From Actinomyces qiguomingii (lineage in GTDB: Bacteria; Actinomycetota; Actinomycetes; Actinomycetales; Actinomycetaceae): a stretch of 64,000 nucleotides of DNA. The first letter of the stretch is position 1; every line of letters begins with the position of its first letter. Shown in pieces: positions 1 to 64,000 of this stretch. A model generated the notes under the pieces. The model did not search any database. It saw only the letters and a program-made list of their open reading frames with translations, and was not told the origin of the DNA. The stretch lies in the NCBI RefSeq assembly GCF_004102025.1, contig NZ_CP025228.1, positions 682,001-746,000 on the forward strand, read 5' to 3'. Made by a program: the position numbers and the translations under genes.

Positions 1-2
1 CC

Positions 3-344
3 GCCATCTTCCGCGAATTCGGTGAGCGCGGCCGCATTGCCGCCGCCCATGTGCGCAACGTCAAGCACCTGGGGCCCAAGCATTTCCAGGAGGCGCAGCA
101 CCTGTCTGCCGACGGCAGCCTGGACATGGCGGCCATCGTGGAGGCCATCTACGACACCTGCCCCGACGTGTACGTGCGCCCGGACCACGGTCGCATGATC
201 TGGGGCGAGACCGGCCGCCCCGGCTACCCCTTGTACGACCGCGCCCTGGGTGCCACCTACATAAACGGCCTGTACGAGGCCACCGCCAAGCTCAAGTCCC
301 GCCCCGCCCCCAAAGTCCCCGCCCCGCGAGTTCGGTCGAAATAA
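3..344 (+). CDS. uxuA: Mannonate dehydratase, C-terminal part
   Basis: This is the 3' end of a gene that begins before the window. UxuA dehydrates D-mannonate to 2-keto-3-deoxygluconate (KDG) in the cytoplasmic glucuronate pathway. The visible 113 residues carry the family's C-terminal signature: HVRNVK, then [12 protein letters not shown], then [17 protein letters not shown]. The upstream limit is the window edge, not a start codon. The last few codons (RVRSK and TAA) lie inside a copy of the 22-bp repeat that recurs elsewhere in the window, so the natural C-terminus may have been replaced. It is followed on the same strand by eda and kdgK, which take KDG to pyruvate and glyceraldehyde-3-phosphate, supporting a glucuronate operon. 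Confidence 0.9.
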
Positions 345-365
345 CCATCGAGATCGGTAGATATG
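327..365 (+). repeat. 22-bp repeat, about 1.8 units
   Basis: One full unit, 344-365 (ACCATCGAGATCGGT then AGATATG), follows a partial unit at 327-343 (CGAGTTCGGTCGAAATA). The same unit occurs at 6303-6390, 28150-28204 and 62650-62704. Here it overlaps the last codons and the stop of uxuA. Confidence 0.85.
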
Positions 366-458
366 GTTGCTGGAGCGGGTGGCGAGGGTGAGGCCGGTTC
401 ACGCGACCAGTTGAGACCAGGCGCCCGCCGTCAAGTGGGGGCGCGCAAAGGAGTGCTA

Positions 459-1136
459 ATGACAGGAACGACTCACACACCTGACCGGGGCGATTGCGCA
501 GCGTCGCGCCTGACCACAATCCTGGCCGCGAACCCGGTGGTGCCCGTCGTCGTCGTCGATTCCGCGCAGGACGGCGTCAGTGTTGGCCGGGCGCTAGTTG
601 CCGGCGGCATCACGACGGCGGAGGTCACCTTCCGCACCGCGGCGGGCGCCGACGCCATCCGTGCCATGCAGGACATTGAGGGTCTGACGGTCGGCGCCGG
701 CACCGTCATCAACACCGCGCAGGTCGAGGCCGCCGTCGCCGCCGGTGCGAAATACATCGTCTCACCGGGCTTCAGCGCCGACGTCGTACGGGCCACTGTC
801 GACGCCGGGATCGCCTCCCTGCCCGCCTGCTCCGACGCCTCCTGGATCATGGCAGCTCTTGAGCTCGGCATCGGTACGGTCAAGTTCTTTCCCGCGTCCA
901 TCAATGGCGGCGTGCCCGCTATAAAGGCACTGTCTGCGGTATTCCCGAGTCTGGGCTTTGTGCCCACCGGCGGAATAAACGCCGCCAACCTGGCGCAATA
1001 CCTGGCGGTGGACGCCGTCCGGGCCTGCGGCGGCTCCTGGATGGTAAAGAAAGACTTGGTGGCGGCGGGCGACTGGGAGCAGATCACCCGCCTGTCCGCC
1101 CAGGCCATGACGATTGCGAAGGAGGCCGGCCGATGA
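459..1136 (+). CDS. eda: KDPG/KHG aldolase (class I)
   Basis: This aldolase cleaves 2-keto-3-deoxy-6-phosphogluconate to pyruvate and glyceraldehyde-3-phosphate. The ATG at 459 is preceded by AAAGGAG at a good distance and gives 225 residues, close to the family's usual length; the frame is open further upstream but without a ribosome site. The Schiff-base lysine is K142 in GTVKFFPAS, and the general-base glutamate is E55 in TTAEVTFRT. The GAGTV and PTGGI phosphate-binding loops are also present. The stop overlaps the kdgK start (ATGA), so the two are probably translationally coupled. Confidence 0.92.
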   Translation: MTGTTHTPDRGDCAASRLTTILAANPVVPVVVVDSAQDGVSVGRALVAGGITTAEVTFRTAAGADAIRAMQDIEGLTVGAGTVINTAQVEAAVAAGAKYIVSPGFSADVVRATVDAGIASLPACSDASWIMAALELGIGTVKFFPASINGGVPAIKALSAVFPSLGFVPTGGINAANLAQYLAVDAVRACGGSWMVKKDLVAAGDWEQITRLSAQAMTIAKEAGR

Positions 1137-2281
1137 GCACCCTAACCGCGAAAACAGCAAACAGCGAAGCCTCCACCATCGCCGGATCGCTCCGGCCGCT
1201 GCCCGCCGAGGAGTGCCGCTACGACGTCGTCTCCCTGGGGGAGGTGATGCTGCGCCTGGACCCGGGGGAGGGGCGGGTGCGTACGGCCCGTCGCTTCGAG
1301 GTCTGGGAGGGCGGTGGCGAGTACAACGTCGCCCGCGGCCTGTCCCGCTGCTTCGGCCTGCGTGCGGGCGTGGTCACCGCGCTCGCGGACAACGAAGTCG
1401 GCCACCTGATCGAGGGCATGATCCTGGCCGGCGGCGTCGACCCGATGATCACCTGGGCGCCGTATGACGGCATCGGCCGCACCGTGCGCAACGGCTTGAA
1501 CTTCACCGAACGCGGTTTCGGCCTGCGTGGCGCCCTGGGCGTGTCCGACCGCGGGAACACTGCCATTGCCCAGCTGCGGCCCGACGACGTCGACTTCGAG
1601 CACCTGTTCGGCACCCTCGGGGTGCGTTGGCTGCACACCGGCGGCATCTTCGCCGCGCTGTCCGAGTCGGCCGCCGAAGTCGCGCAGGCCGCCATGACCG
1701 CGGCCCGCCGCCACGGCACGATCGTCTCCTACGACCTGAACTACCGTCCCTCCCTGTGGCAGGGGATCGGCGGCATTGAACGGGCCCAGGAGGTCAACCG
1801 GCGTCTGGCGCGCCTGGTGGACGTCATGATCGGCAATGAGGAGGATTTCACCGCCTCCCTCGGCTATCAGGTGGAGGGCGTGGACGCGGGCCTGTCCAAG
1901 CTGGACACCACCGCCTTTGAGCACATGATCGAGCGGGTCACTGCCGACTTCGACAACTTCAAGGTCGCGGCCACCACCCTGCGCCAGGTGCGTACTGCCA
2001 CCATCAACGACTGGTCGGCGATCGCCTGGTCGCTCCAGGACGGTTTTGTGCGTTCCACCGAGCGTCCAGGTCTGGAGATCCTCGACCGCGTCGGCGGCGG
2101 CGACTCCTTCGCCTCCGGCCTCATTTACGGACTGCTCGACACCGGGGATCTGGCCACTGCCGTCGAGTACGGTGCCGCACACGGCGCCCTGGCGATGACC
2201 ACGCCCGGTGATACCACTATGGCCACCAAGGCCGAGGTGCTTCGGCTGGCCGCCGGTGGCGGCGCCCGCGTGCAGCGCTGA
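1133..2281 (+). CDS. kdgK: 2-keto-3-deoxygluconate kinase (PfkB family)
   Basis: It probably phosphorylates KDG to KDPG, the substrate of the preceding aldolase. The 382-residue protein has the PfkB fold: a GE(V)MLRLDPG start to the sugar domain, a GGGEYNVA motif near residue 63, and the C-terminal DRVGGGDSFASGL signature with catalytic base D324. It overlaps eda by 4 bp. An N-terminal extension of about 25 residues precedes the usual family start, so translation might begin later, although the ATGA overlap favours the start given. The sugar specificity is inferred from uxuA and eda next to it. Confidence 0.85.
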   Translation: MSTLTAKTANSEASTIAGSLRPLPAEECRYDVVSLGEVMLRLDPGEGRVRTARRFEVWEGGGEYNVARGLSRCFGLRAGVVTALADNEVGHLIEGMILAGGVDPMITWAPYDGIGRTVRNGLNFTERGFGLRGALGVSDRGNTAIAQLRPDDVDFEHLFGTLGVRWLHTGGIFAALSESAAEVAQAAMTAARRHGTIVSYDLNYRPSLWQGIGGIERAQEVNRRLARLVDVMIGNEEDFTASLGYQVEGVDAGLSKLDTTAFEHMIERVTADFDNFKVAATTLRQVRTATINDWSAIAWSLQDGFVRSTERPGLEILDRVGGGDSFASGLIYGLLDTGDLATAVEYGAAHGALAMTTPGDTTMATKAEVLRLAAGGGARVQR

Positions 2282-2302
2282 GTCGACGACGGCGCTGCGG
2301 AC

Positions 2303-3571
2303 TCACATCCAGGCGACCGGGTCGGCGACGACCTCCTCCAGCAGCGACCAGGCGGCTCCGGTTACCGCCGGGGTCTGATCCTGGGAGGTGGTGATGATCT
2401 CCGGGACGGACCAGCGGGATGACAGCACTCGGCGGCGCAACTCCTCCTCCAGTTCTGGACGCAGGATGTCGGCCAGCGGGGCCAGATGCCCGCCCAGGAT
2501 CACCGTGGGTATGTCCAGAATGTTGATGGCGGCGCTCAGGCCGACGCCGAGCGCCTGCGCGGCGCGGCTAACGGCCCGTCGCGCGGCCGGATCGTCGTTC
2601 TTCCACGCCGTCACCAGTGCTTGCGGCTCCGCGACCTCGTCCAGTCCGGCGGCGGCCAGTATGCGACGGCGGCCCGCATAGCGCTCCACGCAGCCGTGGT
2701 TGCCGCAGGTGCACAGCGGCCCGGTGGGGTCGACCTGAATGTGTCCGACCTCGCCGGCGAAGCCCGAGACTCCGAGCATGACCCGGTTGTCACGCACAAT
2801 ACCGGCACCGATGCCGTTCTCGCCGGACAGATAGATGTAGGAGGGCGCCGAATGGGGGGCGGCGGGCCGCTCGCGTCCGGCTGTGAGAGCGCCGAAGTCG
2901 GCCTCGTTGCCCAGATGCAGCACCAGACCGTTGGGCTGCAGCACCTCGGTGAGGAATGGTCGCGGGTCGATCCGCTCCCAGCCCAGGTTGGGGGCGCGTA
3001 GCAGCGTCTCATGCGATACCAGACCGGGTAGAGCAATGGCCGCGCCGACCTTGCGGGCCCGGCATACGGCGTCCAGGGACAGCACATCGGTGATCAGCTC
3101 CGCCAGCCTGGGGAAGACCTCGGCGGGATCGGAGGCCTCGAAATCGTCTAACACGACTCGCTCGGCCAGCACGTCGCCGGACAGATCGATGGCCCGTACC
3201 GCCATGTGGGAAACATTCACCTCCAGGCCAATGGCCACAAAGGTACCCCGGGCCGGTGTGAGCGGAACCGCCGGCCGACCCGGCCCGGAGGCCGGCGAGG
3301 GCTCCAGCTCCGTCAGGATTCCGGCCGCCACCAGGTCGTCGGCCAGACGGGAGGCGGTTGAACGGGTCATCCCGGTTGCGGCGGCCACGGCGGCGCGCGA
3401 CACGGGCTCGGGTGCGGCGAAGACGTGACCGGCCAGCAGGGCCAGATTCGCCGTGCGCAGACTGGACTGCCGGGCGGAGACGGGGGAGACGGACGCCGGG
3501 CGAGGGCTTGAGGACGACGTCGCCGACGTCGTTCGGGCTTCAGACACGTCTTGACCATACCGCACGTTCAT
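2303..3571 (-). CDS. ROK-family transcriptional repressor, XylR-like
   Basis: This is a cytoplasmic regulator with an N-terminal winged helix (about residues 35-95, including [20 protein letters not shown]) followed by a ROK sugar-kinase-like domain. The zinc-binding ROK signature [10 protein letters not shown] is intact, as is the GEVGH motif. It is divergent from xylA-xylB with only 44 bp between the start codons, the usual arrangement for a xylose-responsive XylR. The ATG at 3571 is the longest choice; the predicted xylA -35 box lies inside its first codons, so a GTG nearer 3547 may be the true start. Xylose as effector is inferred from context. Confidence 0.85.
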
Positions 3572-3579
3572 GGCATAGT
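3551..3579 (+). promoter_or_regulatory. Predicted xylA promoter
   Basis: TTGACC at 3551-3556 and CATAGT at 3574-3579 are separated by 17 bp, upstream of the xylA ribosome site. The -35 box overlaps the start of the divergent ROK gene, so repressor binding here would affect both directions. Confidence 0.5.
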
Positions 3580-3615
3580 TGCGTCAGCGAACAAAATCCG
3601 GCTCGAGGAGGAACC

Positions 3616-4797
3616 ATGGTTCGTAAGCCCACCAAGGAAGACAAGTTCTCATTCGGTCTGTGGACCGTCGGCTGGTTGGCCGCCGACCCCTTCGGCGACA
3701 CCACCCGCACGGCGCTCAAGCCCTGGGAGTACGCGGACAAGCTCGCCGAACTGGGTGCCTGGGGCATCACCTTCCACGACAATGACGTCTTCCCCTTCGA
3801 CGCCACCGACGCCGAGCGCGCGGAAATCGTCGGCAAGCTCAAGGACACGGTGGATGCCACGGGCCTGACCATCGAGATGGTCACCACCAATACCTTCACC
3901 CACCCGATCTTCAAGGACGGCGGACTGACCAATAACGACCGCGCCATCCGCCGCTTCGGCCTGCGCAAGATCCTGCGCAATGTGGATCTGGCGGCCGAGC
4001 TCGGGGCCACCACCTTCGTCATGTGGGGCGGCCGCGAGGGCGCCGAATACGACTCCTCCAAGGATCTGGGCGCGGTGTTCGACCGCTACAAGGAAGGCCT
4101 GGACACGGTCGCCCAGTACATTAAGGACCAGGGCTACAACCTGCGCATCGGTCTGGAGCCTAAGCCGAACGAGCCGCGCGGCGACATCTTCCTGCCCACC
4201 GTCGGCCACGCCCTGGCGCTGATCGCCGAGCTGGACAACGGCGACGTCGTCGGCCTGAACCCGGAGGTCGGCCACGAGCAGATGGCGGGTCTGAACTACA
4301 CCCACGCCCTGGCACAGGCGCTCAACGCCGGCAAGCTCTTCCACATCGACCTCAACGGCCAGAAGGGCCTTAAGTACGACCAGGACCTGGTCTTCGGCCA
4401 CGGCGACCTACTCAGCGCCTTCTTCACCGTGGACCTGCTGGTCAACGGTTTCCCCAGCGGCGGCCCCCGCTACGAGGGTCCTATCCACTTCGACTACAAG
4501 CCCTCCCGCACCGATGGCATCGACGGCGTGTGGGAGTCCGCGGCCGCCAATATGGAGATGTTCATCCAGCTGGCGGACAAGGCCCGCGCCTTCCGCGCCG
4601 ACCCGGAGGTTCAGGAGGCGCTCAAGCTCTCCGGCATCTACGAGCTAGCCGAGCCGACCCTGGGTGAGGGGGAGACCATCGCCGATTTGCTCGCCGACCG
4701 CAGCGCCTACGAGGACTTCGACGCCGAGGCGGCCGCCGCCCGCGACTACCACTTCGTCAACCTGCACGAGAAGGCCGTTCAGCACCTCATTAGCTGA
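3616..4797 (+). CDS. xylA: Xylose isomerase
   Basis: This enzyme interconverts D-xylose and D-xylulose in the cytoplasm. The 393-residue length is typical of the short actinobacterial class. Catalytic residues fall at the same numbers as in the well-studied Streptomyces enzymes: H54 and D57 in FHDND, and E181 and K183 in GLEPKP. The second metal-ligand cluster NPEVGHEQM and the C-terminal [10 protein letters not shown] motif are present. The ATG at 3616 follows GAGGAGG. It is the first gene of a two-gene operon with xylB, 21 bp downstream, and is divergent from the ROK repressor. Confidence 0.97.
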
Positions 4798-4818
4798 ACG
4801 CGCGGAAGGAGATTTCTC

Positions 4819-6297
4819 ATGACCCTCGTCGCCGGCGTCGACTCCTCGACGCAGTCCTGCAAGCTAGTTGTCCGCGACGCCGTCTCCGGCGCCCTGGTGC
4901 GTGAGGCCAAGGCCTCGCATCCGGATGGCTCTGAAATCCACCCGGACCACTGGTGGGCCGCGCTGAACCAGGTGATCGACGCCGTCGGCGGGCTGGACGA
5001 CGTTGGCGCCCTGAGCGTGGGCGGCCAGCAGCACGGCATGGTGGCGCTGGACGCCGACGGCGAGGTCATCCGCCCCGCCCTGTTGTGGAACGACACCCGC
5101 AGCGCCGGCGCCGCCCGCGACCTGATCCGCGAGCTCGGCGACGGCGACGAGGCCGCCGGCCGCAAGGCCTGGGCCGACGCCGTCGGCTCGGTGTTGGTGG
5201 CCTCGCTGACCATCACCAAGCTGCGCTGGCTGGCTGACCATGAGCCCGAGAACGCCGCGCGGATCGCCGCCGTGTGCCTGCCGCACGACTGGCTCACCTG
5301 GAAGCTGTCCGGCGCCACCTCGCTGGACACCCTGGTCACCGACCGCTCCGATGCCTCCGGCACCGGCTATTTCGACTCGGTGACCAACACCTACCGCCGC
5401 GACCTGCTCGCGCTCGCCCTACGCCGCAGCGAGGCGGAGGTGGAAGACATCGTGCTGCCGCGCGTCGTCGCTCCGCACGAGGAGGCTGGCCGCGGCGGGG
5501 TCCTTACCGCGCCGTCGGGTCGGGAGCGGGATCTGAGCCACCTGGTGCTCGGGCCGGGCTGCGGGGACAATGCCGGCGCCGCCCTCGGGCTCGGCCTGCG
5601 CCCGGGCGCCACCAGCGTCTCCCTGGGCACCTCCGGCGTGGTCGCCGCGGTCTCGGCCACCCCCACCCATGACGCCTCCGGGCTGGTCACTGGTTTCGCC
5701 GACGCCACCGGCGCCTTCCTGCCGCTGGCCTGCACGCTGAACGCCGCCCGTATCCTGGACGCTGCCAAGCAGGTGCTGGGGGTGTCGTATGAGGAGTTCG
5801 ACCGGCTCGCCCTGTCCGCCGAACCGGGCGCCGCCGGACTGGTGCACGTGCCCTACCTGGAGGGGGAGCGCACCCCGAATCTGCCGGAGGCCACCGGCAT
5901 GCTCACCGGCATGACCCTGACCTCGCTTACGCCCGCCAATTACGCCCGCGCCGCCGTCGAGGGACTGTTGTGCCTGATGGGGGCCGGTGTGGATGCGGTG
6001 CGTGCTCTGGGGGTAGAGGTCGACGCCGTCACCCTGGTGGGTGGGGGAGTGAAATGGGCCTGCGCCCGGGAACTCGCGCCCGCCGTGCTCGCCGTCCCGG
6101 TGGACGTGCCCGAACCGGGCGAATACGTGGCCAATGGCGCCGCCAAGCAGGCCGCCTGGGTGCTGGCCGGAGGCGAGGAGCCGCCGGTATGGGAGCTCGG
6201 CCCGGTTGAGCACTTGACTGCCGAGCCCCAGCCGCAGGTGCGGGCCGCCTACGACGCGGCCGCGGCCATCGTCGCCGCCGCGCAGCAGGACCACTAA
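4819..6297 (+). CDS. xylB: Xylulokinase (FGGY family)
   Basis: This kinase phosphorylates D-xylulose to xylulose-5-phosphate for the pentose phosphate or phosphoketolase route. It has 492 residues with the FGGY N-terminal ATP loop VDSSTQSCK, the xylulokinase motif [10 protein letters not shown], the LWNDTR substrate loop, the GCGDNAG segment, the [10 protein letters not shown] motif and the C-terminal TLVGGGVKW adenosine loop. GGAAGGAG precedes the ATG. It is co-directional with xylA and ends just before an array of 22-bp repeats. Confidence 0.96.
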
Positions 6298-6302
6298 GAA
6301 CA

Positions 6303-6390
6303 ACCATCGAGTTCGGTCGTTATTACCATCGAGTTCGGTCGGTATTACGATCGAGTTCGGTCGGTATTACGATCGAGTTCGGTCGATATG
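6303..6390 (+). repeat. Four perfect-length 22-bp tandem repeats
   Basis: Units at 6303-6324, 6325-6346, 6347-6368 and 6369-6390 share the core ATCGAGTTCGGTCG followed by an AT-rich tail such as GTATT. The array fills the space between the convergent 3' ends of xylB and the LacI gene. Confidence 0.95.
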
Positions 6391-6399
6391 GCGCCGCCG

Positions 6400-7446
6400 T
6401 TATCCCCGCGGCGGCGCCGTCGAGGCACGTTCGACCAACCGTGTGGGAATTTTGACCGAGCCGATGGTGCGCCTGCTCTTGGTTCCGGTGGAATCCTCCG
6501 CCAAGTCCAGGGCCGCCTCGACTGCTCGCGCCCCCATGGTCTCCAGCGCTTGGTGAATGGTGGTGAGCGGGGGAGCGGCACACTCCGCCAAGAAGGTGTC
6601 GTCATAGCCGACGACGCTGAGTTCGTCGGGAACGGGCACTCCGCGTTGCCGGGCGGCCTCATACACGCCGATCGCGGATACGTCGCAGGCGCACATGACG
6701 GCGGTGGGGCGGCTCGGCGGTGCAATATCGAGCAGACTAAGCCCTGCGCGCAATCCGTTGGCATAGGTGTAGCTGTCTCCCAGGATGAGTGCGGGATCGA
6801 CGTCGAGCCCGGCATCCATCATCGCCGATCGGAATCCGAGCAGGCGTTCGCGCGCAGGCACAGATCGCTCCGGACCGGCCACAAAGGCGATGCGCTGGTG
6901 CCCCAGGGCCAGCAGATGCTGGGTGGCGGCCATGCCCCCATTCCAGTTCGTCGAGGAGATCTCCAGCACCCCGTCCGGAGTCTGCTGGGCCGGATCGACG
7001 GTTATAACCGGCAGCTGGAGCGTATGCGCGGCTTCAATCTGCGCCTCGGACAGCTCCATGGTGACAACAATCAGTGCCAAATGGCCCTCGGCCACGAGCC
7101 GCCGTACCCAGGAATCCGAGGCGGCTTCCCGGCGGTCGGTGAAGGAGCGGACATCAAGGATGGCGCCGTGATCGTGAGCCGCGGCGACCGCCCCAGCGAG
7201 CACCCGGTTGGTGTAGTAGGTATCGAGCGAGTCGAAGACGATTGTGATCGTGGGGGAGCTGCGCTCCGCAGACATCGGTGCCTCATAGCCGAGCTGCTCG
7301 GCCAGTTCGAGGATCTGACGGCGTGTTCGCGCGGAGACATCCTGACGGCCATTGATCGCCTTGGATACCGTGGCGCGCGAGACCTTCGCGGCCGCGGCTA
7401 TGGTGTCAAGCGTGACGCGTTCGCGCGAAGCCACAGCGTCCTCCAT
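6400..7446 (-). CDS. LacI-family regulator, probably of xylan-degradation genes
   Basis: This 348-residue DNA-binding protein starts with the helix-turn-helix VTLDTIAAAAKVSRATVSKAI and continues into a periplasmic-binding-protein-like effector domain. It ends with the common LacI-family tail PTRLVERASTAPP. The ATG at 7446 is chosen because the HTH begins 12 codons later and an AGGGG ribosome site lies upstream; an upstream in-frame ATG exists at 7506. It is divergent from the acetylxylan esterase gene, and the 234-bp gap holds three phased CGAAA boxes. It is visibly a paralogue of the regulator at 20523-21629. The effector is unknown, possibly a xylooligosaccharide. Confidence 0.88.
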   Translation of the reverse strand: MEDAVASRERVTLDTIAAAAKVSRATVSKAINGRQDVSARTRRQILELAEQLGYEAPMSAERSSPTITIVFDSLDTYYTNRVLAGAVAAAHDHGAILDVRSFTDRREAASDSWVRRLVAEGHLALIVVTMELSEAQIEAAHTLQLPVITVDPAQQTPDGVLEISSTNWNGGMAATQHLLALGHQRIAFVAGPERSVPARERLLGFRSAMMDAGLDVDPALILGDSYTYANGLRAGLSLLDIAPPSRPTAVMCACDVSAIGVYEAARQRGVPVPDELSVVGYDDTFLAECAAPPLTTIHQALETMGARAVEAALDLAEDSTGTKSRRTIGSVKIPTRLVERASTAPPRG

Positions 7447-7570
7447 TCTTGGATCGATCCCCTGCCGGTGCGAGTAGAACCGGTGATACAGGTGTTGTCC
7501 CAGCAAGCGTAATGGTCTTCGTCCCGCCCCCTGCGCCGAGATACCCGGAAACGGTCCGAGCGTGCCGGTC

Positions 7571-7635
7571 TTGTATTCGACGGGAGCCGGCCCTTATACT
7601 CCCAGCCGCCCGAAAACAGACGAAAATACACGAAA
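7571..7635 (+). promoter_or_regulatory. Esterase promoter with three 10-bp-phased CGAAA boxes
   Basis: TTGTAT (7571-7576) and TATACT (7595-7600) are 18 bp apart. Directly downstream, CGAAAA at 7611, CGAAAA at 7621 and CGAAAC at 7631 repeat at exact 10-bp steps, so the boxes face the same side of the helix. This would be a natural repressor site for the divergent LacI protein. Confidence 0.5.
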
Positions 7636-7640
7636 CCCGT

Positions 7641-7669
7641 CTGCGGTCCGCCCGACCGAGCGACCGCAG
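7641..7669 (+). other. Leader stem-loop before the esterase gene
   Basis: CTGCGGTC (7641-7648) and GACCGCAG (7662-7669) form a perfect 8-bp stem with a 13-nt loop, ending 11 bp before the esterase start. It could influence translation, or be a second regulator site. Confidence 0.4.
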
Positions 7670-7680
7670 CTCTCCAAGGG

Positions 7681-8688
7681 ATGATGCGCATGGCCGCTCT
7701 CATGGCCGCCCTGCACCCGCAACTCGGCCCGCTTTCGCCGGCGGTCGTGTCGGAGCCGGAGGACTTCGACCGCTTCTGGGCGCGAACGCTGCGCGAGGCG
7801 CGCGGTTACGACCCCGAGGCGCGGACGATTGAGCGCGTCGTCGTCGATCAGCCCCTCACCGAGCTGCGCTACTGGGACTTCTCCTTCAGCGGCTTCGGCG
7901 GCCAGCGGGTGAACGCCTGGCTGTCCCGTCCGGCGAGGGACCTGACCGAAGTGCTGCCCTGCGTGGTGCAGATTCCGGGGTACGGGCGGGGGCGCGGGCT
8001 GCCGGGGGAGGCTCCCCACCTGGCGGCCGCGGGCATGGCGCATCTGCTGCTCGACGTACGCGGGCAGGGATGCGGCTATGGGAGCGGCGGGGACACGCCT
8101 GATCCCCACGACGGCGCCCCGGAGGCCCCCGGCGTTGTCACGCGCGGCATCGCCTCGCCCGAGACGTACTACTACCGGCGCCTCATCGTGGACGCGGTAC
8201 GCTCCGTGGACGCGGTGCGCACACTGCCCGACATCGACGCCGAACGCATCATTGTGATGGGAAACTCGCAGGGAGGCGGCGTCACCCTCGCGGTTGCGGG
8301 ACTGGTGCCCGACCTGTGCGGGGTGACCGTCTCGGTCCCCTTCCTGTGCGATGTGCCGGCGGTGTACCAGTCGGCGCAGGGAGAGCCCTATGCGGAACTC
8401 GCCCGCTACCTGGCGGTGCGGCGAACCGAGCGCGAGCGGGTCTTCCACACCCTGGCCTACGTCGACGGCGTCAACCACGCGCGGCGCGCCCAGGCCCCGT
8501 CGCTGTGGGGCCTGGGGTTGCGCGATACCTGTTGTCCCACCGTGGGCGGCCAACAGGCGCTCGCGGCGTACGCCGGTCCCGCGCAGGCGGAGATCTACCC
8601 GGACAACGGGCATGAGGGCGGCGAGTTCTTCTATCTGCGCCGTCAGCTCGCCTGGATTCGCGAGCGCTGCGCGGCCCCCACGCACTAA
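7681..8688 (+). CDS. Acetylxylan esterase / cephalosporin-C deacetylase family (CE7)
   Basis: It is expected to remove acetyl groups from xylan or xylooligosaccharides. The 335 residues match the AXE1 alpha/beta-hydrolase family: the RGQG oxyanion motif, the GNSQGG nucleophile elbow with S196, and a triad completed by D282 (GLRDTC) and H311 (NGHEGG). No signal peptide is visible, which suits CE7 enzymes acting on imported short oligosaccharides. An ATG at 7681 follows AAGGG; a second ATG at 7690 is also possible. Its stop codon sits inside the apparent target duplication of the element that begins at 8692. Confidence 0.9.
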   Translation: MMRMAALMAALHPQLGPLSPAVVSEPEDFDRFWARTLREARGYDPEARTIERVVVDQPLTELRYWDFSFSGFGGQRVNAWLSRPARDLTEVLPCVVQIPGYGRGRGLPGEAPHLAAAGMAHLLLDVRGQGCGYGSGGDTPDPHDGAPEAPGVVTRGIASPETYYYRRLIVDAVRSVDAVRTLPDIDAERIIVMGNSQGGGVTLAVAGLVPDLCGVTVSVPFLCDVPAVYQSAQGEPYAELARYLAVRRTERERVFHTLAYVDGVNHARRAQAPSLWGLGLRDTCCPTVGGQQALAAYAGPAQAEIYPDNGHEGGEFFYLRRQLAWIRERCAAPTH

Positions 8689-8691
8689 ACG

Positions 8692-9217
8692 GACTCTTGC
8701 GGTTTGCGGGTGTGGTGGTTGGGGGCGGTGGGTGCCGGATCTGCCGAGTGCGTCCTCGCCATCCCCAGGCCCGCGGCTCTCCGCATTCGGGAGGGGCCGG
8801 GTTGATGAGGACGTTCTCGCCGGGCCGGGGGCGTTGTCGGGCGCGCAGGCGCCGCCGGGCCGGGGCGCGGGCCCGGCGTGCGCGCCCGTGCATCCCGGGT
8901 GATGGTTCGGCACTTCGCATGACGGTTCGGCACTTAGCGTGACGGTTCGTCACTTGGCAACAGCGCTTCGGCACTTCCGGCGACGGTACGTACCTCTGGG
9001 TGCCGAACCGTCACAACAAGGTACGAACCGTCGACCACAACGTACGAACCGTCGAGCCAAGGTACGAACCGTCGCGCCAGATCCACCACGGACACCAAGA
9101 CGCCGCCACCTCGGTGTGTCACAAGTGCCGGTCTCAGCGTGTAACAAGTGCCGGTCTCAGCGTGGCACGGCAGCACACCCGGCCGGCGAACCACCACAGC
9201 TCCGAACCGGAGGCGCC
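8692..9217 (+). mobile_element. Non-autonomous element (MITE-like) with ISL3-like ends
   Basis: The left end begins GACTCTTGCGGTTTG and runs into GGTGTGGTGGTT; the right end, read on the other strand, begins GGCGCCTCCGGTTCG and contains TGTGGTGGTT. The flanks ACTAAACG (8684-8691) and ACTAAAAG (9218-9225) match at 7 of 8 positions, the duplication length known for ISL3-family insertions. There is no credible coding sequence. The centre holds many copies of ACGAACCGTC and its complement in opposing orientation. It is homologous along much of its length to the element at 39033-39750. It accounts for most of the 742-bp gap here. Confidence 0.8.
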
Positions 9218-9331
9218 ACTAAAAGTTTCGCTCCTGGGCAATTTATGGCAATCGACTCGTGCGGGTGAGCGCAGGGCTATTATCGCGCTTTTTTCGGCGC
9301 ACCAGCATTTGAGCGTGGCGCGACAAAATGC

Positions 9332-9399
9332 TTGACGACGGCGTCCTGTAGGGCTAACCTGAGCCCGTCGCCAGCGAACGATGAAGCGAAAACGTTCGC
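9332..9399 (+). promoter_or_regulatory. Promoter and LacI-type operator of the aldouronate importer operon
   Basis: TTGACG (9332-9337) and TAACCT (9355-9360) have a 17-bp spacer. Downstream, GCGAAAACGTTCGC (9386-9399) is a dyad with GCGAA and TTCGC arms, placed where a bound repressor would block transcription. It resembles the dyad at 21753-21766. Confidence 0.65.
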
Positions 9400-9430
9400 A
9401 AGTCATCAAGTCACAAGGAGGTGATGTGTC

Positions 9431-10450
9431 GTGACGGAAGCGGTTGATGTGGTGTCCCGGCCGCTCGGCGCGCCGCGGGCGTCCGGGCGCCCGGCTCCTT
9501 CCGCGGTGGTGGACCCCGGCAGGCGAGGGCGCAGGGGCGGGAGACGATCCGGTGGGCGCAGGAGCAGTCGCCGGGGCGACTGGCAGCTGTACACCCTCGT
9601 GGTCGTCCCGGTGATCTGGTTCATTGTCTTCCGGTACGCTCCGATGGTCGGCAATGTCATTGCCTTTCGCAGGTTCGTGCCCGGCGGCTCCATGTACGGC
9701 GAGGAATGGGTTGGGCTGAAATACGTCGAGATGTTCATTGCGGATCCCACCTTCTGGAGGGTGTTCCGCAATACGGTGGTCATCGGTTTCTCCACGCTGC
9801 TGGTGTCCTTTCCGGCGCCCATCATCCTGGCCCTGCTGCTGAACGAGGTCCGCCGAATCTGGTTCAAGAAGATTGTTCAGACCGTCTCATATCTGCCGCA
9901 CTTCCTTTCGATGGTCATCATTGCCGGGATCATTATGGAAGTGGTCGCCGTGGACGGCCCGATCAACGCCCTGATCACCGCGTTGGGTGGCCAGGCGGTC
10001 AACTTCATTCAAACGGCCAGCGCCTTCGTGCCCATCTACGTCATCTCCGACGTGTGGCAGACCGTCGGCTGGGGGACGATCCTATACCTGGCGGCGTTGA
10101 CCGCCATTGACCAGACCCTGTATGAGGCCGCCCAGATCGACGGTGCCAACCGTTGGCAGCAGACCTGGCACATCACGCTGCCGGGCATCCGGCCCACCAT
10201 TGTCACCCTGCTGATCCTCAACGTCGGCTCCTTCCTGGCGGTGGGATTTGAGAAGATTCTGCTGATCTACAATCCGCTTACCTACGAGACCGGGGACGTG
10301 ATCTCCACCTACCTGTACCGCGTGGGTCTGCAGTCGTCAAACTTCAGTTATGCGGCAGCGATCGGCCTGTTCGAGTCGTTAATCGGGCTGATCATGGTGA
10401 TGGCCGCCAATCTTGCCTCCCGCAAGTTCGCCAAGACGAGTCTGTGGTGA
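9431..10450 (+). CDS. lplB: ABC sugar permease, LplB type
   Basis: This is an inner-membrane subunit of a CUT1-class oligosaccharide importer. It has 339 residues: a basic N-terminal stretch of about 45 residues, then about six membrane helices and the EAA loop (YEAAQIDGANRWQQTWHITLPG) that contacts the ATPase. The GTG start at 9431 is supported by AAGGAGG. With LplC, the large lipoprotein, the DUF624 protein and GH67 downstream, the set resembles the aldouronate-utilisation clusters described in Paenibacillus. No ATPase is encoded here, so a shared MsmK/MalK-type ATPase must be supplied elsewhere. Confidence 0.9.
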   Translation: MTEAVDVVSRPLGAPRASGRPAPSAVVDPGRRGRRGGRRSGGRRSSRRGDWQLYTLVVVPVIWFIVFRYAPMVGNVIAFRRFVPGGSMYGEEWVGLKYVEMFIADPTFWRVFRNTVVIGFSTLLVSFPAPIILALLLNEVRRIWFKKIVQTVSYLPHFLSMVIIAGIIMEVVAVDGPINALITALGGQAVNFIQTASAFVPIYVISDVWQTVGWGTILYLAALTAIDQTLYEAAQIDGANRWQQTWHITLPGIRPTIVTLLILNVGSFLAVGFEKILLIYNPLTYETGDVISTYLYRVGLQSSNFSYAAAIGLFESLIGLIMVMAANLASRKFAKTSLW

Positions 10451-10456
10451 TGAGCC

Positions 10457-11344
10457 ATGCCTGGGCAGAACGTCAAATACGACTCGCGTGGCTACCGTGC
10501 CTTCCGTCTACTAAACGCGGCTATCCTCCTGGGCGTCATCTTCGTGACCCTGTTCCCTTTCCTGAACGTGGTGGCCAAGTCCTTCTCCAGCGAGGCAGCC
10601 ATCTCGGCCGGCGAGGTGAATCTCATCCCCAAGGGCTTCAACGTCACCACCTACAAGGTGGTGCTGTCGGACCCGGCCTTCTGGACCGGCTACCGGAACA
10701 CCGTCGTGTACACGACGGTCGCCACCCTGATAGCGCTGGTCTTCACCACCGCATTCGCCTACGTGCTGTCCAAGAGGAGTCTGCGGGGGCGCAATGCACT
10801 TATCGGCTTCGCCGTGTTCACCATGTTCTTCAACGGAGGTCTGATCCCGAATTACATCCTGATCACCAACCTGGGCATGAAGAACACGATCTGGGCGGTT
10901 GTGCTGCCCAATGCGATCAACGTGTTCAACCTGCTGGTAATGAAGTCCTTCTTCGAGGGGCTGCCCCATGAACTGGAGGAGGCCGGTGAACTCGACGGTC
11001 TGGGCACCTACGGAATCCTCCTGCGCATCGTGCTACCGCTGTCCAAGGCGATCCTCGCCACCATGTTCCTGTTCTACGCCGTCGCCAACTGGAACGCCTG
11101 GTTCGGGGCCTTCCTGTACTTCGACGACAAGGACCTGTTCCCGGTGACCATCTACCTGCGCAACATGCTGGCAGGAGTGACCACTTCCGATTCCCTGGGG
11201 GGAGGGACCGCCGATCAGACCCAGATCTCATCCAACCTCAGATCGGTGACCATGGTGCTCACCTCACTACCGATCCTGTGCGTCTACCCCTTCGTGCAGA
11301 AATATTTCGTCACCGGAGTCACCCTCGGTTCCGTGAAGGGCTGA
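10457..11344 (+). CDS. lplC: ABC sugar permease, LplC/YtcP type
   Basis: This is the second membrane subunit of the importer, 295 residues with about six transmembrane segments and an EAA loop (EEAGELDGLGTYGILLRIVLP). The ATG at 10457 begins 6 bp after the lplB stop, with only a weak ribosome site, suggesting coupling to lplB. The C-terminus FVTGVTLGSVKG is typical of LplC-like permeases. It works with LplB and the lipoprotein at 11482-13143. Confidence 0.9.
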   Translation: MPGQNVKYDSRGYRAFRLLNAAILLGVIFVTLFPFLNVVAKSFSSEAAISAGEVNLIPKGFNVTTYKVVLSDPAFWTGYRNTVVYTTVATLIALVFTTAFAYVLSKRSLRGRNALIGFAVFTMFFNGGLIPNYILITNLGMKNTIWAVVLPNAINVFNLLVMKSFFEGLPHELEEAGELDGLGTYGILLRIVLPLSKAILATMFLFYAVANWNAWFGAFLYFDDKDLFPVTIYLRNMLAGVTTSDSLGGGTADQTQISSNLRSVTMVLTSLPILCVYPFVQKYFVTGVTLGSVKG

Positions 11345-11481
11345 AGCCACCGCCGGGACGCCGTCCGGCAGCCCGGCGCATCCAGGCGACGACGTCCGTC
11401 CCTGAAACCCGCCATCCGCCACTATTCCAAATCCACCCGACCGGCCGATCGCGGCCGAAACCACAAGAAAGGCACTCGACG

Positions 11482-13143
11482 ATGAGCCCCAATCTCCTCT
11501 CCCACCCCATTACCCGCCGTCGGGCCGGCGCCCTGCTGCTTGGCACCGCTGCCGCTGCACTGGCCGCCTGCGGCAGCGGATCGGATTCCGTTGGGCCGGC
11601 CGAGGGAGTGAGCAACACGGCGGCCGCCATGGAGGACTTCGCCGCCGACACCAGCTTCAAGGCCAGTGAGCCCCTCACCTTCAGCTGCCTGTTCTCCGAC
11701 CATCCCAACTACCCGTACAAGGCCGATTGGATGCTGCTGGAGGAGATCACCAAGCGCACCAATGTCACGCTGGACCTGACGATCGTGCCGATGTCCGACT
11801 ATGAGCAGAAGCGCTCCCTGCTGATCTCCTCCGGCGACGCCCCGCTCATTCTGCCCAAGACCTACCCCGGTCAGGAGTCTGCCTTCGTCTCCTCCGGGGC
11901 GGTCCTGGCGGTGTCGGACTACTTCGACCTCATGCCTAATTTCCGCAAGAAGGTCGAGCAGTGGCAGCTGGATGAGGAACTCGACACCCTGCGGCAGGCC
12001 GACGGCTCCATCTATGTCCTGCCCGGTCTGCATGAGGAGATCTGGCCCGACTACACCTTCGAGATCCGTAAGGACCTGCTCGACGAGCAGGGACTGGAAC
12101 TGCCCACCACGTGGGAGGAGCTGCAAGAAGTCATCTCCAAGATCCAGGAGCGACACCCGGACATGAAGGGCATCTCCGACCGCTTCGAGGGGCTGAGCAT
12201 GCTCAATCTCGCGGCGGTCTCCTACGGCACCCAGTCCGGCGGCTCCTGGGGGATGACCACCATGGCCGAATGGGATGAGGAGACGGAGTCATTCATCTTC
12301 TGCGGCACATCCGACAACTACCGAGACATGGTCACCATGCTGCGCGGCATGGTCGACGCCGGGGTGCTCGACCCGGACTCCTTCACCCAGGACGAGGACA
12401 CGGCCGTCAACACCTTCACCACGGGAAAGTCCATCGCCATCGGCACGAATTCCCAGTATGACGTCACCTATGACACGACCATGAGGGAGACTCTCGGTGA
12501 GGGCAACTACGAGGTCGTCAAGATCCTCCAGCCGGCCGGACCGGCCGGCGCCCTGATCGGCGGCACCCGGCTGGAGAACGGCATCATGATCTCCTCCAAG
12601 GCCGCCGACGATCCGAACTTCGTGGCCATGATGCAGTTCATCGACTGGCTGTGGTATTCCGATGAGGGCGAGGAATTCGCCAAGTGGGGCGTGGAGGGCA
12701 CCACCTACAACAAGGACGCCGACGGCAACCGCACACTGGTCGACGACATCAACTACAACGGTCTGAACCCGGCCGGAGACAAGGACCTGCGCATCGAGTA
12801 CGGATTTTCCGGGGGCGTATTCGCATACGGCGGCACCACCGAACTGCTGCACTCGATGATGCTGGACAAGGAATTGTCCTGGCAGGAGGAGATGGCCGCC
12901 ACCCACACGCAGAGGCCGATCGACCCGCCAGCGCCCTTGGATGAGACCCAGCGCGAGCAGGCGACTCTGCTGCTGACTCCGTTGCAGGACTACGTCATGC
13001 AGGAGACGCTGAAGTTCATCACCGGCAAGCGCGAGCTGTCGGATTGGGACGCTTATGTCACCGAATGCGAGGCCAAGGGCGTGTCCTCCTACATGGAGAT
13101 CGTCAACGCGGCCCGCGCGACCTACGTGGAGAACAATGGCTGA
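11482..13143 (+). CDS. Extracellular solute-binding lipoprotein, LplA/LipO type
   Basis: This is the substrate-binding protein of the preceding permeases. The signal peptide carries a twin-arginine-like run (TRRRAG), a hydrophobic stretch and a lipobox LAAC, so the mature 553-residue precursor is lipid-anchored outside the membrane. The large size matches LplA-type binding proteins for big oligosaccharides. The ATG at 11482 is preceded by AAGAAAGG; the open frame extends further upstream without a signal peptide. In the 137-bp gap before it, CGGCCG-ATCG-CGGCCG at 11442-11457 can form a short stem-loop that might tune expression relative to the permeases. Aldotetraouronate as ligand is inferred from GH67 in the operon. 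Confidence 0.88.
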   Translation: MSPNLLSHPITRRRAGALLLGTAAAALAACGSGSDSVGPAEGVSNTAAAMEDFAADTSFKASEPLTFSCLFSDHPNYPYKADWMLLEEITKRTNVTLDLTIVPMSDYEQKRSLLISSGDAPLILPKTYPGQESAFVSSGAVLAVSDYFDLMPNFRKKVEQWQLDEELDTLRQADGSIYVLPGLHEEIWPDYTFEIRKDLLDEQGLELPTTWEELQEVISKIQERHPDMKGISDRFEGLSMLNLAAVSYGTQSGGSWGMTTMAEWDEETESFIFCGTSDNYRDMVTMLRGMVDAGVLDPDSFTQDEDTAVNTFTTGKSIAIGTNSQYDVTYDTTMRETLGEGNYEVVKILQPAGPAGALIGGTRLENGIMISSKAADDPNFVAMMQFIDWLWYSDEGEEFAKWGVEGTTYNKDADGNRTLVDDINYNGLNPAGDKDLRIEYGFSGGVFAYGGTTELLHSMMLDKELSWQEEMAATHTQRPIDPPAPLDETQREQATLLLTPLQDYVMQETLKFITGKRELSDWDAYVTECEAKGVSSYMEIVNAARATYVENNG

Positions 13144-13927
13144 CCGAACCGCTGCTGCGGGCGCCTGCCCTCCGCACGCCCGTGTCCGCCCGACGGCGCC
13201 AGCAGCCGCGGACGGGCATGGTGCGCCGCCCGCGCCGGACCCCCTCACTGACTCGCCGCTGGCACGCTTCAGCGCGGTCGTATACCAGGCCGCCGCACTA
13301 TTCGTAGGCGCCCTACCGTTGATTGTCCCCGGGGCGGCCGCCATGGCCATTCTCGACGGCGCCAGCGCCTGGTCATTACTGACGATGGCGCTGACCTGGA
13401 CGATTGCACTTACCGCACTGCCCGCGGTCGTCTATGCCGTGACGCGCCCGGGATGGACCTATGATCCCTCGGCGCGTCGACGCATCGCCGCCTTGTGGCG
13501 CGGATGGGGCGGATCCCTGCGTCAGTTCGGTCCCATGGCTGGGCTGGCGGTGGTGCTGGTGCTGGGGCTGATGGGATCGGCCTCCGGGATCACCGGCGGG
13601 ATGCGTGGGCTCCTGCTGGTCTTCCTTGCCGCCCTGGGGCTGGGTTTGGGGCGCGTAGGCGCCATTGCAGGTCTGTTCGACTTCAGGACCGCCGATCTGC
13701 TGGTGCTCACGGTGGTCATGACCGTGCGTGACGCCGCCGGCACTCTTCTGCTGGCTGGCATTGGCGCGACGGGGCTGGCGATCGCGCTTAACGCCCCGGT
13801 CGCCCTGATGCTCGCCTGGGTGCCGTTATGCGCCCTGGTGGCGCCGGCCACGCGTGGGCAGCGGCGCATACTCATCGAGCAATTCACTCATCCGGCCGAG
13901 CCGACGGGCCTACACCAGGAGGCATGA
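13136..13927 (+). CDS. DUF624/YesL-like membrane protein
   Basis: A 263-residue integral membrane protein with an Ala/Pro-rich cytoplasmic N-terminus and about five hydrophobic segments. Size, topology and position right after a LplABC importer match the YesL (DUF624) family, which has no established biochemical function but accompanies oligosaccharide ABC systems. The ATG at 13136 overlaps the preceding lipoprotein gene by 8 bp, and its stop directly precedes the GH42 start, so all are co-translated. I see no catalytic motif. Confidence 0.7.
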   Translation: MADRTAAAGACPPHARVRPTAPAAADGHGAPPAPDPLTDSPLARFSAVVYQAAALFVGALPLIVPGAAAMAILDGASAWSLLTMALTWTIALTALPAVVYAVTRPGWTYDPSARRRIAALWRGWGGSLRQFGPMAGLAVVLVLGLMGSASGITGGMRGLLLVFLAALGLGLGRVGAIAGLFDFRTADLLVLTVVMTVRDAAGTLLLAGIGATGLAIALNAPVALMLAWVPLCALVAPATRGQRRILIEQFTHPAEPTGLHQEA

Positions 13928-15919
13928 ATGCGTTACCCCGGCCATATCCTTCACGGCGGTGACTACAACCCCGAGCAGTGGGATGACGCGACCGTAGATG
14001 CCGATCTGGCGGCGCTGGCCGCGGCCGACATCAACACGCTGACCCTCAACGTCTTCGGCTGGGCCTGCCTTCAACCCGGCCCCGACCGCTTCGAATGGGA
14101 CCGGCTGGATGCGCTTATGGACCGTGTTCATGCGCGCGGATTCGGCGTCATCCTGGCCACCCCGACGGCGGCTGTGCCCCCGTGGCTGGCGACGGCGGAG
14201 CCGAGCGTTATGCGCGTGGACTTCGAGGGACGCCGACACGGCTACGGGCAGCGGCACCACTTCTGCCCCACCTCCGCGGTGTTCCGCGCACTTTCCGGGA
14301 ATATCGCCGAGGCATTGGCGCAGCGCTATCACACGCATCCGGCATTGCTTGCCTGGCATATTGGCAATGAGTACGGCGGCGCCTGCTACTGCGAGCACTG
14401 CACGGCCGGGTTTCGCAGCTGGCTGTTGTCCACGCACGGCGGGCTGGCTGCGCTCAACCGGGACTGGTGCACGCAGATCTGGTCTCATCGCTTCACCGAC
14501 GTAGACCAGATCCCCGCCCCCAACGCGCTCACAGAGCACTGGGGCGGCCCCTACCGCAGCGGCTTCCCGGTTATCACCCTGGAGTACAAGCGGTATATGA
14601 CCGAGCAATTCGCCGCCTGCCTGGAGGGCGAGGTCCACCGGGTGCGGCGCCGGGACACCACCCACCCGGTGACCACGAATCTCATGGGCGCCTATGAGCA
14701 CCTGGACTACTTCCGCTTCGCCCGGGAACTCGACGTCATCTCCTGGGACAACTATCCGCGCACCGCCCGCGCCTGGCCGGAAATGGCCTTCAATCATTCG
14801 CTCATGCGCGCCGTGGGCCGCGGCAGGCCGCTGTGGCTGATGGAGCAGGCGCCCGTGGCCACCACCTGCCGCGACGTCAACCCCACCCGGTCTCCGGGGG
14901 TGCTGCGCCGCTGGAGCCTGCAGGCCCTGGCGCAGGGGTGCGACACGGTGCTCCACTTTCAGATGCGCGCCGCCCCGGCGGGTTCGGAGATGTGGTTCGG
15001 CGGTGTCCTGGACCATCGCGGCCGCACCGATACTCGTACGTATCGTGAGGTCGCCGCACTCGGGCGGGAGCTGACTCACCTGGAAGGGCTGGTGGGCAGC
15101 CGCGTCCAGGCGCGTGCCGCCGTCCTCATGGACTGGGATTCCTGGTGGTACGCCCGCGTGGTAGACGGCTTCTCCGACCACTGGGACCTGGTCGAGCAGG
15201 CCCGCGGCTGGCATGAGGTACTGGCCCGTCACCTGGGTGGGGTGGACGTAACCGACGGAAGGGACGACCTGTCCCGGTATGAGGTGATCGTCGCCCCCGG
15301 CCTGTACCTGGCTCACGACGACGTCGTCGAAACCATACGCCGATACGTGTCCGCGGGCGGCACGCTTGTGGCCGGGCCCATGTCTTTCGCCACCGGCCCC
15401 ACCGGCCGTGTCCTGATCGATACGCGCGTGGACGAGCTGCTCGGCTGCCAGATCGAGGAGCGCGATGCCCGCCGGCCCGATGACGGCATTGAGCTGATCC
15501 TCCCCGACGGCACCGCCGACACCGCCCATCATCTCTTTGAGATTCTGCGTCCCACCGGCGGGCGGGTGACCGGCACCTGGGCGGCCGGATGGTTCGCGGG
15601 ACGGCCCGCCATCGTCCGCAACGACTTCGGCGCCGGCACCGTCGTCCGCCTCGGTGCCCTCCTCAGCCGGGCCGGGCGTGGGCGCCTGGTGGCCTCGCTG
15701 ACCGCCCCCGCCGCCGGCCACCCACTGGCGGGCGAGCTGGAACACACCGTCCGCGTCGGTGCCCACGGCACCTTCGACATCCTGATCAACCACGACCAGA
15801 TCCCGCTGCCCTGGACTCCGGTTGTGGACGCGGTGGACCTGCTCACCGGGTCCCCCGCGCGCGCGGGAACGCCAATGACCATCCCGCCCGGAGAGGTGAG
15901 CGTGCTACGGCGCCTATGA
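13928..15919 (+). CDS. GH42 beta-galactosidase-family glycoside hydrolase
   Basis: A cytoplasmic retaining glycosidase of 663 residues. The family start HGGDYNPEQW is present. The acid/base glutamate is E148 in HIGNEYGG and the nucleophile E306 in WLMEQAP. The zinc-binding CYCEHC cluster just after E148 is typical of GH42. A beta-galactosidase trimerisation-like domain follows (about 390-590). AGGAGG precedes the ATG. GH42 enzymes act on beta-galactosides or alpha-L-arabinopyranosides; in a xylan operon it may trim side-chain residues, but that is inference. Confidence 0.9.
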   Translation: MRYPGHILHGGDYNPEQWDDATVDADLAALAAADINTLTLNVFGWACLQPGPDRFEWDRLDALMDRVHARGFGVILATPTAAVPPWLATAEPSVMRVDFEGRRHGYGQRHHFCPTSAVFRALSGNIAEALAQRYHTHPALLAWHIGNEYGGACYCEHCTAGFRSWLLSTHGGLAALNRDWCTQIWSHRFTDVDQIPAPNALTEHWGGPYRSGFPVITLEYKRYMTEQFAACLEGEVHRVRRRDTTHPVTTNLMGAYEHLDYFRFARELDVISWDNYPRTARAWPEMAFNHSLMRAVGRGRPLWLMEQAPVATTCRDVNPTRSPGVLRRWSLQALAQGCDTVLHFQMRAAPAGSEMWFGGVLDHRGRTDTRTYREVAALGRELTHLEGLVGSRVQARAAVLMDWDSWWYARVVDGFSDHWDLVEQARGWHEVLARHLGGVDVTDGRDDLSRYEVIVAPGLYLAHDDVVETIRRYVSAGGTLVAGPMSFATGPTGRVLIDTRVDELLGCQIEERDARRPDDGIELILPDGTADTAHHLFEILRPTGGRVTGTWAAGWFAGRPAIVRNDFGAGTVVRLGALLSRAGRGRLVASLTAPAAGHPLAGELEHTVRVGAHGTFDILINHDQIPLPWTPVVDAVDLLTGSPARAGTPMTIPPGEVSVLRRL

Positions 15920-15974
15920 CCGCTCGCAGGCCGCGGGTCCCGCTGTTGCCCAGAATGAAACCAGGAGGCCGCCC

Positions 15975-18023
15975 ATGCCCGCCACCGCCCCTTTCGCCAC
16001 GAGCTCGCCCATGTGGCTCGAGCCCGGCACCAAGCCGTGGCTGGCCGCATATGCGCCCCGGATCCTGGGGGAGGAGGAGCTGGTGGCCCAGGCCGCTGAC
16101 GACTGGTGCCGACTGGCGTCCGCCGCGCCGGCGGCCCCACAGTTGGGGGCGATTGCTCGACACACGCTGAACATCACCACCCGCGCACACGCCGATCAGC
16201 TGCCCTCATCCCTGGCCGAGTCTGCGAGGCGGGCCCTGGCGGAACAGGCGCCGGGCCCCGAGGGCTACAGCGTCGTCAGGGATCAGGCGGGTGACCTGGC
16301 CGTGGTCGGCGCGGACGGGGCGGGCGCCCTGTACGGCACCCTGCGGCTGCTCATCGGCGGACCCGCAGCAATCCTGGCGGGCGGCGACGCCGCCACCGGC
16401 ACCCCGGATCTGTCCCTGCGCATGCTCGACCACTGGGACAACCTTGTGCCCCACCCCATCATGGGGACGGTGGAGCGCGGCTACGCCGGCGACTCGGTGT
16501 TCTTCGAGGACGGCGGCCTGGCTCCCGACACGGACCGCATCGACGACTATGCGTTGGTGCTGGCCTCACTCGGCATCAATGCCGTGTGCCTGAACAACGT
16601 CAACGTTCACGCCACCGAGGCCACCCTGCTGACTGATCGGCTGGGGCTAGTGCAGGCCATTGCTGACATCCTGCGGCGCCGCCATATCACCACCTTCATC
16701 GCCGTTGACTATGCCGCCCCCATGACCCTGGGGGACCTGGGCACCTGCGATCCGCTCGATGCGCGCGTGCGGCAGTGGTGGCGGAAGACGACCAATCACG
16801 TGTATGCCACCGTGCCCGACCTGGGCGGCTACGTGGTCAAGGCCGACTCCGAGGGGCGCCCCGGGCCCTTTGACTACGGACGCGATCACGCCGACGGAGC
16901 CAACCTGTTGGCCGATGCGCTGGCACCGCACGGCGGGGTGGTCATGTGGCGGTGCTTCGTATATGACCACCACCAGGACTGGCGCGACCGCAGCCTGGAC
17001 CGGGCCCGCGCCGCGTACGACCATTTCATGCCCCTGGACGGGCGCTTCGCCGGCAACGTCCTGCTGCAGATCAAGCACGGGCCCCTGGACTTCCAGGTGC
17101 GCGAACCGATCTCGCCGCTCCTGCTCGGCCTGCGCCACACCCGGGCGGCCCTGGAGCTGCAGATCGCCCAGGAGTACACCGGGCATGCCTGGGACACCTA
17201 CTTCCTGCCGACCGCTTGGCGGGAGGTGCTGGACCTGGACGTCGCCGGCGACGGCGGCATGGACCTGGGGCAGGACCTGAAGGCGCGCACGGACTCGGCG
17301 GTTGTCGCCGTCGCCGGGGTGGGGCGGGATTGGAACTGGACCGGCAACACCTTCTCCCAGGCCAACCTCTACGGCTACGGCCGGCTCGCCTGGGACCTGC
17401 ACACCGGCGCCGAGCGTATAGCCCGCGAGTGGGCCGCCGCCTCCTTCACCGGAGATGAGGCCCTGCACGCGGCGCTGGTGCGCATCCTGCTCACCTCCCG
17501 GGAGGCGTATGAGAACTACACCGCTCCGCTCGGCGTCGGCTTCATGGTCACCCCGGGCGGCCATTACGGTCCCAATATCGACGGATACGAGTACTCCCCG
17601 TGGGGCACCTACCACTTCGCCGATCGGGACGGTGTGGGCGTGGACCGTACGCCGTCGGGCTCCGGTTACACCGAGCAGTATCCACCGGCGCTCGCGGCCC
17701 GCTACCGGTCGCTGGAGGAGTGCCCGGAGAGGCTGCTGCTCTTCTTCCACCATCTGCGCTATGACCAGGTGCTGCCCGGCTCCGGGGTTACGTTGATACA
17801 GCGGATCTACGACACCCATTTCGAAGGTGTGGCGCAGGTGCGTGCCATGCGGCGCGACTGGGAGGCGGTGCGGGAACAAGTGCCCGAGCCCATCCGCACC
17901 GACATCGACCGACGCTGGCGGGCCCAGGAGCGCAACGCCGTCGAGTGGCGAGACCAGGTGTGCACCTACTTCCTGCGTCACTCGGGCATCCCGGATGCCG
18001 CCGGGCGCATGATCTACCCGTGA
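15975..18023 (+). CDS. aguA: Alpha-glucuronidase (GH67)
   Basis: It removes (4-O-methyl-)glucuronic acid from the non-reducing end of imported aldouronates. The 682 residues include GH67 hallmarks: SLRMLDHWDNL near residue 150, VERGYAGDSVFF, NYTAPLGVGFMVTPGGHYGP and the HFADRDGVGVDRT block. No signal peptide is seen, so it is cytoplasmic, consistent with prior import. A clear AGGAGG lies before the ATG. It ends the importer operon, and the released glucuronate can be handled by the uxuA-kdgK-eda set at the start of the window. Confidence 0.95.
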   Translation: MPATAPFATSSPMWLEPGTKPWLAAYAPRILGEEELVAQAADDWCRLASAAPAAPQLGAIARHTLNITTRAHADQLPSSLAESARRALAEQAPGPEGYSVVRDQAGDLAVVGADGAGALYGTLRLLIGGPAAILAGGDAATGTPDLSLRMLDHWDNLVPHPIMGTVERGYAGDSVFFEDGGLAPDTDRIDDYALVLASLGINAVCLNNVNVHATEATLLTDRLGLVQAIADILRRRHITTFIAVDYAAPMTLGDLGTCDPLDARVRQWWRKTTNHVYATVPDLGGYVVKADSEGRPGPFDYGRDHADGANLLADALAPHGGVVMWRCFVYDHHQDWRDRSLDRARAAYDHFMPLDGRFAGNVLLQIKHGPLDFQVREPISPLLLGLRHTRAALELQIAQEYTGHAWDTYFLPTAWREVLDLDVAGDGGMDLGQDLKARTDSAVVAVAGVGRDWNWTGNTFSQANLYGYGRLAWDLHTGAERIAREWAAASFTGDEALHAALVRILLTSREAYENYTAPLGVGFMVTPGGHYGPNIDGYEYSPWGTYHFADRDGVGVDRTPSGSGYTEQYPPALAARYRSLEECPERLLLFFHHLRYDQVLPGSGVTLIQRIYDTHFEGVAQVRAMRRDWEAVREQVPEPIRTDIDRRWRAQERNAVEWRDQVCTYFLRHSGIPDAAGRMIYP

Positions 18024-18108
18024 CTAGGCCTGTAACGGGTTGTCGCCCCGGGGCCGATGGTTCTCGAGAGCGTCTGCCCGGAGCACGTGTGAGAGGGGCC
18101 GGTCGTAT

Positions 18109-18155
18109 CGAAACAGGGCGAAACAGTTGAGAGCTGATTTCGGATTGTGTAGCGT
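18109..18155 (+). promoter_or_regulatory. Possible xylanase promoter with paired CGAAACAG boxes
   Basis: CGAAACAG occurs at 18109 and again at 18119, exactly 10 bp apart. TTGAGA (18127-18132) and TAGCGT (18150-18155) follow with a 17-bp spacer. The rest of the 288-bp gap before the xylanase shows nothing else that I can name. Confidence 0.4.
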
Positions 18156-18311
18156 ATTGGGTGCTGGCCAATGTCGGCCGGCACCTTCCCCATACGCTTC
18201 TTCAACTGATTGCATCCGACCCGTCCTGATGCGTGGGTCCATGCCGGCACGTACTGCCGCATGCTGATTCCTGCCGCGTCATGATGTGTGGCCGGCTAAG
18301 GAGACAACAGC

Positions 18312-20249
18312 ATGCGCACAAGAACAATCAGGCGCCCGCGGCGTTCCCGCCTACTCGGGGCGGTTGCCGCGGCCGGAGTCGCGATCACGGGCCTGACCGC
18401 GGGTGCGGCCGCCGTCGCGGCTCCGACGGAGCCCCAGCCCTACGCCATCAGCTACTCCAACTTCGAGTCCAGTCAGCCGGACATGCCGTGGGCCCCACGC
18501 GGCGAGGGCGTGACCGCCACAACCACCAACGAGGTGCGGCGCAGTCCCTGGAACAGTCTGTACGTGACTGGCCGCACCCGGGCCTGGCACGGCCTGGAGA
18601 TCTCCATAGAAGAGTTCATGGAGGTCGGTCGGACCTATGACGTAACCGCCTGGGTACGGCTCCCGGATGGTGCGGCTTCCACCCGCGCCAAGCTCACCGC
18701 CGCCCAGGGCGACGGGCGGTATGTGGAGATCGCCCCGCCCACCGAGGTCGGTCAGGAGTGGGTGGAACTCACCGGCGGCTATTCGCCACCCGCGGGAGTC
18801 GGCGGGACCATCTACATAGAACTGGAGGACCCCACCGCTTCCTTCTACGTGGACGATGCCGCCATCACCGCCTACGCCTGCGGGCGCGGCCCGGTGGACG
18901 ACTCCGCCTCTCTGCTCGACGCTCTGCCCTACCCGGTGGGCGCAGCGGTTACGGCCAACACCGTCCAGGGCGATTCGCTGGAGCTGCTGAACCGGCACTT
19001 CAACCAGGTCACTCCTGAGAACTTCATGAAGCCGGAGGCCTGGTACAACGGCGACCACAGCTTCGTCACCGAGAACGCCGAGGCCGATGCCGTGATGGAC
19101 TGGGCGCAGGCGGGCGGCGGCCGGGTGTATGGGCATGTGCTCGTATGGCATTCTCAGACTCCGGAATGGATCTTCCAGCACGAGGACGGCACCTTTCTGT
19201 CGGGTGACTCCGAGGCGGACCGCGCCGAGCTGCGTGAGCGGATGCGCACCCACATCAACAATGTGGCCAAGTACCTGTCTGATAGGTACGGGTTGTTCGG
19301 CTCGGAGACGAACCCGCTGGTGGCCTTCGATGTCGTCAACGAGGTCATCACTGACGGCCCCTCACCCCAGACCGATGGGTTGCGCGACTCCTACTGGTAC
19401 CAGATCCTGGGCGAGGAGTTCATCGACGATGCCTTCATCTACGCCAACGAGGCCTTCAACTACACCTACGCAGCACCCGGCGCCGACCACCCGGTGACGC
19501 TGTTCATCAACGAGTACAACACCCAGTACGGCACCGATGCCTCCTCCAAGACCGGGCGCTACCATGCCCTGGTAGAGCGGCTGCTGGCGCGCGGCGTCCC
19601 GATCGACGGCGTCGGGCACCAATTCCACGCCTGGCTCGACGACGACGTCGAGGGCTTCGGTGCGGCCATGAGCGCCTTCGACGACCTGCCACTGGTGCAG
19701 GCGGTCACCGAACTGGACGTCCCCACCCGCACCGGCACGCCCGTCGACACCCAGACGCTGCTGGACCAGGGCCGCTTCTACCAGCGTCTGTTCCAGATTT
19801 TCGCGGAGCAGGACGCCAAGCGGGACCTGTTCTCGGTGACGCTGTGGGGCCTGGTCGACTCCGGCTCCTGGCGCTTCTACGAGGGCGACCCGCTGCTGTT
19901 CGACCCGTACTACCGCGGCAAGTGGGCGTACGCGGCAGCTGTTGGCCAGGAGATTCCGGCGACGCCGCAGGAGTGCAGCGTTCCCGAGCCCACTGCCCAG
20001 CCAACTCAGGAGCCGACGGCGCGCGCATCGGCGGCCCCCGCTCAGCCCTCCGCCCCGGCCGCATCGAGTGTCGGTGGTGCGACCTCGAGGACGTCAACTG
20101 CGACCCCGGTGGTGGGCGTGGCGCCGTCGCCGAAGGCCGGCACGGGCCCACTGGCGCGTACCGGCGCCGGAATCCTGGCGCTGCCAGCGGCGGCCCTGCT
20201 GCTACTCACAGGAGCGGTGGCGTTGCGGGCTAGGCGCCGACTGGCCTGA
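18312..20249 (+). CDS. Secreted, wall-anchored endo-beta-1,4-xylanase (CBM22-GH10)
   Basis: It cleaves the xylan backbone outside the cell. Domain order over 645 residues: signal peptide (1-36), a CBM22/CBM4_9-type beta-sandwich (about 45-190), a GH10 barrel (about 195-560), a Pro/Ala/Thr linker, then a sorting signal of LARTG (614-618), a hydrophobic stretch and a basic tail. GH10 motifs include VTPENFMKPEAW, YGHVLVWHSQTPEW, acid/base E344 (DVVNE) and nucleophile E467 (TELDV). LAxTG-type signals are recognised by class E sortases of actinobacteria, so the enzyme should be covalently attached to peptidoglycan. AAGGAGA precedes the ATG. It is apparently monocistronic, with a strong terminator hairpin about 75 bp after the stop. 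Confidence 0.95.
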   Translation: MRTRTIRRPRRSRLLGAVAAAGVAITGLTAGAAAVAAPTEPQPYAISYSNFESSQPDMPWAPRGEGVTATTTNEVRRSPWNSLYVTGRTRAWHGLEISIEEFMEVGRTYDVTAWVRLPDGAASTRAKLTAAQGDGRYVEIAPPTEVGQEWVELTGGYSPPAGVGGTIYIELEDPTASFYVDDAAITAYACGRGPVDDSASLLDALPYPVGAAVTANTVQGDSLELLNRHFNQVTPENFMKPEAWYNGDHSFVTENAEADAVMDWAQAGGGRVYGHVLVWHSQTPEWIFQHEDGTFLSGDSEADRAELRERMRTHINNVAKYLSDRYGLFGSETNPLVAFDVVNEVITDGPSPQTDGLRDSYWYQILGEEFIDDAFIYANEAFNYTYAAPGADHPVTLFINEYNTQYGTDASSKTGRYHALVERLLARGVPIDGVGHQFHAWLDDDVEGFGAAMSAFDDLPLVQAVTELDVPTRTGTPVDTQTLLDQGRFYQRLFQIFAEQDAKRDLFSVTLWGLVDSGSWRFYEGDPLLFDPYYRGKWAYAAAVGQEIPATPQECSVPEPTAQPTQEPTARASAAPAQPSAPAASSVGGATSRTSTATPVVGVAPSPKAGTGPLARTGAGILALPAAALLLLTGAVALRARRRLA

Positions 20250-20321
20250 GACGCCCGTGACCGGGGCGGTACACCCCGGTTGCGGGTGGTGACGGCGGGG
20301 GACGCTACTGGCCATCACCGC

Positions 20322-20355
20322 GGGAGGGTGCGATGGGACGCCGTCGCACCCTCCC
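20322..20355 (+). terminator. Strong hairpin between convergent genes
   Basis: GGGAGGGTGCGA (20322-20333) pairs perfectly with TCGCACCCTCCC (20344-20355) across a 10-nt loop. It lies between the xylanase and the convergent LacI gene and may terminate both. The remaining 20250-20522 sequence shows no gene. Confidence 0.7.
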
Positions 20356-20522
20356 GTCGTATTTCGGCTGGAGCGCCGTGCTCGTGTCCCAGGACCCGTT
20401 GGCGCGGGCTTCAGGGACGGGGACCTGATCCCGCCCTCGGGTGCGGGATAGGCCGTCTCAGGGCCGACCGGAACACGCCACCAATCGCCGCCCCCAAACA
20501 CTGAACTGCTGGTGCCGGGGAG

Positions 20523-21629
20523 TCAATCGACCGAACAGGTGTTAAGGGGTGGCGCGGTGGAGTCACGCACTACGAGGCTGGTGGCCAGTTCGATGGGAGA
20601 CAGGGCGCGGGAGCCGCGTGAGGTGGCCAGGCGGATGAGGGTGCGCATGGCCTCGGCGCCGATGTCGACCAGGGGTTGGTTAACGGTGGTCAGGCGTGGG
20701 GAGCAGACCGTGGCGGTCAGGGTGTCGTCGAAGCCGACAACCGACAGGTCCTCGGGCACGCGCAGGTCACGGCGCCGGGCGGCCTCGATCACGCCGACTG
20801 CGGCGGCGTCGCAGCAGGCGATGACGGCGGTGGGCGGCACCGGGAGGTCCAGAAGATCCCCGCCGTGGAGGACACCGGATTCGTAGTCGAAACGGCCGGT
20901 GCGCACCAGCTCGGGATCGCACTCGATACCCGCGGTGGCCAGAGCGCTGCGGTAACCGGCCAGCCGCTCGCCCGCGGGGATGGAACCAGTGGGGCCGGTG
21001 ATGATGCCGATGCGGCGGTGTCCCAGGTCGAGCAGATGCGTTACGGCCTGCCCGCCACCGCGGTGGTTGGTGGCGCCAATTGATGAGGTGCCCGCGGGCA
21101 CCGCGCTGGCCGGGTCAACCGCCACCAGAGGAATCCCGTGCTTCTCGGCCGCCTGGACCATCGCCGCGGTGACACCGGTGGTTACCAGCACGACCCCGTA
21201 GGAGGATGGCAGCACCTCCAGCACACTGTGCTCCCACGCCTGGCGGTGTGCCTCATCCAACTGGTCCATCGCCGAACCAATGTGCCGGACTCGCAGCCAG
21301 ACGCCGTCGAGCTCGGCCTCCTCCAGCAGTCCCCGCAGCACGTGGGCGGCGTACTGGGTGTCTACGGTGTCGAATACCGCCGTCACCGGGCGCGCGATCC
21401 GGTCTTCGGCGCCTCCGGGCAGGGTGGTTACTGGGGTGCGATACCCGAGTTCGCGCGCGGCGGCGAGCACGGCCGTGCGTGTGGGTGCGGAGATGACGGG
21501 ATCGGCCCGCAGCGCCTTGGAGACGGTGGCCACGGAGACTCCCGCACGGGCGGCGACGGCGGCCTGCGTAGGACTGGATGAGCGCGGTCTGGACACGGGA
21601 CCTCCCGGGAGCGGAGCGATAGATTTCAT
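20523..21629 (-). CDS. LacI-family regulator, BxlR-like
   Basis: A 368-residue repressor with the HTH TQAAVAARAGVSVATVSKAL near residue 21 and a sugar-binding domain ending in VVRDSTAPP. It is divergent from the ABC importer and GH120 operon that starts at 21840. It is similar throughout to the regulator at 6400-7446, including the region after the HTH (AVFDTVDTQYAAHVL versus IVFDSLDTYYTNRVL), so the two probably read related operators. Streptomyces BxlR, which controls a comparable xylobiose operon, binds CGAA-N-TTCG-type sites, and such a dyad lies in the gap. The start at 21629 is the first ATG; a GTG 11 codons later is possible. Confidence 0.87.
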   Translation of the reverse strand: MKSIAPLPGGPVSRPRSSSPTQAAVAARAGVSVATVSKALRADPVISAPTRTAVLAAARELGYRTPVTTLPGGAEDRIARPVTAVFDTVDTQYAAHVLRGLLEEAELDGVWLRVRHIGSAMDQLDEAHRQAWEHSVLEVLPSSYGVVLVTTGVTAAMVQAAEKHGIPLVAVDPASAVPAGTSSIGATNHRGGGQAVTHLLDLGHRRIGIITGPTGSIPAGERLAGYRSALATAGIECDPELVRTGRFDYESGVLHGGDLLDLPVPPTAVIACCDAAAVGVIEAARRRDLRVPEDLSVVGFDDTLTATVCSPRLTTVNQPLVDIGAEAMRTLIRLATSRGSRALSPIELATSLVVRDSTAPPLNTCSVD

Positions 21630-21702
21630 TTAGTTTCGCACCGACGGGCGTCGCTTGCGATGGCCGTCATGTGATTGTGATCAGTTGCGCCCTTCTTCGG
21701 CG

Positions 21703-21766
21703 TTGATTCGGGGCAATGTGACGGGGTAGCATCGGTTTGTCGGTGAAACAAACGAAAATGTTTTCG
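21703..21766 (+). promoter_or_regulatory. Promoter and dyad operator of the xylooligosaccharide operon
   Basis: TTGATT (21703-21708) and TAGCAT (21727-21732) are 18 bp apart. The dyad CGAAAATGTTTTCG (21753-21766) lies about 20 bp downstream of the -10, a blocking position, and is similar to the one at 9386-9399. Confidence 0.62.
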
Positions 21767-21839
21767 CCGAGTGGACGCTGTTGTCCGCTCCTGTGGCGTG
21801 GCATCGCTGCCGCGCCGACTCGCCTCGAGAGGAACAACC

Positions 21840-23147
21840 ATGTACCAGCTGAAGATTTCGCGTCGGCGGATGACCACGGGCATGCTCGCTGCGGGTGCAG
21901 CCTCACTTCTGGCCGCCTGCGGCAACCGCCCTGGAGGCGCGTCTTCCGCAGGGGGCGGTGCCACTGCCTGGGTGCTGACCGGTGGCCCGGAACAGACCTT
22001 CCGCGACTCCTTCGAGCGTTGGAACACCGCCTACTCCGAGCGGCAGATCGCCACCGAGTGGTTCGCCAATGATGCCTACAAGGAGAAGATCCGCACCGCC
22101 GTCGGTGCCGGCAATGCACCGACTCTGCTGTACAACTGGGCCGGCGGCACGCTGGCGGACTATGTCGCCAACGAGCAGGTGATCGACCTTACCGAATCCA
22201 CCGTCACGGCGCAGGAACGCATCGTCCCCTCGCTGCTGGATCCCGGCAAGATCGACGGCAAGGTCTATGCCCTGCCCAATAACAATGCTCAGCCGGTGAT
22301 GCTCTACTACTCCAAGCCTGCCTTCGAGGCCATCGGCGCGCAGCCGCCGACCACCTGGGACGAGCTGATGAGGCTGGTCCCCGAGTTCACCGCCGCCGGG
22401 TACATCCCCTTCGCCGAGGCCGGCTCCTCCCAGTGGCCCTACCTGATGTGGATCGAATACCTGACCGACCGCATCGGTGGCCCAGAACCCTTCGCCAAGA
22501 TTGTCGCCGGTGAACCAGACGCCTGGTCCGACCCGGCGATCACCGGGGCCCTGGAGAAGATTCAGGAGTTGGTCAGGGCCGGCGGCTTCGGAGACTCCTA
22601 TGGCTCGGTCGACGCCGACTCCGGTGCTGACATCGCCCTCATTCACACCGGCAAGGCGGCCATGATCCTCCAGGGCTCCTGGGTCTACGCCAACTTCCTC
22701 ACCGATGCCCCTGACTTCATGAGCGCCGGCAACCTCGGCTACATGGACTTCCCCTCGGTGGCCGGCGGCACCGGCGATCTGACCAATATCGTCGGCAACC
22801 CCGCCAACTACTGGTCGATTTCCGCTAGCGGCTCTCAGGAGGTGCAGCAGATCGCCATCGACTACCTCAATGAGGAGCTCTACAACGAGGACTATATAGA
22901 AGCGCTCGTGGCAGGAGGCACCATTCCGGCGGCGCTGGACGCCGATGCGGCCATTGCCGCCTCTGAACACGCCGAGTACCTCGCCTATGGCTATGACATG
23001 GTGAAGAACGCCGGGAGCTTCACCCAGTCGTGGGACCAGGCGCTGTCCTCTGCCGCGGCGCAAGAACTGCTCACCAACCTCTCCCAGATCTTCCTACTGC
23101 AGATCGATCCCGAACAGTTCGTCACCAATATGAACGCGACCCTGTGA
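21840..23147 (+). CDS. Sugar ABC transporter solute-binding lipoprotein (CUT1)
   Basis: This 435-residue extracytoplasmic binding protein has a twin-arginine-like start (ISRRRMTTG) and a lipobox LLAAC, so it is a lipid-anchored, probably Tat-exported, binding protein. The body is a MalE/BxlE-like fold with PTTWDELMRLVPEF and the usual C-terminal region. The ATG at 21840 follows GAGGAAC; an open frame extends upstream but lacks a signal. It heads an operon of two permeases, a dehydrogenase and GH120 beta-xylosidase, which suggests xylobiose or longer xylooligosaccharides as ligand. Confidence 0.88.
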   Translation: MYQLKISRRRMTTGMLAAGAASLLAACGNRPGGASSAGGGATAWVLTGGPEQTFRDSFERWNTAYSERQIATEWFANDAYKEKIRTAVGAGNAPTLLYNWAGGTLADYVANEQVIDLTESTVTAQERIVPSLLDPGKIDGKVYALPNNNAQPVMLYYSKPAFEAIGAQPPTTWDELMRLVPEFTAAGYIPFAEAGSSQWPYLMWIEYLTDRIGGPEPFAKIVAGEPDAWSDPAITGALEKIQELVRAGGFGDSYGSVDADSGADIALIHTGKAAMILQGSWVYANFLTDAPDFMSAGNLGYMDFPSVAGGTGDLTNIVGNPANYWSISASGSQEVQQIAIDYLNEELYNEDYIEALVAGGTIPAALDADAAIAASEHAEYLAYGYDMVKNAGSFTQSWDQALSSAAAQELLTNLSQIFLLQIDPEQFVTNMNATL

Positions 23148-23186
23148 GGGTCCTCCGAGCCGCACATATGTCTTGCAGGATCGATC

Positions 23187-24122
23187 ATGACTAATCCCAT
23201 TGCCCGCCGACCAGCAGCGGGTCGGGTCCGCAAATCGGGCGGACGCGGCGTAGGGGCCGGACCCTCGGCCTGGTACGCCGCTCCGGCGCTCGTCTTCTTC
23301 GGCTTCTTCGCCCTGGTGCCGCTCATCGGCGTATTCGTACTGTCCTTCATGAACTGGGACGGCCTGGGGGAGCTGTCCTTGGCCGGGGCGGGCAACTGGA
23401 CCCGGATGCTCGGTAACGCCACCACTCAGCACGCGATCGTCCTGACCCTGATCATGACGGTCATGTGCTGGGTCATCCAGACCCCGATCAGCCTGCTGCT
23501 GGGCGTATTCATGGCCGGACAGCAGCGCTACCGCGCCGTGCTGGCGGTGCTCTACTTCCTGCCGCTGCTGTTCAGCGCCACCGCGGTGGGCATCGCCTTC
23601 ACTGCACTGCTGGACCCCAACTTCGGCATGTCAAGGGCCTTCGGACTCGACTTCCTGTCCCGGGACTTCCTGGGGAATCCGAGCCTGGCACTGCCGACAA
23701 TCATGGTGGTCATCGCCTGGTGCTTCGTCCCCTTCCACTCCCTGCTCTACCAGGGCGCCGCCCGCCAAATCCCGGCCAGTATTTACGAGGCGGCAATGAT
23801 CGACGGGGCCAGTAGGGTGCAGAACTTCTTCTACATAACCCTGCCGCAGCTGCGGAACACGATCATCACCTCCTCCACCCTGATGATCACCGGCTCTCTG
23901 ACCTACTTCGACCTGATCTTCGTGATGACGGCCGGCGGGCCGGGCAATGCCACGCGCGTACTGCCTCTGGACATGTACCTGACCGGATTCCGCTCCTACA
24001 ACATGGGTGGGGCCAGCGTGATCGGCGTGATCCTGGTGGTCGTCGGCCTGCTGATCGCCTGGCTGCTGAACCACGTCTCCGGCAGCTCGAAAATGGAGAG
24101 CGACATGGAAGGAGCGTTGTGA
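23187..24122 (+). CDS. ABC sugar permease, MalF type
   Basis: Membrane subunit of the preceding importer: 311 residues, a short Arg/Gly-rich cytoplasmic N-terminus, six predicted membrane helices and an EAA loop (YEAAMIDGASRVQNFFYITLPQ). The stop overlaps the next gene's ATG by one base (TGATG). Specificity comes from the binding protein; the operon context suggests xylooligosaccharides. The ATPase is not in this operon. Confidence 0.9.
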   Translation: MTNPIARRPAAGRVRKSGGRGVGAGPSAWYAAPALVFFGFFALVPLIGVFVLSFMNWDGLGELSLAGAGNWTRMLGNATTQHAIVLTLIMTVMCWVIQTPISLLLGVFMAGQQRYRAVLAVLYFLPLLFSATAVGIAFTALLDPNFGMSRAFGLDFLSRDFLGNPSLALPTIMVVIAWCFVPFHSLLYQGAARQIPASIYEAAMIDGASRVQNFFYITLPQLRNTIITSSTLMITGSLTYFDLIFVMTAGGPGNATRVLPLDMYLTGFRSYNMGGASVIGVILVVVGLLIAWLLNHVSGSSKMESDMEGAL

Positions 24123-24955
24123 TGCGGCTCTTCCGCGGGGGCGTGCGCCCCAACCTGATCGGCGGACTATTCGGCTGGATCTGGCTGGCGATCGCCGTCG
24201 TCCCGATCTACTACATCATTGTCACGAGTCTGCGCACCCAGGCCGACTATTACGTCGAGAACCCGCTGTCTGTGCCGACCAACCCGACGCTGGACGCGTA
24301 TATCCAGGTCTTCGCGAATGATTTCTGGACCTACTTCTTGAACTCGGTCATCGTGACGGTGGCGACGGTCGCCGCAATCCTCGTCGTGTCCTTCATGGCC
24401 GCCTATGTGATCGTGCGCAGTCGCACCGCCTTCTCCAATCGGATCTTCTCCCTGTTCCTGCTGGGAATCGCCATTCCGATCCAGGCCACGATCGTGCCGG
24501 TTTACTACCTGATCGTGCAGCTGGGCCTGTATGACACCCTGTGGGCCCTGATACTGCCCTCGGTCGCCTTCGCCATCCCCATCTCGGTGCTTATCCTGAC
24601 CAACTTCCTGCGGGATGTGCCCCGGGAGCTGTTCGAATCGATGAAGGTCGACGGCGCCACCGACTGGCAGATGCTCTGGCGCCTGGCCGCTCCCATGTGC
24701 CGGCCCGCATTGGTGACCGTGGCCATCTATGACGCCCTCAACGTGTGGAACGGCTTCCTGTTCCCCCTGGTACTCACGCAAAGTGCCGACAAGCGCGTGC
24801 TGCCGCTATCGCTGTGGAACTTCCAGGGGGCCTTCTCCTCCAACACGCCCGCCATTCTCGCTGCCGTGGTGCTCTCGGCCCTACCGCTGATTGTTGCCTA
24901 CGCCTTCGGACGCCGACAGATGGTGGCCGGCCTGACCGCCGGCGTCGGCAAGTAA
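24122..24955 (+). CDS. ABC sugar permease, MalG type
   Basis: Second membrane subunit, 278 residues with six helices and an EAA loop (FESMKVDGATDWQMLWRLAAP). The ATG at 24122 is 7 nt after GAAGGAG; a GTG one codon earlier is also in frame. It overlaps the MalF-type gene by one base, so the two subunits are made in step. Confidence 0.9.
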   Translation: MRLFRGGVRPNLIGGLFGWIWLAIAVVPIYYIIVTSLRTQADYYVENPLSVPTNPTLDAYIQVFANDFWTYFLNSVIVTVATVAAILVVSFMAAYVIVRSRTAFSNRIFSLFLLGIAIPIQATIVPVYYLIVQLGLYDTLWALILPSVAFAIPISVLILTNFLRDVPRELFESMKVDGATDWQMLWRLAAPMCRPALVTVAIYDALNVWNGFLFPLVLTQSADKRVLPLSLWNFQGAFSSNTPAILAAVVLSALPLIVAYAFGRRQMVAGLTAGVGK

Positions 24956-24997
24956 TCGTCATCCCGAACCAAAGGTCCCAGCAGAAAAGAAAGAGAC

Positions 24998-26041
24998 ATG
25001 AACCAGAACCCACAGCCAACTGCCCTACCCGAAGCCATGCGCGCATCCGTACTGAAGGAGGTCGGCGTTGTCGTAATGGAGGAGCGGCCGGTGCCCACAC
25101 CGGATGCGGACCAGGTCCTGGTTCGCATAGAGTCCGTGGGCGTTTGCGGCTCCGACGTCCACTACTACCAGCGCGGGCGGATAGGAGACCACGTGGTACG
25201 TGGGCCCATTATCCTAGGTCACGAGTCAGCCGGCACCATTGTCGCCGTCGGCGCCGATGTTGATCCCTCCCGGGTGGGGCAGCGGGTCTCCATCGAGCCT
25301 CAACGCTGCTGCCGCGTGTGCAAGTACTGCAAACGGGGGGAGTACAACCTGTGCCCGCACATCGAGTTCTACGCCACCCCGCCGATCGACGGCAGCTTCG
25401 CCGAATACGCCCTCATCCAGGACGACTTCGCCCACGCCATTGGGCAGGACATGTCCTTCGACGCCGCAGCGCTGCTCGAGCCCTTGAGCGTAGGCATCGC
25501 CGCGGTGCGTAAGGCGCATACCGGCGTGGGCGACACCGTGCTGATTGCCGGTGCCGGACCCATCGGGGCCATCCTCGCCCAGGTCGCACGAGCATACGGA
25601 GCCAGTACCGTCGTCGTTACCGACCCTGTGGAACAGCGCCGCCGTACCGTCCTGAAGCTGGGGGCGACCGAGGCTTACGCACCCGGGGATGTCGCACTCG
25701 ACGGACGCACCTTCACTGCCTTCTTCGACGCCACCGGCGTGACCGCCGCCGTCGTCGATGGCATCAAGCGCGTGGAGCCGGGCGGCGCGGCGATCATCAT
25801 CGGCATGGGGGATGATGACATGCTCCTGCCAGTGGCATACATAACCAGCCACGAGGTCAATGTCACCGGCGTCTTCCGCTACAACAACACCTGGCCTACC
25901 GCCATCGAGCTCGTCACCTCCGGGAAGGTGGATCTCGACTCCCTGGCCACCGACCACTACGGCCTGGCCGACGCCGAGGTCCCGCTGCGGGGCAAGCCCG
26001 CCCCAACCACACTCAAGAGCATGGTCCATCCTCAGCGCTGA
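24998..26041 (+). CDS. Zinc-dependent polyol/sugar dehydrogenase (MDR family, xylitol-dehydrogenase-like)
   Basis: A 347-residue medium-chain dehydrogenase. The catalytic zinc ligands are the Cys of GVCGSD and the His/Glu of GHES; a structural zinc lobe has the spacing C-x2-C-x2-C-x7-C (CRVCKYCKRGEYNLC). The Rossmann motif GAGPIG is followed by an aspartate in VVTDPVEQ, which usually favours NAD over NADP. It resembles xylitol, sorbitol or arabinitol dehydrogenases. Its place between an oligosaccharide importer and a beta-xylosidase is unusual, since XylAB does not need it; it might process a pentitol or an oxidised xylose end. The substrate is not evident from sequence. Confidence 0.8.
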   Translation: MNQNPQPTALPEAMRASVLKEVGVVVMEERPVPTPDADQVLVRIESVGVCGSDVHYYQRGRIGDHVVRGPIILGHESAGTIVAVGADVDPSRVGQRVSIEPQRCCRVCKYCKRGEYNLCPHIEFYATPPIDGSFAEYALIQDDFAHAIGQDMSFDAAALLEPLSVGIAAVRKAHTGVGDTVLIAGAGPIGAILAQVARAYGASTVVVTDPVEQRRRTVLKLGATEAYAPGDVALDGRTFTAFFDATGVTAAVVDGIKRVEPGGAAIIIGMGDDDMLLPVAYITSHEVNVTGVFRYNNTWPTAIELVTSGKVDLDSLATDHYGLADAEVPLRGKPAPTTLKSMVHPQR

Positions 26042-26083
26042 GGCGCGTCGCCACCGCACACAACCACAGAAACGAGCGCATAC

Positions 26084-28054
26084 ATGTCCACCGTCTTCCA
26101 CGTATCCCCGTCCGGCTCCGATACCGGCCCCGGCGACGCCGCCACCCCCTTTCGCACCATCAACCGGGCCGCCCGGGCCGCCATGCCCGGCGACACCGTC
26201 CTGATCCACGAGGGCACCTACCGCGAGTGGGTGCGCCCTCCGCGCACCGGGCGAGATGAGGAGCGCCGCATCACCTTCGCTGCCGCCCCCGGCGAGCGCC
26301 CGGTGATCAAGGGCTCGGAGGTCGTGACCGGCTGGGAGCGGGAGACGGGCGCCGTATGGCGGGCGGAACTGCCCAATGCCATGTTCGGCGACTTCAACCC
26401 CTTCGCCGAGCAGATCGAGGGTGACTGGATCGTCTACCCCACCCGGCAGGCCCCGCGCAAGCACTTGGGAGAGGTGTACCTGAATGGGCGCAGCTTATTC
26501 GAGGTGACCAGTCGGGCGGAGGTCGATTGTCCGCCCAGGCGAACCCAGGACGTCGACCAGTGGACCGGCACGCCTGAGCCCGTGCGCGACCCGGACTGGA
26601 CCCGGCGCGTTTGGTACGCGGAGGTGGGGGAGCGGGCCACTACGGTGTGGGCGAACTTCGGGCCAGCAGATCCCAATGAGTCGCTGGTGGAGGTTAACGT
26701 GCGCTGCAGCGTGTTCTACCCAGAGGTGCACCACATCAACTACATCACTGTGCGCGGCTTGGAGCTGGCGCAGGCCGCCACGCCCTGGGCACCGCCGACG
26801 GCGGACCAGCCCGGCCTGATCGGGCCCAACTGGGCCAAGGGCTGGGTGATTGAGGACTGCGACATCCACGACGCCAAGTGCTCCGCCGTATCTCTGGGCA
26901 AGGAGAACTCTTCCGGGGCGAATTGGGCCGCCGAGCGTCTGGACAAGCCCGGCTACCAGTACCAGCTGGAGGCGGTGTTCTCGGCCCGTCGGGTGGGCTG
27001 GTCCAGGGAGTTGATCGGCTCGCATGTGGTGCGGCGTAATCACATTTATGACTGTGGACAGACCGGCATTGTCGGGCACCTGGGCTGCGTGTTCTCGGTG
27101 GTTGAGGACAATCATATCCACCACATTGCCACCAAGCGCGAGTTCTACGGCTACGAGATCGCCGGCATCAAACTCCACGCCGCCATCGACGTGGTCCTGC
27201 GCCACAACCTGATAGAGGACTGCACGCTGGGAACATGGCTGGACTGGCAGGCACAGGGCACGCGCGTGACCCGCAATGTGTACCGCCGCAACACCCGTGA
27301 CCTGTTCATCGAGGTCAGTCACGGCCCCTACCTAGTGGACCACAACGTTTTCGCCTCGCCGGTCTCCCTGGAGGGGCATTCCCAGGGGGGTGCGTATGTC
27401 AATAATCTCCTGCTGGGCGTGGTCGCCAACCAACCCATTATCGAGCGGCCCACGCCCTACCATCTGCCGCATTCCACGGAGGTCGCCGGCTATGCGGCCA
27501 TCCGTGGCGGGGACGACCGCTACATCGCGAACCTATTCTTGTCCGCGGTTGGGGAAGCGGCCTTCACTAGCCCTCCGGCTCACCGGCGGATCAGCGACGG
27601 CACCGCCCTGTTCGATGGGCATCCCCACGGGGTGGAGGCCTACCTGGCGCAGGTCAACGACCCCTCCAAGGGGGACCACGAGCGGTTTGAGGGCGTGGAG
27701 CTTCCCGTGCACGTGCGCGACAACGCCTACGGCAACGGCGCCACCGCCTATGCGCAGGAGATTCGGCCGACCCACCTGGGGCGGGTGCGCGCGGGAGTAG
27801 AGGATGCTCCGGGAGGCGGTGTGGAACTGGCGATTGAGCTGCCGGAGGCCTTCGCCGCGGCCGTCTCGACGACGATCGCCGGGCGGGCGCTGGGGCGCGC
27901 CTGGTATCCCGACGCCGCCTGGGAGAATCCCGACGGCACCGAGGCCTTCGCCGACGTCGACCTGGCGGGTGGGGTTAAGGAGCACGACGCCGCCTACCCG
28001 GCCGGCCCGCTAGCCGGTCTGAAGACGGGGATGAATCGCGTGCGGATCTGGTGA
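26084..28054 (+). CDS. Beta-xylosidase (GH120)
   Basis: A cytoplasmic right-handed beta-helix enzyme of 656 residues that should release xylose from xylooligosaccharides. The N-terminus has the GH120 layout (FHVSPSGSDTGPG, PGDTVLIHEGTYREW). The nucleophile and acid/base known for Thermoanaerobacterium XylC (D382 and E405) correspond to D387 in TWLDWQ and E410 in LFIEVS, with identical 23-residue spacing. There is no signal peptide. It ends the importer operon that begins at 21840. Confidence 0.88.
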   Translation: MSTVFHVSPSGSDTGPGDAATPFRTINRAARAAMPGDTVLIHEGTYREWVRPPRTGRDEERRITFAAAPGERPVIKGSEVVTGWERETGAVWRAELPNAMFGDFNPFAEQIEGDWIVYPTRQAPRKHLGEVYLNGRSLFEVTSRAEVDCPPRRTQDVDQWTGTPEPVRDPDWTRRVWYAEVGERATTVWANFGPADPNESLVEVNVRCSVFYPEVHHINYITVRGLELAQAATPWAPPTADQPGLIGPNWAKGWVIEDCDIHDAKCSAVSLGKENSSGANWAAERLDKPGYQYQLEAVFSARRVGWSRELIGSHVVRRNHIYDCGQTGIVGHLGCVFSVVEDNHIHHIATKREFYGYEIAGIKLHAAIDVVLRHNLIEDCTLGTWLDWQAQGTRVTRNVYRRNTRDLFIEVSHGPYLVDHNVFASPVSLEGHSQGGAYVNNLLLGVVANQPIIERPTPYHLPHSTEVAGYAAIRGGDDRYIANLFLSAVGEAAFTSPPAHRRISDGTALFDGHPHGVEAYLAQVNDPSKGDHERFEGVELPVHVRDNAYGNGATAYAQEIRPTHLGRVRAGVEDAPGGGVELAIELPEAFAAAVSTTIAGRALGRAWYPDAAWENPDGTEAFADVDLAGGVKEHDAAYPAGPLAGLKTGMNRVRIW

Positions 28055-28149
28055 TTCAGATGCGGCTCAGCCCGCTGCTGCTCTGGGCGAGGGCGGCCGC
28101 GTGTCTGAGCGCTCATGAAACAGGTTCTTCCGGTTTGAGCCGCGTTCGC

Positions 28150-28204
28150 CGAGTTCGGTCGAAATAACCATCGAGTTCGGTAGATATAACCATCGAGTTC
28201 GGTT
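28150..28204 (+). repeat. 22-bp repeat, about 2.5 units
   Basis: A partial unit (28150-28166), one full unit (28167-28188) and a truncated unit (28189-28204) with the core ACCATCGAGTTCGGT. It lies just after the ISL3-like left end and downstream of the GH120 gene. Confidence 0.85.
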
Positions 28205-28500
28205 GGTGGGGTCGGCGGGCCCGGGGGAAGTGTCCAGATTCGGCACGAACGATGTTCCCTCGCCCGACGCCGCGCACCAGATCCGCATGATTCCAACCAA
28301 TCCGAGGGCGTGTGCTGGGAGGGGCGCGGTGTTGGTGCCGATTTTGGACACTTTGGCTCCCAGGCGCCGGCCTACCGTCCTGATGCGGTAAGCAGGCCAG
28401 GGCCTCTGGTCACCAACCCGGCCCCCTTGTCCGATCGCTGGGACGTCTTTGGCGATGAACTTGGCCCGTGGCCCAACCGGACGCGCGGCCCGGCCCGGCC

Positions 28501-28585
28501 CACAGTCCGGCCCGGCCCACAGACCAGCCCGGCCCACAGACCAGCCTGGCCCACAGTCCAGCCCGGCCCACAGTCCAGCCCGGCC
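28501..28585 (+). repeat. 17-bp tandem repeat, five units
   Basis: CACAG recurs at 28501, 28518, 28535, 28552 and 28569, exactly 17 bp apart, in units such as CACAGTCCAGCCCGGCC. Short GC-rich tandem repeats of this kind can vary in copy number. Confidence 0.85.
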
Positions 28586-28738
28586 GCTGCCAGGCCGGGC
28601 CTGGGCCGGCCATGCCGGCGACGTCCGCGGCCGGCAGCCGGCCGGGCCCACGCCCACCCACTACACCCTCAAACGCGAAGAGCCGTTCTCACTTCTGCCT
28701 GCGGTGCACAAGCGCTGAGGACCCGCGCGTGGGCGGGC

Positions 28739-28791
28739 TTGTCACGAGCAGATATAAGTGCTAGCGTGCAACTAAATGGACCGTCCGGTCC
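28739..28791 (+). promoter_or_regulatory. Promoter and dyad upstream of the ChvE-type operon
   Basis: TTGTCA (28739-28744) and TAGCGT (28762-28767) are 17 bp apart. GGACCG-TC-CGGTCC (28778-28791) is a perfect 6-bp dyad placed near the expected transcription start and may bind an unidentified repressor. Confidence 0.55.
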
Positions 28792-28821
28792 GTACCCATA
28801 TCCCCGAGGCGAGGAGGCCTC

Positions 28822-29943
28822 ATGTCAGATTTGTCTCGAAGGTCGTTCATGACGGTCGGTTCCGTCGCGACCGCCGCCCTGTTGGCGGCGTGCACCGCGG
28901 AGCGGACGGCCGACTACTACGGCGACGTCAGCGGCGGTGAGGGCGCCCTGATAGGCGTATCCATGCCCACCAAGAACCTGGAGCGCTGGAGCCGTGACGG
29001 TGAGAACCTCAAGTCGCTGCTAGAGGATCTGGGCTATTCCGTGGAACTGCAGTTCGCCGACAACAAGGTCGAGCAGCAGAACTCCCAGATCCAGACCATG
29101 CTCAACAAGTCCCCGGCGGTGATCGTCGTCGGCTCCATCGACGGTTCCGCGCTTGGCCCGGTGCTCCAGCGCGCCGCCGGACTCGGGGTCAAGATCATCG
29201 CCTACGACCGCCTCATCCGTGACACCGAGGCGGTCGACTATTACGTGACCTTCGACAACTACAACGTCGGCGCCATGCAGGGGCAATACATCGTCGACTC
29301 CCTCGAGCTCGAAACGGCCTCCGGCCCCTTCAACTTCGAGCCCTTCGCAGGCTCTCCGGACGACAACAACGCCCGCTTCTTCTTCGAAGGCGCCTGGGAC
29401 GTGCTTAACCCCTACATCGAGTCCGGCAAGCTGGTGTGCCCCTCGGGCAAACTGCCTGCCAGCGTTGACGACTGGCAGTCGATCGGGATCCAGGCCTGGT
29501 CCAACACCACCGCGCAGGCAGAGATGGAGAACCGTCTGAACTCCTTCTACTCCACCACCGAGCGCGTTGACGTCATCCTGTCTCCGAACGATGCCATCGC
29601 CCTGGGGGTGGGACAGGCCTTGGCCTCCGCCGGCTACAACGACGACAACTGGCCGGTGCTGACTGGGCAGGATGCCGACCAGGCCAACGTTGAGAACATC
29701 GTCAAGGGCCGCCAGTCCATGACAGTCTTCAAGGACACCCGCCTGCTGGGGGAACGCTGCGCCACCATGGTCGACCAGATCGCGCGGGGCCAGGAGGTGG
29801 AGGTCAATGACACCGAGTCCTACGACAACGGCCAGCTCGTGGTTCCCTCCTACCTGCTTGATCCGGTCGCCGTCGACGCCGACAACGTCCAGGAGGTCCT
29901 GGTGGACTCCGGCTACTACACCGCGACGGAGGTCGGGCTTTAA
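28822..29943 (+). CDS. Monosaccharide-binding lipoprotein, ChvE-like
   Basis: This is the binding protein of a CUT2-class monosaccharide importer, 373 residues. The N-terminus has a good Tat motif (SRRSFM) and a lipobox LLAAC. The body is the periplasmic-binding type 1 fold (GVSMPTKNLERW, IIAYDRLIRDT, ILSPNDAIALG), closest to ChvE/MmsE proteins that bind several aldoses including glucose, xylose and arabinose. GAGGAGG lies before the ATG. Its TAA overlaps the next gene's ATG (TAATG). Ligand inferred only from family. Confidence 0.88.
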   Translation: MSDLSRRSFMTVGSVATAALLAACTAERTADYYGDVSGGEGALIGVSMPTKNLERWSRDGENLKSLLEDLGYSVELQFADNKVEQQNSQIQTMLNKSPAVIVVGSIDGSALGPVLQRAAGLGVKIIAYDRLIRDTEAVDYYVTFDNYNVGAMQGQYIVDSLELETASGPFNFEPFAGSPDDNNARFFFEGAWDVLNPYIESGKLVCPSGKLPASVDDWQSIGIQAWSNTTAQAEMENRLNSFYSTTERVDVILSPNDAIALGVGQALASAGYNDDNWPVLTGQDADQANVENIVKGRQSMTVFKDTRLLGERCATMVDQIARGQEVEVNDTESYDNGQLVVPSYLLDPVAVDADNVQEVLVDSGYYTATEVGL

Positions 29944-31529
29944 TGGCTGCCCAGACCATTCTCGAGATGCGCCACATCACCAAGGCCTTCGGCTCTTTTA
30001 AAGCGCTGGAAGACGTCAACCTGGAGGTCCGGCGCGGGGAGATCCACGCCGTGTGTGGGGAGAACGGTGCCGGCAAGTCCACGCTGATGAATGTGCTCTC
30101 CGGGGTGTGGCCGCGTGGCACCTACGACGGCGAAATCTACTACGACGGTCAGGTCCGTGAGTTCCGCTCGATTCGGGACTCGGAGGCCGTCGGCATCGTC
30201 ATCATTCACCAGGAGTTGGCCCTGAGTCCCTTCCTGTCCGTGGCTGAGAACATCTTCATGGGAAATGAGAAGTCCACCCGCGGCTTCATCGACTGGGATG
30301 CCACCAATGAGGCGGCCGCCGCGTTACTGGATGAGGTCGGCCTGGACATCCCGCCGCAGACGCGCGTTGCCGACCTCGGCGTCGGTCAGCAGCAGCTGGT
30401 GGAAATCGCCAAGGCGCTGTCCAAGGATGTGCGCCTACTCATCCTGGACGAGCCCACCGCCGCCCTCAACGACGACGATTCCGCCCACCTGCTCGACCTT
30501 ATGCGGGGCCTGCGTGAGCGCGGCATCACCATGGTGATGATCTCCCACAAGCTGGCGGAAGTGGCCACAATCGCCGATCGCACAACTGTCATCCGCGACG
30601 GCCACACCGTCCAGACGGCACCCCTGCACGGCGTCGACGCCATTGACGAGGACGAGATCATCCGCTTGATGGTGGGACGTGAGTTGTCCAGCCGCTTCCC
30701 CGAGCACACTGCGCATGTGGGGGAGGAGGTCTTGCGGATCGACCACTGGACCGCTCACCACCCCATCGACACCTCCCGCGCCGTCGTCGACGACGCCGCC
30801 TTGAGTCTGCGCCGCGGAGAGATCGTCGGGCTCGCCGGGCTTATGGGGGCCGGCCGCACCGAGTTGGCCATGAGCCTGTTCGGCCGCTCCTGGGGCACCG
30901 ACATCTCCGGAACCGTCTACAAGGACGGTGAGGAGATCTCCACCGCCACCGTGCGCCAGGCCATCGACAACGGCCTGGCCTACGTCACCGAGGACCGCAA
31001 GGTGCTCGGACTGAACCTCATCCAGGACGTCAAGACCAACACCACCGCCGCCGCCCTGAACAAGGTCGCCTCCCGCGGTATTGTCGACGACGCCGCGGAG
31101 GAGGAGGTGGCCGAACGCTATCGGCGCGAACTGCGCACCAAGACGGAGTCGCTCGCCACCCCGGTCGGCTCCTTGTCAGGAGGCAACCAGCAGAAGGTGG
31201 TTCTGGCCAAATGGATGTTCTCCGATCCCGACGTGCTGATCCTTGATGAGCCCACGCGCGGTATCGACGTGGGCGCGAAATACGAGATCTATCAGATCAT
31301 CAACCAGCTCGCCGACGCGGGCAAGGCCGTACTCGTCATCTCCTCGGAGCTGCCCGAGCTCCTGGGGATCTGCGACCGCATCTACACGATGAGCCAAGGC
31401 CGTATCACCGGGCAGTTGCCCCGGGCCGAGGCCACGCAGGAGAACCTCATGAAGCTTATGACCATCGAGAAGGACGCCGTCGGCCAGGAGCATGCGCCGC
31501 GCGCGGAAAAGGAAGGAACACAGCGATGA
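29943..31529 (+). CDS. Sugar ABC transporter ATPase (GguA/XylG type)
   Basis: A double ATPase of 528 residues. The first half has Walker A GENGAGKST, signature LGVGQQQLVEIAKAL and Walker B LILDEPTAAL. The second half has the degenerate Walker A typical of this class (GLMGAGRTE), signature LSGGNQQKVVLAKWM and LILDEPTRGID. This organisation is standard for CUT2 importers such as MmsA/GguA and XylG. It overlaps the next gene by 4 bp. Confidence 0.93.
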   Translation: MAAQTILEMRHITKAFGSFKALEDVNLEVRRGEIHAVCGENGAGKSTLMNVLSGVWPRGTYDGEIYYDGQVREFRSIRDSEAVGIVIIHQELALSPFLSVAENIFMGNEKSTRGFIDWDATNEAAAALLDEVGLDIPPQTRVADLGVGQQQLVEIAKALSKDVRLLILDEPTAALNDDDSAHLLDLMRGLRERGITMVMISHKLAEVATIADRTTVIRDGHTVQTAPLHGVDAIDEDEIIRLMVGRELSSRFPEHTAHVGEEVLRIDHWTAHHPIDTSRAVVDDAALSLRRGEIVGLAGLMGAGRTELAMSLFGRSWGTDISGTVYKDGEEISTATVRQAIDNGLAYVTEDRKVLGLNLIQDVKTNTTAAALNKVASRGIVDDAAEEEVAERYRRELRTKTESLATPVGSLSGGNQQKVVLAKWMFSDPDVLILDEPTRGIDVGAKYEIYQIINQLADAGKAVLVISSELPELLGICDRIYTMSQGRITGQLPRAEATQENLMKLMTIEKDAVGQEHAPRAEKEGTQR

Positions 31530-32713
31530 GTCCTAATTCGACCGGTGCCAGACTGCGTGAGTCACTCGGCCGCAACCTGCGCCAGTACGGCATTCTCGCC
31601 GCCCTGGTGGTGATCATCATTTTCTTCCAGTTCCTCACCGGCGGACTGCTGCTCGCGCCCAATAACGTTGCCAGCCTCATTCAGCAGAACGCCTACGTGA
31701 TGATCCTGGCAGTGGGTATGGTCATGATCATCATCGCCCGGCACATCGATCTGTCGGTCGGTTCGATCGTCGGGTTCGTGGGTGGCGTCATCGGGCTGCT
31801 CGTGGTCAACTCCGGGGTGCCGTGGCCGGTGGCCGTGCTGGTGGCAATTGCCATCGGCCTGCTGATCGGCTGCTGGCAAGGGTTCTGGGTGGCGATCATG
31901 GAGATCCCGGCGTTTATCGTGACCCTGGGCAGCATGCTCATTTTCCGTGGACTGACTGTGGTGCTGGTTCAGCGCACCGTCTCTGGGCTGCCGCCCAGCT
32001 TCGTGTCCATCGCCAACGGCTCACTGCCCGCCTGGCTGGGATATTTCAAGAACTATGACGGCGTCACCATCCTGATCGGTGCGGTCGCCATAGCCGGGCT
32101 GGTGCTGACCCAGCTGCGTACCCGCCGTCGCAATCGCGCCGCGGGACGGGCAGTCGACGCGGCAGGTGTGGTGGCGCTGCGCCTGGTGGTTTTCGCCGCC
32201 GCAATCGGGTTCTTCACCATGCTGCTGGCCTACTCGGCCGGCGGCACCCCGATCGTGCTGGTGATCGTGGGTGCGGTCATCCTCATCTACTCATTCGTCA
32301 TGAACAAGAGCGTATTTGGGCGCCACATCTACGCCGTGGGCGGTAACCTCAAGGCGGCGCGTCTGTCCGGCGTGAACGTCAAGCGGGTGGACTTCATGGT
32401 GTTCGTGAACATGGGCTTCCTTGCCTCGCTGGCGGCGATTGTGACCACCTCGCGGGCCGGTGCAGCGGTCTCCACCGCCGGCAACCTGTATGAGATGGAC
32501 GCGATCGCGGCGGCTTACATCGGCGGCGCCGCGGTCTCTGGCGGTGTCGGACGAGTGTCCGGCGCCATCATCGGTGCGCTGATCATGGGCGTGCTCAACA
32601 TGGGGCTTTCCATCATGGCAGTTGATTCCGCCTGGCAGCAGGCCATTAAGGGCCTGGTGTTGGTGCTTGCCGTCGCCGTGGACATAGTCGGCAAGCGCCG
32701 CAGCGCCGCCTGA
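31526..32713 (+). CDS. Sugar ABC transporter permease (GguB/XylH type)
   Basis: The 395-residue membrane subunit of the CUT2 importer. It has about ten hydrophobic segments and the family motifs IIARHIDLSVGSIVGFVGG and FGRHIYAVGGNLKAARLSG, with the longer central insertion typical of XylH/GguB rather than RbsC. It completes the three-gene operon and ends 35 bp before a convergent LacI gene. Substrate is most likely an aldopentose or glucose. Confidence 0.92.
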   Translation: MSPNSTGARLRESLGRNLRQYGILAALVVIIIFFQFLTGGLLLAPNNVASLIQQNAYVMILAVGMVMIIIARHIDLSVGSIVGFVGGVIGLLVVNSGVPWPVAVLVAIAIGLLIGCWQGFWVAIMEIPAFIVTLGSMLIFRGLTVVLVQRTVSGLPPSFVSIANGSLPAWLGYFKNYDGVTILIGAVAIAGLVLTQLRTRRRNRAAGRAVDAAGVVALRLVVFAAAIGFFTMLLAYSAGGTPIVLVIVGAVILIYSFVMNKSVFGRHIYAVGGNLKAARLSGVNVKRVDFMVFVNMGFLASLAAIVTTSRAGAAVSTAGNLYEMDAIAAAYIGGAAVSGGVGRVSGAIIGALIMGVLNMGLSIMAVDSAWQQAIKGLVLVLAVAVDIVGKRRSAA

Positions 32714-32748
32714 AGCATGGTCGTCTCGGGCTCGGCGCCGACCGTGTT

Positions 32749-33774
32749 TCAGGATCGCTGTGGCGGCGCCGTCGACGCTCGCACCACCAATGAGGTGGGC
32801 ACCAGTTCCTGACCGGTCTGCGCCACCCCGGTGTTCATCATGTGTACCAGACGTGCCATGCAGGCGCGTCCCATTCCGGCGAAGTCTTGGTGCACGGTGG
32901 TCAGTGGGGGAGCGAAGTCCGCGGCCAGGGGGATGTCGTCAAAGCCCACCACGGACAGGTCCTGCGGAACGCGCCGACCCAGGTCCTGCGCGGCGTGCAG
33001 CAGCCCGAGGGACATCTCGTCGTTGGCGCAGAAGACCGCGGTGCAGGTCGGATCCTGCAGCAGGTCTCGTGCGGCACGATATCCGGAGGCGGCCGACCAG
33101 TCACCGTGCGCCGGCTCGGGCACCTGGCGTCCGGCCTCGGTGAGTACCTCACGCCATGCCCTTTCACGGCGCTGCGCGGAGTAGGAGTGGGCCGGGCCGG
33201 TGATGTGATGGACGGTCCGATGGCCCAGTGCCAGCAGATGCTCGACAGCGCTACGGGTGCCGGCGGCCTGATCGGTGTCTACCACGGCGTGCTCGGGGCC
33301 CAGGGCCGAGTCGACGACGACCAGGTGCTCCACGTCCGGGACGGTGAAGGAGGTTCCTTCGGCGTTGTCCGGCATGGATTCCATTACCAGGATGACGCCG
33401 TCCACCAGCATTTCATGCAGGCGATCGAAGGCTCCGGACACCGAGGCGGTGGTGCGTGCCTGCGGTGCCAGGAGAGTGACCGTGTAACCGTGGGCGCAAG
33501 CCGATTCGGAGATGGCTGCCAGGGTGGAGGTGTTGCCCGTGGTGGTCAAATCGAACATGACCACGCCTATATTGCGGAAGCTGCCGCGCTTGAGAGCGCG
33601 GGCGGCAGCGTTAGGGCGATAGCCGAGTGTGCGCATGGCGGCGACCACCCGCTCGCGGGTCTCGGGGACTACGCCTTCGTATCCGTTGGAGACGCGTGAG
33701 ACGGTCTGTGCGGACACACCCGCCGCCCGGGCCACATCTGCCATGGAGACCTGACGACGGCGTCGGGTGGGCAT
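32749..33774 (-). CDS. LacI-family regulator of the tandem-binding-protein ABC operon
   Basis: A 341-residue repressor with the HTH VSMADVARAAGVSAQTVSRVSN at the N-terminus and a sugar-binding domain ending in SLVVRASTAPP. The ATG at 33774 has ACAGGAGT at proper spacing; an in-frame ATG at 33822 would add 16 residues. It is divergent from the ABC operon that starts at 33951, and the gap holds a LacI-type dyad. Confidence 0.87.
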   Translation of the reverse strand: MPTRRRRQVSMADVARAAGVSAQTVSRVSNGYEGVVPETRERVVAAMRTLGYRPNAAARALKRGSFRNIGVVMFDLTTTGNTSTLAAISESACAHGYTVTLLAPQARTTASVSGAFDRLHEMLVDGVILVMESMPDNAEGTSFTVPDVEHLVVVDSALGPEHAVVDTDQAAGTRSAVEHLLALGHRTVHHITGPAHSYSAQRRERAWREVLTEAGRQVPEPAHGDWSAASGYRAARDLLQDPTCTAVFCANDEMSLGLLHAAQDLGRRVPQDLSVVGFDDIPLAADFAPPLTTVHQDFAGMGRACMARLVHMMNTGVAQTGQELVPTSLVVRASTAPPQRS

Positions 33775-33857
33775 CCGCTGACTCCTGTCTGCGCGTGGGC
33801 GGTTACCGGATGTTGACAACACCTGAGTCTATGTGACACGCTGTTACGCGTCCACAA

Positions 33858-33871
33858 TGTTTGCGCAACCA
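33858..33871 (+). promoter_or_regulatory. LacI-type operator
   Basis: TGTTTGCGCAACCA is a near-perfect 14-bp palindrome centred on GCGC, the usual form of LacI-family operators, between the divergent regulator and ABC permease genes. A TTGACA at 33813-33818 upstream may be the -35 of the permease operon, but I cannot assign a good -10. Confidence 0.6.
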
Positions 33872-33950
33872 TGGCTGTCGTGGCAGCTGATTTCGTAAAC
33901 ATCCCAACTTCCCATCCCACTCCGCTCAGTGCAGAGACGGAAGGACAGGC

Positions 33951-34880
33951 ATGTCGGCGATCCCCGTCGCAGCGAGCACGTCAAGTGCCGCAGACCATAC
34001 GCAGGTACCCACCAGGCGCCCCAGACGTCGCTGGACCGGATGGGGCTTCGTGGGCCCTTTCATGTCGGTCTTCGCCTTCGTCTTCCTGGCGCCCATTGGC
34101 TACTCGATCTACCTGAGTCTGTTCCAGAACCGGCTGGTAGGCGGCAACCAGTTCGTGGGCCTGAGCAACTACACCCAGCTGTTGGCCGATCCACAGTTCT
34201 GGGAGGCCTTCGGCCGCGTGGCCCTGTTCCTGGTGGTCCAGGTGCCCATCATGCTCACGCTGTCACTGCTGGCGGCCCTGGCGATTGACTCCCTGAAGCT
34301 CTACGGCACGGCCTTCTTCCGCATCTCCATCTTCATGCCCTATGCCGTTCCCGCGGTGGTGGCCGCCCTCATGTGGGGCTTCATGTACGGCAACCGCTTC
34401 GGACTGGTCGGCTCGCTGTCCGACTTCCTGGGTGTGACCATCCCCGATCCGCTGGGCGCCAACGTCATCCTGGTGTCCATCGGCAACATCGTCACCTGGG
34501 AGTTCGTCGGCTACAACATGCTGATCTTCTACTCCTCGCTGAAGACCATCCCGCACAGCCTGTATGAGGCTGCCGCCATCGACGGCGCCGGCGAGTGGCG
34601 CATAATCACTGCGATCAAGATCCCGGCGCTGCGTGGCGCCTTGGGAATCGCCACGATCTTCTCGATCATCGGCTCCTTTCAGCTGTTCAACGAGCCCTCC
34701 ATCCTTCAGAACCTGGCTCCCAACGCGATCACCACCTATTACACGCCCAACTACTACGCCTACAACCTGTCTTTCGCCGGGCAGCAGTACAACTACTCGG
34801 CCACCGTTGCCATTGTCATGGGCCTGATCACCATGGCCGTGGCCTATCTCGTTCAGCTGCGCGGGAACCGGGAGAACTGA
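33951..34880 (+). CDS. ABC sugar permease, MalF type
   Basis: A 309-residue CUT1 permease with a hydrophilic N-terminus (about 30 residues), six membrane helices and an EAA loop (YEAAAIDGAGEWRIITAIKIPAL). It is the first gene of a four-gene operon: two permeases followed by two binding proteins. Specificity is not evident from sequence. Confidence 0.9.
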   Translation: MSAIPVAASTSSAADHTQVPTRRPRRRWTGWGFVGPFMSVFAFVFLAPIGYSIYLSLFQNRLVGGNQFVGLSNYTQLLADPQFWEAFGRVALFLVVQVPIMLTLSLLAALAIDSLKLYGTAFFRISIFMPYAVPAVVAALMWGFMYGNRFGLVGSLSDFLGVTIPDPLGANVILVSIGNIVTWEFVGYNMLIFYSSLKTIPHSLYEAAAIDGAGEWRIITAIKIPALRGALGIATIFSIIGSFQLFNEPSILQNLAPNAITTYYTPNYYAYNLSFAGQQYNYSATVAIVMGLITMAVAYLVQLRGNREN

Positions 34881-34882
34881 GT

Positions 34883-35776
34883 ATGAGCAAGAAGACCACC
34901 CCCGCCGTCGCCCACCGCGGCTACAACGTTGAGAACCCGCGCAAGAGCCGACTGTTGACACTCGTGATGGGCCTTATGCTCATCTACACCTACCTGCCGC
35001 TGCTGTGGCTGTTCATCTCCTCCACCAAGACCCAGGGGGACCTCTTCTCCACTTTTGGGCTGTGGTTCGGCCACGACTTCGCCCTGTGGGACAATATCCG
35101 TGAGACGCTGACCTATAACGACGGCCAGTTCGTGCGCTGGTTCCTGAACACGCTCATGTATGTGATCCTGGGCGCGGGCGGCTCCGTGCTGCTGTCGGTG
35201 CTGGCCGGGTACGGCCTGGCCAAGTTCGACTTCCCTGGCAAGAACGCCGTCTTCGCCATTGTCATCGGTGCCGTCGCCGTCCCGGGTACTGCCCTGGCAG
35301 TGCCGACCTTCCTCATGTTCGCCAAGCTGGGCCTGACCAACACTCCCTGGTCGGTGATCATCCCCTCGCTGATCTCCCCCTTCGGGCTGTACCTGATGTG
35401 GCAGTTCACCCGCGACGCCGTGCCTACCGAGCTGCTTGAGGCCGCCCGGATCGACGGCGCGAGCGAGTTTCGTACCTTCCGCCAGGTCGCCCTGCCACTG
35501 CTCGGCCCCGGCATTGTGACGGTGGCCCTATTCGCGATCGTGGCCACCTGGAACAACTACTTCCTGCCGCTGATCATGCTCAAGGATGCCAGCTGGTACC
35601 CGCTGACGATCGGCCTGAACGCATGGAATGCTCAGGCGGCCACCGCCGGCGGACAGGCGATCTTCAACCTGGTCATTACCGCCTCGCTGCTAACGATCAT
35701 CCCGCTGATCGCCGCCTTCCTCAGCCTGCAGCGCTTCTGGCAGGCCGGCCTGGCCTCCGGCGGCGTCAAGGAATGA
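34883..35776 (+). CDS. ABC sugar permease, MalG type
   Basis: A 297-residue partner permease. The ATG at 34883 starts 2 bp after the preceding stop and follows GGGAGA; the frame is open further upstream inside the first permease gene but that has no translation signal. It has six helices and an EAA loop (LEAARIDGASEFRTFRQVALPLL). The GGVKE tail is typical of this family. Confidence 0.9.
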   Translation: MSKKTTPAVAHRGYNVENPRKSRLLTLVMGLMLIYTYLPLLWLFISSTKTQGDLFSTFGLWFGHDFALWDNIRETLTYNDGQFVRWFLNTLMYVILGAGGSVLLSVLAGYGLAKFDFPGKNAVFAIVIGAVAVPGTALAVPTFLMFAKLGLTNTPWSVIIPSLISPFGLYLMWQFTRDAVPTELLEAARIDGASEFRTFRQVALPLLGPGIVTVALFAIVATWNNYFLPLIMLKDASWYPLTIGLNAWNAQAATAGGQAIFNLVITASLLTIIPLIAAFLSLQRFWQAGLASGGVKE

Positions 35777-35837
35777 GTCCCGACCCACAACACTCCCACC
35801 CAGCACCGCAAGGGTGTGAACTGGAAAGGAAAAACCC

Positions 35838-37190
35838 ATGACAATCGATCGTCGCATGTTCCTGCGTGCCACCTCCGCCGTCGCCGTGGCCGGGGCCGCC
35901 TCTGCGCTCCTGGCCGCCTGTGGCTCCGACTCCTCGCCCTCCGACGGCGTGGCCGCGGCCGACCCCTCGGCCGCCGCCTCAGCTGCCGAGGCCGGTGGCG
36001 AGCTGCTCGTGTGGGCCTGGGACAACACCATCGAGCCCTGCGCGCAGGCCTTCATGGACAAGTACCCGAATGTGAAGGTGACCGTCACCAACGTCGGCAC
36101 CTCCGCTGATCAGTACACCTCCCTCCAGAACGCTATCTCCGCTGGAAAGGGCGGGCCCGACGTCGCCCAGGTGGAGTACTACGCCCTGCAGCAGTTCTCC
36201 ATCTCCGAGTCCCTGGCGGATCTGACCCAGTTCGGCGCTGCCGACTACGAGGGCACCTTCACCGAGGGGCCGTGGAGCTCCGTGCACACCGGTGAGGGCG
36301 TGTACGGCCTGCCTCTGGACTCCGGCCCGATGGCCATGTTCTACAACGAGGAGGTCTTTAACGAGCTCGGCGTCGACGTCCCCACTACCTGGGAGGAGTA
36401 CCTGGAAGCCGCCCGCATGATCCACCAGGCCGATCCGAGTAAGTACATCGCCAATGACACCGGCGATGCGGGCTCGACTCTCTCCGGACTGTGGCAGGCG
36501 GGCGCCCGGCCCTACACGGTCGACGGCACCAATGTCACCATCGACTTCACCGGCGCCGAGGCGGAGAAGTACTCCGAGCTGCAGACCACCCTGATCAAGG
36601 AGGGGCTGCTCGCCCCGATCTCCGGGTGGACCGACGAGTGGTTCCAGGCCCTGGGTGACGGCACCATCGCCACGCTGGTCACCGGTGCCTGGATGCCCGG
36701 CAACTTCACCTCCTCCGTACCGAACGCCTCCGGCAAGTGGCGGGTCGCCGCCCAGCCCCGGTGGGACGCCGACACCCCCGCCGGCGCCGAGAACGGCGGC
36801 TCCTCGCTGGCCGTCATGGCCGCCTCCGACAAGCAGGCGCTGGCGTACTCCTTCGTCGAGTTCTGCTCCGCCCAGGAGGGCATCCAGATCCGCATCGACG
36901 GCGGCGCCTTCCCCTCTACGACGGCGGAGCTGGACTCCGAGGACTTCCTGGGTAAGGAGTTCGAGTACTTCGGCGGCCAGAAGGCCAACGAGATCCTGTC
37001 TCAGGCCGCCAAGGATGTGCTGCCGGGCTGGACATATCTGCCCTTCCAGGTCTACGCCAACTCGATTTTCAACGACCATGTCGGCAAGGCCTACACGACG
37101 AACGGTGCCACCACCATCGCCGAGGGCCTGGCCGCCTGGCAGGAAGCCTGTATCACCTACGGAAACCAGCAGGGCTTCACGGTCTCCTGA
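35838..37190 (+). CDS. Sugar-binding lipoprotein, first of a tandem pair
   Basis: A 450-residue CUT1 binding protein with a strong Tat motif (DRRMFLR) and lipobox LLAAC, followed by an Ala/Ser-rich linker and the MalE-like body (GELLVWAW, PTTWEEYLEAAR, VTGAWMPGNF). AAAGGA precedes the ATG. It is highly similar to the next gene product over the whole mature part, for example both share FEYFGGQKANE and end in CITYGNQQGF-VS, so the pair arose by duplication. Confidence 0.9.
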   Translation: MTIDRRMFLRATSAVAVAGAASALLAACGSDSSPSDGVAAADPSAAASAAEAGGELLVWAWDNTIEPCAQAFMDKYPNVKVTVTNVGTSADQYTSLQNAISAGKGGPDVAQVEYYALQQFSISESLADLTQFGAADYEGTFTEGPWSSVHTGEGVYGLPLDSGPMAMFYNEEVFNELGVDVPTTWEEYLEAARMIHQADPSKYIANDTGDAGSTLSGLWQAGARPYTVDGTNVTIDFTGAEAEKYSELQTTLIKEGLLAPISGWTDEWFQALGDGTIATLVTGAWMPGNFTSSVPNASGKWRVAAQPRWDADTPAGAENGGSSLAVMAASDKQALAYSFVEFCSAQEGIQIRIDGGAFPSTTAELDSEDFLGKEFEYFGGQKANEILSQAAKDVLPGWTYLPFQVYANSIFNDHVGKAYTTNGATTIAEGLAAWQEACITYGNQQGFTVS

Positions 37191-37242
37191 CCGTGCCATG
37201 CGCGCTTTGCGAATCCGACCCGAGAAACACAGGAGGCCCATC

Positions 37243-38589
37243 GTGTCCATAGACCTGACCCGTCGCAATGCCCTGTCCGCCCTCGGCGCTTCGGCGCTGG
37301 CCCTCACCCTTGCCGCCTGCTCCGGCTCCGGGGGCGACTCCAAGCCCGCTGCCGAAGTCGATCCGTCAGCGGCAGCGGCCGCCGCCGAGGCCGGTGGCGA
37401 GCTGCTTGTGTGGTCATGGGAGCCCACCTTGACCGACGTCGTCGCCGAGTACCAGCAGGCCTTCCCGAATGTGAAGGTAGAGCTGGTAAACGCCGGCACC
37501 GGCACCGAGCAGTACACGGCGCTGCAGAACGCCATTTCCGCCGGGTCCGGCATCCCGGACGTCGCGCAGATCGAGTACTACGCCCTGCCACAGTTCTCCC
37601 TGGCAGAGTCGTTGGCGGACCTGACCCGGTTCGGCGCCGCCGAGCTGGCCGACTCCTACTCCGCCGGCCCCTGGGCGGCGGTTGCCTCTGATGCGGGCAT
37701 CTTTGGCCTGCCCATGGACTCCGGCCCGGTGGCCTTGTTCTACAACGAGGAGGTCTTCAATGCGGCGGGCATTGCCGTCCCCACCACTTGGGAGGAGTAC
37801 TTGGATGCCGCCCGCGCCATTCACGCCGCCGACCCGAAGCAGTACATCGCCAACGACATCGGTGACGCGGTTAAGACGCTGTCACTGCTGTGGCAGGCCG
37901 GTTCCCGCCCCTACACGGTGGACGGCACCACCGTCGGCATCGACTTCAGTGAGGAGAGCTCCGAGAAGTACGCCGAGCTGTGGACCACGCTGATCGAGGA
38001 GGAACTGCTCTACCCCTGCGCCGACTGGTCCGATGAGTGGTACCGGGGCCTGGGTGACGGCACCATCGCCTCCCTCGCCATGGGGGCGTGGATGCCGGCC
38101 TCCTTCGTCGGCGGTGTTGAGGCCGGGGCCGGCAAGTGGCGGGTGGCGCCGCTGCCGGCATGGAAGACGGGGGAGACCGCATCATCGGAGATGGGCGGCT
38201 CCTCGCTGGCGGTGACTGCCGCCAGTGGTAAGCAGGCTTTGGCCTACCACTTCATCGAGTACGCCAACGCCGGGGCCGGCGTTGCCAGCCGTATCGCCAA
38301 CGGTGCCTTCCCGGCCACCACCGCGGACCTGACCAGCCAGGACTTCCTGGGCGCCGAGTTTGAGTACTTCGGTGGGCAGAAGGCCAACGAGGTCTTCGCC
38401 GAGTCCGCCGAGGCCGTCACCGAGGGTTGGTCCTTCCTGCCCTTCCAGGCCTACGCCAACTCCATCTTCAACGATTCCGTCGGCAAGGCCTACGAGTCCA
38501 AGGGCGCCACATCCATCGCCGATGGGCTGTCGGCCTGGCAGCAGGCCTGCATCACCTACGGCAACCAGCAGGGCTTCAAGGTGTCCTGA
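37243..38589 (+). CDS. Sugar-binding lipoprotein, second of a tandem pair
   Basis: A 448-residue paralogue of the preceding binding protein. The GTG at 37243 follows AGGAGG; upstream open frame lacks a signal peptide. The N-terminus has twin arginines (LTRRNALS) and a lipobox LAAC. Differences cluster in the first 70 mature residues and around the middle (TGAWMPGNF versus MGAWMPASF), which may give the shared permeases two related ligands. The two paralogues are encoded back to back with 52 bp between them. Confidence 0.9.
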   Translation: MSIDLTRRNALSALGASALALTLAACSGSGGDSKPAAEVDPSAAAAAAEAGGELLVWSWEPTLTDVVAEYQQAFPNVKVELVNAGTGTEQYTALQNAISAGSGIPDVAQIEYYALPQFSLAESLADLTRFGAAELADSYSAGPWAAVASDAGIFGLPMDSGPVALFYNEEVFNAAGIAVPTTWEEYLDAARAIHAADPKQYIANDIGDAVKTLSLLWQAGSRPYTVDGTTVGIDFSEESSEKYAELWTTLIEEELLYPCADWSDEWYRGLGDGTIASLAMGAWMPASFVGGVEAGAGKWRVAPLPAWKTGETASSEMGGSSLAVTAASGKQALAYHFIEYANAGAGVASRIANGAFPATTADLTSQDFLGAEFEYFGGQKANEVFAESAEAVTEGWSFLPFQAYANSIFNDSVGKAYESKGATSIADGLSAWQQACITYGNQQGFKVS

Positions 38590-38597
38590 GCCGCTGC

Positions 38598-38679
38598 GGC
38601 ACCCGCGCCGAAAGGGCGCCGCCGGCCACCTCGGCGCCGGCTTGCTGGGAGTGCCCGACGCCGTCGTCGAGCGGGTGCC
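38598..38679 (+). terminator. Possible extended terminator structure
   Basis: GGCACCCGC (38598-38606) and GCGGGTGCC (38671-38679) can pair, enclosing further GC-rich dyads built on GGCGCCG. It lies between the ABC operon and the convergent hxlR fragment. There is no U-tract. Confidence 0.35.
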
Positions 38680-38695
38680 ACGCTGCTGACGTGTC

Positions 38696-39811
38696 TCACC
38701 GCACCTGGGGAATGCCCAGCTCGTCGCGGGCGGAGCGCATCTGGGCGGCCTCGGCGCGGGAGAACTCGAACTCCGCCTCACTCCAGTCCCACATGGCCTG
38801 GATCAGGGGTTTGAAGCTCTTCCCGCGGCGGGTCAGCCGGTACTCCACCCGGGGCGGCACCTCGCCGTAGTCGATGCGCTCAAGAAAGTCGTCCGCGACC
38901 AACTCCCGCAGCTGCTTGGACAGGGTTGAGTCCGACACACCGTGCAGGCACCGCTTTAGCTTGCCGAAGTGCCTGACCTCGGCCAGGGCCACGTAGAAGA
39001 GGATCTCGATCTTCCACTTGCCGCCGATTACCGGTTCTTCCGGTTTGAGGGTGTGGCGGTTCGCCGGGTGTGTGCGGCTGGGTGAGGTAACACGCCGAGA
39101 CCGGCACTTGTAACACACCGAGACCGGCACTAATGACGTACCGAGGTGGTAGTGCTTTGGTGTCGGCTTTGGAGTGGGCCTGACGGTTCGTATGTTCTGG
39201 TCGGCGGTTCGTCACTTCCCACGACGGTTCGGCACCTAGAGGCACGAACCGTCGTGGGAAGTGCCGAAGCGTTGGTGCCAGGTGACGAATCGTTGCCGTT
39301 CATGACGAACCGTCGTGCGGGGCACACGGGCGGACACGCCCTAGGTCCGTGCCCCTCAGCGGCGCATGCGCGCCCGAGGCGCCTGGGGTCGCGGCATTAT
39401 TAGCAAGCAGCGGAATCACTGTAAGTACTGAGCGGTGCCGTCGACGGCCGCCGCTCCGGTCGGCGTTCGGATGGTCTCAACGGCCCTAACGAATCGTTCC
39501 CGCAAGGCCCTCCACCGCCCGCCCGACAACATCCCCGTCGGCCGGAGAACGTCCCTGGTTCGGCGAAGACGTTCTCATCAGCCCGATAATGCCCTTACCG
39601 GCCCGAAACCCGCCCGAATGTGGAGGGTTTGGGGAGGAAGAGGTCGTCTGCGGCAGATCGACACCCATCGAAGACGACTTCCCACACCCGAAAACGACCA
39701 CCACACCGCAGCCCCGGACCCAACCACCACACCATCAAACCGGAAGAGCCCGATTACCTTCTGCAGGGAAGAGATCGCGGGGCACCACTCGATCTTGGGG
39801 GCTTCAACCAT
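38696..39811 (-). pseudogene. HxlR-family regulator split by a MITE-like element
   Basis: The gene starts at the ATG at 39811 and runs to 39751 (MVEAPKIEWCPAISSLQKVI), then is interrupted by the element at 39033-39750, and resumes at 39024 to the stop at 38696. Joining the parts and removing one 8-bp duplication restores an uninterrupted 129-residue HxlR protein: the family's N-terminal Cys-Pro (WCP), VIGGKWKIEIL at the junction, the wing PPRVEYRLT and the tail. Such proteins usually sense redox or electrophile stress, and this one is divergent from a DsbA-like gene it would be expected to control. The C-terminal fragment alone lacks the sensing cysteine. Confidence 0.88.
39033..39750 (-). 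mobile_element. MITE-like element with ISL3-like ends and perfect 8-bp target duplication
   Basis: The ends GGTTCTTCCGGTTTGAGGG (39033) and, on the other strand, GGCTCTTCCGGTTTGATGG (from 39750) form inverted repeats that fit the ISL3-family pattern. CGATTACC flanks both sides (39025-39032 and 39751-39758). The 718-bp body encodes no transposase. Inside, CACTTCCCACGACGGTTCG (39213-39231) pairs perfectly with 39245-39263 to form a 19-bp stem. Large parts match the element at 8692-9217 in opposite orientation. It interrupts the hxlR gene. Confidence 0.9.
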
Positions 39812-39830
39812 GACAGTCCTCCCGTTCGCA

Positions 39831-39864
39831 CCGCTAGTACTACAGAAAAAGATAGTACTAGCGG
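39831..39864 (+). promoter_or_regulatory. Perfect inverted repeat, likely HxlR operator
   Basis: CCGCTAGTACTA (39831-39842) and TAGTACTAGCGG (39853-39864) are perfect 12-bp arms around a 10-bp spacer, located between the hxlR start and the divergent dsbA-like gene. Each arm contains the self-complementary TAGTACTA. Confidence 0.7.
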
Positions 39865-39946
39865 AGCTGTAGGGAGGTGGGTGACAGTTGTTCCAGATGC
39901 CGGGCCGCGCACAGCGTGCCAGCACTAAGAACCCGAGGAGGAACAC

Positions 39947-40633
39947 ATGAAGGTGACCTACTGGTCGGACTTCGCCTGCCCGTACTGCTATGTCGGCGAG
40001 ACTCGGCTGCACAAGGCGATCGAGTCGCTCGGCCTGGTCGACGACGTCGAGGTGGAGATGAAAGCATATGAACTGTACCCGGATGCGCCCCGTGAGGTGC
40101 AGGGCCCCACACTCGACCGTTTTGCTAGGAAGTACCGCCTGACCAGGGCGGCCGCGCGCCAGCGCATCGACTCCATAAGCGCCATGGGGCGGGCCGAGGG
40201 CATTGACTTCAACTACGCCACCACGCTTAACACCAACATGCTTGATGCGCACCGGCTCACCAAGCTGGCCCACGTGCTGGGCAACACCCGCTTCGAGGAA
40301 CTCTGCTTCCACGCCTATTTCGTGGACAACGAGGTCATGTCCGACCACGTCGTCCTGCGCCGCCTGGCTAAGCAGGCCGGACTGCCGGAGGTGGACGTGG
40401 AGCGCGTGCTGTCCAGCAACGAGTACGCCGACGCCGTGCGTGCCGATGAGCGTGAGGCACAGTCCATGGGGGTGAACGCCGTGCCGTTCTTCGTGGTGGA
40501 CGGCAAGTACGTGATCTCCGGATGCCAGCCCATTGAGGAGATGACTCGGGTACTCACCAGTGCGCGCGATGCGGCGCTCGCTAAGGGTGCTGCCGAGGGC
40601 GGGGCCTGCGGCCCGGAGGGGTGCGCGATCTGA
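39947..40633 (+). CDS. DsbA-family oxidoreductase, FrnE-like
   Basis: A cytoplasmic thioredoxin-fold protein of 228 residues with the N-terminal active site CPYC (WSDFACPYCYVG) and the cis-proline loop NAVPFFVVDG near residue 182. The C-terminal tail GGACGPEGCAI carries extra cysteines, a feature seen in some FrnE-type proteins. No signal peptide is present. AGGAGG lies before the ATG. Divergent hxlR plus a FrnE-like gene is a common pair in redox or electrophile response. Confidence 0.88.
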   Translation: MKVTYWSDFACPYCYVGETRLHKAIESLGLVDDVEVEMKAYELYPDAPREVQGPTLDRFARKYRLTRAAARQRIDSISAMGRAEGIDFNYATTLNTNMLDAHRLTKLAHVLGNTRFEELCFHAYFVDNEVMSDHVVLRRLAKQAGLPEVDVERVLSSNEYADAVRADEREAQSMGVNAVPFFVVDGKYVISGCQPIEEMTRVLTSARDAALAKGAAEGGACGPEGCAI

Positions 40634-40780
40634 TGGGGGTGCAGGTTCGCCCGCTTCTGGCCCGAGGGGTGTTCGCCACCTACGGCTATCTCGTCGTCGA
40701 CGAGCAGACGGGGCATGCATTCCTTTGAGGCCATCGCGCTTTCGCACGGCGACCGCCTGGCCCTGGAGGCGAGCGGGTGA
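40633..40780 (+). pseudogene. Remnant resembling a metallo-beta-lactamase-fold hydrolase gene
   Basis: The ATG overlaps the preceding stop (TGATG) and starts a 31-codon frame ending in TYGYLVVDEQTGHAFL, reminiscent of the first strands of MBL-fold hydrolases. A +1 frame then reads FEAIALSHGDRLALEASG to a stop at 40778, like a later segment of the same fold. The metal-binding HxHxDH region is absent, so I read it as an internally deleted, frameshifted relic. The identification is tentative. Confidence 0.4.
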
Positions 40781-40860
40781 CGGGGTGCCGACTACTCTGA
40801 GCCGCATAGGGAGGGCCGCTACGAGAAGACTCTGTGCGGCCGGGAGCAAGCGAGAAGGAT

Positions 40861-41904
40861 ATGGGCGGCATGGTGCGTGCGGCAGGCAGGCGACCCAGCA
40901 TGGTCGACGTCGGCCGTGCCGCTGGGGTGTCCGCCCAGACAGTTTCGCGCTATTTCAACGGCGGATACGTCTCGGCCGAGACTCGGGTGCGGGTGGAAGC
41001 GGCGGTGAATGCTCTTGGGTACGTGCGCAATCGGATTCCGCTGCAGATGAAGGCGCAGCGCACGAACCTGATCGGACTGGTGCTGCTGGGGCCCCTCAAC
41101 TACGGCAATGCCGGGATCATGAGCGGCCTGACGCGTGCGGCCCGGGAGACCGGGCAGGCGGTGATGATCTCCCACATGGAAAGCGATCCCGCCACGAGCG
41201 CCGAGTCCTGGTCCGCCCTCCTGGCGCAGGTCGACACGCTGTTGTCCATGCGTGTGGACGCCCTCATAGTGGGCTCACCCTACGGCAGCATCAAGCGGAT
41301 CATTGGCTACGTCAACGGTGCGGTTCCGCTGGTCACTCTGGCCGAATTGCCCGATAAGGATGTCGACGCCGTCGGGCCATACTCCTATGAGGCTTCCTGC
41401 AAGGTCATGCGGCATCTGATCGCGCTGGGGCACCGCCGGATCCTGCACGTTTCGGGCCCATCCGACCGGGCGCAGGCGCTCGCCCGACGGCGTGCCTACG
41501 AGGAGGAGATGACCGCCGCCGGTCTTGAAGGCCTGCCGGTGCTGGAGAGTAGGGAGTGGGACGCCCCGTCCGGGGCCGAGTGCGCCCGACTGGCGCAGGT
41601 GGGTTCGTTCTCGGCGGTTTTCGCCGCAAGCGACACCATCGCCCTGGGCTTCATCAGTGAACTGCGACGGCGGGGCGTGCTGGCTCCCCGCGACTACGCC
41701 ATAGCCGGATTCGATGACATGCCCGATGCGCAGTTCATGGATCCGCCGCTGACAACCGCCCGCATCGACTTCGAACGGATCGGAGAGACGGCACTGCGGC
41801 GGGCCGTCGCAGAAGTCACCGGGACCGACTACGACGGCGATGCGCTGCGGCCCGAGCTAATGGAGCGCGCCTCGACGGCCGAGTTCCGCGGCATACCGGG
41901 CTGA
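40861..41904 (+). CDS. LacI-family regulator
   Basis: A 347-residue repressor with HTH PSMVDVGRAAGVSAQTVSRY and a sugar-binding domain (AIAGFDDMPDAQFMDPPLTT, then ERASTAEF). The ATG at 40861 follows AGAAGGAT; a GTG at 40834 and an ATG at 40870 are alternatives. It is on the same strand as the ABC importer operon that follows, whose promoter has a strong dyad over the -10 box, and it probably controls that operon. Confidence 0.86.
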   Translation: MGGMVRAAGRRPSMVDVGRAAGVSAQTVSRYFNGGYVSAETRVRVEAAVNALGYVRNRIPLQMKAQRTNLIGLVLLGPLNYGNAGIMSGLTRAARETGQAVMISHMESDPATSAESWSALLAQVDTLLSMRVDALIVGSPYGSIKRIIGYVNGAVPLVTLAELPDKDVDAVGPYSYEASCKVMRHLIALGHRRILHVSGPSDRAQALARRRAYEEEMTAAGLEGLPVLESREWDAPSGAECARLAQVGSFSAVFAASDTIALGFISELRRRGVLAPRDYAIAGFDDMPDAQFMDPPLTTARIDFERIGETALRRAVAEVTGTDYDGDALRPELMERASTAEFRGIPG

Positions 41905-41937
41905 GACGGCACTGGCGCGGTTGTCCGGATCAAGGTC

Positions 41938-41994
41938 TTGACACGCGAGCAGGTGCTGTTATGCTTAACAGCATTCATTCAGTGAGGAATGAAT
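41938..41994 (+). promoter_or_regulatory. Promoter with two adjacent dyads
   Basis: TTGACA (41938-41943) and TATGCT (41960-41965) have a 16-bp spacer. The perfect dyad GCTGTTA-TGCT-TAACAGC (41955-41972) covers the -10 box. Immediately after it, ATTCATTC-N6-GAATGAAT (41973-41994) forms a second perfect dyad of the CATTC-N6-GAATG type seen at 49581 and 52643. Two regulators may act here. Confidence 0.72.
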
Positions 41995-42052
41995 ATTCCA
42001 TGCGTTGTGGGGCGCCGCTGCCGTGCAACGCTTCAACGCCACAGGGGAGACC

Positions 42053-43327
42053 ATGAAGACAACGCTCACCCGCCGTCACGCCCTCGGGTTCGGTTCCGCC
42101 ATCCTCGCCTCCGGCGCTCTGGCCGCCTGCGGCCGCCAGGGTGGAGGATCGTCCGGAGGCGACGCCGACTCGCTGACACTCTGGCTCGGCGCGCTAGAGG
42201 ATTCTCAGAGGCGGGACATCGACCGCCTGGTCGAGGCCTTCAAGCAAGCCAACAACATCACCGTCAACTATGAGACTCACTCTACGGATGACTTGAAGGA
42301 GTCCATGCGGCAGGTTTCCGGCACCAATGCCGGGCCGGACATCTACTGGTACTGGGAGGGTCCGGGACTCGGCGGCGATCTCGTTGAGGCCGGCATGAGC
42401 TTGGACTTGACCGACTACTACGCACAGTACGGTTGGGAGGACCGCTTCACCGCCGCTTCAATGGCGGGCATCACCCAGTACGGCGGCTATCACGGCATCC
42501 CCTGGACTCTTCAGGCTCAGGGCCTGTACTACAACAAGACCCTGTTCGAACGCGCCGGCATCACCACCGAGCCCTCCACCTATGACGAGCTACTCGCCGC
42601 CTGCGATGCGCTGAAGGCCGCTGATATCACGCCGATCGAGTTCGGCGGCACCGTCAACTGGCACGTCATGCGCCTGCTGGACTCGCTCATCGAGACCAAG
42701 TGCGGTGCCGACGTTGCCCGGAGCCTGGTTACCGATAAGACGGGGTGGGACACCGAGGCCGGCGTCACCGAGGCCTTCACCGAACTCAAGACCTGGGCGG
42801 ACAAGTACTTCAACAGCGGCTACATGTCCATCTCCAATGACGACTCCAGCCTGCTGTTTTGGGACGGGCGGGCCGCCATGGCGTTGGAGGGCACCTGGTT
42901 CAACGCCCAGTGCGTGGACAATGGCATGGACCCGCAGGAAGTGGGCATCTTCCCCTTCCCCACGGGCACCGGACGCCTGTATGGATTCGGTGAGGGCTTT
43001 TACATTAACGCCAACACCCCCAAGGCCGACCTGGCTGCATCATTCCTGGACTTCGTGACCTCGGCGGAGCAGATGAGCGGCAGCGGTGGCGCCTGGGCGG
43101 CCGTGAGCGTGAACAAGGAGGTGGAAGTCTCCCAGGACAATCCGCTCGACGCGCTGTGGCCGCCGATCCTGGAGTCCTCGGAGGAGATGTACAACAACTT
43201 CGATCAGGCCCTGGGCCTGGATGAGACAACCGAGTACTGGCGCATCCAGAACGCCGTCCTCATCGGTGATATGGCGCCCGAGCAGGCCGGTCCGGCCATG
43301 CAGAAATTCATCGAGGCAAATTCCTGA
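42053..43327 (+). CDS. Sugar ABC transporter solute-binding lipoprotein
   Basis: A 424-residue CUT1 binding protein with a twin-arginine start (LTRRHALG) and lipobox LAAC. The body shows PDIYWYWEG, GIPWTLQAQGLYYNKTLFERAG and ALEGTWFNAQ, typical of MalE-like proteins. The ATG at 42053 follows GGGGAG. It heads a three-gene importer operon. No glycosidase is adjacent, so the ligand is open. Confidence 0.88.
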   Translation: MKTTLTRRHALGFGSAILASGALAACGRQGGGSSGGDADSLTLWLGALEDSQRRDIDRLVEAFKQANNITVNYETHSTDDLKESMRQVSGTNAGPDIYWYWEGPGLGGDLVEAGMSLDLTDYYAQYGWEDRFTAASMAGITQYGGYHGIPWTLQAQGLYYNKTLFERAGITTEPSTYDELLAACDALKAADITPIEFGGTVNWHVMRLLDSLIETKCGADVARSLVTDKTGWDTEAGVTEAFTELKTWADKYFNSGYMSISNDDSSLLFWDGRAAMALEGTWFNAQCVDNGMDPQEVGIFPFPTGTGRLYGFGEGFYINANTPKADLAASFLDFVTSAEQMSGSGGAWAAVSVNKEVEVSQDNPLDALWPPILESSEEMYNNFDQALGLDETTEYWRIQNAVLIGDMAPEQAGPAMQKFIEANS

Positions 43328-43404
43328 CCGGACTGTGCTGCGCGAGCGGTCGGTCCGGTTCGGGTCGGCTCCTGCCCGCGCATCAATCAGCGGAAGAAGC
43401 TCTC

Positions 43405-44322
43405 ATGGCAACAGCTACAACGGCCTCGGCACACGCACGAGCCGTCAGGCAGCACCGCGTGCTGCGTTCTCTGCCCTATTTGGCGCCGGCCGCACTCCTG
43501 TACGGCATATTTCTGCTGTATCCGATGATCGACTCGGTGCGGCTGTCCTTCTTCTCCTGGTCCGGTTACGCCACCGCCCCCCAGGAGTTCGTCGGCCTTA
43601 AGAACTACCGGTACCTACTCACCCAGGACACTGTCTTTTGGACCGCCCTGAGGAACTCCATGATCTGGGTGGTGCTCTCGGTCGCCATCCCCATGGTGCT
43701 GTCACTGCTCATGGCCCTCGCACTCAACCAGCGCATCTGGGGGCGCAACGCATTCCGCTCGATCTTTTACATCCCGAGCGTCTTCGCCTCCATTACGGTG
43801 GCGGCTATCTGGCGGTGGATCTACAACCCGACCATGGGTGTCATTAACCAGGCGCTCGAAGCGATCGGCCTGGGTGACCTGGCCCATGAGTGGCTGGGCG
43901 ATCCGCGTACCGCCCTGTACTCCATCTTCGTCGCCTCGGTGTGGCAGGGTGTCGGCTTCAACATGGTGCTGTTCCTCGCCGGACTGCAGTCGGTCCCCGC
44001 GGAACTCGTGGATGCCGCCAGGGTGGACGGAGCCGGCCGCTGGCAGGTCTTCCGCAATGTCACCTGGCCGGCGCTGCGGCCTACGACGATCGTCGTCGTC
44101 ATCCTGACCATCATCAACTCGCTGAAGGTCTACGACCTGGTCGTCGGCATGACCGGGGGAGGACCGGCACAGTCAAGTCAGGTTCTGGCCCTGTGGTCCT
44201 ACCAGCAGTCCTTCTCCAACCACAACTTCGGCGCGGGCGGCGCCGTCGCCACCGTACTACTGATTCTCTCACTGTGCCTGGTGGTCCCCTACCTGGCCTG
44301 GTCCATGAAGGGAGATGACTGA
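43405..44322 (+). CDS. ABC sugar permease, MalF type
   Basis: A 305-residue CUT1 permease: short N-terminus, six membrane helices, EAA loop (VDAARVDGAGRWQVFRNVTWPAL) and a VGMTGGGPAQSSQVL segment typical of MalF-like proteins. It is followed directly by its MalG-type partner. Confidence 0.9.
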   Translation: MATATTASAHARAVRQHRVLRSLPYLAPAALLYGIFLLYPMIDSVRLSFFSWSGYATAPQEFVGLKNYRYLLTQDTVFWTALRNSMIWVVLSVAIPMVLSLLMALALNQRIWGRNAFRSIFYIPSVFASITVAAIWRWIYNPTMGVINQALEAIGLGDLAHEWLGDPRTALYSIFVASVWQGVGFNMVLFLAGLQSVPAELVDAARVDGAGRWQVFRNVTWPALRPTTIVVVILTIINSLKVYDLVVGMTGGGPAQSSQVLALWSYQQSFSNHNFGAGGAVATVLLILSLCLVVPYLAWSMKGDD

Positions 44323-44323
44323 G

Positions 44324-45220
44324 ATGACCGCCGTTCCCGTAGCCCGTACCGCCGTCGGCCCCGACGACGGTGCGGCCGCAACACCGAATCGGCCACCACG
44401 CGACTGGGTAACCGTAGGACTCTGGATCGCGCTGCTCGTCACGGCCGCGTTCTGGTTGGTGCCCTTCGCCGTTATGGTGCTCACTTCCTTCAAGAGCCGG
44501 GCGGACCTGGTGAGCGGCTCCACGCTCGGCCTGCCCGCGCAGTGGCTGTGGAGCAACTACGCCGACGCCGTGGACACCGGTGACCTTTGGATCAGCGGCA
44601 CCAACAGCCTGCTGGTGGCGGTCATAAAGGTGCCCCTCGGACTGCTGCTGGCGGCGCTCGCGGCATATGCGCTGGCCCGCATACACATGCGGCGGGCCAA
44701 ATGGATCGTCGCCGTCTTCGCCGTCGGCTCCATGGTTCCCATCCAGGTTGCGCTGGGCCCCATGTTCCAGCTGCTGCTGAAGGCGAACCTGCTGGACACC
44801 TACGTGGGCCTGATTCTGCCCTATCTGGCCTTCGGGGTGCCCTATCAGGTATTCATGCTCTACGGCTCCTTCCGGGCCGTACCCGACGAGATCGAGGAGT
44901 CTGCCCGGCTCGACGGCGCCTCCACCTTCCGCATCTTCTGGCAGATCTGCTGCCCGTTGATCAAACCGACCCTGGCCGCACTGTTCGTGTTGGACTTCGT
45001 GTCCACCTGGAATGAGTACGCCATGGCCTCAACGATCCTGCAATCCGGCTCGATGGCCACCATTCCGCTGGCTGTGCAGAACTTCTCCGCCCAGCACGGC
45101 ACCGACTACGGGCCGCTGAACGCCTTCATCATTATGACGGCGATCCCGGTGCTGATCGTCTATCTACTGTTCCAACGCTACTTCGTGTCCGGTGCCTTCT
45201 CCGGTGCGGTGAAGGGCTGA
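44324..45220 (+). CDS. ABC sugar permease, MalG type
   Basis: A 298-residue partner permease with six helices and EAA loop (EESARLDGASTFRIFWQICCPL). The ATG at 44324 sits 9 nt after AAGGGAG and 1 bp after the preceding stop; an ATG at 44315 overlapping that stop is possible but too close to the ribosome site. It ends in the family tail SGAFSGAVKG. The operon ends here and IS debris follows. Confidence 0.89.
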   Translation: MTAVPVARTAVGPDDGAAATPNRPPRDWVTVGLWIALLVTAAFWLVPFAVMVLTSFKSRADLVSGSTLGLPAQWLWSNYADAVDTGDLWISGTNSLLVAVIKVPLGLLLAALAAYALARIHMRRAKWIVAVFAVGSMVPIQVALGPMFQLLLKANLLDTYVGLILPYLAFGVPYQVFMLYGSFRAVPDEIEESARLDGASTFRIFWQICCPLIKPTLAALFVLDFVSTWNEYAMASTILQSGSMATIPLAVQNFSAQHGTDYGPLNAFIIMTAIPVLIVYLLFQRYFVSGAFSGAVKG

Positions 45221-45274
45221 AGCTTACGGCGATAGCGCCTCCGGGCCGGGTCCGGTGCGGAGTGTGGGTGGGAG

Positions 45275-45500
45275 TCACCGGCGTCTGCCGGGGGGCCAGC
45301 GGGGTAGCCGGATGGTCGTGGTGACGGGTTCTGGTTGGGGGGTGAAGACGCCGGGTGGGTCGGTGAAGTACTGGGGGTATTCGGTCATGGGGTTGTGTTC
45401 GGCATGGTTGACCCAGGAGGTGTTGATCTGTTCCGGGGTGAGCACGACGTGGTTTTGGAAGAAGTCGTCGGTCAGCCAGAGGACGAGGTTGGGGGCGGGG
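45275..45500 (-). pseudogene. Gene fragment of unknown origin
   Basis: The minus strand reads about 75 residues from NPAPNLVLWLTDDFF to LPRWPPGRRR and a stop. The middle looks like real protein (VLTPEQINTSWVNHAEHN), but there is no start signal and it abuts an oppositely oriented fragment. I do not recognise the family. Confidence 0.35.
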
Positions 45501-45512
45501 TTGAGGGCTTGA

Positions 45513-45626
45513 CAAGCCGCCACCGCCCTACACACCTGGCCCGCCCGCATCAGCGAACTCGAACGAGGCAAACGCCCCGACCGCGACCTCGCCACCACCT
45601 ACGACCAATGGCGCACCACCGCTTGA
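45513..45626 (+). pseudogene. Possible transposase C-terminal fragment
   Basis: 38 codons ending in ARISELERGKRPDRDLATT and a stop resemble the ISELERG-type tail of some actinobacterial IS transposases. No upstream part of the gene is present. Together with the IS3 and IS5 remnants nearby it indicates repeated IS insertion. The 45627-45844 stretch shows nothing that I can name. Confidence 0.35.
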
Positions 45627-45844
45627 CACACATAGGAGCATCACCCTCGGGGAACGGGACTTGCGGGCACGGCAGGAGGGGAAGGGGCGATCTTGACGCC
45701 GGCACTAGTAAGCACCTGGCAGAACCGGCACAGGCCCCGAGGTCCGCCTTGTTGCCCGTCGATGAATGAGACCGGTGACCTCCACCGGCGCCTCACACTC
45801 CTCCCGGGGCGCATATACGCGCCCCGCCTTGCGCAGGATCCCCG

Positions 45845-46165
45845 TTAGCCCGCCCCCGGCTCGCGTACCTCCCTCTCCAGCTGCCTGATCCGCTCAGCAT
45901 CCTCACCGGTGGTTCCCGGCCGGGCGCCCGCATCGACCTCGGCCCCTCTACCACCCAGGTACGCAACGCCTCCGGGGCGGGACGCCCAACTCCTCAGCGA
46001 TCCTCCAGGATCGCCCCTTAGACCTCTCCGGATCCCTACGGGCCCCTGCACAGCCATCCGGGTGGCCCGCTCCCGCAACCCTCTTCGGGATACTTCCACG
46101 AGTCGCACTCCCGGCAGTGATCCTTCCGTGTATTCACTGCCTCTATCAAACCCGGTCCAGTTCAC
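45845..46165 (-). pseudogene. IS3-family OrfA remnant
   Basis: The frame from the ATG at 46165 reads EYTEGSLPGVRLVEVSRR, then RERATRMAVQGPVGIRRG, then AEVDAGARPGTTGEDAERIR and LEREVRE before a stop. These match the start, middle and leucine-zipper start of IS3-type OrfA proteins, but the HTH between them is scrambled by small indels and OrfB is missing. It is non-functional. Confidence 0.65.
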
Positions 46166-46195
46166 TGTTAGGCGAAGGGAACAACCTCTGGAGTG

Positions 46196-46876
46196 TCAGC
46201 GCACGTCGCTTCGCACGAGAACCGTGAACGCAGCAATCCCCGAAGCGATCGCCCATGCCAGCAGGACGAGCCCCCCAGGTGCAGGTGCGAGCAGCTGCGG
46301 ACCGGGACCCAAAAAGACGGTAATCGTTGCGAGATCAGGCAAGAATCGGGCTAGGGGAGTAAAGGAGTGGATGATCATGCTTAGTCCCAAGATTAGTGGC
46401 ACCAGCGTTGCCAGTGGCACCACGAGTGAACGGCAGGCCATGGCCAGGAATTCCGCGAGAATAGCCAGCCCTAACCACGACGCCCCCGCCGCTAACGCAG
46501 TACCCGACGCCAGATCCGGTCCCAGCATCAGTAGCGCAATGCCAAGGCTCGCAAGGTAGGAAATGCCCACAATAACGATCACAACAACTGTCTTGCCCCA
46601 GAAGAGATATGCTCGTCGAGGCACTGCCAATAGTGATGTTCGCAGAGCGGACTCGGTGTATTCCTGCCCGCTCACGCTTCCACCAACGATCACGGGGAAC
46701 ATTTGAGTCAACTGCAAGGCCCGCAGGACGGCGTTGTGCGCATCAACAGCACCCGCCGTTGGCCGAGTCAGTAGCCCAGCGAGAAGTGGAACAGCCACCA
46801 CGGGCGCGACCACAGCAGCCACCCCTAACGCATTCGCCAACAGTTTGCGCAGCTCGGATCGGATAGTCTGGGTCAT
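46196..46876 (-). CDS. ABC-2-type permease, second subunit
   Basis: A 226-residue membrane protein with about six hydrophobic helices and the start TQTIRSELRKLL common in ABC-2 exporter permeases. SGQEYTESALRTSLLAVPRR in the first cytoplasmic loop is a recurring feature of bacitracin/lantibiotic-immunity type permeases (the LanE/LanG group). It overlaps the preceding permease gene by 4 bp. Base composition is visibly more A/T-rich than the flanking sugar genes, suggesting transfer. Confidence 0.78.
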   Translation of the reverse strand: MTQTIRSELRKLLANALGVAAVVAPVVAVPLLAGLLTRPTAGAVDAHNAVLRALQLTQMFPVIVGGSVSGQEYTESALRTSLLAVPRRAYLFWGKTVVVIVIVGISYLASLGIALLMLGPDLASGTALAAGASWLGLAILAEFLAMACRSLVVPLATLVPLILGLSMIIHSFTPLARFLPDLATITVFLGPGPQLLAPAPGGLVLLAWAIASGIAAFTVLVRSDVR

Positions 46877-47655
46877 CGGCTACCCACATCCCGCCTAACA
46901 AACAACATCCCCGCCACGGATAGCAAGAGCGCGGTTGTTACGATTAGGGCCACGCTCGCCGAAGGCTGCCACCCACACTCATCTCCAGGCAAAGCGCTTA
47001 GACAATGCCCAGCCGCAACAGGCAGATACCGAGCCGGGCTCCACGACGCTGCGAACGCATCACCTAGACCAACCGCTTGCGGAACCATGAGCAGCAGCGC
47101 CACCAACCACCGTTTCGTGATCACCGCGATTGCACAGGAAACCAACGCGAACACGATCCACGTCAGTACAACCGAACCCAGGGCTCCCCACGTTTCGCGA
47201 GCTAACGTGAACGGGTTCAAGCCCTGCGAGCCCAGCCCAACATGTGTCAAGACCAGAGTCACATAGTTACCGACCGCAGCCAGCACCGCAACTACGCCGA
47301 CATTCGTGGCAATTTTACATACGAGCATCACTGGGCGACGCCCCACAGCCAGAAAAGTCACGCGCAACTCGCGGTCCTGGTATTCACTCACCCCCAGCAG
47401 AGCACCGAACACTACGATGACCGCATCACCGAACGCCATCACATCAAAACCCATGAAGGCCACTGGCGGCAACGCTTCCACCAACTCCGGATGAGTTTCA
47501 GGTGTCGCATTCACTCCTATATCCGCAATCTGCCCCGCCTCGAGGAACGCGAACAGAGGCTGAACCACCACAATCAAAAAGGCTACGACCCAAAACGACC
47601 TCCTTGAGAAGATCTTCCTGGCATCGAACACGCTGGCACGAACAAAGGCAATCAT
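46873..47655 (-). CDS. ABC-2-type permease, first subunit
   Basis: A 260-residue membrane protein with about six helices. Its loop SEYQDRELRVTFLAVGRRP parallels the corresponding loop of its partner (46196-46876), so the two are related subunits of one exporter. It overlaps the ATPase gene by 4 bp and the second permease gene by 4 bp, making a tightly coupled three-gene operon. The exported molecule is unknown; antimicrobial-peptide immunity is a family-based guess. Confidence 0.78.
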   Translation of the reverse strand: MIAFVRASVFDARKIFSRRSFWVVAFLIVVVQPLFAFLEAGQIADIGVNATPETHPELVEALPPVAFMGFDVMAFGDAVIVVFGALLGVSEYQDRELRVTFLAVGRRPVMLVCKIATNVGVVAVLAAVGNYVTLVLTHVGLGSQGLNPFTLARETWGALGSVVLTWIVFALVSCAIAVITKRWLVALLLMVPQAVGLGDAFAASWSPARYLPVAAGHCLSALPGDECGWQPSASVALIVTTALLLSVAGMLFVRRDVGSR

Positions 47656-48392
47656 TGCGTGTCCTCCGTCAGTTCGAAGAACAAGTCCTCCAGCGACTCC
47701 ATGTGCCGGAGAACCTCTGGCATCGAGCCCGTCATCACAATCCGACCTCCGGCAATAACCGCAATCGTATCAGCGATCTCCTGCACCTCCGACAGCAGGT
47801 GACTGGAGAGCAGTACCGTCTTACCCGAACGCGCTTGCGCCGAAGCAAATCCACGAAACCATCGTATTCCCGCCGGATCCAGTCCGTTCGTCGGTTCGTC
47901 CAGAATCAGGAACTGGGGGTCACCGAGCAGCGCCTGGGCCAACCCAACACGTTGTGATTCCCCAAGCGAGAGCGTGCCCAGACGGGCAGAACGCTTCGCA
48001 GTCATCCCGACAGCGTCCAGCACCTCACCAACCCGGCTCCGTGTGATCCCATTGCTTTCAGCCACAATCGACAGTTGCGTGCCTACTTTCCGGCTCTTCG
48101 CTCCGGCTAGCCCATCAAGCAGCGCCCCCACATGGGTGAGCGGACGCTTCAATTCTGGGTAGTCCAGACCATCGAACCTCGCCCGCCCGCTCGTCGCGTG
48201 ATCCAAGCCTAAAAGGATGCGAAGCGTCGAACTCTTGCCAGCGCCATTGGGCCCGAGAAACGCAGTGACCTTACCCGGCTGAGCCTCAAACGTGACCTCA
48301 TGCAAGATCTCGACTCCGCGACGCGCCTTACACAAACGCGTGACCTCAATACGACCCTCTGCATGTGGAAGACATGGGTGCGGTTCAGGCAT
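47652..48392 (-). CDS. ABC exporter ATPase, BcrA/LanF-like
   Basis: A 246-residue ATPase with Walker A GPNGAGKSS, signature LSLGESQRVGLAQALL, Walker B FLILDEPTNGLDP and the switch histidine in LLSSHLLSEV. It belongs to the CcmA/BcrA group that works with ABC-2 permeases in drug or bacteriocin self-protection. The ATG at 48392 follows AGGAGGAG and overlaps by 8 bp the end of a truncated exporter gene, indicating that both once belonged to one operon. Confidence 0.85.
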   Translation of the reverse strand: MPEPHPCLPHAEGRIEVTRLCKARRGVEILHEVTFEAQPGKVTAFLGPNGAGKSSTLRILLGLDHATSGRARFDGLDYPELKRPLTHVGALLDGLAGAKSRKVGTQLSIVAESNGITRSRVGEVLDAVGMTAKRSARLGTLSLGESQRVGLAQALLGDPQFLILDEPTNGLDPAGIRWFRGFASAQARSGKTVLLSSHLLSEVQEIADTIAVIAGGRIVMTGSMPEVLRHMESLEDLFFELTEDTQ

Positions 48393-48529
48393 AATTCTCC
48401 TCCTGTGCGATGGCTGGATTATCTGATAGATGTTGTTCAAGGGTCATACGCCGATAAAGTTCCGATGTTTCAAAGAGCGACTTGTGGTCACCACACGAAA
48501 CGAGCCTACCATGCTCAAGAAGATAGATT
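48385..48529 (-). pseudogene. C-terminal stump of an ABC exporter (ATPase-permease)
   Basis: About 47 codons remain, reading SIYLLEHGRLVSCGDHKSLF and LYRRMTLEQHL to the stop at 48385. This is the tail after the switch region of exporter ATPases (usually I-x-V-L-x-x-G-x-x-x-x-x-G-x-H). Everything upstream is replaced by the IS element at 48530. LanT-type or MsbA-type exporters end this way. No matching N-terminal part lies on the far side of the IS, so the insertion was accompanied by loss. Confidence 0.7.
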
Positions 48530-49443
48530 GAGCCTTTCTCACCGGGGTTGAGGGGGTGCGGGTTGGGGTCGTTGGGGTGGTGCGGGAAGGTGGGTGTGTC
48601 GCTGGTGGTGCACGCGGGGCCTTCCGGCAGCATGTGTTTCGACCAAAAAACCAAGCCCGAAAAGAGGTCCCGCGCGGGTGTCCTATCGTGCCACTCACGG
48701 GCGTCCCAGTTTCCACTGCCGGGACTGTGTCCCGGTGGATCGCCGCCCACCGCCGTTGTCATGCTGCTGCGCTGGCTGATCCACGCCACCGATGTGGCCG
48801 GCATCGCCCGCGACGCAGGCGTGTCCCCTGCCACCGCTTACCGGTACCAGCCGCAAGGCCCTGGACATAGTGCCCTCAAAGGCGCCGGACCTGCCCGAGG
48901 TGCTACGTCGGCTCAAGGACAACGGGGAGCCGTTTGTGTGCCTGGGGGCGGCACCTTGATCCGCACCGACCGGGTCGCCGAGCGTGACCCCGACACCGGA
49001 TACCACCTGTGATACTCCGGCAAGCACAAGGCGCCTCACGCGGGAACATCCAAGTGCTTACCGACTCAACCGGCTATCCGGTGTGGACCTCGCCGGTCGA
49101 GCCCGGCTCGGTCCACGACATCAAGGCGGCCCGTACCCATGTGCTGCCAGCCCTGTACCCGGTAACCGCCGACGGGACGCCCACACTGGCGGACAAGGGG
49201 TACGCCGGCGCCGGCATCGGCATCAAGGTGCCCATCAAGGGCACCAAACCCGACACCGGGACACGCTCCTACAACCAGGTCCAAGCCCACCTGCGAGCCC
49301 CCGCCGAAACAGCCAACGCCCTGCTCAAGGGCTTCAAGGCCCTCAAGCGAGTCACCCTCGACCCATCGGCCATCACCAAAATCACCGCCACCGCGCTAGT
49401 CATCCTCAACCTGAACAACAACCTCCCCTGATGAGAAAGGCTC
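48530..49443 (+). mobile_element. Degenerate IS5-family insertion sequence
   Basis: The ends GAGCCTTTCTCA (48530-48541) and TGAGAAAGGCTC (49432-49443) are perfect inverted repeats of a 914-bp element. Inside is a plus-strand transposase broken by several frameshifts: DVAGIARDAGVSPATAYRY, then ALDIVPSKAPDLPEVLRRLK in another frame, TLIRTDRVAERDPDTGYHL, and finally GNIQVLTDSTGYPVWTSPV, VHDIKAAR and LADKGYAGAG up to LNNNLP. The DDE segments (D of VLTD, the GS-HD block, ADKGY) identify the family. I see no matching target duplication. Confidence 0.85.
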
Positions 49444-49548
49444 ATCCATCCTAACTATCAGATCACGGGAAATGCTAGCCATCCCCCAAGTCCCAAAACA
49501 ACCTGGCGTTCCAGCGCCGCTGTGCCGGATGAGCTGCGGACGCGCCCG

Positions 49549-49600
49549 TTGACTCGCACGGCTCACGGCCGTAGGGTGGTTGCATTCGACAATGAATGCA
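49549..49600 (+). promoter_or_regulatory. Promoter and CATTC-N6-GAATG operator of the PTS operon
   Basis: TTGACT (49549-49554) and TAGGGT (49572-49577) have a 17-bp spacer. The perfect dyad TGCATTC-GACAAT-GAATGCA (49581-49600) starts 3 bp after the -10 box, where bound protein would block transcription. The same half-site arrangement recurs at 41973 and 52643. Confidence 0.75.
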
Positions 49601-49616
49601 CATGCGAGGAGGCATG

Positions 49617-51101
49617 ATGTCGTCGACTCTGGAGCATGCCGAAGACACGGCCCGCGCCGTACTGGAGCTGGTGGGCGGAGCCGCGAATGTGCGCAGCGTT
49701 ACCCACTGCGCCACGCGCTTGCGCTTCGTCCTGGCGGACGCCTCCCGGGCGGACCTCACCGCCCTGGCGCAGGTCGACGGCGTCCTGACCGCAATGAACG
49801 CCGGCGGCCAGACGCAGGTGGTTGTCGGCCAACGCGTTCCGGAGGTGTATGAGGCGCTCATCGGCCTCAATGGCGTTCACGCCGAGGCGGGCGGGGGCGC
49901 GGGCATTTCTGCGTCTCCGGGAGCTGGTGCTGACGTAACCGCCCCGGAAGGCGGGGCGGGCGCGGATGCCGACCCGGGTGCGCAGCAGCCCCGTGGCCCG
50001 GCCGCCGTCGTCGATGTGATCGCCTCGATCTTCACTCCTATCATCGTGGCCATGGCCGGGGCCGGCATGCTCAAGGGCCTGTGCATTCTGGCCACCACGC
50101 TCAACTGGCTCTCGGAGGACACCGGCACCTACCGCATCCTGTATGCGGCCAGCGACGGCATCTTCCAGTTCCTGCCCATGTTTCTCGCCTACACCTCGGC
50201 GAAGAAGTTCAACGCCACGCCCTTCGTCTCCATGGCGATCGCCGCCGCCCTGCTGTATCCGGACATGGTGGCGGCCTATGAGGGCGACGCCGCGCTCACC
50301 TTCCTGGGCGTTCCGGTAACCCTGGTGGCGTACCGCTCCTCCGTGCTGCCGATCATCCTGGCCGTATACGGACAGTCTTGGTTGGAGCGGTGGCTGCGCC
50401 GCATCATCCCGGTGTCCATCCGCAATATCATCATCCCGCTGGTCACGCTCATCGTCGTGGTTCCGCTGACCTACCTCGTCATCGGTCCGGTGGCCACGGC
50501 GGTCGGCAACGGACTCGCCTCCGGGTACCAGTGGCTGGTCTCCCTCAGCCCGGTCGTCGCCGGGCTGCTGCTCGGCGGGATCTGGCCCCTGGCGGTCATG
50601 TTCGGAGTCCACTACGGCTTCGTCCCCATCGTCTTCCAGAACCTCGGCCTGTACGGGCGCGACACCCTGTTCACCATCACCGGCCCCAACAATATGGCGC
50701 AGGCCGGTGCCGCCTTCGGCGTCTTCCTGAAGACCCGCCAGCGGGGGCTGAAGGGCATCGCCGGCTCGTCCTCCCTGTCCGCCGTGCTCGCCGGTGTCAC
50801 GGAGCCGGCCATCTACGGCGTCAACCTCAAGTACCGCCGTCCCTTCGTCATCGGCGCGATCTTCTCCGGAATCGCCGGCGCCATCGTGGCCGCCTCCGGC
50901 GCCGGAGCCTCGGCACTGGTCTCCACGAGCCTGTTGACCATGCCAGCCTATGTGGGTGCCGGCTTCGGTGGATTCGTGGTCGCCTGCGCGATCGCCTTCT
51001 TCGGCGCCGCCATAACCACCTACCTGATCGGATTCTCCGACTCCATGGTGACGGCGTCATCTGATCCCGGCGGCCGCGGCTCCGGGGAGGAGGTGCGCTG
51101 A
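49617..51101 (+). CDS. PTS sugar permease EIIBC, beta-glucoside type
   Basis: A membrane phosphotransferase of 494 residues. The EIIB domain (1-90) has the phosphorylated cysteine C31 in VTHCATRLRF, then an Ala/Gly-rich linker (about 95-125), and the EIIC domain with about ten membrane segments (GVHYGFVPIVFQNLG, GVTEPAIYGVNLKYRRPF). The C-terminal EIIA domain often fused in this family is absent, so phosphate must come from a separate EIIA. The second ATG of two, 49617, has better distance to GAGGAGG than 49614. It leads an operon with a mutarotase and a PfkB kinase. Confidence 0.85.
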   Translation: MSSTLEHAEDTARAVLELVGGAANVRSVTHCATRLRFVLADASRADLTALAQVDGVLTAMNAGGQTQVVVGQRVPEVYEALIGLNGVHAEAGGGAGISASPGAGADVTAPEGGAGADADPGAQQPRGPAAVVDVIASIFTPIIVAMAGAGMLKGLCILATTLNWLSEDTGTYRILYAASDGIFQFLPMFLAYTSAKKFNATPFVSMAIAAALLYPDMVAAYEGDAALTFLGVPVTLVAYRSSVLPIILAVYGQSWLERWLRRIIPVSIRNIIIPLVTLIVVVPLTYLVIGPVATAVGNGLASGYQWLVSLSPVVAGLLLGGIWPLAVMFGVHYGFVPIVFQNLGLYGRDTLFTITGPNNMAQAGAAFGVFLKTRQRGLKGIAGSSSLSAVLAGVTEPAIYGVNLKYRRPFVIGAIFSGIAGAIVAASGAGASALVSTSLLTMPAYVGAGFGGFVVACAIAFFGAAITTYLIGFSDSMVTASSDPGGRGSGEEVR

Positions 51102-51153
51102 ACCCCCTCCACGCCCCTCCATCCGCCAAACCGATCCTTGACAGGAGATGAAC

Positions 51154-51597
51154 ATGCTCAAAGGAATCAACACCCTCGTCACGCCCGAGCTGTTGGGCGT
51201 GCTGGCCCGTATGGGCCATGGCGACGTCATCGCAGTCGTCGACTCTAACTACCCCGCTTATGCCACCGGCCGACCGGTCATCCCCATGCCGTCCCTGAAC
51301 AGCCCTGAGGCCGTGCGCCTAGTGGTTGAACTCATACCGCTTGACACCTTCGTCGACGCACCCGTGCGCTACATGATCGGCGCGGGGGACACCGAGCTGC
51401 GCGAGGTCACCCGTGAGGTCCTCGACGTCGCCGCTGAACTCGAGGGACGGGAGATCGCCGGCGCCTCCATGGAGCGCTTCGACTTCTATGAGGCCGCCCG
51501 CTCCGCCTCCGCCGTTATTCACACCCAGGAGGCCCGGCCGTACGGCTGCTACCTGCTCACCAAGGGCGTGCTGCCGAGCTTCGGGCCGCAGGACTGA
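51154..51597 (+). CDS. RbsD/FucU-family sugar mutarotase
   Basis: A cytoplasmic decameric-type enzyme of 147 residues that speeds conversion between sugar anomers or pyranose/furanose forms. The family start MLKGINTLVTPELL, the catalytic GHGD motif (residues 24-27) and the C-terminal ARPYGCYLLTKGV block are present and fit FucU more closely than RbsD in length. The ATG at 51154 is 6 nt after AGGAG; the ATG at 51148 is too close. Its partner kinase follows 12 bp downstream. The actual sugar is unknown. Confidence 0.85.
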   Translation: MLKGINTLVTPELLGVLARMGHGDVIAVVDSNYPAYATGRPVIPMPSLNSPEAVRLVVELIPLDTFVDAPVRYMIGAGDTELREVTREVLDVAAELEGREIAGASMERFDFYEAARSASAVIHTQEARPYGCYLLTKGVLPSFGPQD

Positions 51598-51609
51598 GAA
51601 GGGGCGAGG

Positions 51610-52539
51610 ATGGCCATGTCTGCAAGCGTTGTCGTCATCGGGTCGATCAACCAGGATGTCACGGTCACCGTGGACCGCTTCCCCGAGCCGGGGGAGACCC
51701 TGTACACCCGCTCGCTCAGCTACCGTCTGGGCGGCAAGGGCGCCAATCAGGCCGCCGCAGCCGCCCATGCCGGCGCCCGGTCCAGCTTCGTCGGACGCGT
51801 CGGCTCCGATGCCGCCGGACCTGCCCTTTGTGAAGAGCTCGCCGGCCACGGCGTTGACGTGACCGGCCTCCTCGTCGACGAGGGCACCACCGGCTCCGCC
51901 TTCATCACCGTGTCCGCCACTGGGGAGAACACCATCCTGATCGACGCCGGTGCCAACGGCCGGGTCACGGCCCGGCAGGCCACTGAAGCGGCCGCGACGC
52001 TGGGGCGGGCGGACGTCGTCGTCCTCCAGGGCGAGATTCCGGCAGCTGCCAATGCCGCCGCCATCGCCGCCGCTCGCGGGGCCGGGGCGAGGACGATCCT
52101 CAACCTCGCACCGGTCTACGACATCGCCCCGCAGGACCTCGCCGCGGTGGACATCCTCGTGGTCAATGAGACCGAGGCCGGCCTGGTCCTCGGCCGCCCG
52201 GCTCCGAGCGGCACCGATGAGGCGCTCGGTGCCGCCGCCCGTCTGGCCGAGCGCGGTCCGCGCCGCATCCTGATCACCCTCGGCGGTGCTGGAGCGGTCT
52301 GGCATGACGCCTTTGCTGCCGATGGCCCGCGGGGCGCCCATGTCGAGGCCATCGCCGCCGGCCCCGTCGTGGACACCACCGGAGCGGGAGACGCATCCGT
52401 GGGTGCGCTGGCGGCCGCCCTCGCACTCGGCCTGGACTTCGAACGGGCCGTATCGCAGGCCATGCGGGCGGGGTCGGCCGCGGTTCTCTCTGCGGGTGCG
52501 GCCGCCTCCTACGGGGCGATCAAGTCCATTGAGATCTGA
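51610..52539 (+). CDS. Ribokinase-like PfkB sugar kinase
   Basis: A 309-residue kinase with ribokinase-type motifs: GSINQDVTVTVDRFPEPGET at the start, the GGKGANQA sugar-binding loop, VNETEAGLVLG, and the C-terminal DTTGAGDASVGALAAAL with the catalytic aspartate. It is the last gene of the PTS operon. Ribose is the usual substrate of close relatives, but ribose is not a PTS sugar, so another substrate, or an inner role for a released sugar, is likely. Confidence 0.85.
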   Translation: MAMSASVVVIGSINQDVTVTVDRFPEPGETLYTRSLSYRLGGKGANQAAAAAHAGARSSFVGRVGSDAAGPALCEELAGHGVDVTGLLVDEGTTGSAFITVSATGENTILIDAGANGRVTARQATEAAATLGRADVVVLQGEIPAAANAAAIAAARGAGARTILNLAPVYDIAPQDLAAVDILVVNETEAGLVLGRPAPSGTDEALGAAARLAERGPRRILITLGGAGAVWHDAFAADGPRGAHVEAIAAGPVVDTTGAGDASVGALAAALALGLDFERAVSQAMRAGSAAVLSAGAAASYGAIKSIEI

Positions 52540-52605
52540 CAACCGGGCCGACGATTCCGTGTCACTCCGCCGAATCGGCGCCGGATGCTCGGTCGTGACA
52601 TGCGC

Positions 52606-52658
52606 TTGACAAAAGACGGAGTGAATAGGACACTTGAGTGGCCATTCATAGCCGAATG
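52606..52658 (+). promoter_or_regulatory. Promoter and CATTC-N6-GAATG operator of the probable apiose operon
   Basis: TTGACA (52606-52611) and a weak GACACT (52629-52634) are 17 bp apart. CATTC-ATAGCC-GAATG (52643-52658) follows at the expected transcription start. It heads the long operon from 52719 to about 61541. Confidence 0.65.
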
Positions 52659-52718
52659 AGTATGTCAATGTTGGCGGCTCATCCCTGAACCGCCATGTCG
52701 AGCGAGGAGGCTCACGCG

Positions 52719-53372
52719 ATGGCACGTACCAATAAGACCCGTGGCGGACGCCCCTGGGGCGTCATCGTCAAAGCCGGCGGAGCGGTGGCGATACTCGCTG
52801 TCTGCTTCTTCGGTACGACCTTCATGACACCGGAGGAGGCGGAGGCCCTGCTCACCGCCGGGTCCACGGATCCGGTCGCCTACGCCGAAGAGCACTACGA
52901 CTCCACCATCACCTACATCAACGACAGCGCCACCGACCTGGCCGGGCTCATCGAAGATCTTCGGGCCGATGAGCAGGGCACCAGCGAGGAACTGGGCAAG
53001 CGCGACGGCGAGGCCGCCTACACCTTCGCAGTAACCACCACGGGAACCGTGCAGGAGGGCGGATTCGGTCAGGTCGATCTCGCCGTCGAAGGCGTTCCCT
53101 CCGACGTCACCGTCTCCGTTCAGACCGGCCCCGCCGTCATGGGAACGGCGCTGCGGGACGTCACCGGCGAAGTCACCTTTGACATGTTCGAGAACCAGAT
53201 CGACTACGCCCAGGTGGGACTTTCGCTAAACGATCCGCTCAAGACCGGGGTGCTCGCCGACAACGACCTGACCTCCATGATCGGCCAGGAGATCACCGTG
53301 GTCGGCGCCTTCGCCTACTCCGATCCCACGCATGTCGTCATCACCCCCATCTCGATCCAGGCGGCGTCATGA
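52719..53372 (+). CDS. DUF2291-family membrane-anchored protein
   Basis: A 217-residue protein with one N-terminal membrane helix (about 15-35) and an extracytoplasmic domain. Length and position ahead of RbsABC-like genes match the DUF2291 family, which accompanies CUT2 importers and has no established biochemical function. The ATG at 52719 is 8 nt after GAGGAGG; an earlier in-frame ATG at 52695 has no site. It overlaps the ATPase gene by 4 bp. Confidence 0.75.
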   Translation: MARTNKTRGGRPWGVIVKAGGAVAILAVCFFGTTFMTPEEAEALLTAGSTDPVAYAEEHYDSTITYINDSATDLAGLIEDLRADEQGTSEELGKRDGEAAYTFAVTTTGTVQEGGFGQVDLAVEGVPSDVTVSVQTGPAVMGTALRDVTGEVTFDMFENQIDYAQVGLSLNDPLKTGVLADNDLTSMIGQEITVVGAFAYSDPTHVVITPISIQAAS

Positions 53373-54961
53373 CCCTGAATGAGAACGCCCCGGTCGTCCT
53401 TGCCGGCCGTGGCATCACTAAGGCCTTCGGGGCCACCCATGCCCTGCGCGGCGTCGACTTCGAAATCCGGCGGGGTGAGGTGGTGGCCCTCATCGGAGAG
53501 AACGGCGCCGGTAAATCCACCCTCATGAAGATCCTGTCCGGGGTGCAGCCGCCGACCTCCGGCACAATCGAGCTCGACGGCGAGCCCATCACCTTCGCCG
53601 ACACCACCGATGCCGTGGCACACGGTGTTGGCATCGTCCACCAGGAGCTCAACCTGTGCCCCAACCTGTCGGTGGTGGACAACATCTTCCTCGGCCGCGA
53701 GCTCACCTCGCCCACCGGTATCGCACGCTCACGCCAGCGGGAGCAGGCAGTTGAGGCGCTCGCCCGTCTGGAGGAGCCGATCGACCCCGACGCCCTCGTG
53801 GGGGACCTGCGGCTGGGGCAGCAGCAGCTGGTGGAGATCGCTCGCACTCTGGTGGAGGGGGCGCGTGTGCTCATCATGGACGAGCCGACTTCCGCATTGT
53901 CGGCCACCGAGGTGAAGGTGCTCTTCCGCATCATCCGGGAGCTGACCGCCGACGGCGTTGCCATCGTCTACATCTCCCACCACATGGACGAGTGCCTGGA
54001 GATCGCGGACACCGCGGTCATCCTGCGTGACGGCCGGCACGTCGCCACCGCACCCATGGCGGATGTGGATCTGCCCTGGATCGTGAAGACCATGGCCGGC
54101 CGTGAGCAATCCGACCTGTTCACGGCCATCACGGCCGCTGCCGGTGAGCCGATTCTGGAAATAGAGAATCTGGTGGTGCCGGACCCGGCGAATCCCTCAC
54201 GCATCGCCGTCGACAACCTCTCACTCACCGTGCGTGAGGGTGAGATCGTCGCCATCTACGGGCTCATGGGCGCCGGACGCACCGAGCTGCTGGAGACTCT
54301 TGCCGGACGGCATACCGCGGTCTCGGGTCGGATCCTGCTTGACGGAAGGGACGTCTCCCACGCTCCCATCGGCGAGCGGATCGACGCCGGGCTTGTCTTG
54401 TCCCCGGAGGACCGGCAGGCCGACGGCATCGTCCAACTCATGAGCGTAGGGCGCAATATGAGCCTGGCCGCGCTGAGCATTCTCACTCGCGGCGGGCAGG
54501 TCAAGCGCAGGCAAGAGGCCAAAGAGGTGCGCCACGGCATTGAGGCCGTGCGCATCAAGACCGAGTCCCCGAGCATTGGCATCACCTCCCTTTCCGGCGG
54601 TAATCAGCAGAAGGTTGTCATCGCCAAGGCGCTGATGACCGCGCCCCGCATGCTGCTGATGGATGAGCCCACGCGCGGAATCGACATCGGCGCCAAATCG
54701 GACATCTTCTCCACCATGGCCGAGGTGGCGAGCACCAAGGTCGGCGTCCTGTTCGCCACCTCCGAGCTGTCCGAGGCCCTGGGCGCCTCCACGCGCCTGA
54801 TCGTCATGGCACGCGGACGGATTGTGGCCGACCTCGACCCGCGCACCACCACCCGCGACCAGGTCATGGCCGCAACCGGTGAACAGATCACAACTACCCA
54901 CGACCAAGCCGCGCCCGCTCACACCGCGGCCAGTGACACGAAGGACGAGGACCGAGCATGA
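53369..54961 (+). CDS. Sugar ABC transporter ATPase, RbsA type
   Basis: A 530-residue double ATPase. First half: Walker A GENGAGKST, signature LRLGQQQLVEIARTL, Walker B LIMDEPTSAL. Second half: GLMGAGRTE, signature LSGGNQQKVVIAKAL and LLMDEPTRGID. It belongs to the CUT2 class and overlaps both neighbours by 4 bp. It powers uptake through the RbsC-type permease that follows. Confidence 0.93.
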   Translation: MTLNENAPVVLAGRGITKAFGATHALRGVDFEIRRGEVVALIGENGAGKSTLMKILSGVQPPTSGTIELDGEPITFADTTDAVAHGVGIVHQELNLCPNLSVVDNIFLGRELTSPTGIARSRQREQAVEALARLEEPIDPDALVGDLRLGQQQLVEIARTLVEGARVLIMDEPTSALSATEVKVLFRIIRELTADGVAIVYISHHMDECLEIADTAVILRDGRHVATAPMADVDLPWIVKTMAGREQSDLFTAITAAAGEPILEIENLVVPDPANPSRIAVDNLSLTVREGEIVAIYGLMGAGRTELLETLAGRHTAVSGRILLDGRDVSHAPIGERIDAGLVLSPEDRQADGIVQLMSVGRNMSLAALSILTRGGQVKRRQEAKEVRHGIEAVRIKTESPSIGITSLSGGNQQKVVIAKALMTAPRMLLMDEPTRGIDIGAKSDIFSTMAEVASTKVGVLFATSELSEALGASTRLIVMARGRIVADLDPRTTTRDQVMAATGEQITTTHDQAAPAHTAASDTKDEDRA

Positions 54962-56079
54962 CCCCCGCACCCACCCAGAATTCCGGCCTGCGCATCGGCA
55001 ATCGGAGCATCGGCGAGTTCCTCATGGCGCAACGCGCCTTCATCGCCCTGCTCGTGCTGATCGTCATCTTCGCCTCGCTGTCCGATTCCTTCCTCACGGC
55101 CACCAACCTGGTGACCATGACCAAGCACGTCGCCTACAACGCACTACTCAGCCTGGGCATGCTACTGGTCATCCTCACCGGTGGTATCGACCTGTCAATC
55201 GGCTCCATCGTCGGCCTGTCCGGTGTCATCGCCGGCGTCATGCTCAAGGGGCTGCACCTGTCGGTCTTCGATCTCAACGCCTACCCGTCGGTGCTCGTCG
55301 TAGTGATTGTCGCCCTGCTGGTGGGCACCTGCGTTGGAGCGATCAACGGGATGCTGATAACCAGATTCAACGTCGCCCCCTTCATCGCCACCCTGGGCAC
55401 CATGTATATGGCGCGCGGAGCGGCCCTGCTCATCTCCAAGGGTGCCACCTACCCGGATCTGGCTGGCGAGGAGGCCTTCGGCAACACGGGCTTCTCCTTC
55501 CTGGGGGTGTCTCGTCCACTCGGACTGCCCACCAGCGTGTGGCTGATGATCATATTCGGGGTCATCATCGCCCTGGTCGTCGCCCGCGCCCCCTTCGGCC
55601 GCTGGCTCTACGCCGTCGGCGGCAATGAACGCGCCGCCGAGTTGTCCGGTGTGCCTGTAAAGCGCGTGAAAATGCGGGTGTACATGGTTTCCGGTGCCAT
55701 GGCGGCACTGGCCGGCCTGATCATCGCCTCTGAACTGACTGCGGCCGCCCCGGCCGCCGGGGAGACCTATGAGATGAACGCGATCGCGGCCGTCGTCATC
55801 GGCGGCGCCTCACTGGCGGGCGGTCGTGGCGACGTTAAGGGCGCCCTGATCGGCGCCTTCGTCATCGGCTTCCTGAATGACGGGCTGGTTCTGGTCGGTG
55901 TGTCCTCGTTCTGGCAGACCTTCCTCAAGGGCCTGGTGATCGTCCTGGCCGTCATGCTCGACCAGGGGCAGCAGCGCCTGGAGCGCTCCCGCGCCGCCGC
56001 CCAGGCCGCGCAGGAGGTCAAACGGGAGGCCGCCCGCATTGAGCGGGCGGCGACCACTGCCGGCGGCGGTCCGGCCTGA
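54958..56079 (+). CDS. Sugar ABC transporter permease, RbsC type
   Basis: A 373-residue membrane protein with about eight to ten helices. Motifs include ILTGGIDLSIGSIVGLSGV, FNVAPFIATLGTMYMARG and FGRWLYAVGGNERAAELSG. The C-terminal 35 residues are charged and cytoplasmic. It pairs with the preceding ATPase and the binding protein 44 bp downstream. Confidence 0.92.
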   Translation: MTPAPTQNSGLRIGNRSIGEFLMAQRAFIALLVLIVIFASLSDSFLTATNLVTMTKHVAYNALLSLGMLLVILTGGIDLSIGSIVGLSGVIAGVMLKGLHLSVFDLNAYPSVLVVVIVALLVGTCVGAINGMLITRFNVAPFIATLGTMYMARGAALLISKGATYPDLAGEEAFGNTGFSFLGVSRPLGLPTSVWLMIIFGVIIALVVARAPFGRWLYAVGGNERAAELSGVPVKRVKMRVYMVSGAMAALAGLIIASELTAAAPAAGETYEMNAIAAVVIGGASLAGGRGDVKGALIGAFVIGFLNDGLVLVGVSSFWQTFLKGLVIVLAVMLDQGQQRLERSRAAAQAAQEVKREAARIERAATTAGGGPA

Positions 56080-56123
56080 TCTCGGCGAACTATGAGTAAA
56101 ACGGAAAAGAAGCGGAAACCATC

Positions 56124-57128
56124 ATGACATCCACCATCACCTCCCTCAGATCATCAACGAGTCACCCCTCCCGCCGCTCAGTGCTGCGTGCCGGGGCGTT
56201 AGGGGCTCTTGCCATTCCCCTCCTGCCCTGTGCGAGTGCGTGCTCCAGAAGTGGTGACTCCAACTACTTCGCGGTCATTACTCCGTCTCACGACAACCCT
56301 TTCTTCAAGACGGAGGCCGAGGCCGCCGTCGCCGCGGCCAGGGCGCTCGGCTATACCGCGGACGCCTTCTCCCATGAGGACGACGTGAACACCCAATCCG
56401 AACTCTTCGACACCGCCATCTCCCGGAATGCGGCGGCGATCATTGTGGACAACGCCGGCGCGGATTCCACCGAGGGCGCGGTCCGCAAGGCGGTTGAGGC
56501 CGGCATCCCCGTCTTCCTCATTGACCGCGAGATCAACGCCGCCGGACTCGCCGTCGCGCAGATCGTCGCCAACAACTCCCAGGGCGCCGCTCTGGTCGCG
56601 GAGAAGCTCGCTGACACCCTCCAGGGCCGGGGGCGCTACTACGAGTTGTTCGGCCGGGAGACGGACACCAATGCCCAGGTGCGGTCCACGGCCTTCCACT
56701 CCGTGCTCGACCAGTACCCAGGAATGGAACTCGTCGGCACCGAGACTGCCAGCTGGGACCAGCAGCTCGGCTACCAGAAGGTCGAGACCCTGTTGCAGCG
56801 CGACCCGAACGTGCAGGCGATCATCTGCGGCAATGACACCATGGCGGTGGGCGCCGTGGCGGCGGTGCAGCAGGCGGGCAAGACCGACGACATCCTGGTG
56901 ATCGGTTTCGACGGCTCCCCGGACGCGGTCAAGGCGATCAAGGAGGGCACCATGCTCGCCACCGGCATGCAGCCGGCCGTGCGTATTTCCGAGATGGCCG
57001 TGGAGCAGGCTGATGCCTACATCAAGAACGGCGAGACCGGGAAGAAGGAGAAGCAGCTCGTGGACTGCATCCTGATCGACCAGACCAACGCCGATCGTTA
57101 CACGCTCTTCGAGCTCGAGGAGGGATGA
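56124..57128 (+). CDS. Sugar-binding protein, RbsB type
   Basis: A 334-residue extracytoplasmic binding protein with a twin-arginine-type signal (SRRSVLRAG) and a lipobox-like cysteine (LPCASAC region), followed by the type-1 periplasmic fold: ITPSHDNPFFKTEAEAA, FLIDREINAAG, ICGNDTMAVGA and VIGFDGSPDA. This group includes binding proteins for pentoses such as D-apiose and for erythritol-like compounds. The kinase and isomerase genes downstream argue for a pentose. Confidence 0.87.
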   Translation: MTSTITSLRSSTSHPSRRSVLRAGALGALAIPLLPCASACSRSGDSNYFAVITPSHDNPFFKTEAEAAVAAARALGYTADAFSHEDDVNTQSELFDTAISRNAAAIIVDNAGADSTEGAVRKAVEAGIPVFLIDREINAAGLAVAQIVANNSQGAALVAEKLADTLQGRGRYYELFGRETDTNAQVRSTAFHSVLDQYPGMELVGTETASWDQQLGYQKVETLLQRDPNVQAIICGNDTMAVGAVAAVQQAGKTDDILVIGFDGSPDAVKAIKEGTMLATGMQPAVRISEMAVEQADAYIKNGETGKKEKQLVDCILIDQTNADRYTLFELEEG

Positions 57129-57132
57129 ACGC

Positions 57133-58602
57133 ATGGGCGACACGGCTGCACGGAAACAGGCGGGGAAGGCGCCTGCCTACGTCCTTGCCCTTGATGAGGG
57201 CACCACCAACGCCAAGGCCTTCGCCATCGCCCCCGACGGCGCCATTCTGTCTTCCGGCTCCGCCCCCGTGGACGTCTCCTATCCCCGCCCCGGCTGGGTG
57301 GAGCAGAACGCCGACGCCGTGTGGAACGCCCAGTGCGCCGCCATCCGGGAGTGCCTGGCCGGGGTGGAGGGCACCCCGGCGGGCATCGCCATCTCCAATC
57401 AGCGCGAATCCGTGGTCGCCTGGGATGGTGCCACCGGCCAGGCACTGGCGCCGATGCTCGGCTGGCAGGACTCCCGCACCGCCGAGTTCTGCGACTGGCT
57501 GCGCTCCCCGGACCGCGAGTTCGCCGTCGCCTCCACCACGGGCCTGAGCCTGGATCCCATGTTCTCCGCCCCCAAGATGCGCTATCTGCTGGACCGGGTC
57601 GGTTCCGGGGACGTCCGCATCGGCACCGTGGACTCCTGGCTTGTGGCCCGCTTGACCGGTCAGGCCGCCTATGTCATTGAGGCCGGCAATGCCTCCCGCA
57701 CGCTGCTGCTGGATCTGGCCACCCTCGATTGGTCGCCCGCCATGTGCGAGCTGTTCGGCATCGATCGCGCCGTGCTGCCCGACGTCGCCCCCTCCAATGC
57801 GGACTTCGGCGCCACCGCCGGACTGGACTTCCTGCCCGACGGCGTGCCGATCGTGGGGGTGCTCGGGGACTCCCATGCCGCCCTGTTCGGCCACGGCTGC
57901 CGCACCACCGCCGAGGGCAAGGCCACCTATGGCACTGGCTCGTCGGTGATGATCCCCTCCGGTACGGACCGGGGTGTCCGCCAGGGAGTGTCCACCACTG
58001 TCGCCTGGCTTACCGACACCCCTATGTACGGGCATGAGGGCAATATCGTCGCCTCCGGCACCGCCATGGACTGGACCGCCCGGCTGCTGGGCGTAAAACC
58101 CGGCCGTGAGCTGGATGAGCTGGCCGCTACCGTCCCAGACTCCGGTGGCGTCAGCCTGGTGCCCGCCTTCACCGGACTGGGTGCCCCCTGGTGGGACCGT
58201 CAGGCAGTCGGCATCATCTGCGGGCTCACCGCCGGCACGGGCCAAGGACACGTAGCCCGCGCCGCCCTGGAGGCCGTCGCGCACCAGATCGCCGACGTCG
58301 TCGCGGCCCTGGACACCTCCGACTTGCAGGTCCTTCATGCCGACGGCGGCGCCACCGCCTCGCGCCTGCTTATGCAGTGCCAGGCGGACCTGCTCGGCCG
58401 TGACGTAGTGGTGGCCGCCAACGCGGAGGTCTCCGCCCTGGGGGCCGCCCTGATGGGATTCGCCCGACTGGGCTGGGAACTGCCCGCAGTCTCGCAGCAG
58501 GAGGGCAGACGCTTCCGGCCCATGTTGGACGACGCCGCCCGTGGCGCCGCCCGGGCCGGGTGGCGTGAGGCTCTGGCCCGGTCCCGAGCCACGCCGGCCT
58601 AG
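57133..58602 (+). CDS. aplK: FGGY-family carbohydrate kinase, probable apulose kinase
   Basis: A 489-residue kinase with the glycerol-kinase-like N-terminus [15 protein letters not shown], the [12 protein letters not shown] motif, [21 protein letters not shown] and the C-terminal [15 protein letters not shown] loop. In the D-apiose transketolase pathway such a kinase makes apulose-4-phosphate. Alternatives are erythrulose or xylulose kinase. Assignment rests on the neighbouring isomerase-like and split transketolase genes. GGAGG lies before the ATG. Confidence 0.65.
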
Positions 58603-58672
58603 CCGGCCGCGATCACCTGCCAACAAGAACACAACCCAACACAACACAACTACGACTGGAGTTGAACAACCA

Positions 58673-59656
58673 ATGTCTGACACCCCCGTTTTCGGCGCGG
58701 GCCTGTGGAACTTTGCCACCTACGTCGACCGCTACGCCACCGACGGCTACGGTGAGCCGCGCTCCACCATCGAGCAGATCGAGCTGGCCGCCGAGGTCGG
58801 CGATATCAGCTATGTGGACCTGAACTATCCCTTCACGTCCGGTGTGAGCCTCGACGACGTCAAGGCTGCGCTGGAGCGCACCGGCCTTAAGGCCATCGGC
58901 GTGACCCCGGACATCTACCTGCGTGAGCACCAAATGGGCGCTTTCACCAACCCCGATCCGGATAAGCGCGCCTGCGCCATGGCGATCATTCAAGGCGCCG
59001 CCGACGCCGTACGCGAGCTCGGTGCCCGCTACGTGAAGATCTGGCCCGGGCAGGACGGCTTTGACTACCCCTTCCAGGTCGACTACAAAGAACTCAGCCG
59101 CCTGGCGGTGGAGGGCATGCGTGATCTGGCCCAGGCCAACCCGGATCTGAAGTTCGTCATTGAGTACAAGCCGCGCGAGCCCCGCACCCACATGTTCTGG
59201 TCCTCGGCCGCCAAGACCGTACTGGGAATCCAGCAGATGGGCGTTGACAATGTGGGTGTGCTTCTGGACTTCGGGCACGCCCTGTTCGGCGGCGAGGCAC
59301 CCGCCGAGGCCGCCCAGTTGCTCATCGACCACGGCCTGCTATGGGGCATGGATGTCAATGACAACTACCGCGGCTGGGATGATGACATGGTGGTCGGCAC
59401 CGTCCACATCACCGAGATTTTCGAGTTCTTCTACACGTTGAAGAAGAATGGCTGGGAGGGAGTCTGGCAGCTGGACCAGTTCCCCTTCAGGGAGGACGCC
59501 GTCGACAACGCCCGCACCTCCATCCGCTTCCTCAAGGCCCTGCACCGCGCCCTGGACCACCTCGACGAGGCGGCACTGGCCGATGCCCAGGCCCGGCAGG
59601 ATCCGCTGGCCGCCCAGCGGATCGTCCAGGACGCCCTGCTGACCTGCATGGCCTGA
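58673..59656 (+). CDS. Xylose-isomerase-like TIM-barrel protein, probable D-apiose isomerase
   Basis: A 327-residue protein of the AP-endonuclease-2/xylose-isomerase-like barrel superfamily. Likely metal and substrate residues lie at strand ends: [35 protein letters not shown] and [11 protein letters not shown]. It is not similar to the XylA in this window. In the known transketolase route for D-apiose, an isomerase of this general fold turns D-apiose into D-apulose. The ATG at 58673 follows TGGAG; upstream open frame lies within the kinase gene. Other aldose-ketose isomerisations cannot be excluded. Confidence 0.6.
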
Positions 59657-59688
59657 GGTCCGGACCGGGTGACGCGTGAGGAGCAGAC

Positions 59689-60567
59689 ATGACTTTCACC
59701 GTTGAACTGCCCGTACTCGGGCGTACCACGCCCGACATGAGCCGGGAAGAGGTGATTGCGCACATCAAGGAGGGCGCCCGCCTCATCCGCCGCAAGGACC
59801 TCACCCTGGTGGCGAATGCTGGTATGGGCCACTTGGGCGGAGAGTTCTCCATTACGGATGTGCTGGCCACCCTCTACCTCCACGTGCTGAACGTGACCCC
59901 GGGGAAGCTGCACGATCCCGAGCGCGACCGCCTGATCCTGTCCAAGGGGCATGCGGCCTGCGCCCTGTACACCACACTCGCCGCCTCCGGCCTGCTGGAT
60001 GTGACCGAACTTGAGACCTTCGTGCAGCCCGAGTCCCGGCTCAACGGCCACCCCAACCGCCTGTACGTGGACGCCGTCGAGGCCAACACCGGGCCGTTGG
60101 GGCACGGACTGCCGATCGCCGTCGGCCAGGCCATTGCCGCCCAGTTGGACGGCTCGCCGCGTCGGGTATTCGTCCTGACCGGGGACGGGGAGTTGCAGGA
60201 GGGCTCCAACTGGGAGGCCCTAATGTTCGCCTCCCAACGCGGCCTGGCCAATCTCTGCGTGGTTGCCGACCGCAACCACCTCCAGCAGGGTGCCACCACC
60301 GAGGACACCAACGACCTGAACCCGCTGGATGGCAAAGCCCGCGCCTTCGGCATGGAGGTGGTCGATGTGGACGCGCATGACGTTGGTGCCCTCCTGGATG
60401 CCTTCGCCAAGGTGCCGGCCGCCTCCGGCAGGCCCACCTTCATCATCGCCCATTCCCACAAGGGGCACCCGATCTCCTTCATGTCCGACGCCGTCGCCTG
60501 GCATCACAGGCTGCCCACCGATGCCGAGGTGGAGCGGGCACTAGCAGAACTGGAGGCACTGGCATGA
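59689..60567 (+). CDS. aptA: Transketolase, N-terminal subunit (probable apulose-4-phosphate transketolase A)
   Basis: A 292-residue thiamine-diphosphate subunit with GHLGGEFSITDVLATLYLHV, SKGHAACALY and the ThDP motif GDGELQEGSNWEA ending in NH. The protein corresponds to the N-terminal third of a normal transketolase. It overlaps the next gene by 4 bp, which encodes the rest. Such split enzymes of about 290 and 320 residues include AptA/AptB, which convert apulose-4-phosphate to xylulose-5-phosphate and dihydroxyacetone phosphate. GAGGAG precedes the ATG. Confidence 0.7.
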   Translation: MTFTVELPVLGRTTPDMSREEVIAHIKEGARLIRRKDLTLVANAGMGHLGGEFSITDVLATLYLHVLNVTPGKLHDPERDRLILSKGHAACALYTTLAASGLLDVTELETFVQPESRLNGHPNRLYVDAVEANTGPLGHGLPIAVGQAIAAQLDGSPRRVFVLTGDGELQEGSNWEALMFASQRGLANLCVVADRNHLQQGATTEDTNDLNPLDGKARAFGMEVVDVDAHDVGALLDAFAKVPAASGRPTFIIAHSHKGHPISFMSDAVAWHHRLPTDAEVERALAELEALA

Positions 60568-61541
60568 CCGCCGCCGAAGCCAATGCCCTATATGACTGCC
60601 GCGACGCCTTCGCGGCGGTGCTGGAGGAGCTGGGCGGGGCGGATGAGCGTATCGTCGCCGTCGTCAACGATTCCGTGGGCTCATCCAAGCTGGGAGGGTT
60701 CGCCGTCCGCTTCCCGGAGCGAATCATCAACGTCGGCATCGCCGAGCAGAACCAGGTGGGTGTGGCCGCGGGACTTGAGGGCGGCGGCAGGATTCCGGTC
60801 GTCTCCTGCGCCGGGTCCTTCCTGTCCGCGCGGGCCATGGAGCAGATCAAGATCGACGCCGCCTACTCCTACCGGCACATGGTGCTGGCCGCGCAGAGCC
60901 CGGGCCTGGCCTACGGGCAGCTCGGCAGCACCCACCACAGTGCGGAGGATGTCGCCTGGATGCGGGTGATACCCAATATGACGGTGATCGTCCCGGCCGA
61001 TCCGGTTGAGACCGCCGCCGCGGTCCGTTGGGCGGTCACCGAACACGACGGTCCCGTATACATCCGCATCTCCCGTATGAAGGTGCCCGCCGTCCACGCC
61101 TCCGACTACGTGTTCACCCCGGGACGGGCCACCATGCTGCGCGACGGCGACGACCTGACCATCATCACCAACGGCACGGTGCTGCACCGGGCGCTCGCTG
61201 CCGCGCAGGCACTGGCCGCGGAGGGTATCGGTGCGCGTGTGCTGTCCATGGCCTGCGTCAAGCCGCTCGATGAGCAGGCGGTCTTGGTGGCCGCGCAGGA
61301 GACCGGAGGCCTCATCACCGCCGAGGAGGGGCTCGCATCCGGCGGGCTCGGCGGTGCGGTGACGGAACTGGTGACCGCCCACCGGCCCGTGCCGGTGAGG
61401 CGGATTGGCATCCCGGACACCTTCGCCCCCACCGGTTCGGAGGGCCGGCTGATGGACCTCTGGGGCATCAGTGCTGACGGCATTATCGCCACCGCCAAGG
61501 AGCTGCTCGGCCGACCCGGCGCCAAGGAACCGGAGACCTGA
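60564..61541 (+). CDS. aptB: Transketolase, C-terminal subunit (probable apulose-4-phosphate transketolase B)
   Basis: A 325-residue partner of the preceding subunit. The pyrimidine-binding domain holds the conserved catalytic glutamate in NVGIAEQNQVGVAAGL, followed by LAYGQLGSTHHSAEDVAWMR and the C-terminal domain (ITNGTVLHRAL, AEEGLASGGLGGAV). The two chains should form a heterotetramer with two active sites. It is the last enzyme gene of the operon, before a terminator-like stem and the SorC regulator. Confidence 0.7.
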   Translation: MTAAEANALYDCRDAFAAVLEELGGADERIVAVVNDSVGSSKLGGFAVRFPERIINVGIAEQNQVGVAAGLEGGGRIPVVSCAGSFLSARAMEQIKIDAAYSYRHMVLAAQSPGLAYGQLGSTHHSAEDVAWMRVIPNMTVIVPADPVETAAAVRWAVTEHDGPVYIRISRMKVPAVHASDYVFTPGRATMLRDGDDLTIITNGTVLHRALAAAQALAAEGIGARVLSMACVKPLDEQAVLVAAQETGGLITAEEGLASGGLGGAVTELVTAHRPVPVRRIGIPDTFAPTGSEGRLMDLWGISADGIIATAKELLGRPGAKEPET

Positions 61542-61558
61542 GCCGTCGCCAAAGCGGC

Positions 61559-61600
61559 CGGGTGCGGCCGGGACCGGCATTGCGATCTCGGCCGCACCCG
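61559..61600 (+). terminator. Terminator-like stem after the transketolase genes
   Basis: CGGGTGCGGCCG (61559-61570) pairs with CGGCCGCACCCG (61589-61600), a perfect 12-bp stem with an 18-nt loop, between aptB and the SorC gene. No U-tract follows, as is common in actinobacteria. Confidence 0.65.
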
Positions 61601-61668
61601 CGTGGTATTGCTCCCCATCGCGGTAGGTTTAGGCCCTGAGCCCTGCCTCGGGGAAAGGAATCACGCCG

Positions 61669-62619
61669 GTGAATGACAATGCTCAGCTGCGCCTAATGGC
61701 TCGTATTGCACGCATGTATCACGAGCACGGGATCAAGCAGTCCGAAATCGCGGACGAGCTGCACGTCTCCCAGCCCCGCGTATCCCGCCTCCTTAAACGC
61801 GCAGCCGAAGAGGGCATAGTGCGCACCGTCGTCACCCTGCCCGCCGGCACCTTCACCTCCCTTGAGGAGGAGGTCGAGGCCCGGCACGGATTGGATGAGT
61901 GCGTGGTCGTGGACGCCGGTGAGGACGAGGCGACCATTGAGAACGCGCTCGCCGCCGCGGCCGCCACCTATTTGGAGACCACGCTGACCGGGGGAGATGC
62001 GATAGGGCTGTCCTCCTGGAGCGCGACCTGGCTGGCGGCGATCGAAAGGCTGCAGCCTTTCAGAACCCGGGTGGCGTCCTCCGTCGTGCAGCTCTTCGGC
62101 GGTATCGGCAACCCCACCGTGCAGGTCAAGGCCACCCGTATGATCGACCTGCTCGCCCGCGCTACCGGGGCCGTGCCCGAGTTCTTCCCCTCACCGGCGG
62201 TTCTGGGCACCGCTGCTGCTGCCGCCGAGCTGCGCAATGACCCCTCCGTCATACGCGTCCTCGAGCTGCTGCCTCAGGTAACCATTGCCCTGGTGGGTAT
62301 CGGCAGCCTGGAGCCGTCGCCGCTGCTGCGCCAGTCCGGAAACATTTACTCCGACGCCGACCGGGAGGAGCTGCGCCGGGCGGGCGCCGTTGGGGACGTG
62401 TGTCTGCGCTATTTCGATGCCGACGGCGACCACGTGAACTCCGATTTCGACCGCCGCCTGGTGGGGGCCGACGCCGAACAACTGCGCGCCATCCCGCGGC
62501 GACTGGCGGCCGCGGGCGGACAGCGCAAGCACGCCGCCATCCGCGCCGCCCTGCGCGGCGGCTGGGTGAACATCCTCATCACCGATGCCACCACGGCACG
62601 CGCCCTGCTGGCGGACTAA
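61669..62619 (+). CDS. SorC/DeoR-family sugar-binding transcriptional regulator
   Basis: A 316-residue regulator. The N-terminal HTH reads GIKQSEIADELHVSQPRVSRLL; the remainder is the SorC effector domain related to sugar-phosphate isomerases (LEEEVEARHGLDECVVVDAG, QLFGGIGNPTVQVKAT, LVGIGSLEPS). The GTG at 61669 has GGGAAAGGAA upstream. SorC proteins usually sense a phosphorylated sugar of the pathway they control, here possibly apulose-4-phosphate. Its likely sites are the CATTC-N6-GAATG dyads at 49581 and 52643, and maybe 41973. Its stop codon lies in the sequence flanking the element at 62623. Confidence 0.85.
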   Translation: MNDNAQLRLMARIARMYHEHGIKQSEIADELHVSQPRVSRLLKRAAEEGIVRTVVTLPAGTFTSLEEEVEARHGLDECVVVDAGEDEATIENALAAAAATYLETTLTGGDAIGLSSWSATWLAAIERLQPFRTRVASSVVQLFGGIGNPTVQVKATRMIDLLARATGAVPEFFPSPAVLGTAAAAAELRNDPSVIRVLELLPQVTIALVGIGSLEPSPLLRQSGNIYSDADREELRRAGAVGDVCLRYFDADGDHVNSDFDRRLVGADAEQLRAIPRRLAAAGGQRKHAAIRAALRGGWVNILITDATTARALLAD

Positions 62620-62622
62620 TCG

Positions 62623-62756
62623 GGCTCTTCCGGTTTGCGCCGTGTTCGCCGAGTTCGGTCGAAATAACCATCGAGATCGGTAGATATGACCATCGAGTTC
62701 GGTTGGTGGGGCTGGTGGGGTGGGGAAGTGCCCGGATGCGGTGAGCAGGCCAGGGC
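62623..62756 (+). mobile_element. Truncated MITE-like element with 22-bp repeats
   Basis: The left end GGCTCTTCCGGTTTGCG fits the ISL3-like ends seen elsewhere. The 22-bp repeat follows (62650-62704). GATGCGGT-AGCAGGCCAGGGC-like sequence near 62735 matches 28382-28405, so this is an internally deleted relative of the 28123 element. I find no right end or target duplication. The 62757-62842 stretch shows nothing else. Confidence 0.6.
62650..62704 (+). repeat. 22-bp repeat, about 2.5 units
   Basis: Same arrangement as at 28150-28204, with ACCATCGAGATCGGT in the full unit and a final ACCATCGAGTTCGGT. It lies between the convergent 3' ends of the SorC and nucleoside-hydrolase-like genes. Confidence 0.85.
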
Positions 62757-62842
62757 GGTAGACGGCAACGCCCCTGCGATCCGCTCACGGACCGGACCAT
62801 GGACGGTGGAGACAACCATGGAGTCGTACCCGTCTGCGCCTC

Positions 62843-63844
62843 TCAGCTCTCCAGCCAATCGGACAACACGGCCAGGGAGTCGAACATATCGTCGAACAGC
62901 AGCCGGTTGTCGATGCGCTGGTAGCGGCGCATCGGCCGGGTGTTCTGCGGGTAGCGGTAGGTGCCGTCTGGCGCGATGCGGGGCGTGGGGATGACGTCGT
63001 AGTAGGAGGAGGCGGCGTCCGGTTCGAAGGTGGTCTGCAATGAGGACAGCAGCACGAGCGGCTGGTCGCCGAGCACGTAGGTGGCTCCCGGATGTGCCAT
63101 GCCCGCCACCATTTCCCGCACCTGGTTCAGTTCACTCAGCAGGTAGGCGCCGACGGCTCCCGCCCGGGCGCAGCCGCGGCGGATGGTCGGCATGGATACC
63201 GTGGCGGAACGGTACACGTCGCGCGGTATCTGCCAGATACGCGCCTCGGTGTCGTTGAAGACGTAGCTGGCGCTGGCGGGGTCGAGCGCTAGGTTGTACT
63301 CCAGATCCGTGCCGCCCTCGGGCACATACGCGAGCCCCGGATGCTCCCCGCCGCCGATCCAGATTAGGGTCAGCCGATCGGCAATGGCAGGCTCCGTCTT
63401 GAAGGCGCGGGCAACATCCCCCAGCGAGCCGCCGGCTACCAGGAACAGAGGCCGGTCGTCGTCGCGCAGCGCCTCGTCGACTATGAAGCGGGAGGCGGCG
63501 GTGGGTGCGTCGTAGGTGTCGAAGCCGCGGTCGTCGCCGTCGTACAGCTCCACGCCGGTCACCCCCATGGTCGCCAGCAGTGTCTCAACGCGCTCGCGGC
63601 CGGCGCGCACGGAGGAGGCGGTGCGGTTCCAGGGGTCATCCTCCCGCAGCCGGGAGACGACGACGCCGCGCACCTGCGTGCCCTCAACCAGTAGGTGGTG
63701 GGCCAGGGCGAACAGGTCGTCGGGGTCGCCGGCGAAGTCGTTGTCGATGATGACGCGGGTGCGGGGAGTCACCCCGGGGAGCCCGTCGGCTTCGGAAAGC
63801 CAAGGGAATGAACCGTTGGTCCAGGTCTTGCGGGCGGTGGTCAT
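62843..63844 (-). CDS. Nucleoside-hydrolase-like protein
   Basis: A 333-residue protein of the inosine-uridine nucleoside hydrolase fold. The N-terminal calcium-binding motif is IDNDFAGDPDDLFAL instead of the usual DTDPGxDD, and the later motifs (VAGGSLGDVARAF, WIGGGEHPG, EYNLALDPASASYVF) match a subgroup found with sugar genes in which the substrate is not established. The ATG at 63844 follows AAAGGAG and overlaps the upstream gene's stop by 3 bp (ATGA); an earlier ATG at 63862 is less likely. It might act on a ribosyl or apiosyl compound, but that is speculation. Confidence 0.75.
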   Translation of the reverse strand: MTTARKTWTNGSFPWLSEADGLPGVTPRTRVIIDNDFAGDPDDLFALAHHLLVEGTQVRGVVVSRLREDDPWNRTASSVRAGRERVETLLATMGVTGVELYDGDDRGFDTYDAPTAASRFIVDEALRDDDRPLFLVAGGSLGDVARAFKTEPAIADRLTLIWIGGGEHPGLAYVPEGGTDLEYNLALDPASASYVFNDTEARIWQIPRDVYRSATVSMPTIRRGCARAGAVGAYLLSELNQVREMVAGMAHPGATYVLGDQPLVLLSSLQTTFEPDAASSYYDVIPTPRIAPDGTYRYPQNTRPMRRYQRIDNRLLFDDMFDSLAVLSDWLES

Positions 63845-63999
63845 GGCTTTGCTCCTTTGCAAGCGTGATCGGGGTGAATCGTGTTGGCCTCGGCCCCGGC
63901 GACGGCGCCGGCCACGATCCAGAAAGCGCGCCGGCTCAGCAGGTGCGCCTGCTCTGTGCTGGGAGTCGCGGCTGCGGCGCTGACGTCATTGGCCAGGAC
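63841..63999 (-). CDS. C-terminal end of an unidentified protein
   Basis: The minus strand from the window edge reads VLANDVSAAAATPSTEQAHL, LLSRRAFWIVAGAVAGAEAN and TIHPDHACKGAKP to a TGA that overlaps the nucleoside-hydrolase-like start. One possible hydrophobic segment is visible. The gene continues beyond the window, so I cannot name it; coupling suggests it is in the same operon. Confidence 0.5.
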   Translation of the reverse strand, partial: VLANDVSAAAATPSTEQAHLLSRRAFWIVAGAVAGAEANTIHPDHACKGAKP

Positions 64000-64000
64000 A

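Follow-up and report, generated by a model that had tools for sequence, protein, structure and literature searches.

Insertion of a non-autonomous ISL3-type element into an hxlR-type regulator gene of Actinomyces qiguomingii

The nearest counterparts of the element described here are MITEs of the ISL3 family and further non-autonomous elements with shared ends, among them mobile insertion cassettes. Regulators of the HxlR or MarR-DUF24 type include both repressors, such as YodB and QsrR (according to titles cited in PMC8063818), and an activator, the HxlR of B. subtilis (according to PMC7835342). The same paper places helix 1 of B. subtilis HxlR, with Cys11, in the dimerization domain, ahead of the winged helix-turn-helix, and identifies the motif IGGK as residues 20-23. 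Structural relatives, which were searched for with the Actinomyces orthologue P0001, are HxlR (7bze), YybR (4a5m), YodB (5hs7) and QsrR (4hqm).

The window analysed here, a stretch of 64,000 nucleotides from the A. qiguomingii contig NZ_CP025228.1, contains a gene of this type that is split by a 718-bp element (Table 1). The preferred reading, to which a probability of roughly 0.85 is assigned, is that a non-autonomous ISL3-family element transposed into the gene of an hxlR-type redox regulator, duplicating an 8-bp target, and that the regulator has been lost. The borders and the perfect 8-bp duplication proposed by the initial annotation are exact when the sequence is read directly. The termini, GGTTCTTCCGGTTTGAGGGTGTGGCGGTT and (as the reverse complement) GGCTCTTCCGGTTTGATGGTGTGGTGGTT, are identical at 26 of 29 bp, and the end pattern has four matches in the window with up to three mismatches, two of them the element's own ends, while the mean over 100 shuffled versions is 0.00. 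No transposase-like open reading frame is apparent by eye on the list of frames within the element, and the 22 ISL3 transposase matches in the genome (PF01610, E 0.001) all lie outside it, so that the description of a transposase-less element with ISL3-like inverted ends also stands and classification as a non-autonomous ISL3-type element, here called a MITE, is supported.

Table 1. Features of the split regulator locus, with positions in the window
Feature	Position	Strand	Remarks
Non-autonomous ISL3-type element (MITE)	39033..39750	+	718 bp; inverted ends, 8-bp duplication, multicopy
Target-site duplication, left copy CGATTACC	39025..39032	.	read directly
Target-site duplication, right copy CGATTACC	39751..39758	.	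read directly
Left inverted repeat of element	39033..39061	+	end comparison and shuffle control
Right inverted repeat of element	39722..39750	-	end comparison
Two tandem units of 23-bp repeat CGAGACCGGCACNNNTNACRNNN	39096..39145	+	also dispersed outside element
Imperfect palindrome, strong hairpin, 67 bp	39205..39271	.	matches itself at 85% over 68 columns
hxlR 3' fragment with its copy of the duplication	38696..39032	-	winged helix-turn-helix and C-terminal helix
hxlR 5' fragment with its copy of the duplication	39751..39811	-	start codon, Cys10 (WCP motif), helix 1
Probable HxlR operator GCTAGTACTA-N10-TAGTACTAGC	39833..39862	.	intact perfect palindrome between divergent genes
DsbA/FrnE-like thiol oxidoreductase gene	39947..40633	+	intact, 228 aa, CPYC; PF01323 115.5 bits

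Two other pieces of related sequence were noticed in the window. The first is a decayed, older-looking relative of the element at 8692-9217 (526 bp, borders by eye), which has decayed ends, similar interior repeats and a duplication that matches at 7 of 8 positions by eye (ACTAAACG/ACTAAAAG), and the second, at 28661-28684, is a solitary minus-strand end of the ISL3 type, GGCTCTTCGCGTTTGAGGGTGTAG.

Removal of the element and one copy of the duplication yields, as had been claimed, an unbroken HxlR frame of 129 codons, which scores 82.8 bits against PF01638 (cut-off 20.8) and equals in length the genes of A. glycerinitolerans (L063) and A. succiniciruminis (L064). The insertion falls in codons 19-21, at the end of the first helix, at VIG-GKW. 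The sensing cysteine had been placed on a 20-codon fragment; Cys10 is indeed on the small piece, but this N-terminal piece, whose ATG is at 39811, runs on into the element until it meets a stop and is 77 codons long. The alignment with relatives that had been suggested finds an empty site and an intact 129-aa gene in the two species just named, which align at 87% across the insertion point. A full-length orthologue of the adjacent DsbA/FrnE-like gene occurs in 6 of 48 other genomes of the genus (73-94% identity, all other matches being partial and below 40%), and the divergent hxlR frame is unbroken in five of these six; in G070 (L178), another Actinomyces species, the hxlR beside the same gene is independently frameshifted. 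Among 18 related loci examined (16 distinct, two genomes appearing twice), WCPAI is present in all 15 of the 15 hxlR frames, while L069 and the distant relatives L073 and L074 have no hxlR frame. A search of the window's own genome for a second close copy of hxlR gave none; the only two other genes of the hxlR type in it are distantly related (31% and 35% identity) and therefore do not represent a close replacement.

The search with HxlR of a protein database clustered at 90% gave as its best full-length match, among the 120 listed of 663 matches, a protein of Actinomyces sp. MRS3W that is 88% identical. The split form is itself represented in the database by P0002 (98% over 88% of the query, with the same junction, 10 member sequences and a longest contig of 89,310 bases), which begins within the element and has no start codon. 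Because of this entry the statement that the insertion affects this strain may be too narrow, yet P0002 is perhaps a draft contig of the same strain that ends in the repeat. Intact HxlR proteins of the same species could also be hidden in the P0002 cluster.

The age of the insertion can be judged in part from the other copies of the element. The window's own genome (G000, a single contig of 3,988,549 bases) holds at least five full-length copies with identities of 96-100%, 40 of 185 candidates having been scored. Perfect 8-bp duplications, all different, flank four of the five (CGATTACC, ACTAACGA, GGTTATGA and AGATACGG), and the fifth, at L005, has no target duplication and carries an additional 20-bp insertion. 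The window copy has no private substitutions and the other four have 2, 3, 4 and 5. Since the five copies differ pairwise by 8-16 substitutions, the burst that produced them was not extremely recent, and the window copy could be near the source copy rather than being the youngest. Sequence related to the MITE was found in 6 of 59 genomes searched, the window's own included, and near-identical full-length copies are confined to the latter among these 59, the best elsewhere being a 66% full-length match in G013. The initial annotation had called the insertion fresh, and this agrees with the perfect duplication, with the lack of private substitutions over 718 bp and with the absence of the element from the sister species, which together support a recent insertion into hxlR.

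The copy at L005 has a history of its own. L004 and L005 have in common a segment of 2.37 kb, within which the element lies and whose limit is the element's right border, and L005 is therefore regarded as the product of a rearrangement, which may have been a recombination or an adjacent deletion. An ISL3-ended composite of L005 and the neighbouring transposase gene was considered and rejected, because the far border has neither an ISL3 end nor a matching duplication. At L004, L005, L268 and L269, two MITE copies adjoin the same 414-aa frame, by eye an IS110-like transposase; one copy beside this frame has lost its duplication, with the rearrangement breakpoint exactly at the element end.

It is unlikely that the insertion is old and fixed, having struck a regulator which the cell could already do without, so that the element now has no effect. 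That the regulator can be lost is evident from the independent frameshift in G070, and P0002, which shares the junction, may represent further assemblies, but both pieces of hxlR remain open-framed with high identity to the intact orthologues, the operator is intact, and the perfect duplication and unblemished sequence of the window element contrast with the decayed ends and 7/8 duplication of the relative at 8692-9217.

Under the preferred reading of a recent transposition, the enzyme that drove it was most likely of the ISL3 type, to judge from the ends and the duplications. G000 contains ten copies of a 1448-bp ISL3 insertion sequence (IS) which are identical along their whole length, nine of them with perfect 8-bp duplications (the exception is L036), and their 436-aa transposase scores 351 bits against NF033550, the ISL3 family transposase model (cut-off 180). 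The ends of this IS have GC or GT at positions 9-10, as against CG in the MITE, together with further single differences; by hand count the right end of the MITE agrees with its 3' end at 25 of 28 positions and with its 5' end at 20 of 28. An equivalent hand count gives 25 of 26 identical positions between the right end of the MITE and the CCGG-ended IS of the sister genome G066, which is 1448 bp long, has a perfect duplication and is almost intact, although by our own reading the frame shifts near the C-terminus. G000 has a CCGG-ended IS of 1452 bp within a 2467-bp unit that is flanked by the perfect duplication AAGTATCC, and frameshifts disrupt its transposase; among the copies in G000 whose ends were examined, which include some of the degenerate PF01610 matches, none combines CCGG ends of the MITE type with an intact ISL3 transposase. 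The search for a full ISL3 element with the same ends, which the initial annotation had suggested, thus finds ISL3 transposases in the genome, while the ends of the intact ones are somewhat different. The element would have been moved in trans, either by the enzyme of the ten-copy IS or by a CCGG-ended relative like that of G066. Its derivation from an ISL3 IS by internal deletion was also considered; because only the ends match in the two IS compared, it is classed as an end-sharing element and not as a deletion derivative.

A survey of convergent end pairs that covered the window and 40 further stretches gave 13 pairs, eight of them with a perfect 8-bp duplication. These eight comprise two 718-bp copies, three units (699, 551 and 532 bp) in which PF01610 has no match and three of 1452, 1492 and 2467 bp which each have one; the other five pairs lack a good duplication (3-7 mismatches). 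When the perfect duplications are pooled, imperfect ones being excluded, 20 are obtained (19 sites in G000, with CGATTACC occurring twice, and one in G066), and in each of them both central bases are A or T, a pattern that the hxlR site CGATTACC fits. The second occurrence of this octamer is at L106 (G000:C1:268934-270385), where it flanks a 1452-bp ISL3 IS in surroundings unrelated by eye to those of the window element, and it probably reflects target preference. The 2467-bp unit, at L109 (G000:C1:799251-801717), has a perfect duplication and combines an IS with roughly 1 kb of additional DNA that a third end delimits, as if a passenger had been acquired through the use of an outer end.

The regulatory consequence depends on the operator and on the target. 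The palindrome beside the gene is likely to be the HxlR operator. It is the only perfect match to GCTAGTACTA-N10-TAGTACTAGC in the genome, and when three mismatches are tolerated the backward control yields one match per strand. The core AGTACT-N12-AGTACT recurs at constant spacing in 14 of the 18 related loci (12 of the 16 distinct ones), from Actinomyces to Coriobacteriia, and is missing from the distant relatives L073 and L074 and from L178 and L179 in Actinomyces. The divergent dsbA/frnE gene reported earlier is present and intact by its PF01323 match, and is the probable target of HxlR; an NCBIfam scan of the 228-aa oxidoreductase gave no match above cut-off, and FrnE is the name which we presume to apply to it.

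In the proposed sequence of events, an ISL3-family non-autonomous element would have entered hxlR at codons 19-21 with duplication of the 8-bp target, and the regulator would no longer work, since the DNA-binding domain has been cut off from helix 1, on which the sensing cysteine and a part of the dimer interface are located. The DsbA/FrnE-like gene would then lose its thiol-responsive control. Since repressors and activators both occur in the family, the direction of this effect, on or off, cannot be read from the sequence, and by analogy with these relatives the loss of HxlR could mean derepression of the gene or, equally, its non-induction, so that the permanent derepression proposed by the initial annotation is a guess.

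Simple loss of HxlR is the most likely outcome at the level of the gene products, but the C-terminal piece has to be considered in its own right, because it lies in an open frame (38699-39130, 144 aa) which starts at a GTG inside the element, at 39130, and retains the whole HxlR Pfam domain. The element might in this way supply a start, and perhaps a promoter, for a fusion protein whose winged helix-turn-helix binds the operator without Cys10, locking the target in one state. The Pfam score of the frame is almost unchanged (82.3 against 82.8 bits), a promoter-like site at 39425-39396 on the same strand is aimed at the fragment (one found, against a mean of 0.1 in shuffles), and the split form is listed in the protein database; on the other hand, a ribosome-binding site ahead of the GTG is not seen by eye, strong hairpins intervene between the promoter-like site and the start, the dimer-interface helix 1 is missing, and the database entry, which lacks a start codon, may merely reflect a contig that ends in the repeated element. 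A working fusion of this kind is considered unlikely.

The interior of the element contains the hairpin and the 23-bp repeats listed in Table 1. The fold of 148 nt around the palindrome (39183-39330, minus strand) has a z of -7.0, and the Rfam matches in this region were set aside as hairpin noise, being microRNA models far below their cut-offs. The repeat CGAGACCGGCACNNNTNACRNNN occurs, with up to two mismatches, at 39 places in G000, ten of them inside the five MITE copies (backward-read control 0). In G064 there are 103 places, and the repeat is present in 7 of 49 Actinomyces genomes. Its placement was surveyed at 27 loci of G064 chosen among the matches listed, the G011 and G000 loci (L242-L247, L266, L267) being left out, with genes called by a simple codon-composition heuristic. 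Of the 27 arrays of at least two units, 23 could be placed between called genes, two lie at an edge and two lie inside a call. A same-sense gene is followed by 19 of the 23 placed arrays and not by the other four; 18 of these 19 are within 85 bases of the called stop, and four overlap the gene end. Between co-directed genes, 11 of 12 arrays follow the gene in their own sense. A simple gene-tail rule was nevertheless rejected, because the array at L242 lies between two genes of opposite sense and those at L136 and L137 precede genes (all by eye). The repeats were also considered as possible ends of an autonomous element, but no transposase was noticed by eye among the beginnings of open reading frames. 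Rfam gave 0 matches at the gathering threshold on four of the repeat loci, and a literature search for a 23-bp intergenic tandem repeat in Actinomyces found nothing.

These gene-tail repeats and strong hairpins form the regulatory interior in a more speculative account, which is improbable, namely that the MITE serves as a regulatory module which ISL3 enzymes make mobile and disperse, and has here converted a redox switch into a cysteine-less regulator locked in one state. An assembly artefact or chimera is far less probable still, for although misjoins can arise at a five-copy repeat, a misjoin would not make a matching 8-bp duplication, the flanks rejoin into the frame of the intact orthologues, and the database entry has an identical junction.

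The insertion is real, yet of the ordinary kind by which mobile elements wear down genomes. Its value is that a regulator which probably responds to thiols has been cleanly knocked out in nature, with the operator-like site and the target intact and with intact sister species for comparison, and that it documents a family of ISL3-linked non-autonomous elements in Actinomyces; among the titles listed in a literature search, none concerned ISL3 elements of this genus. The element resembles ISL3-family MITEs in its inverted ends, GGCTCTTC...GTTTGAGGGTGT, as in the ISL3 IS of the same genome, in its several dispersed copies, in its 8-bp duplication and in having no recognisable transposase. A typical MITE is shorter than 718 bp, and the element also differs from one in the tandem 23-bp repeats and the 67-bp palindrome of its interior. 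The regulator resembles the HxlR or MarR-DUF24 family in its PF01638 domain, its conserved cysteine before (I/V)GGKW and the palindromic site beside the gene, and it differs in that the gene is split by an element. Unlike the formaldehyde sensor HxlR, the Actinomyces HxlR has no lysine two residues past the cysteine. The half-sites are spaced as TACT-N12-AGTA, as against the TACT-N7-AGTA preferred by YodB according to PMC8063818, and the cut in the Actinomyces gene falls at the position equivalent to the IGGK of B. subtilis HxlR as numbered in PMC7835342.
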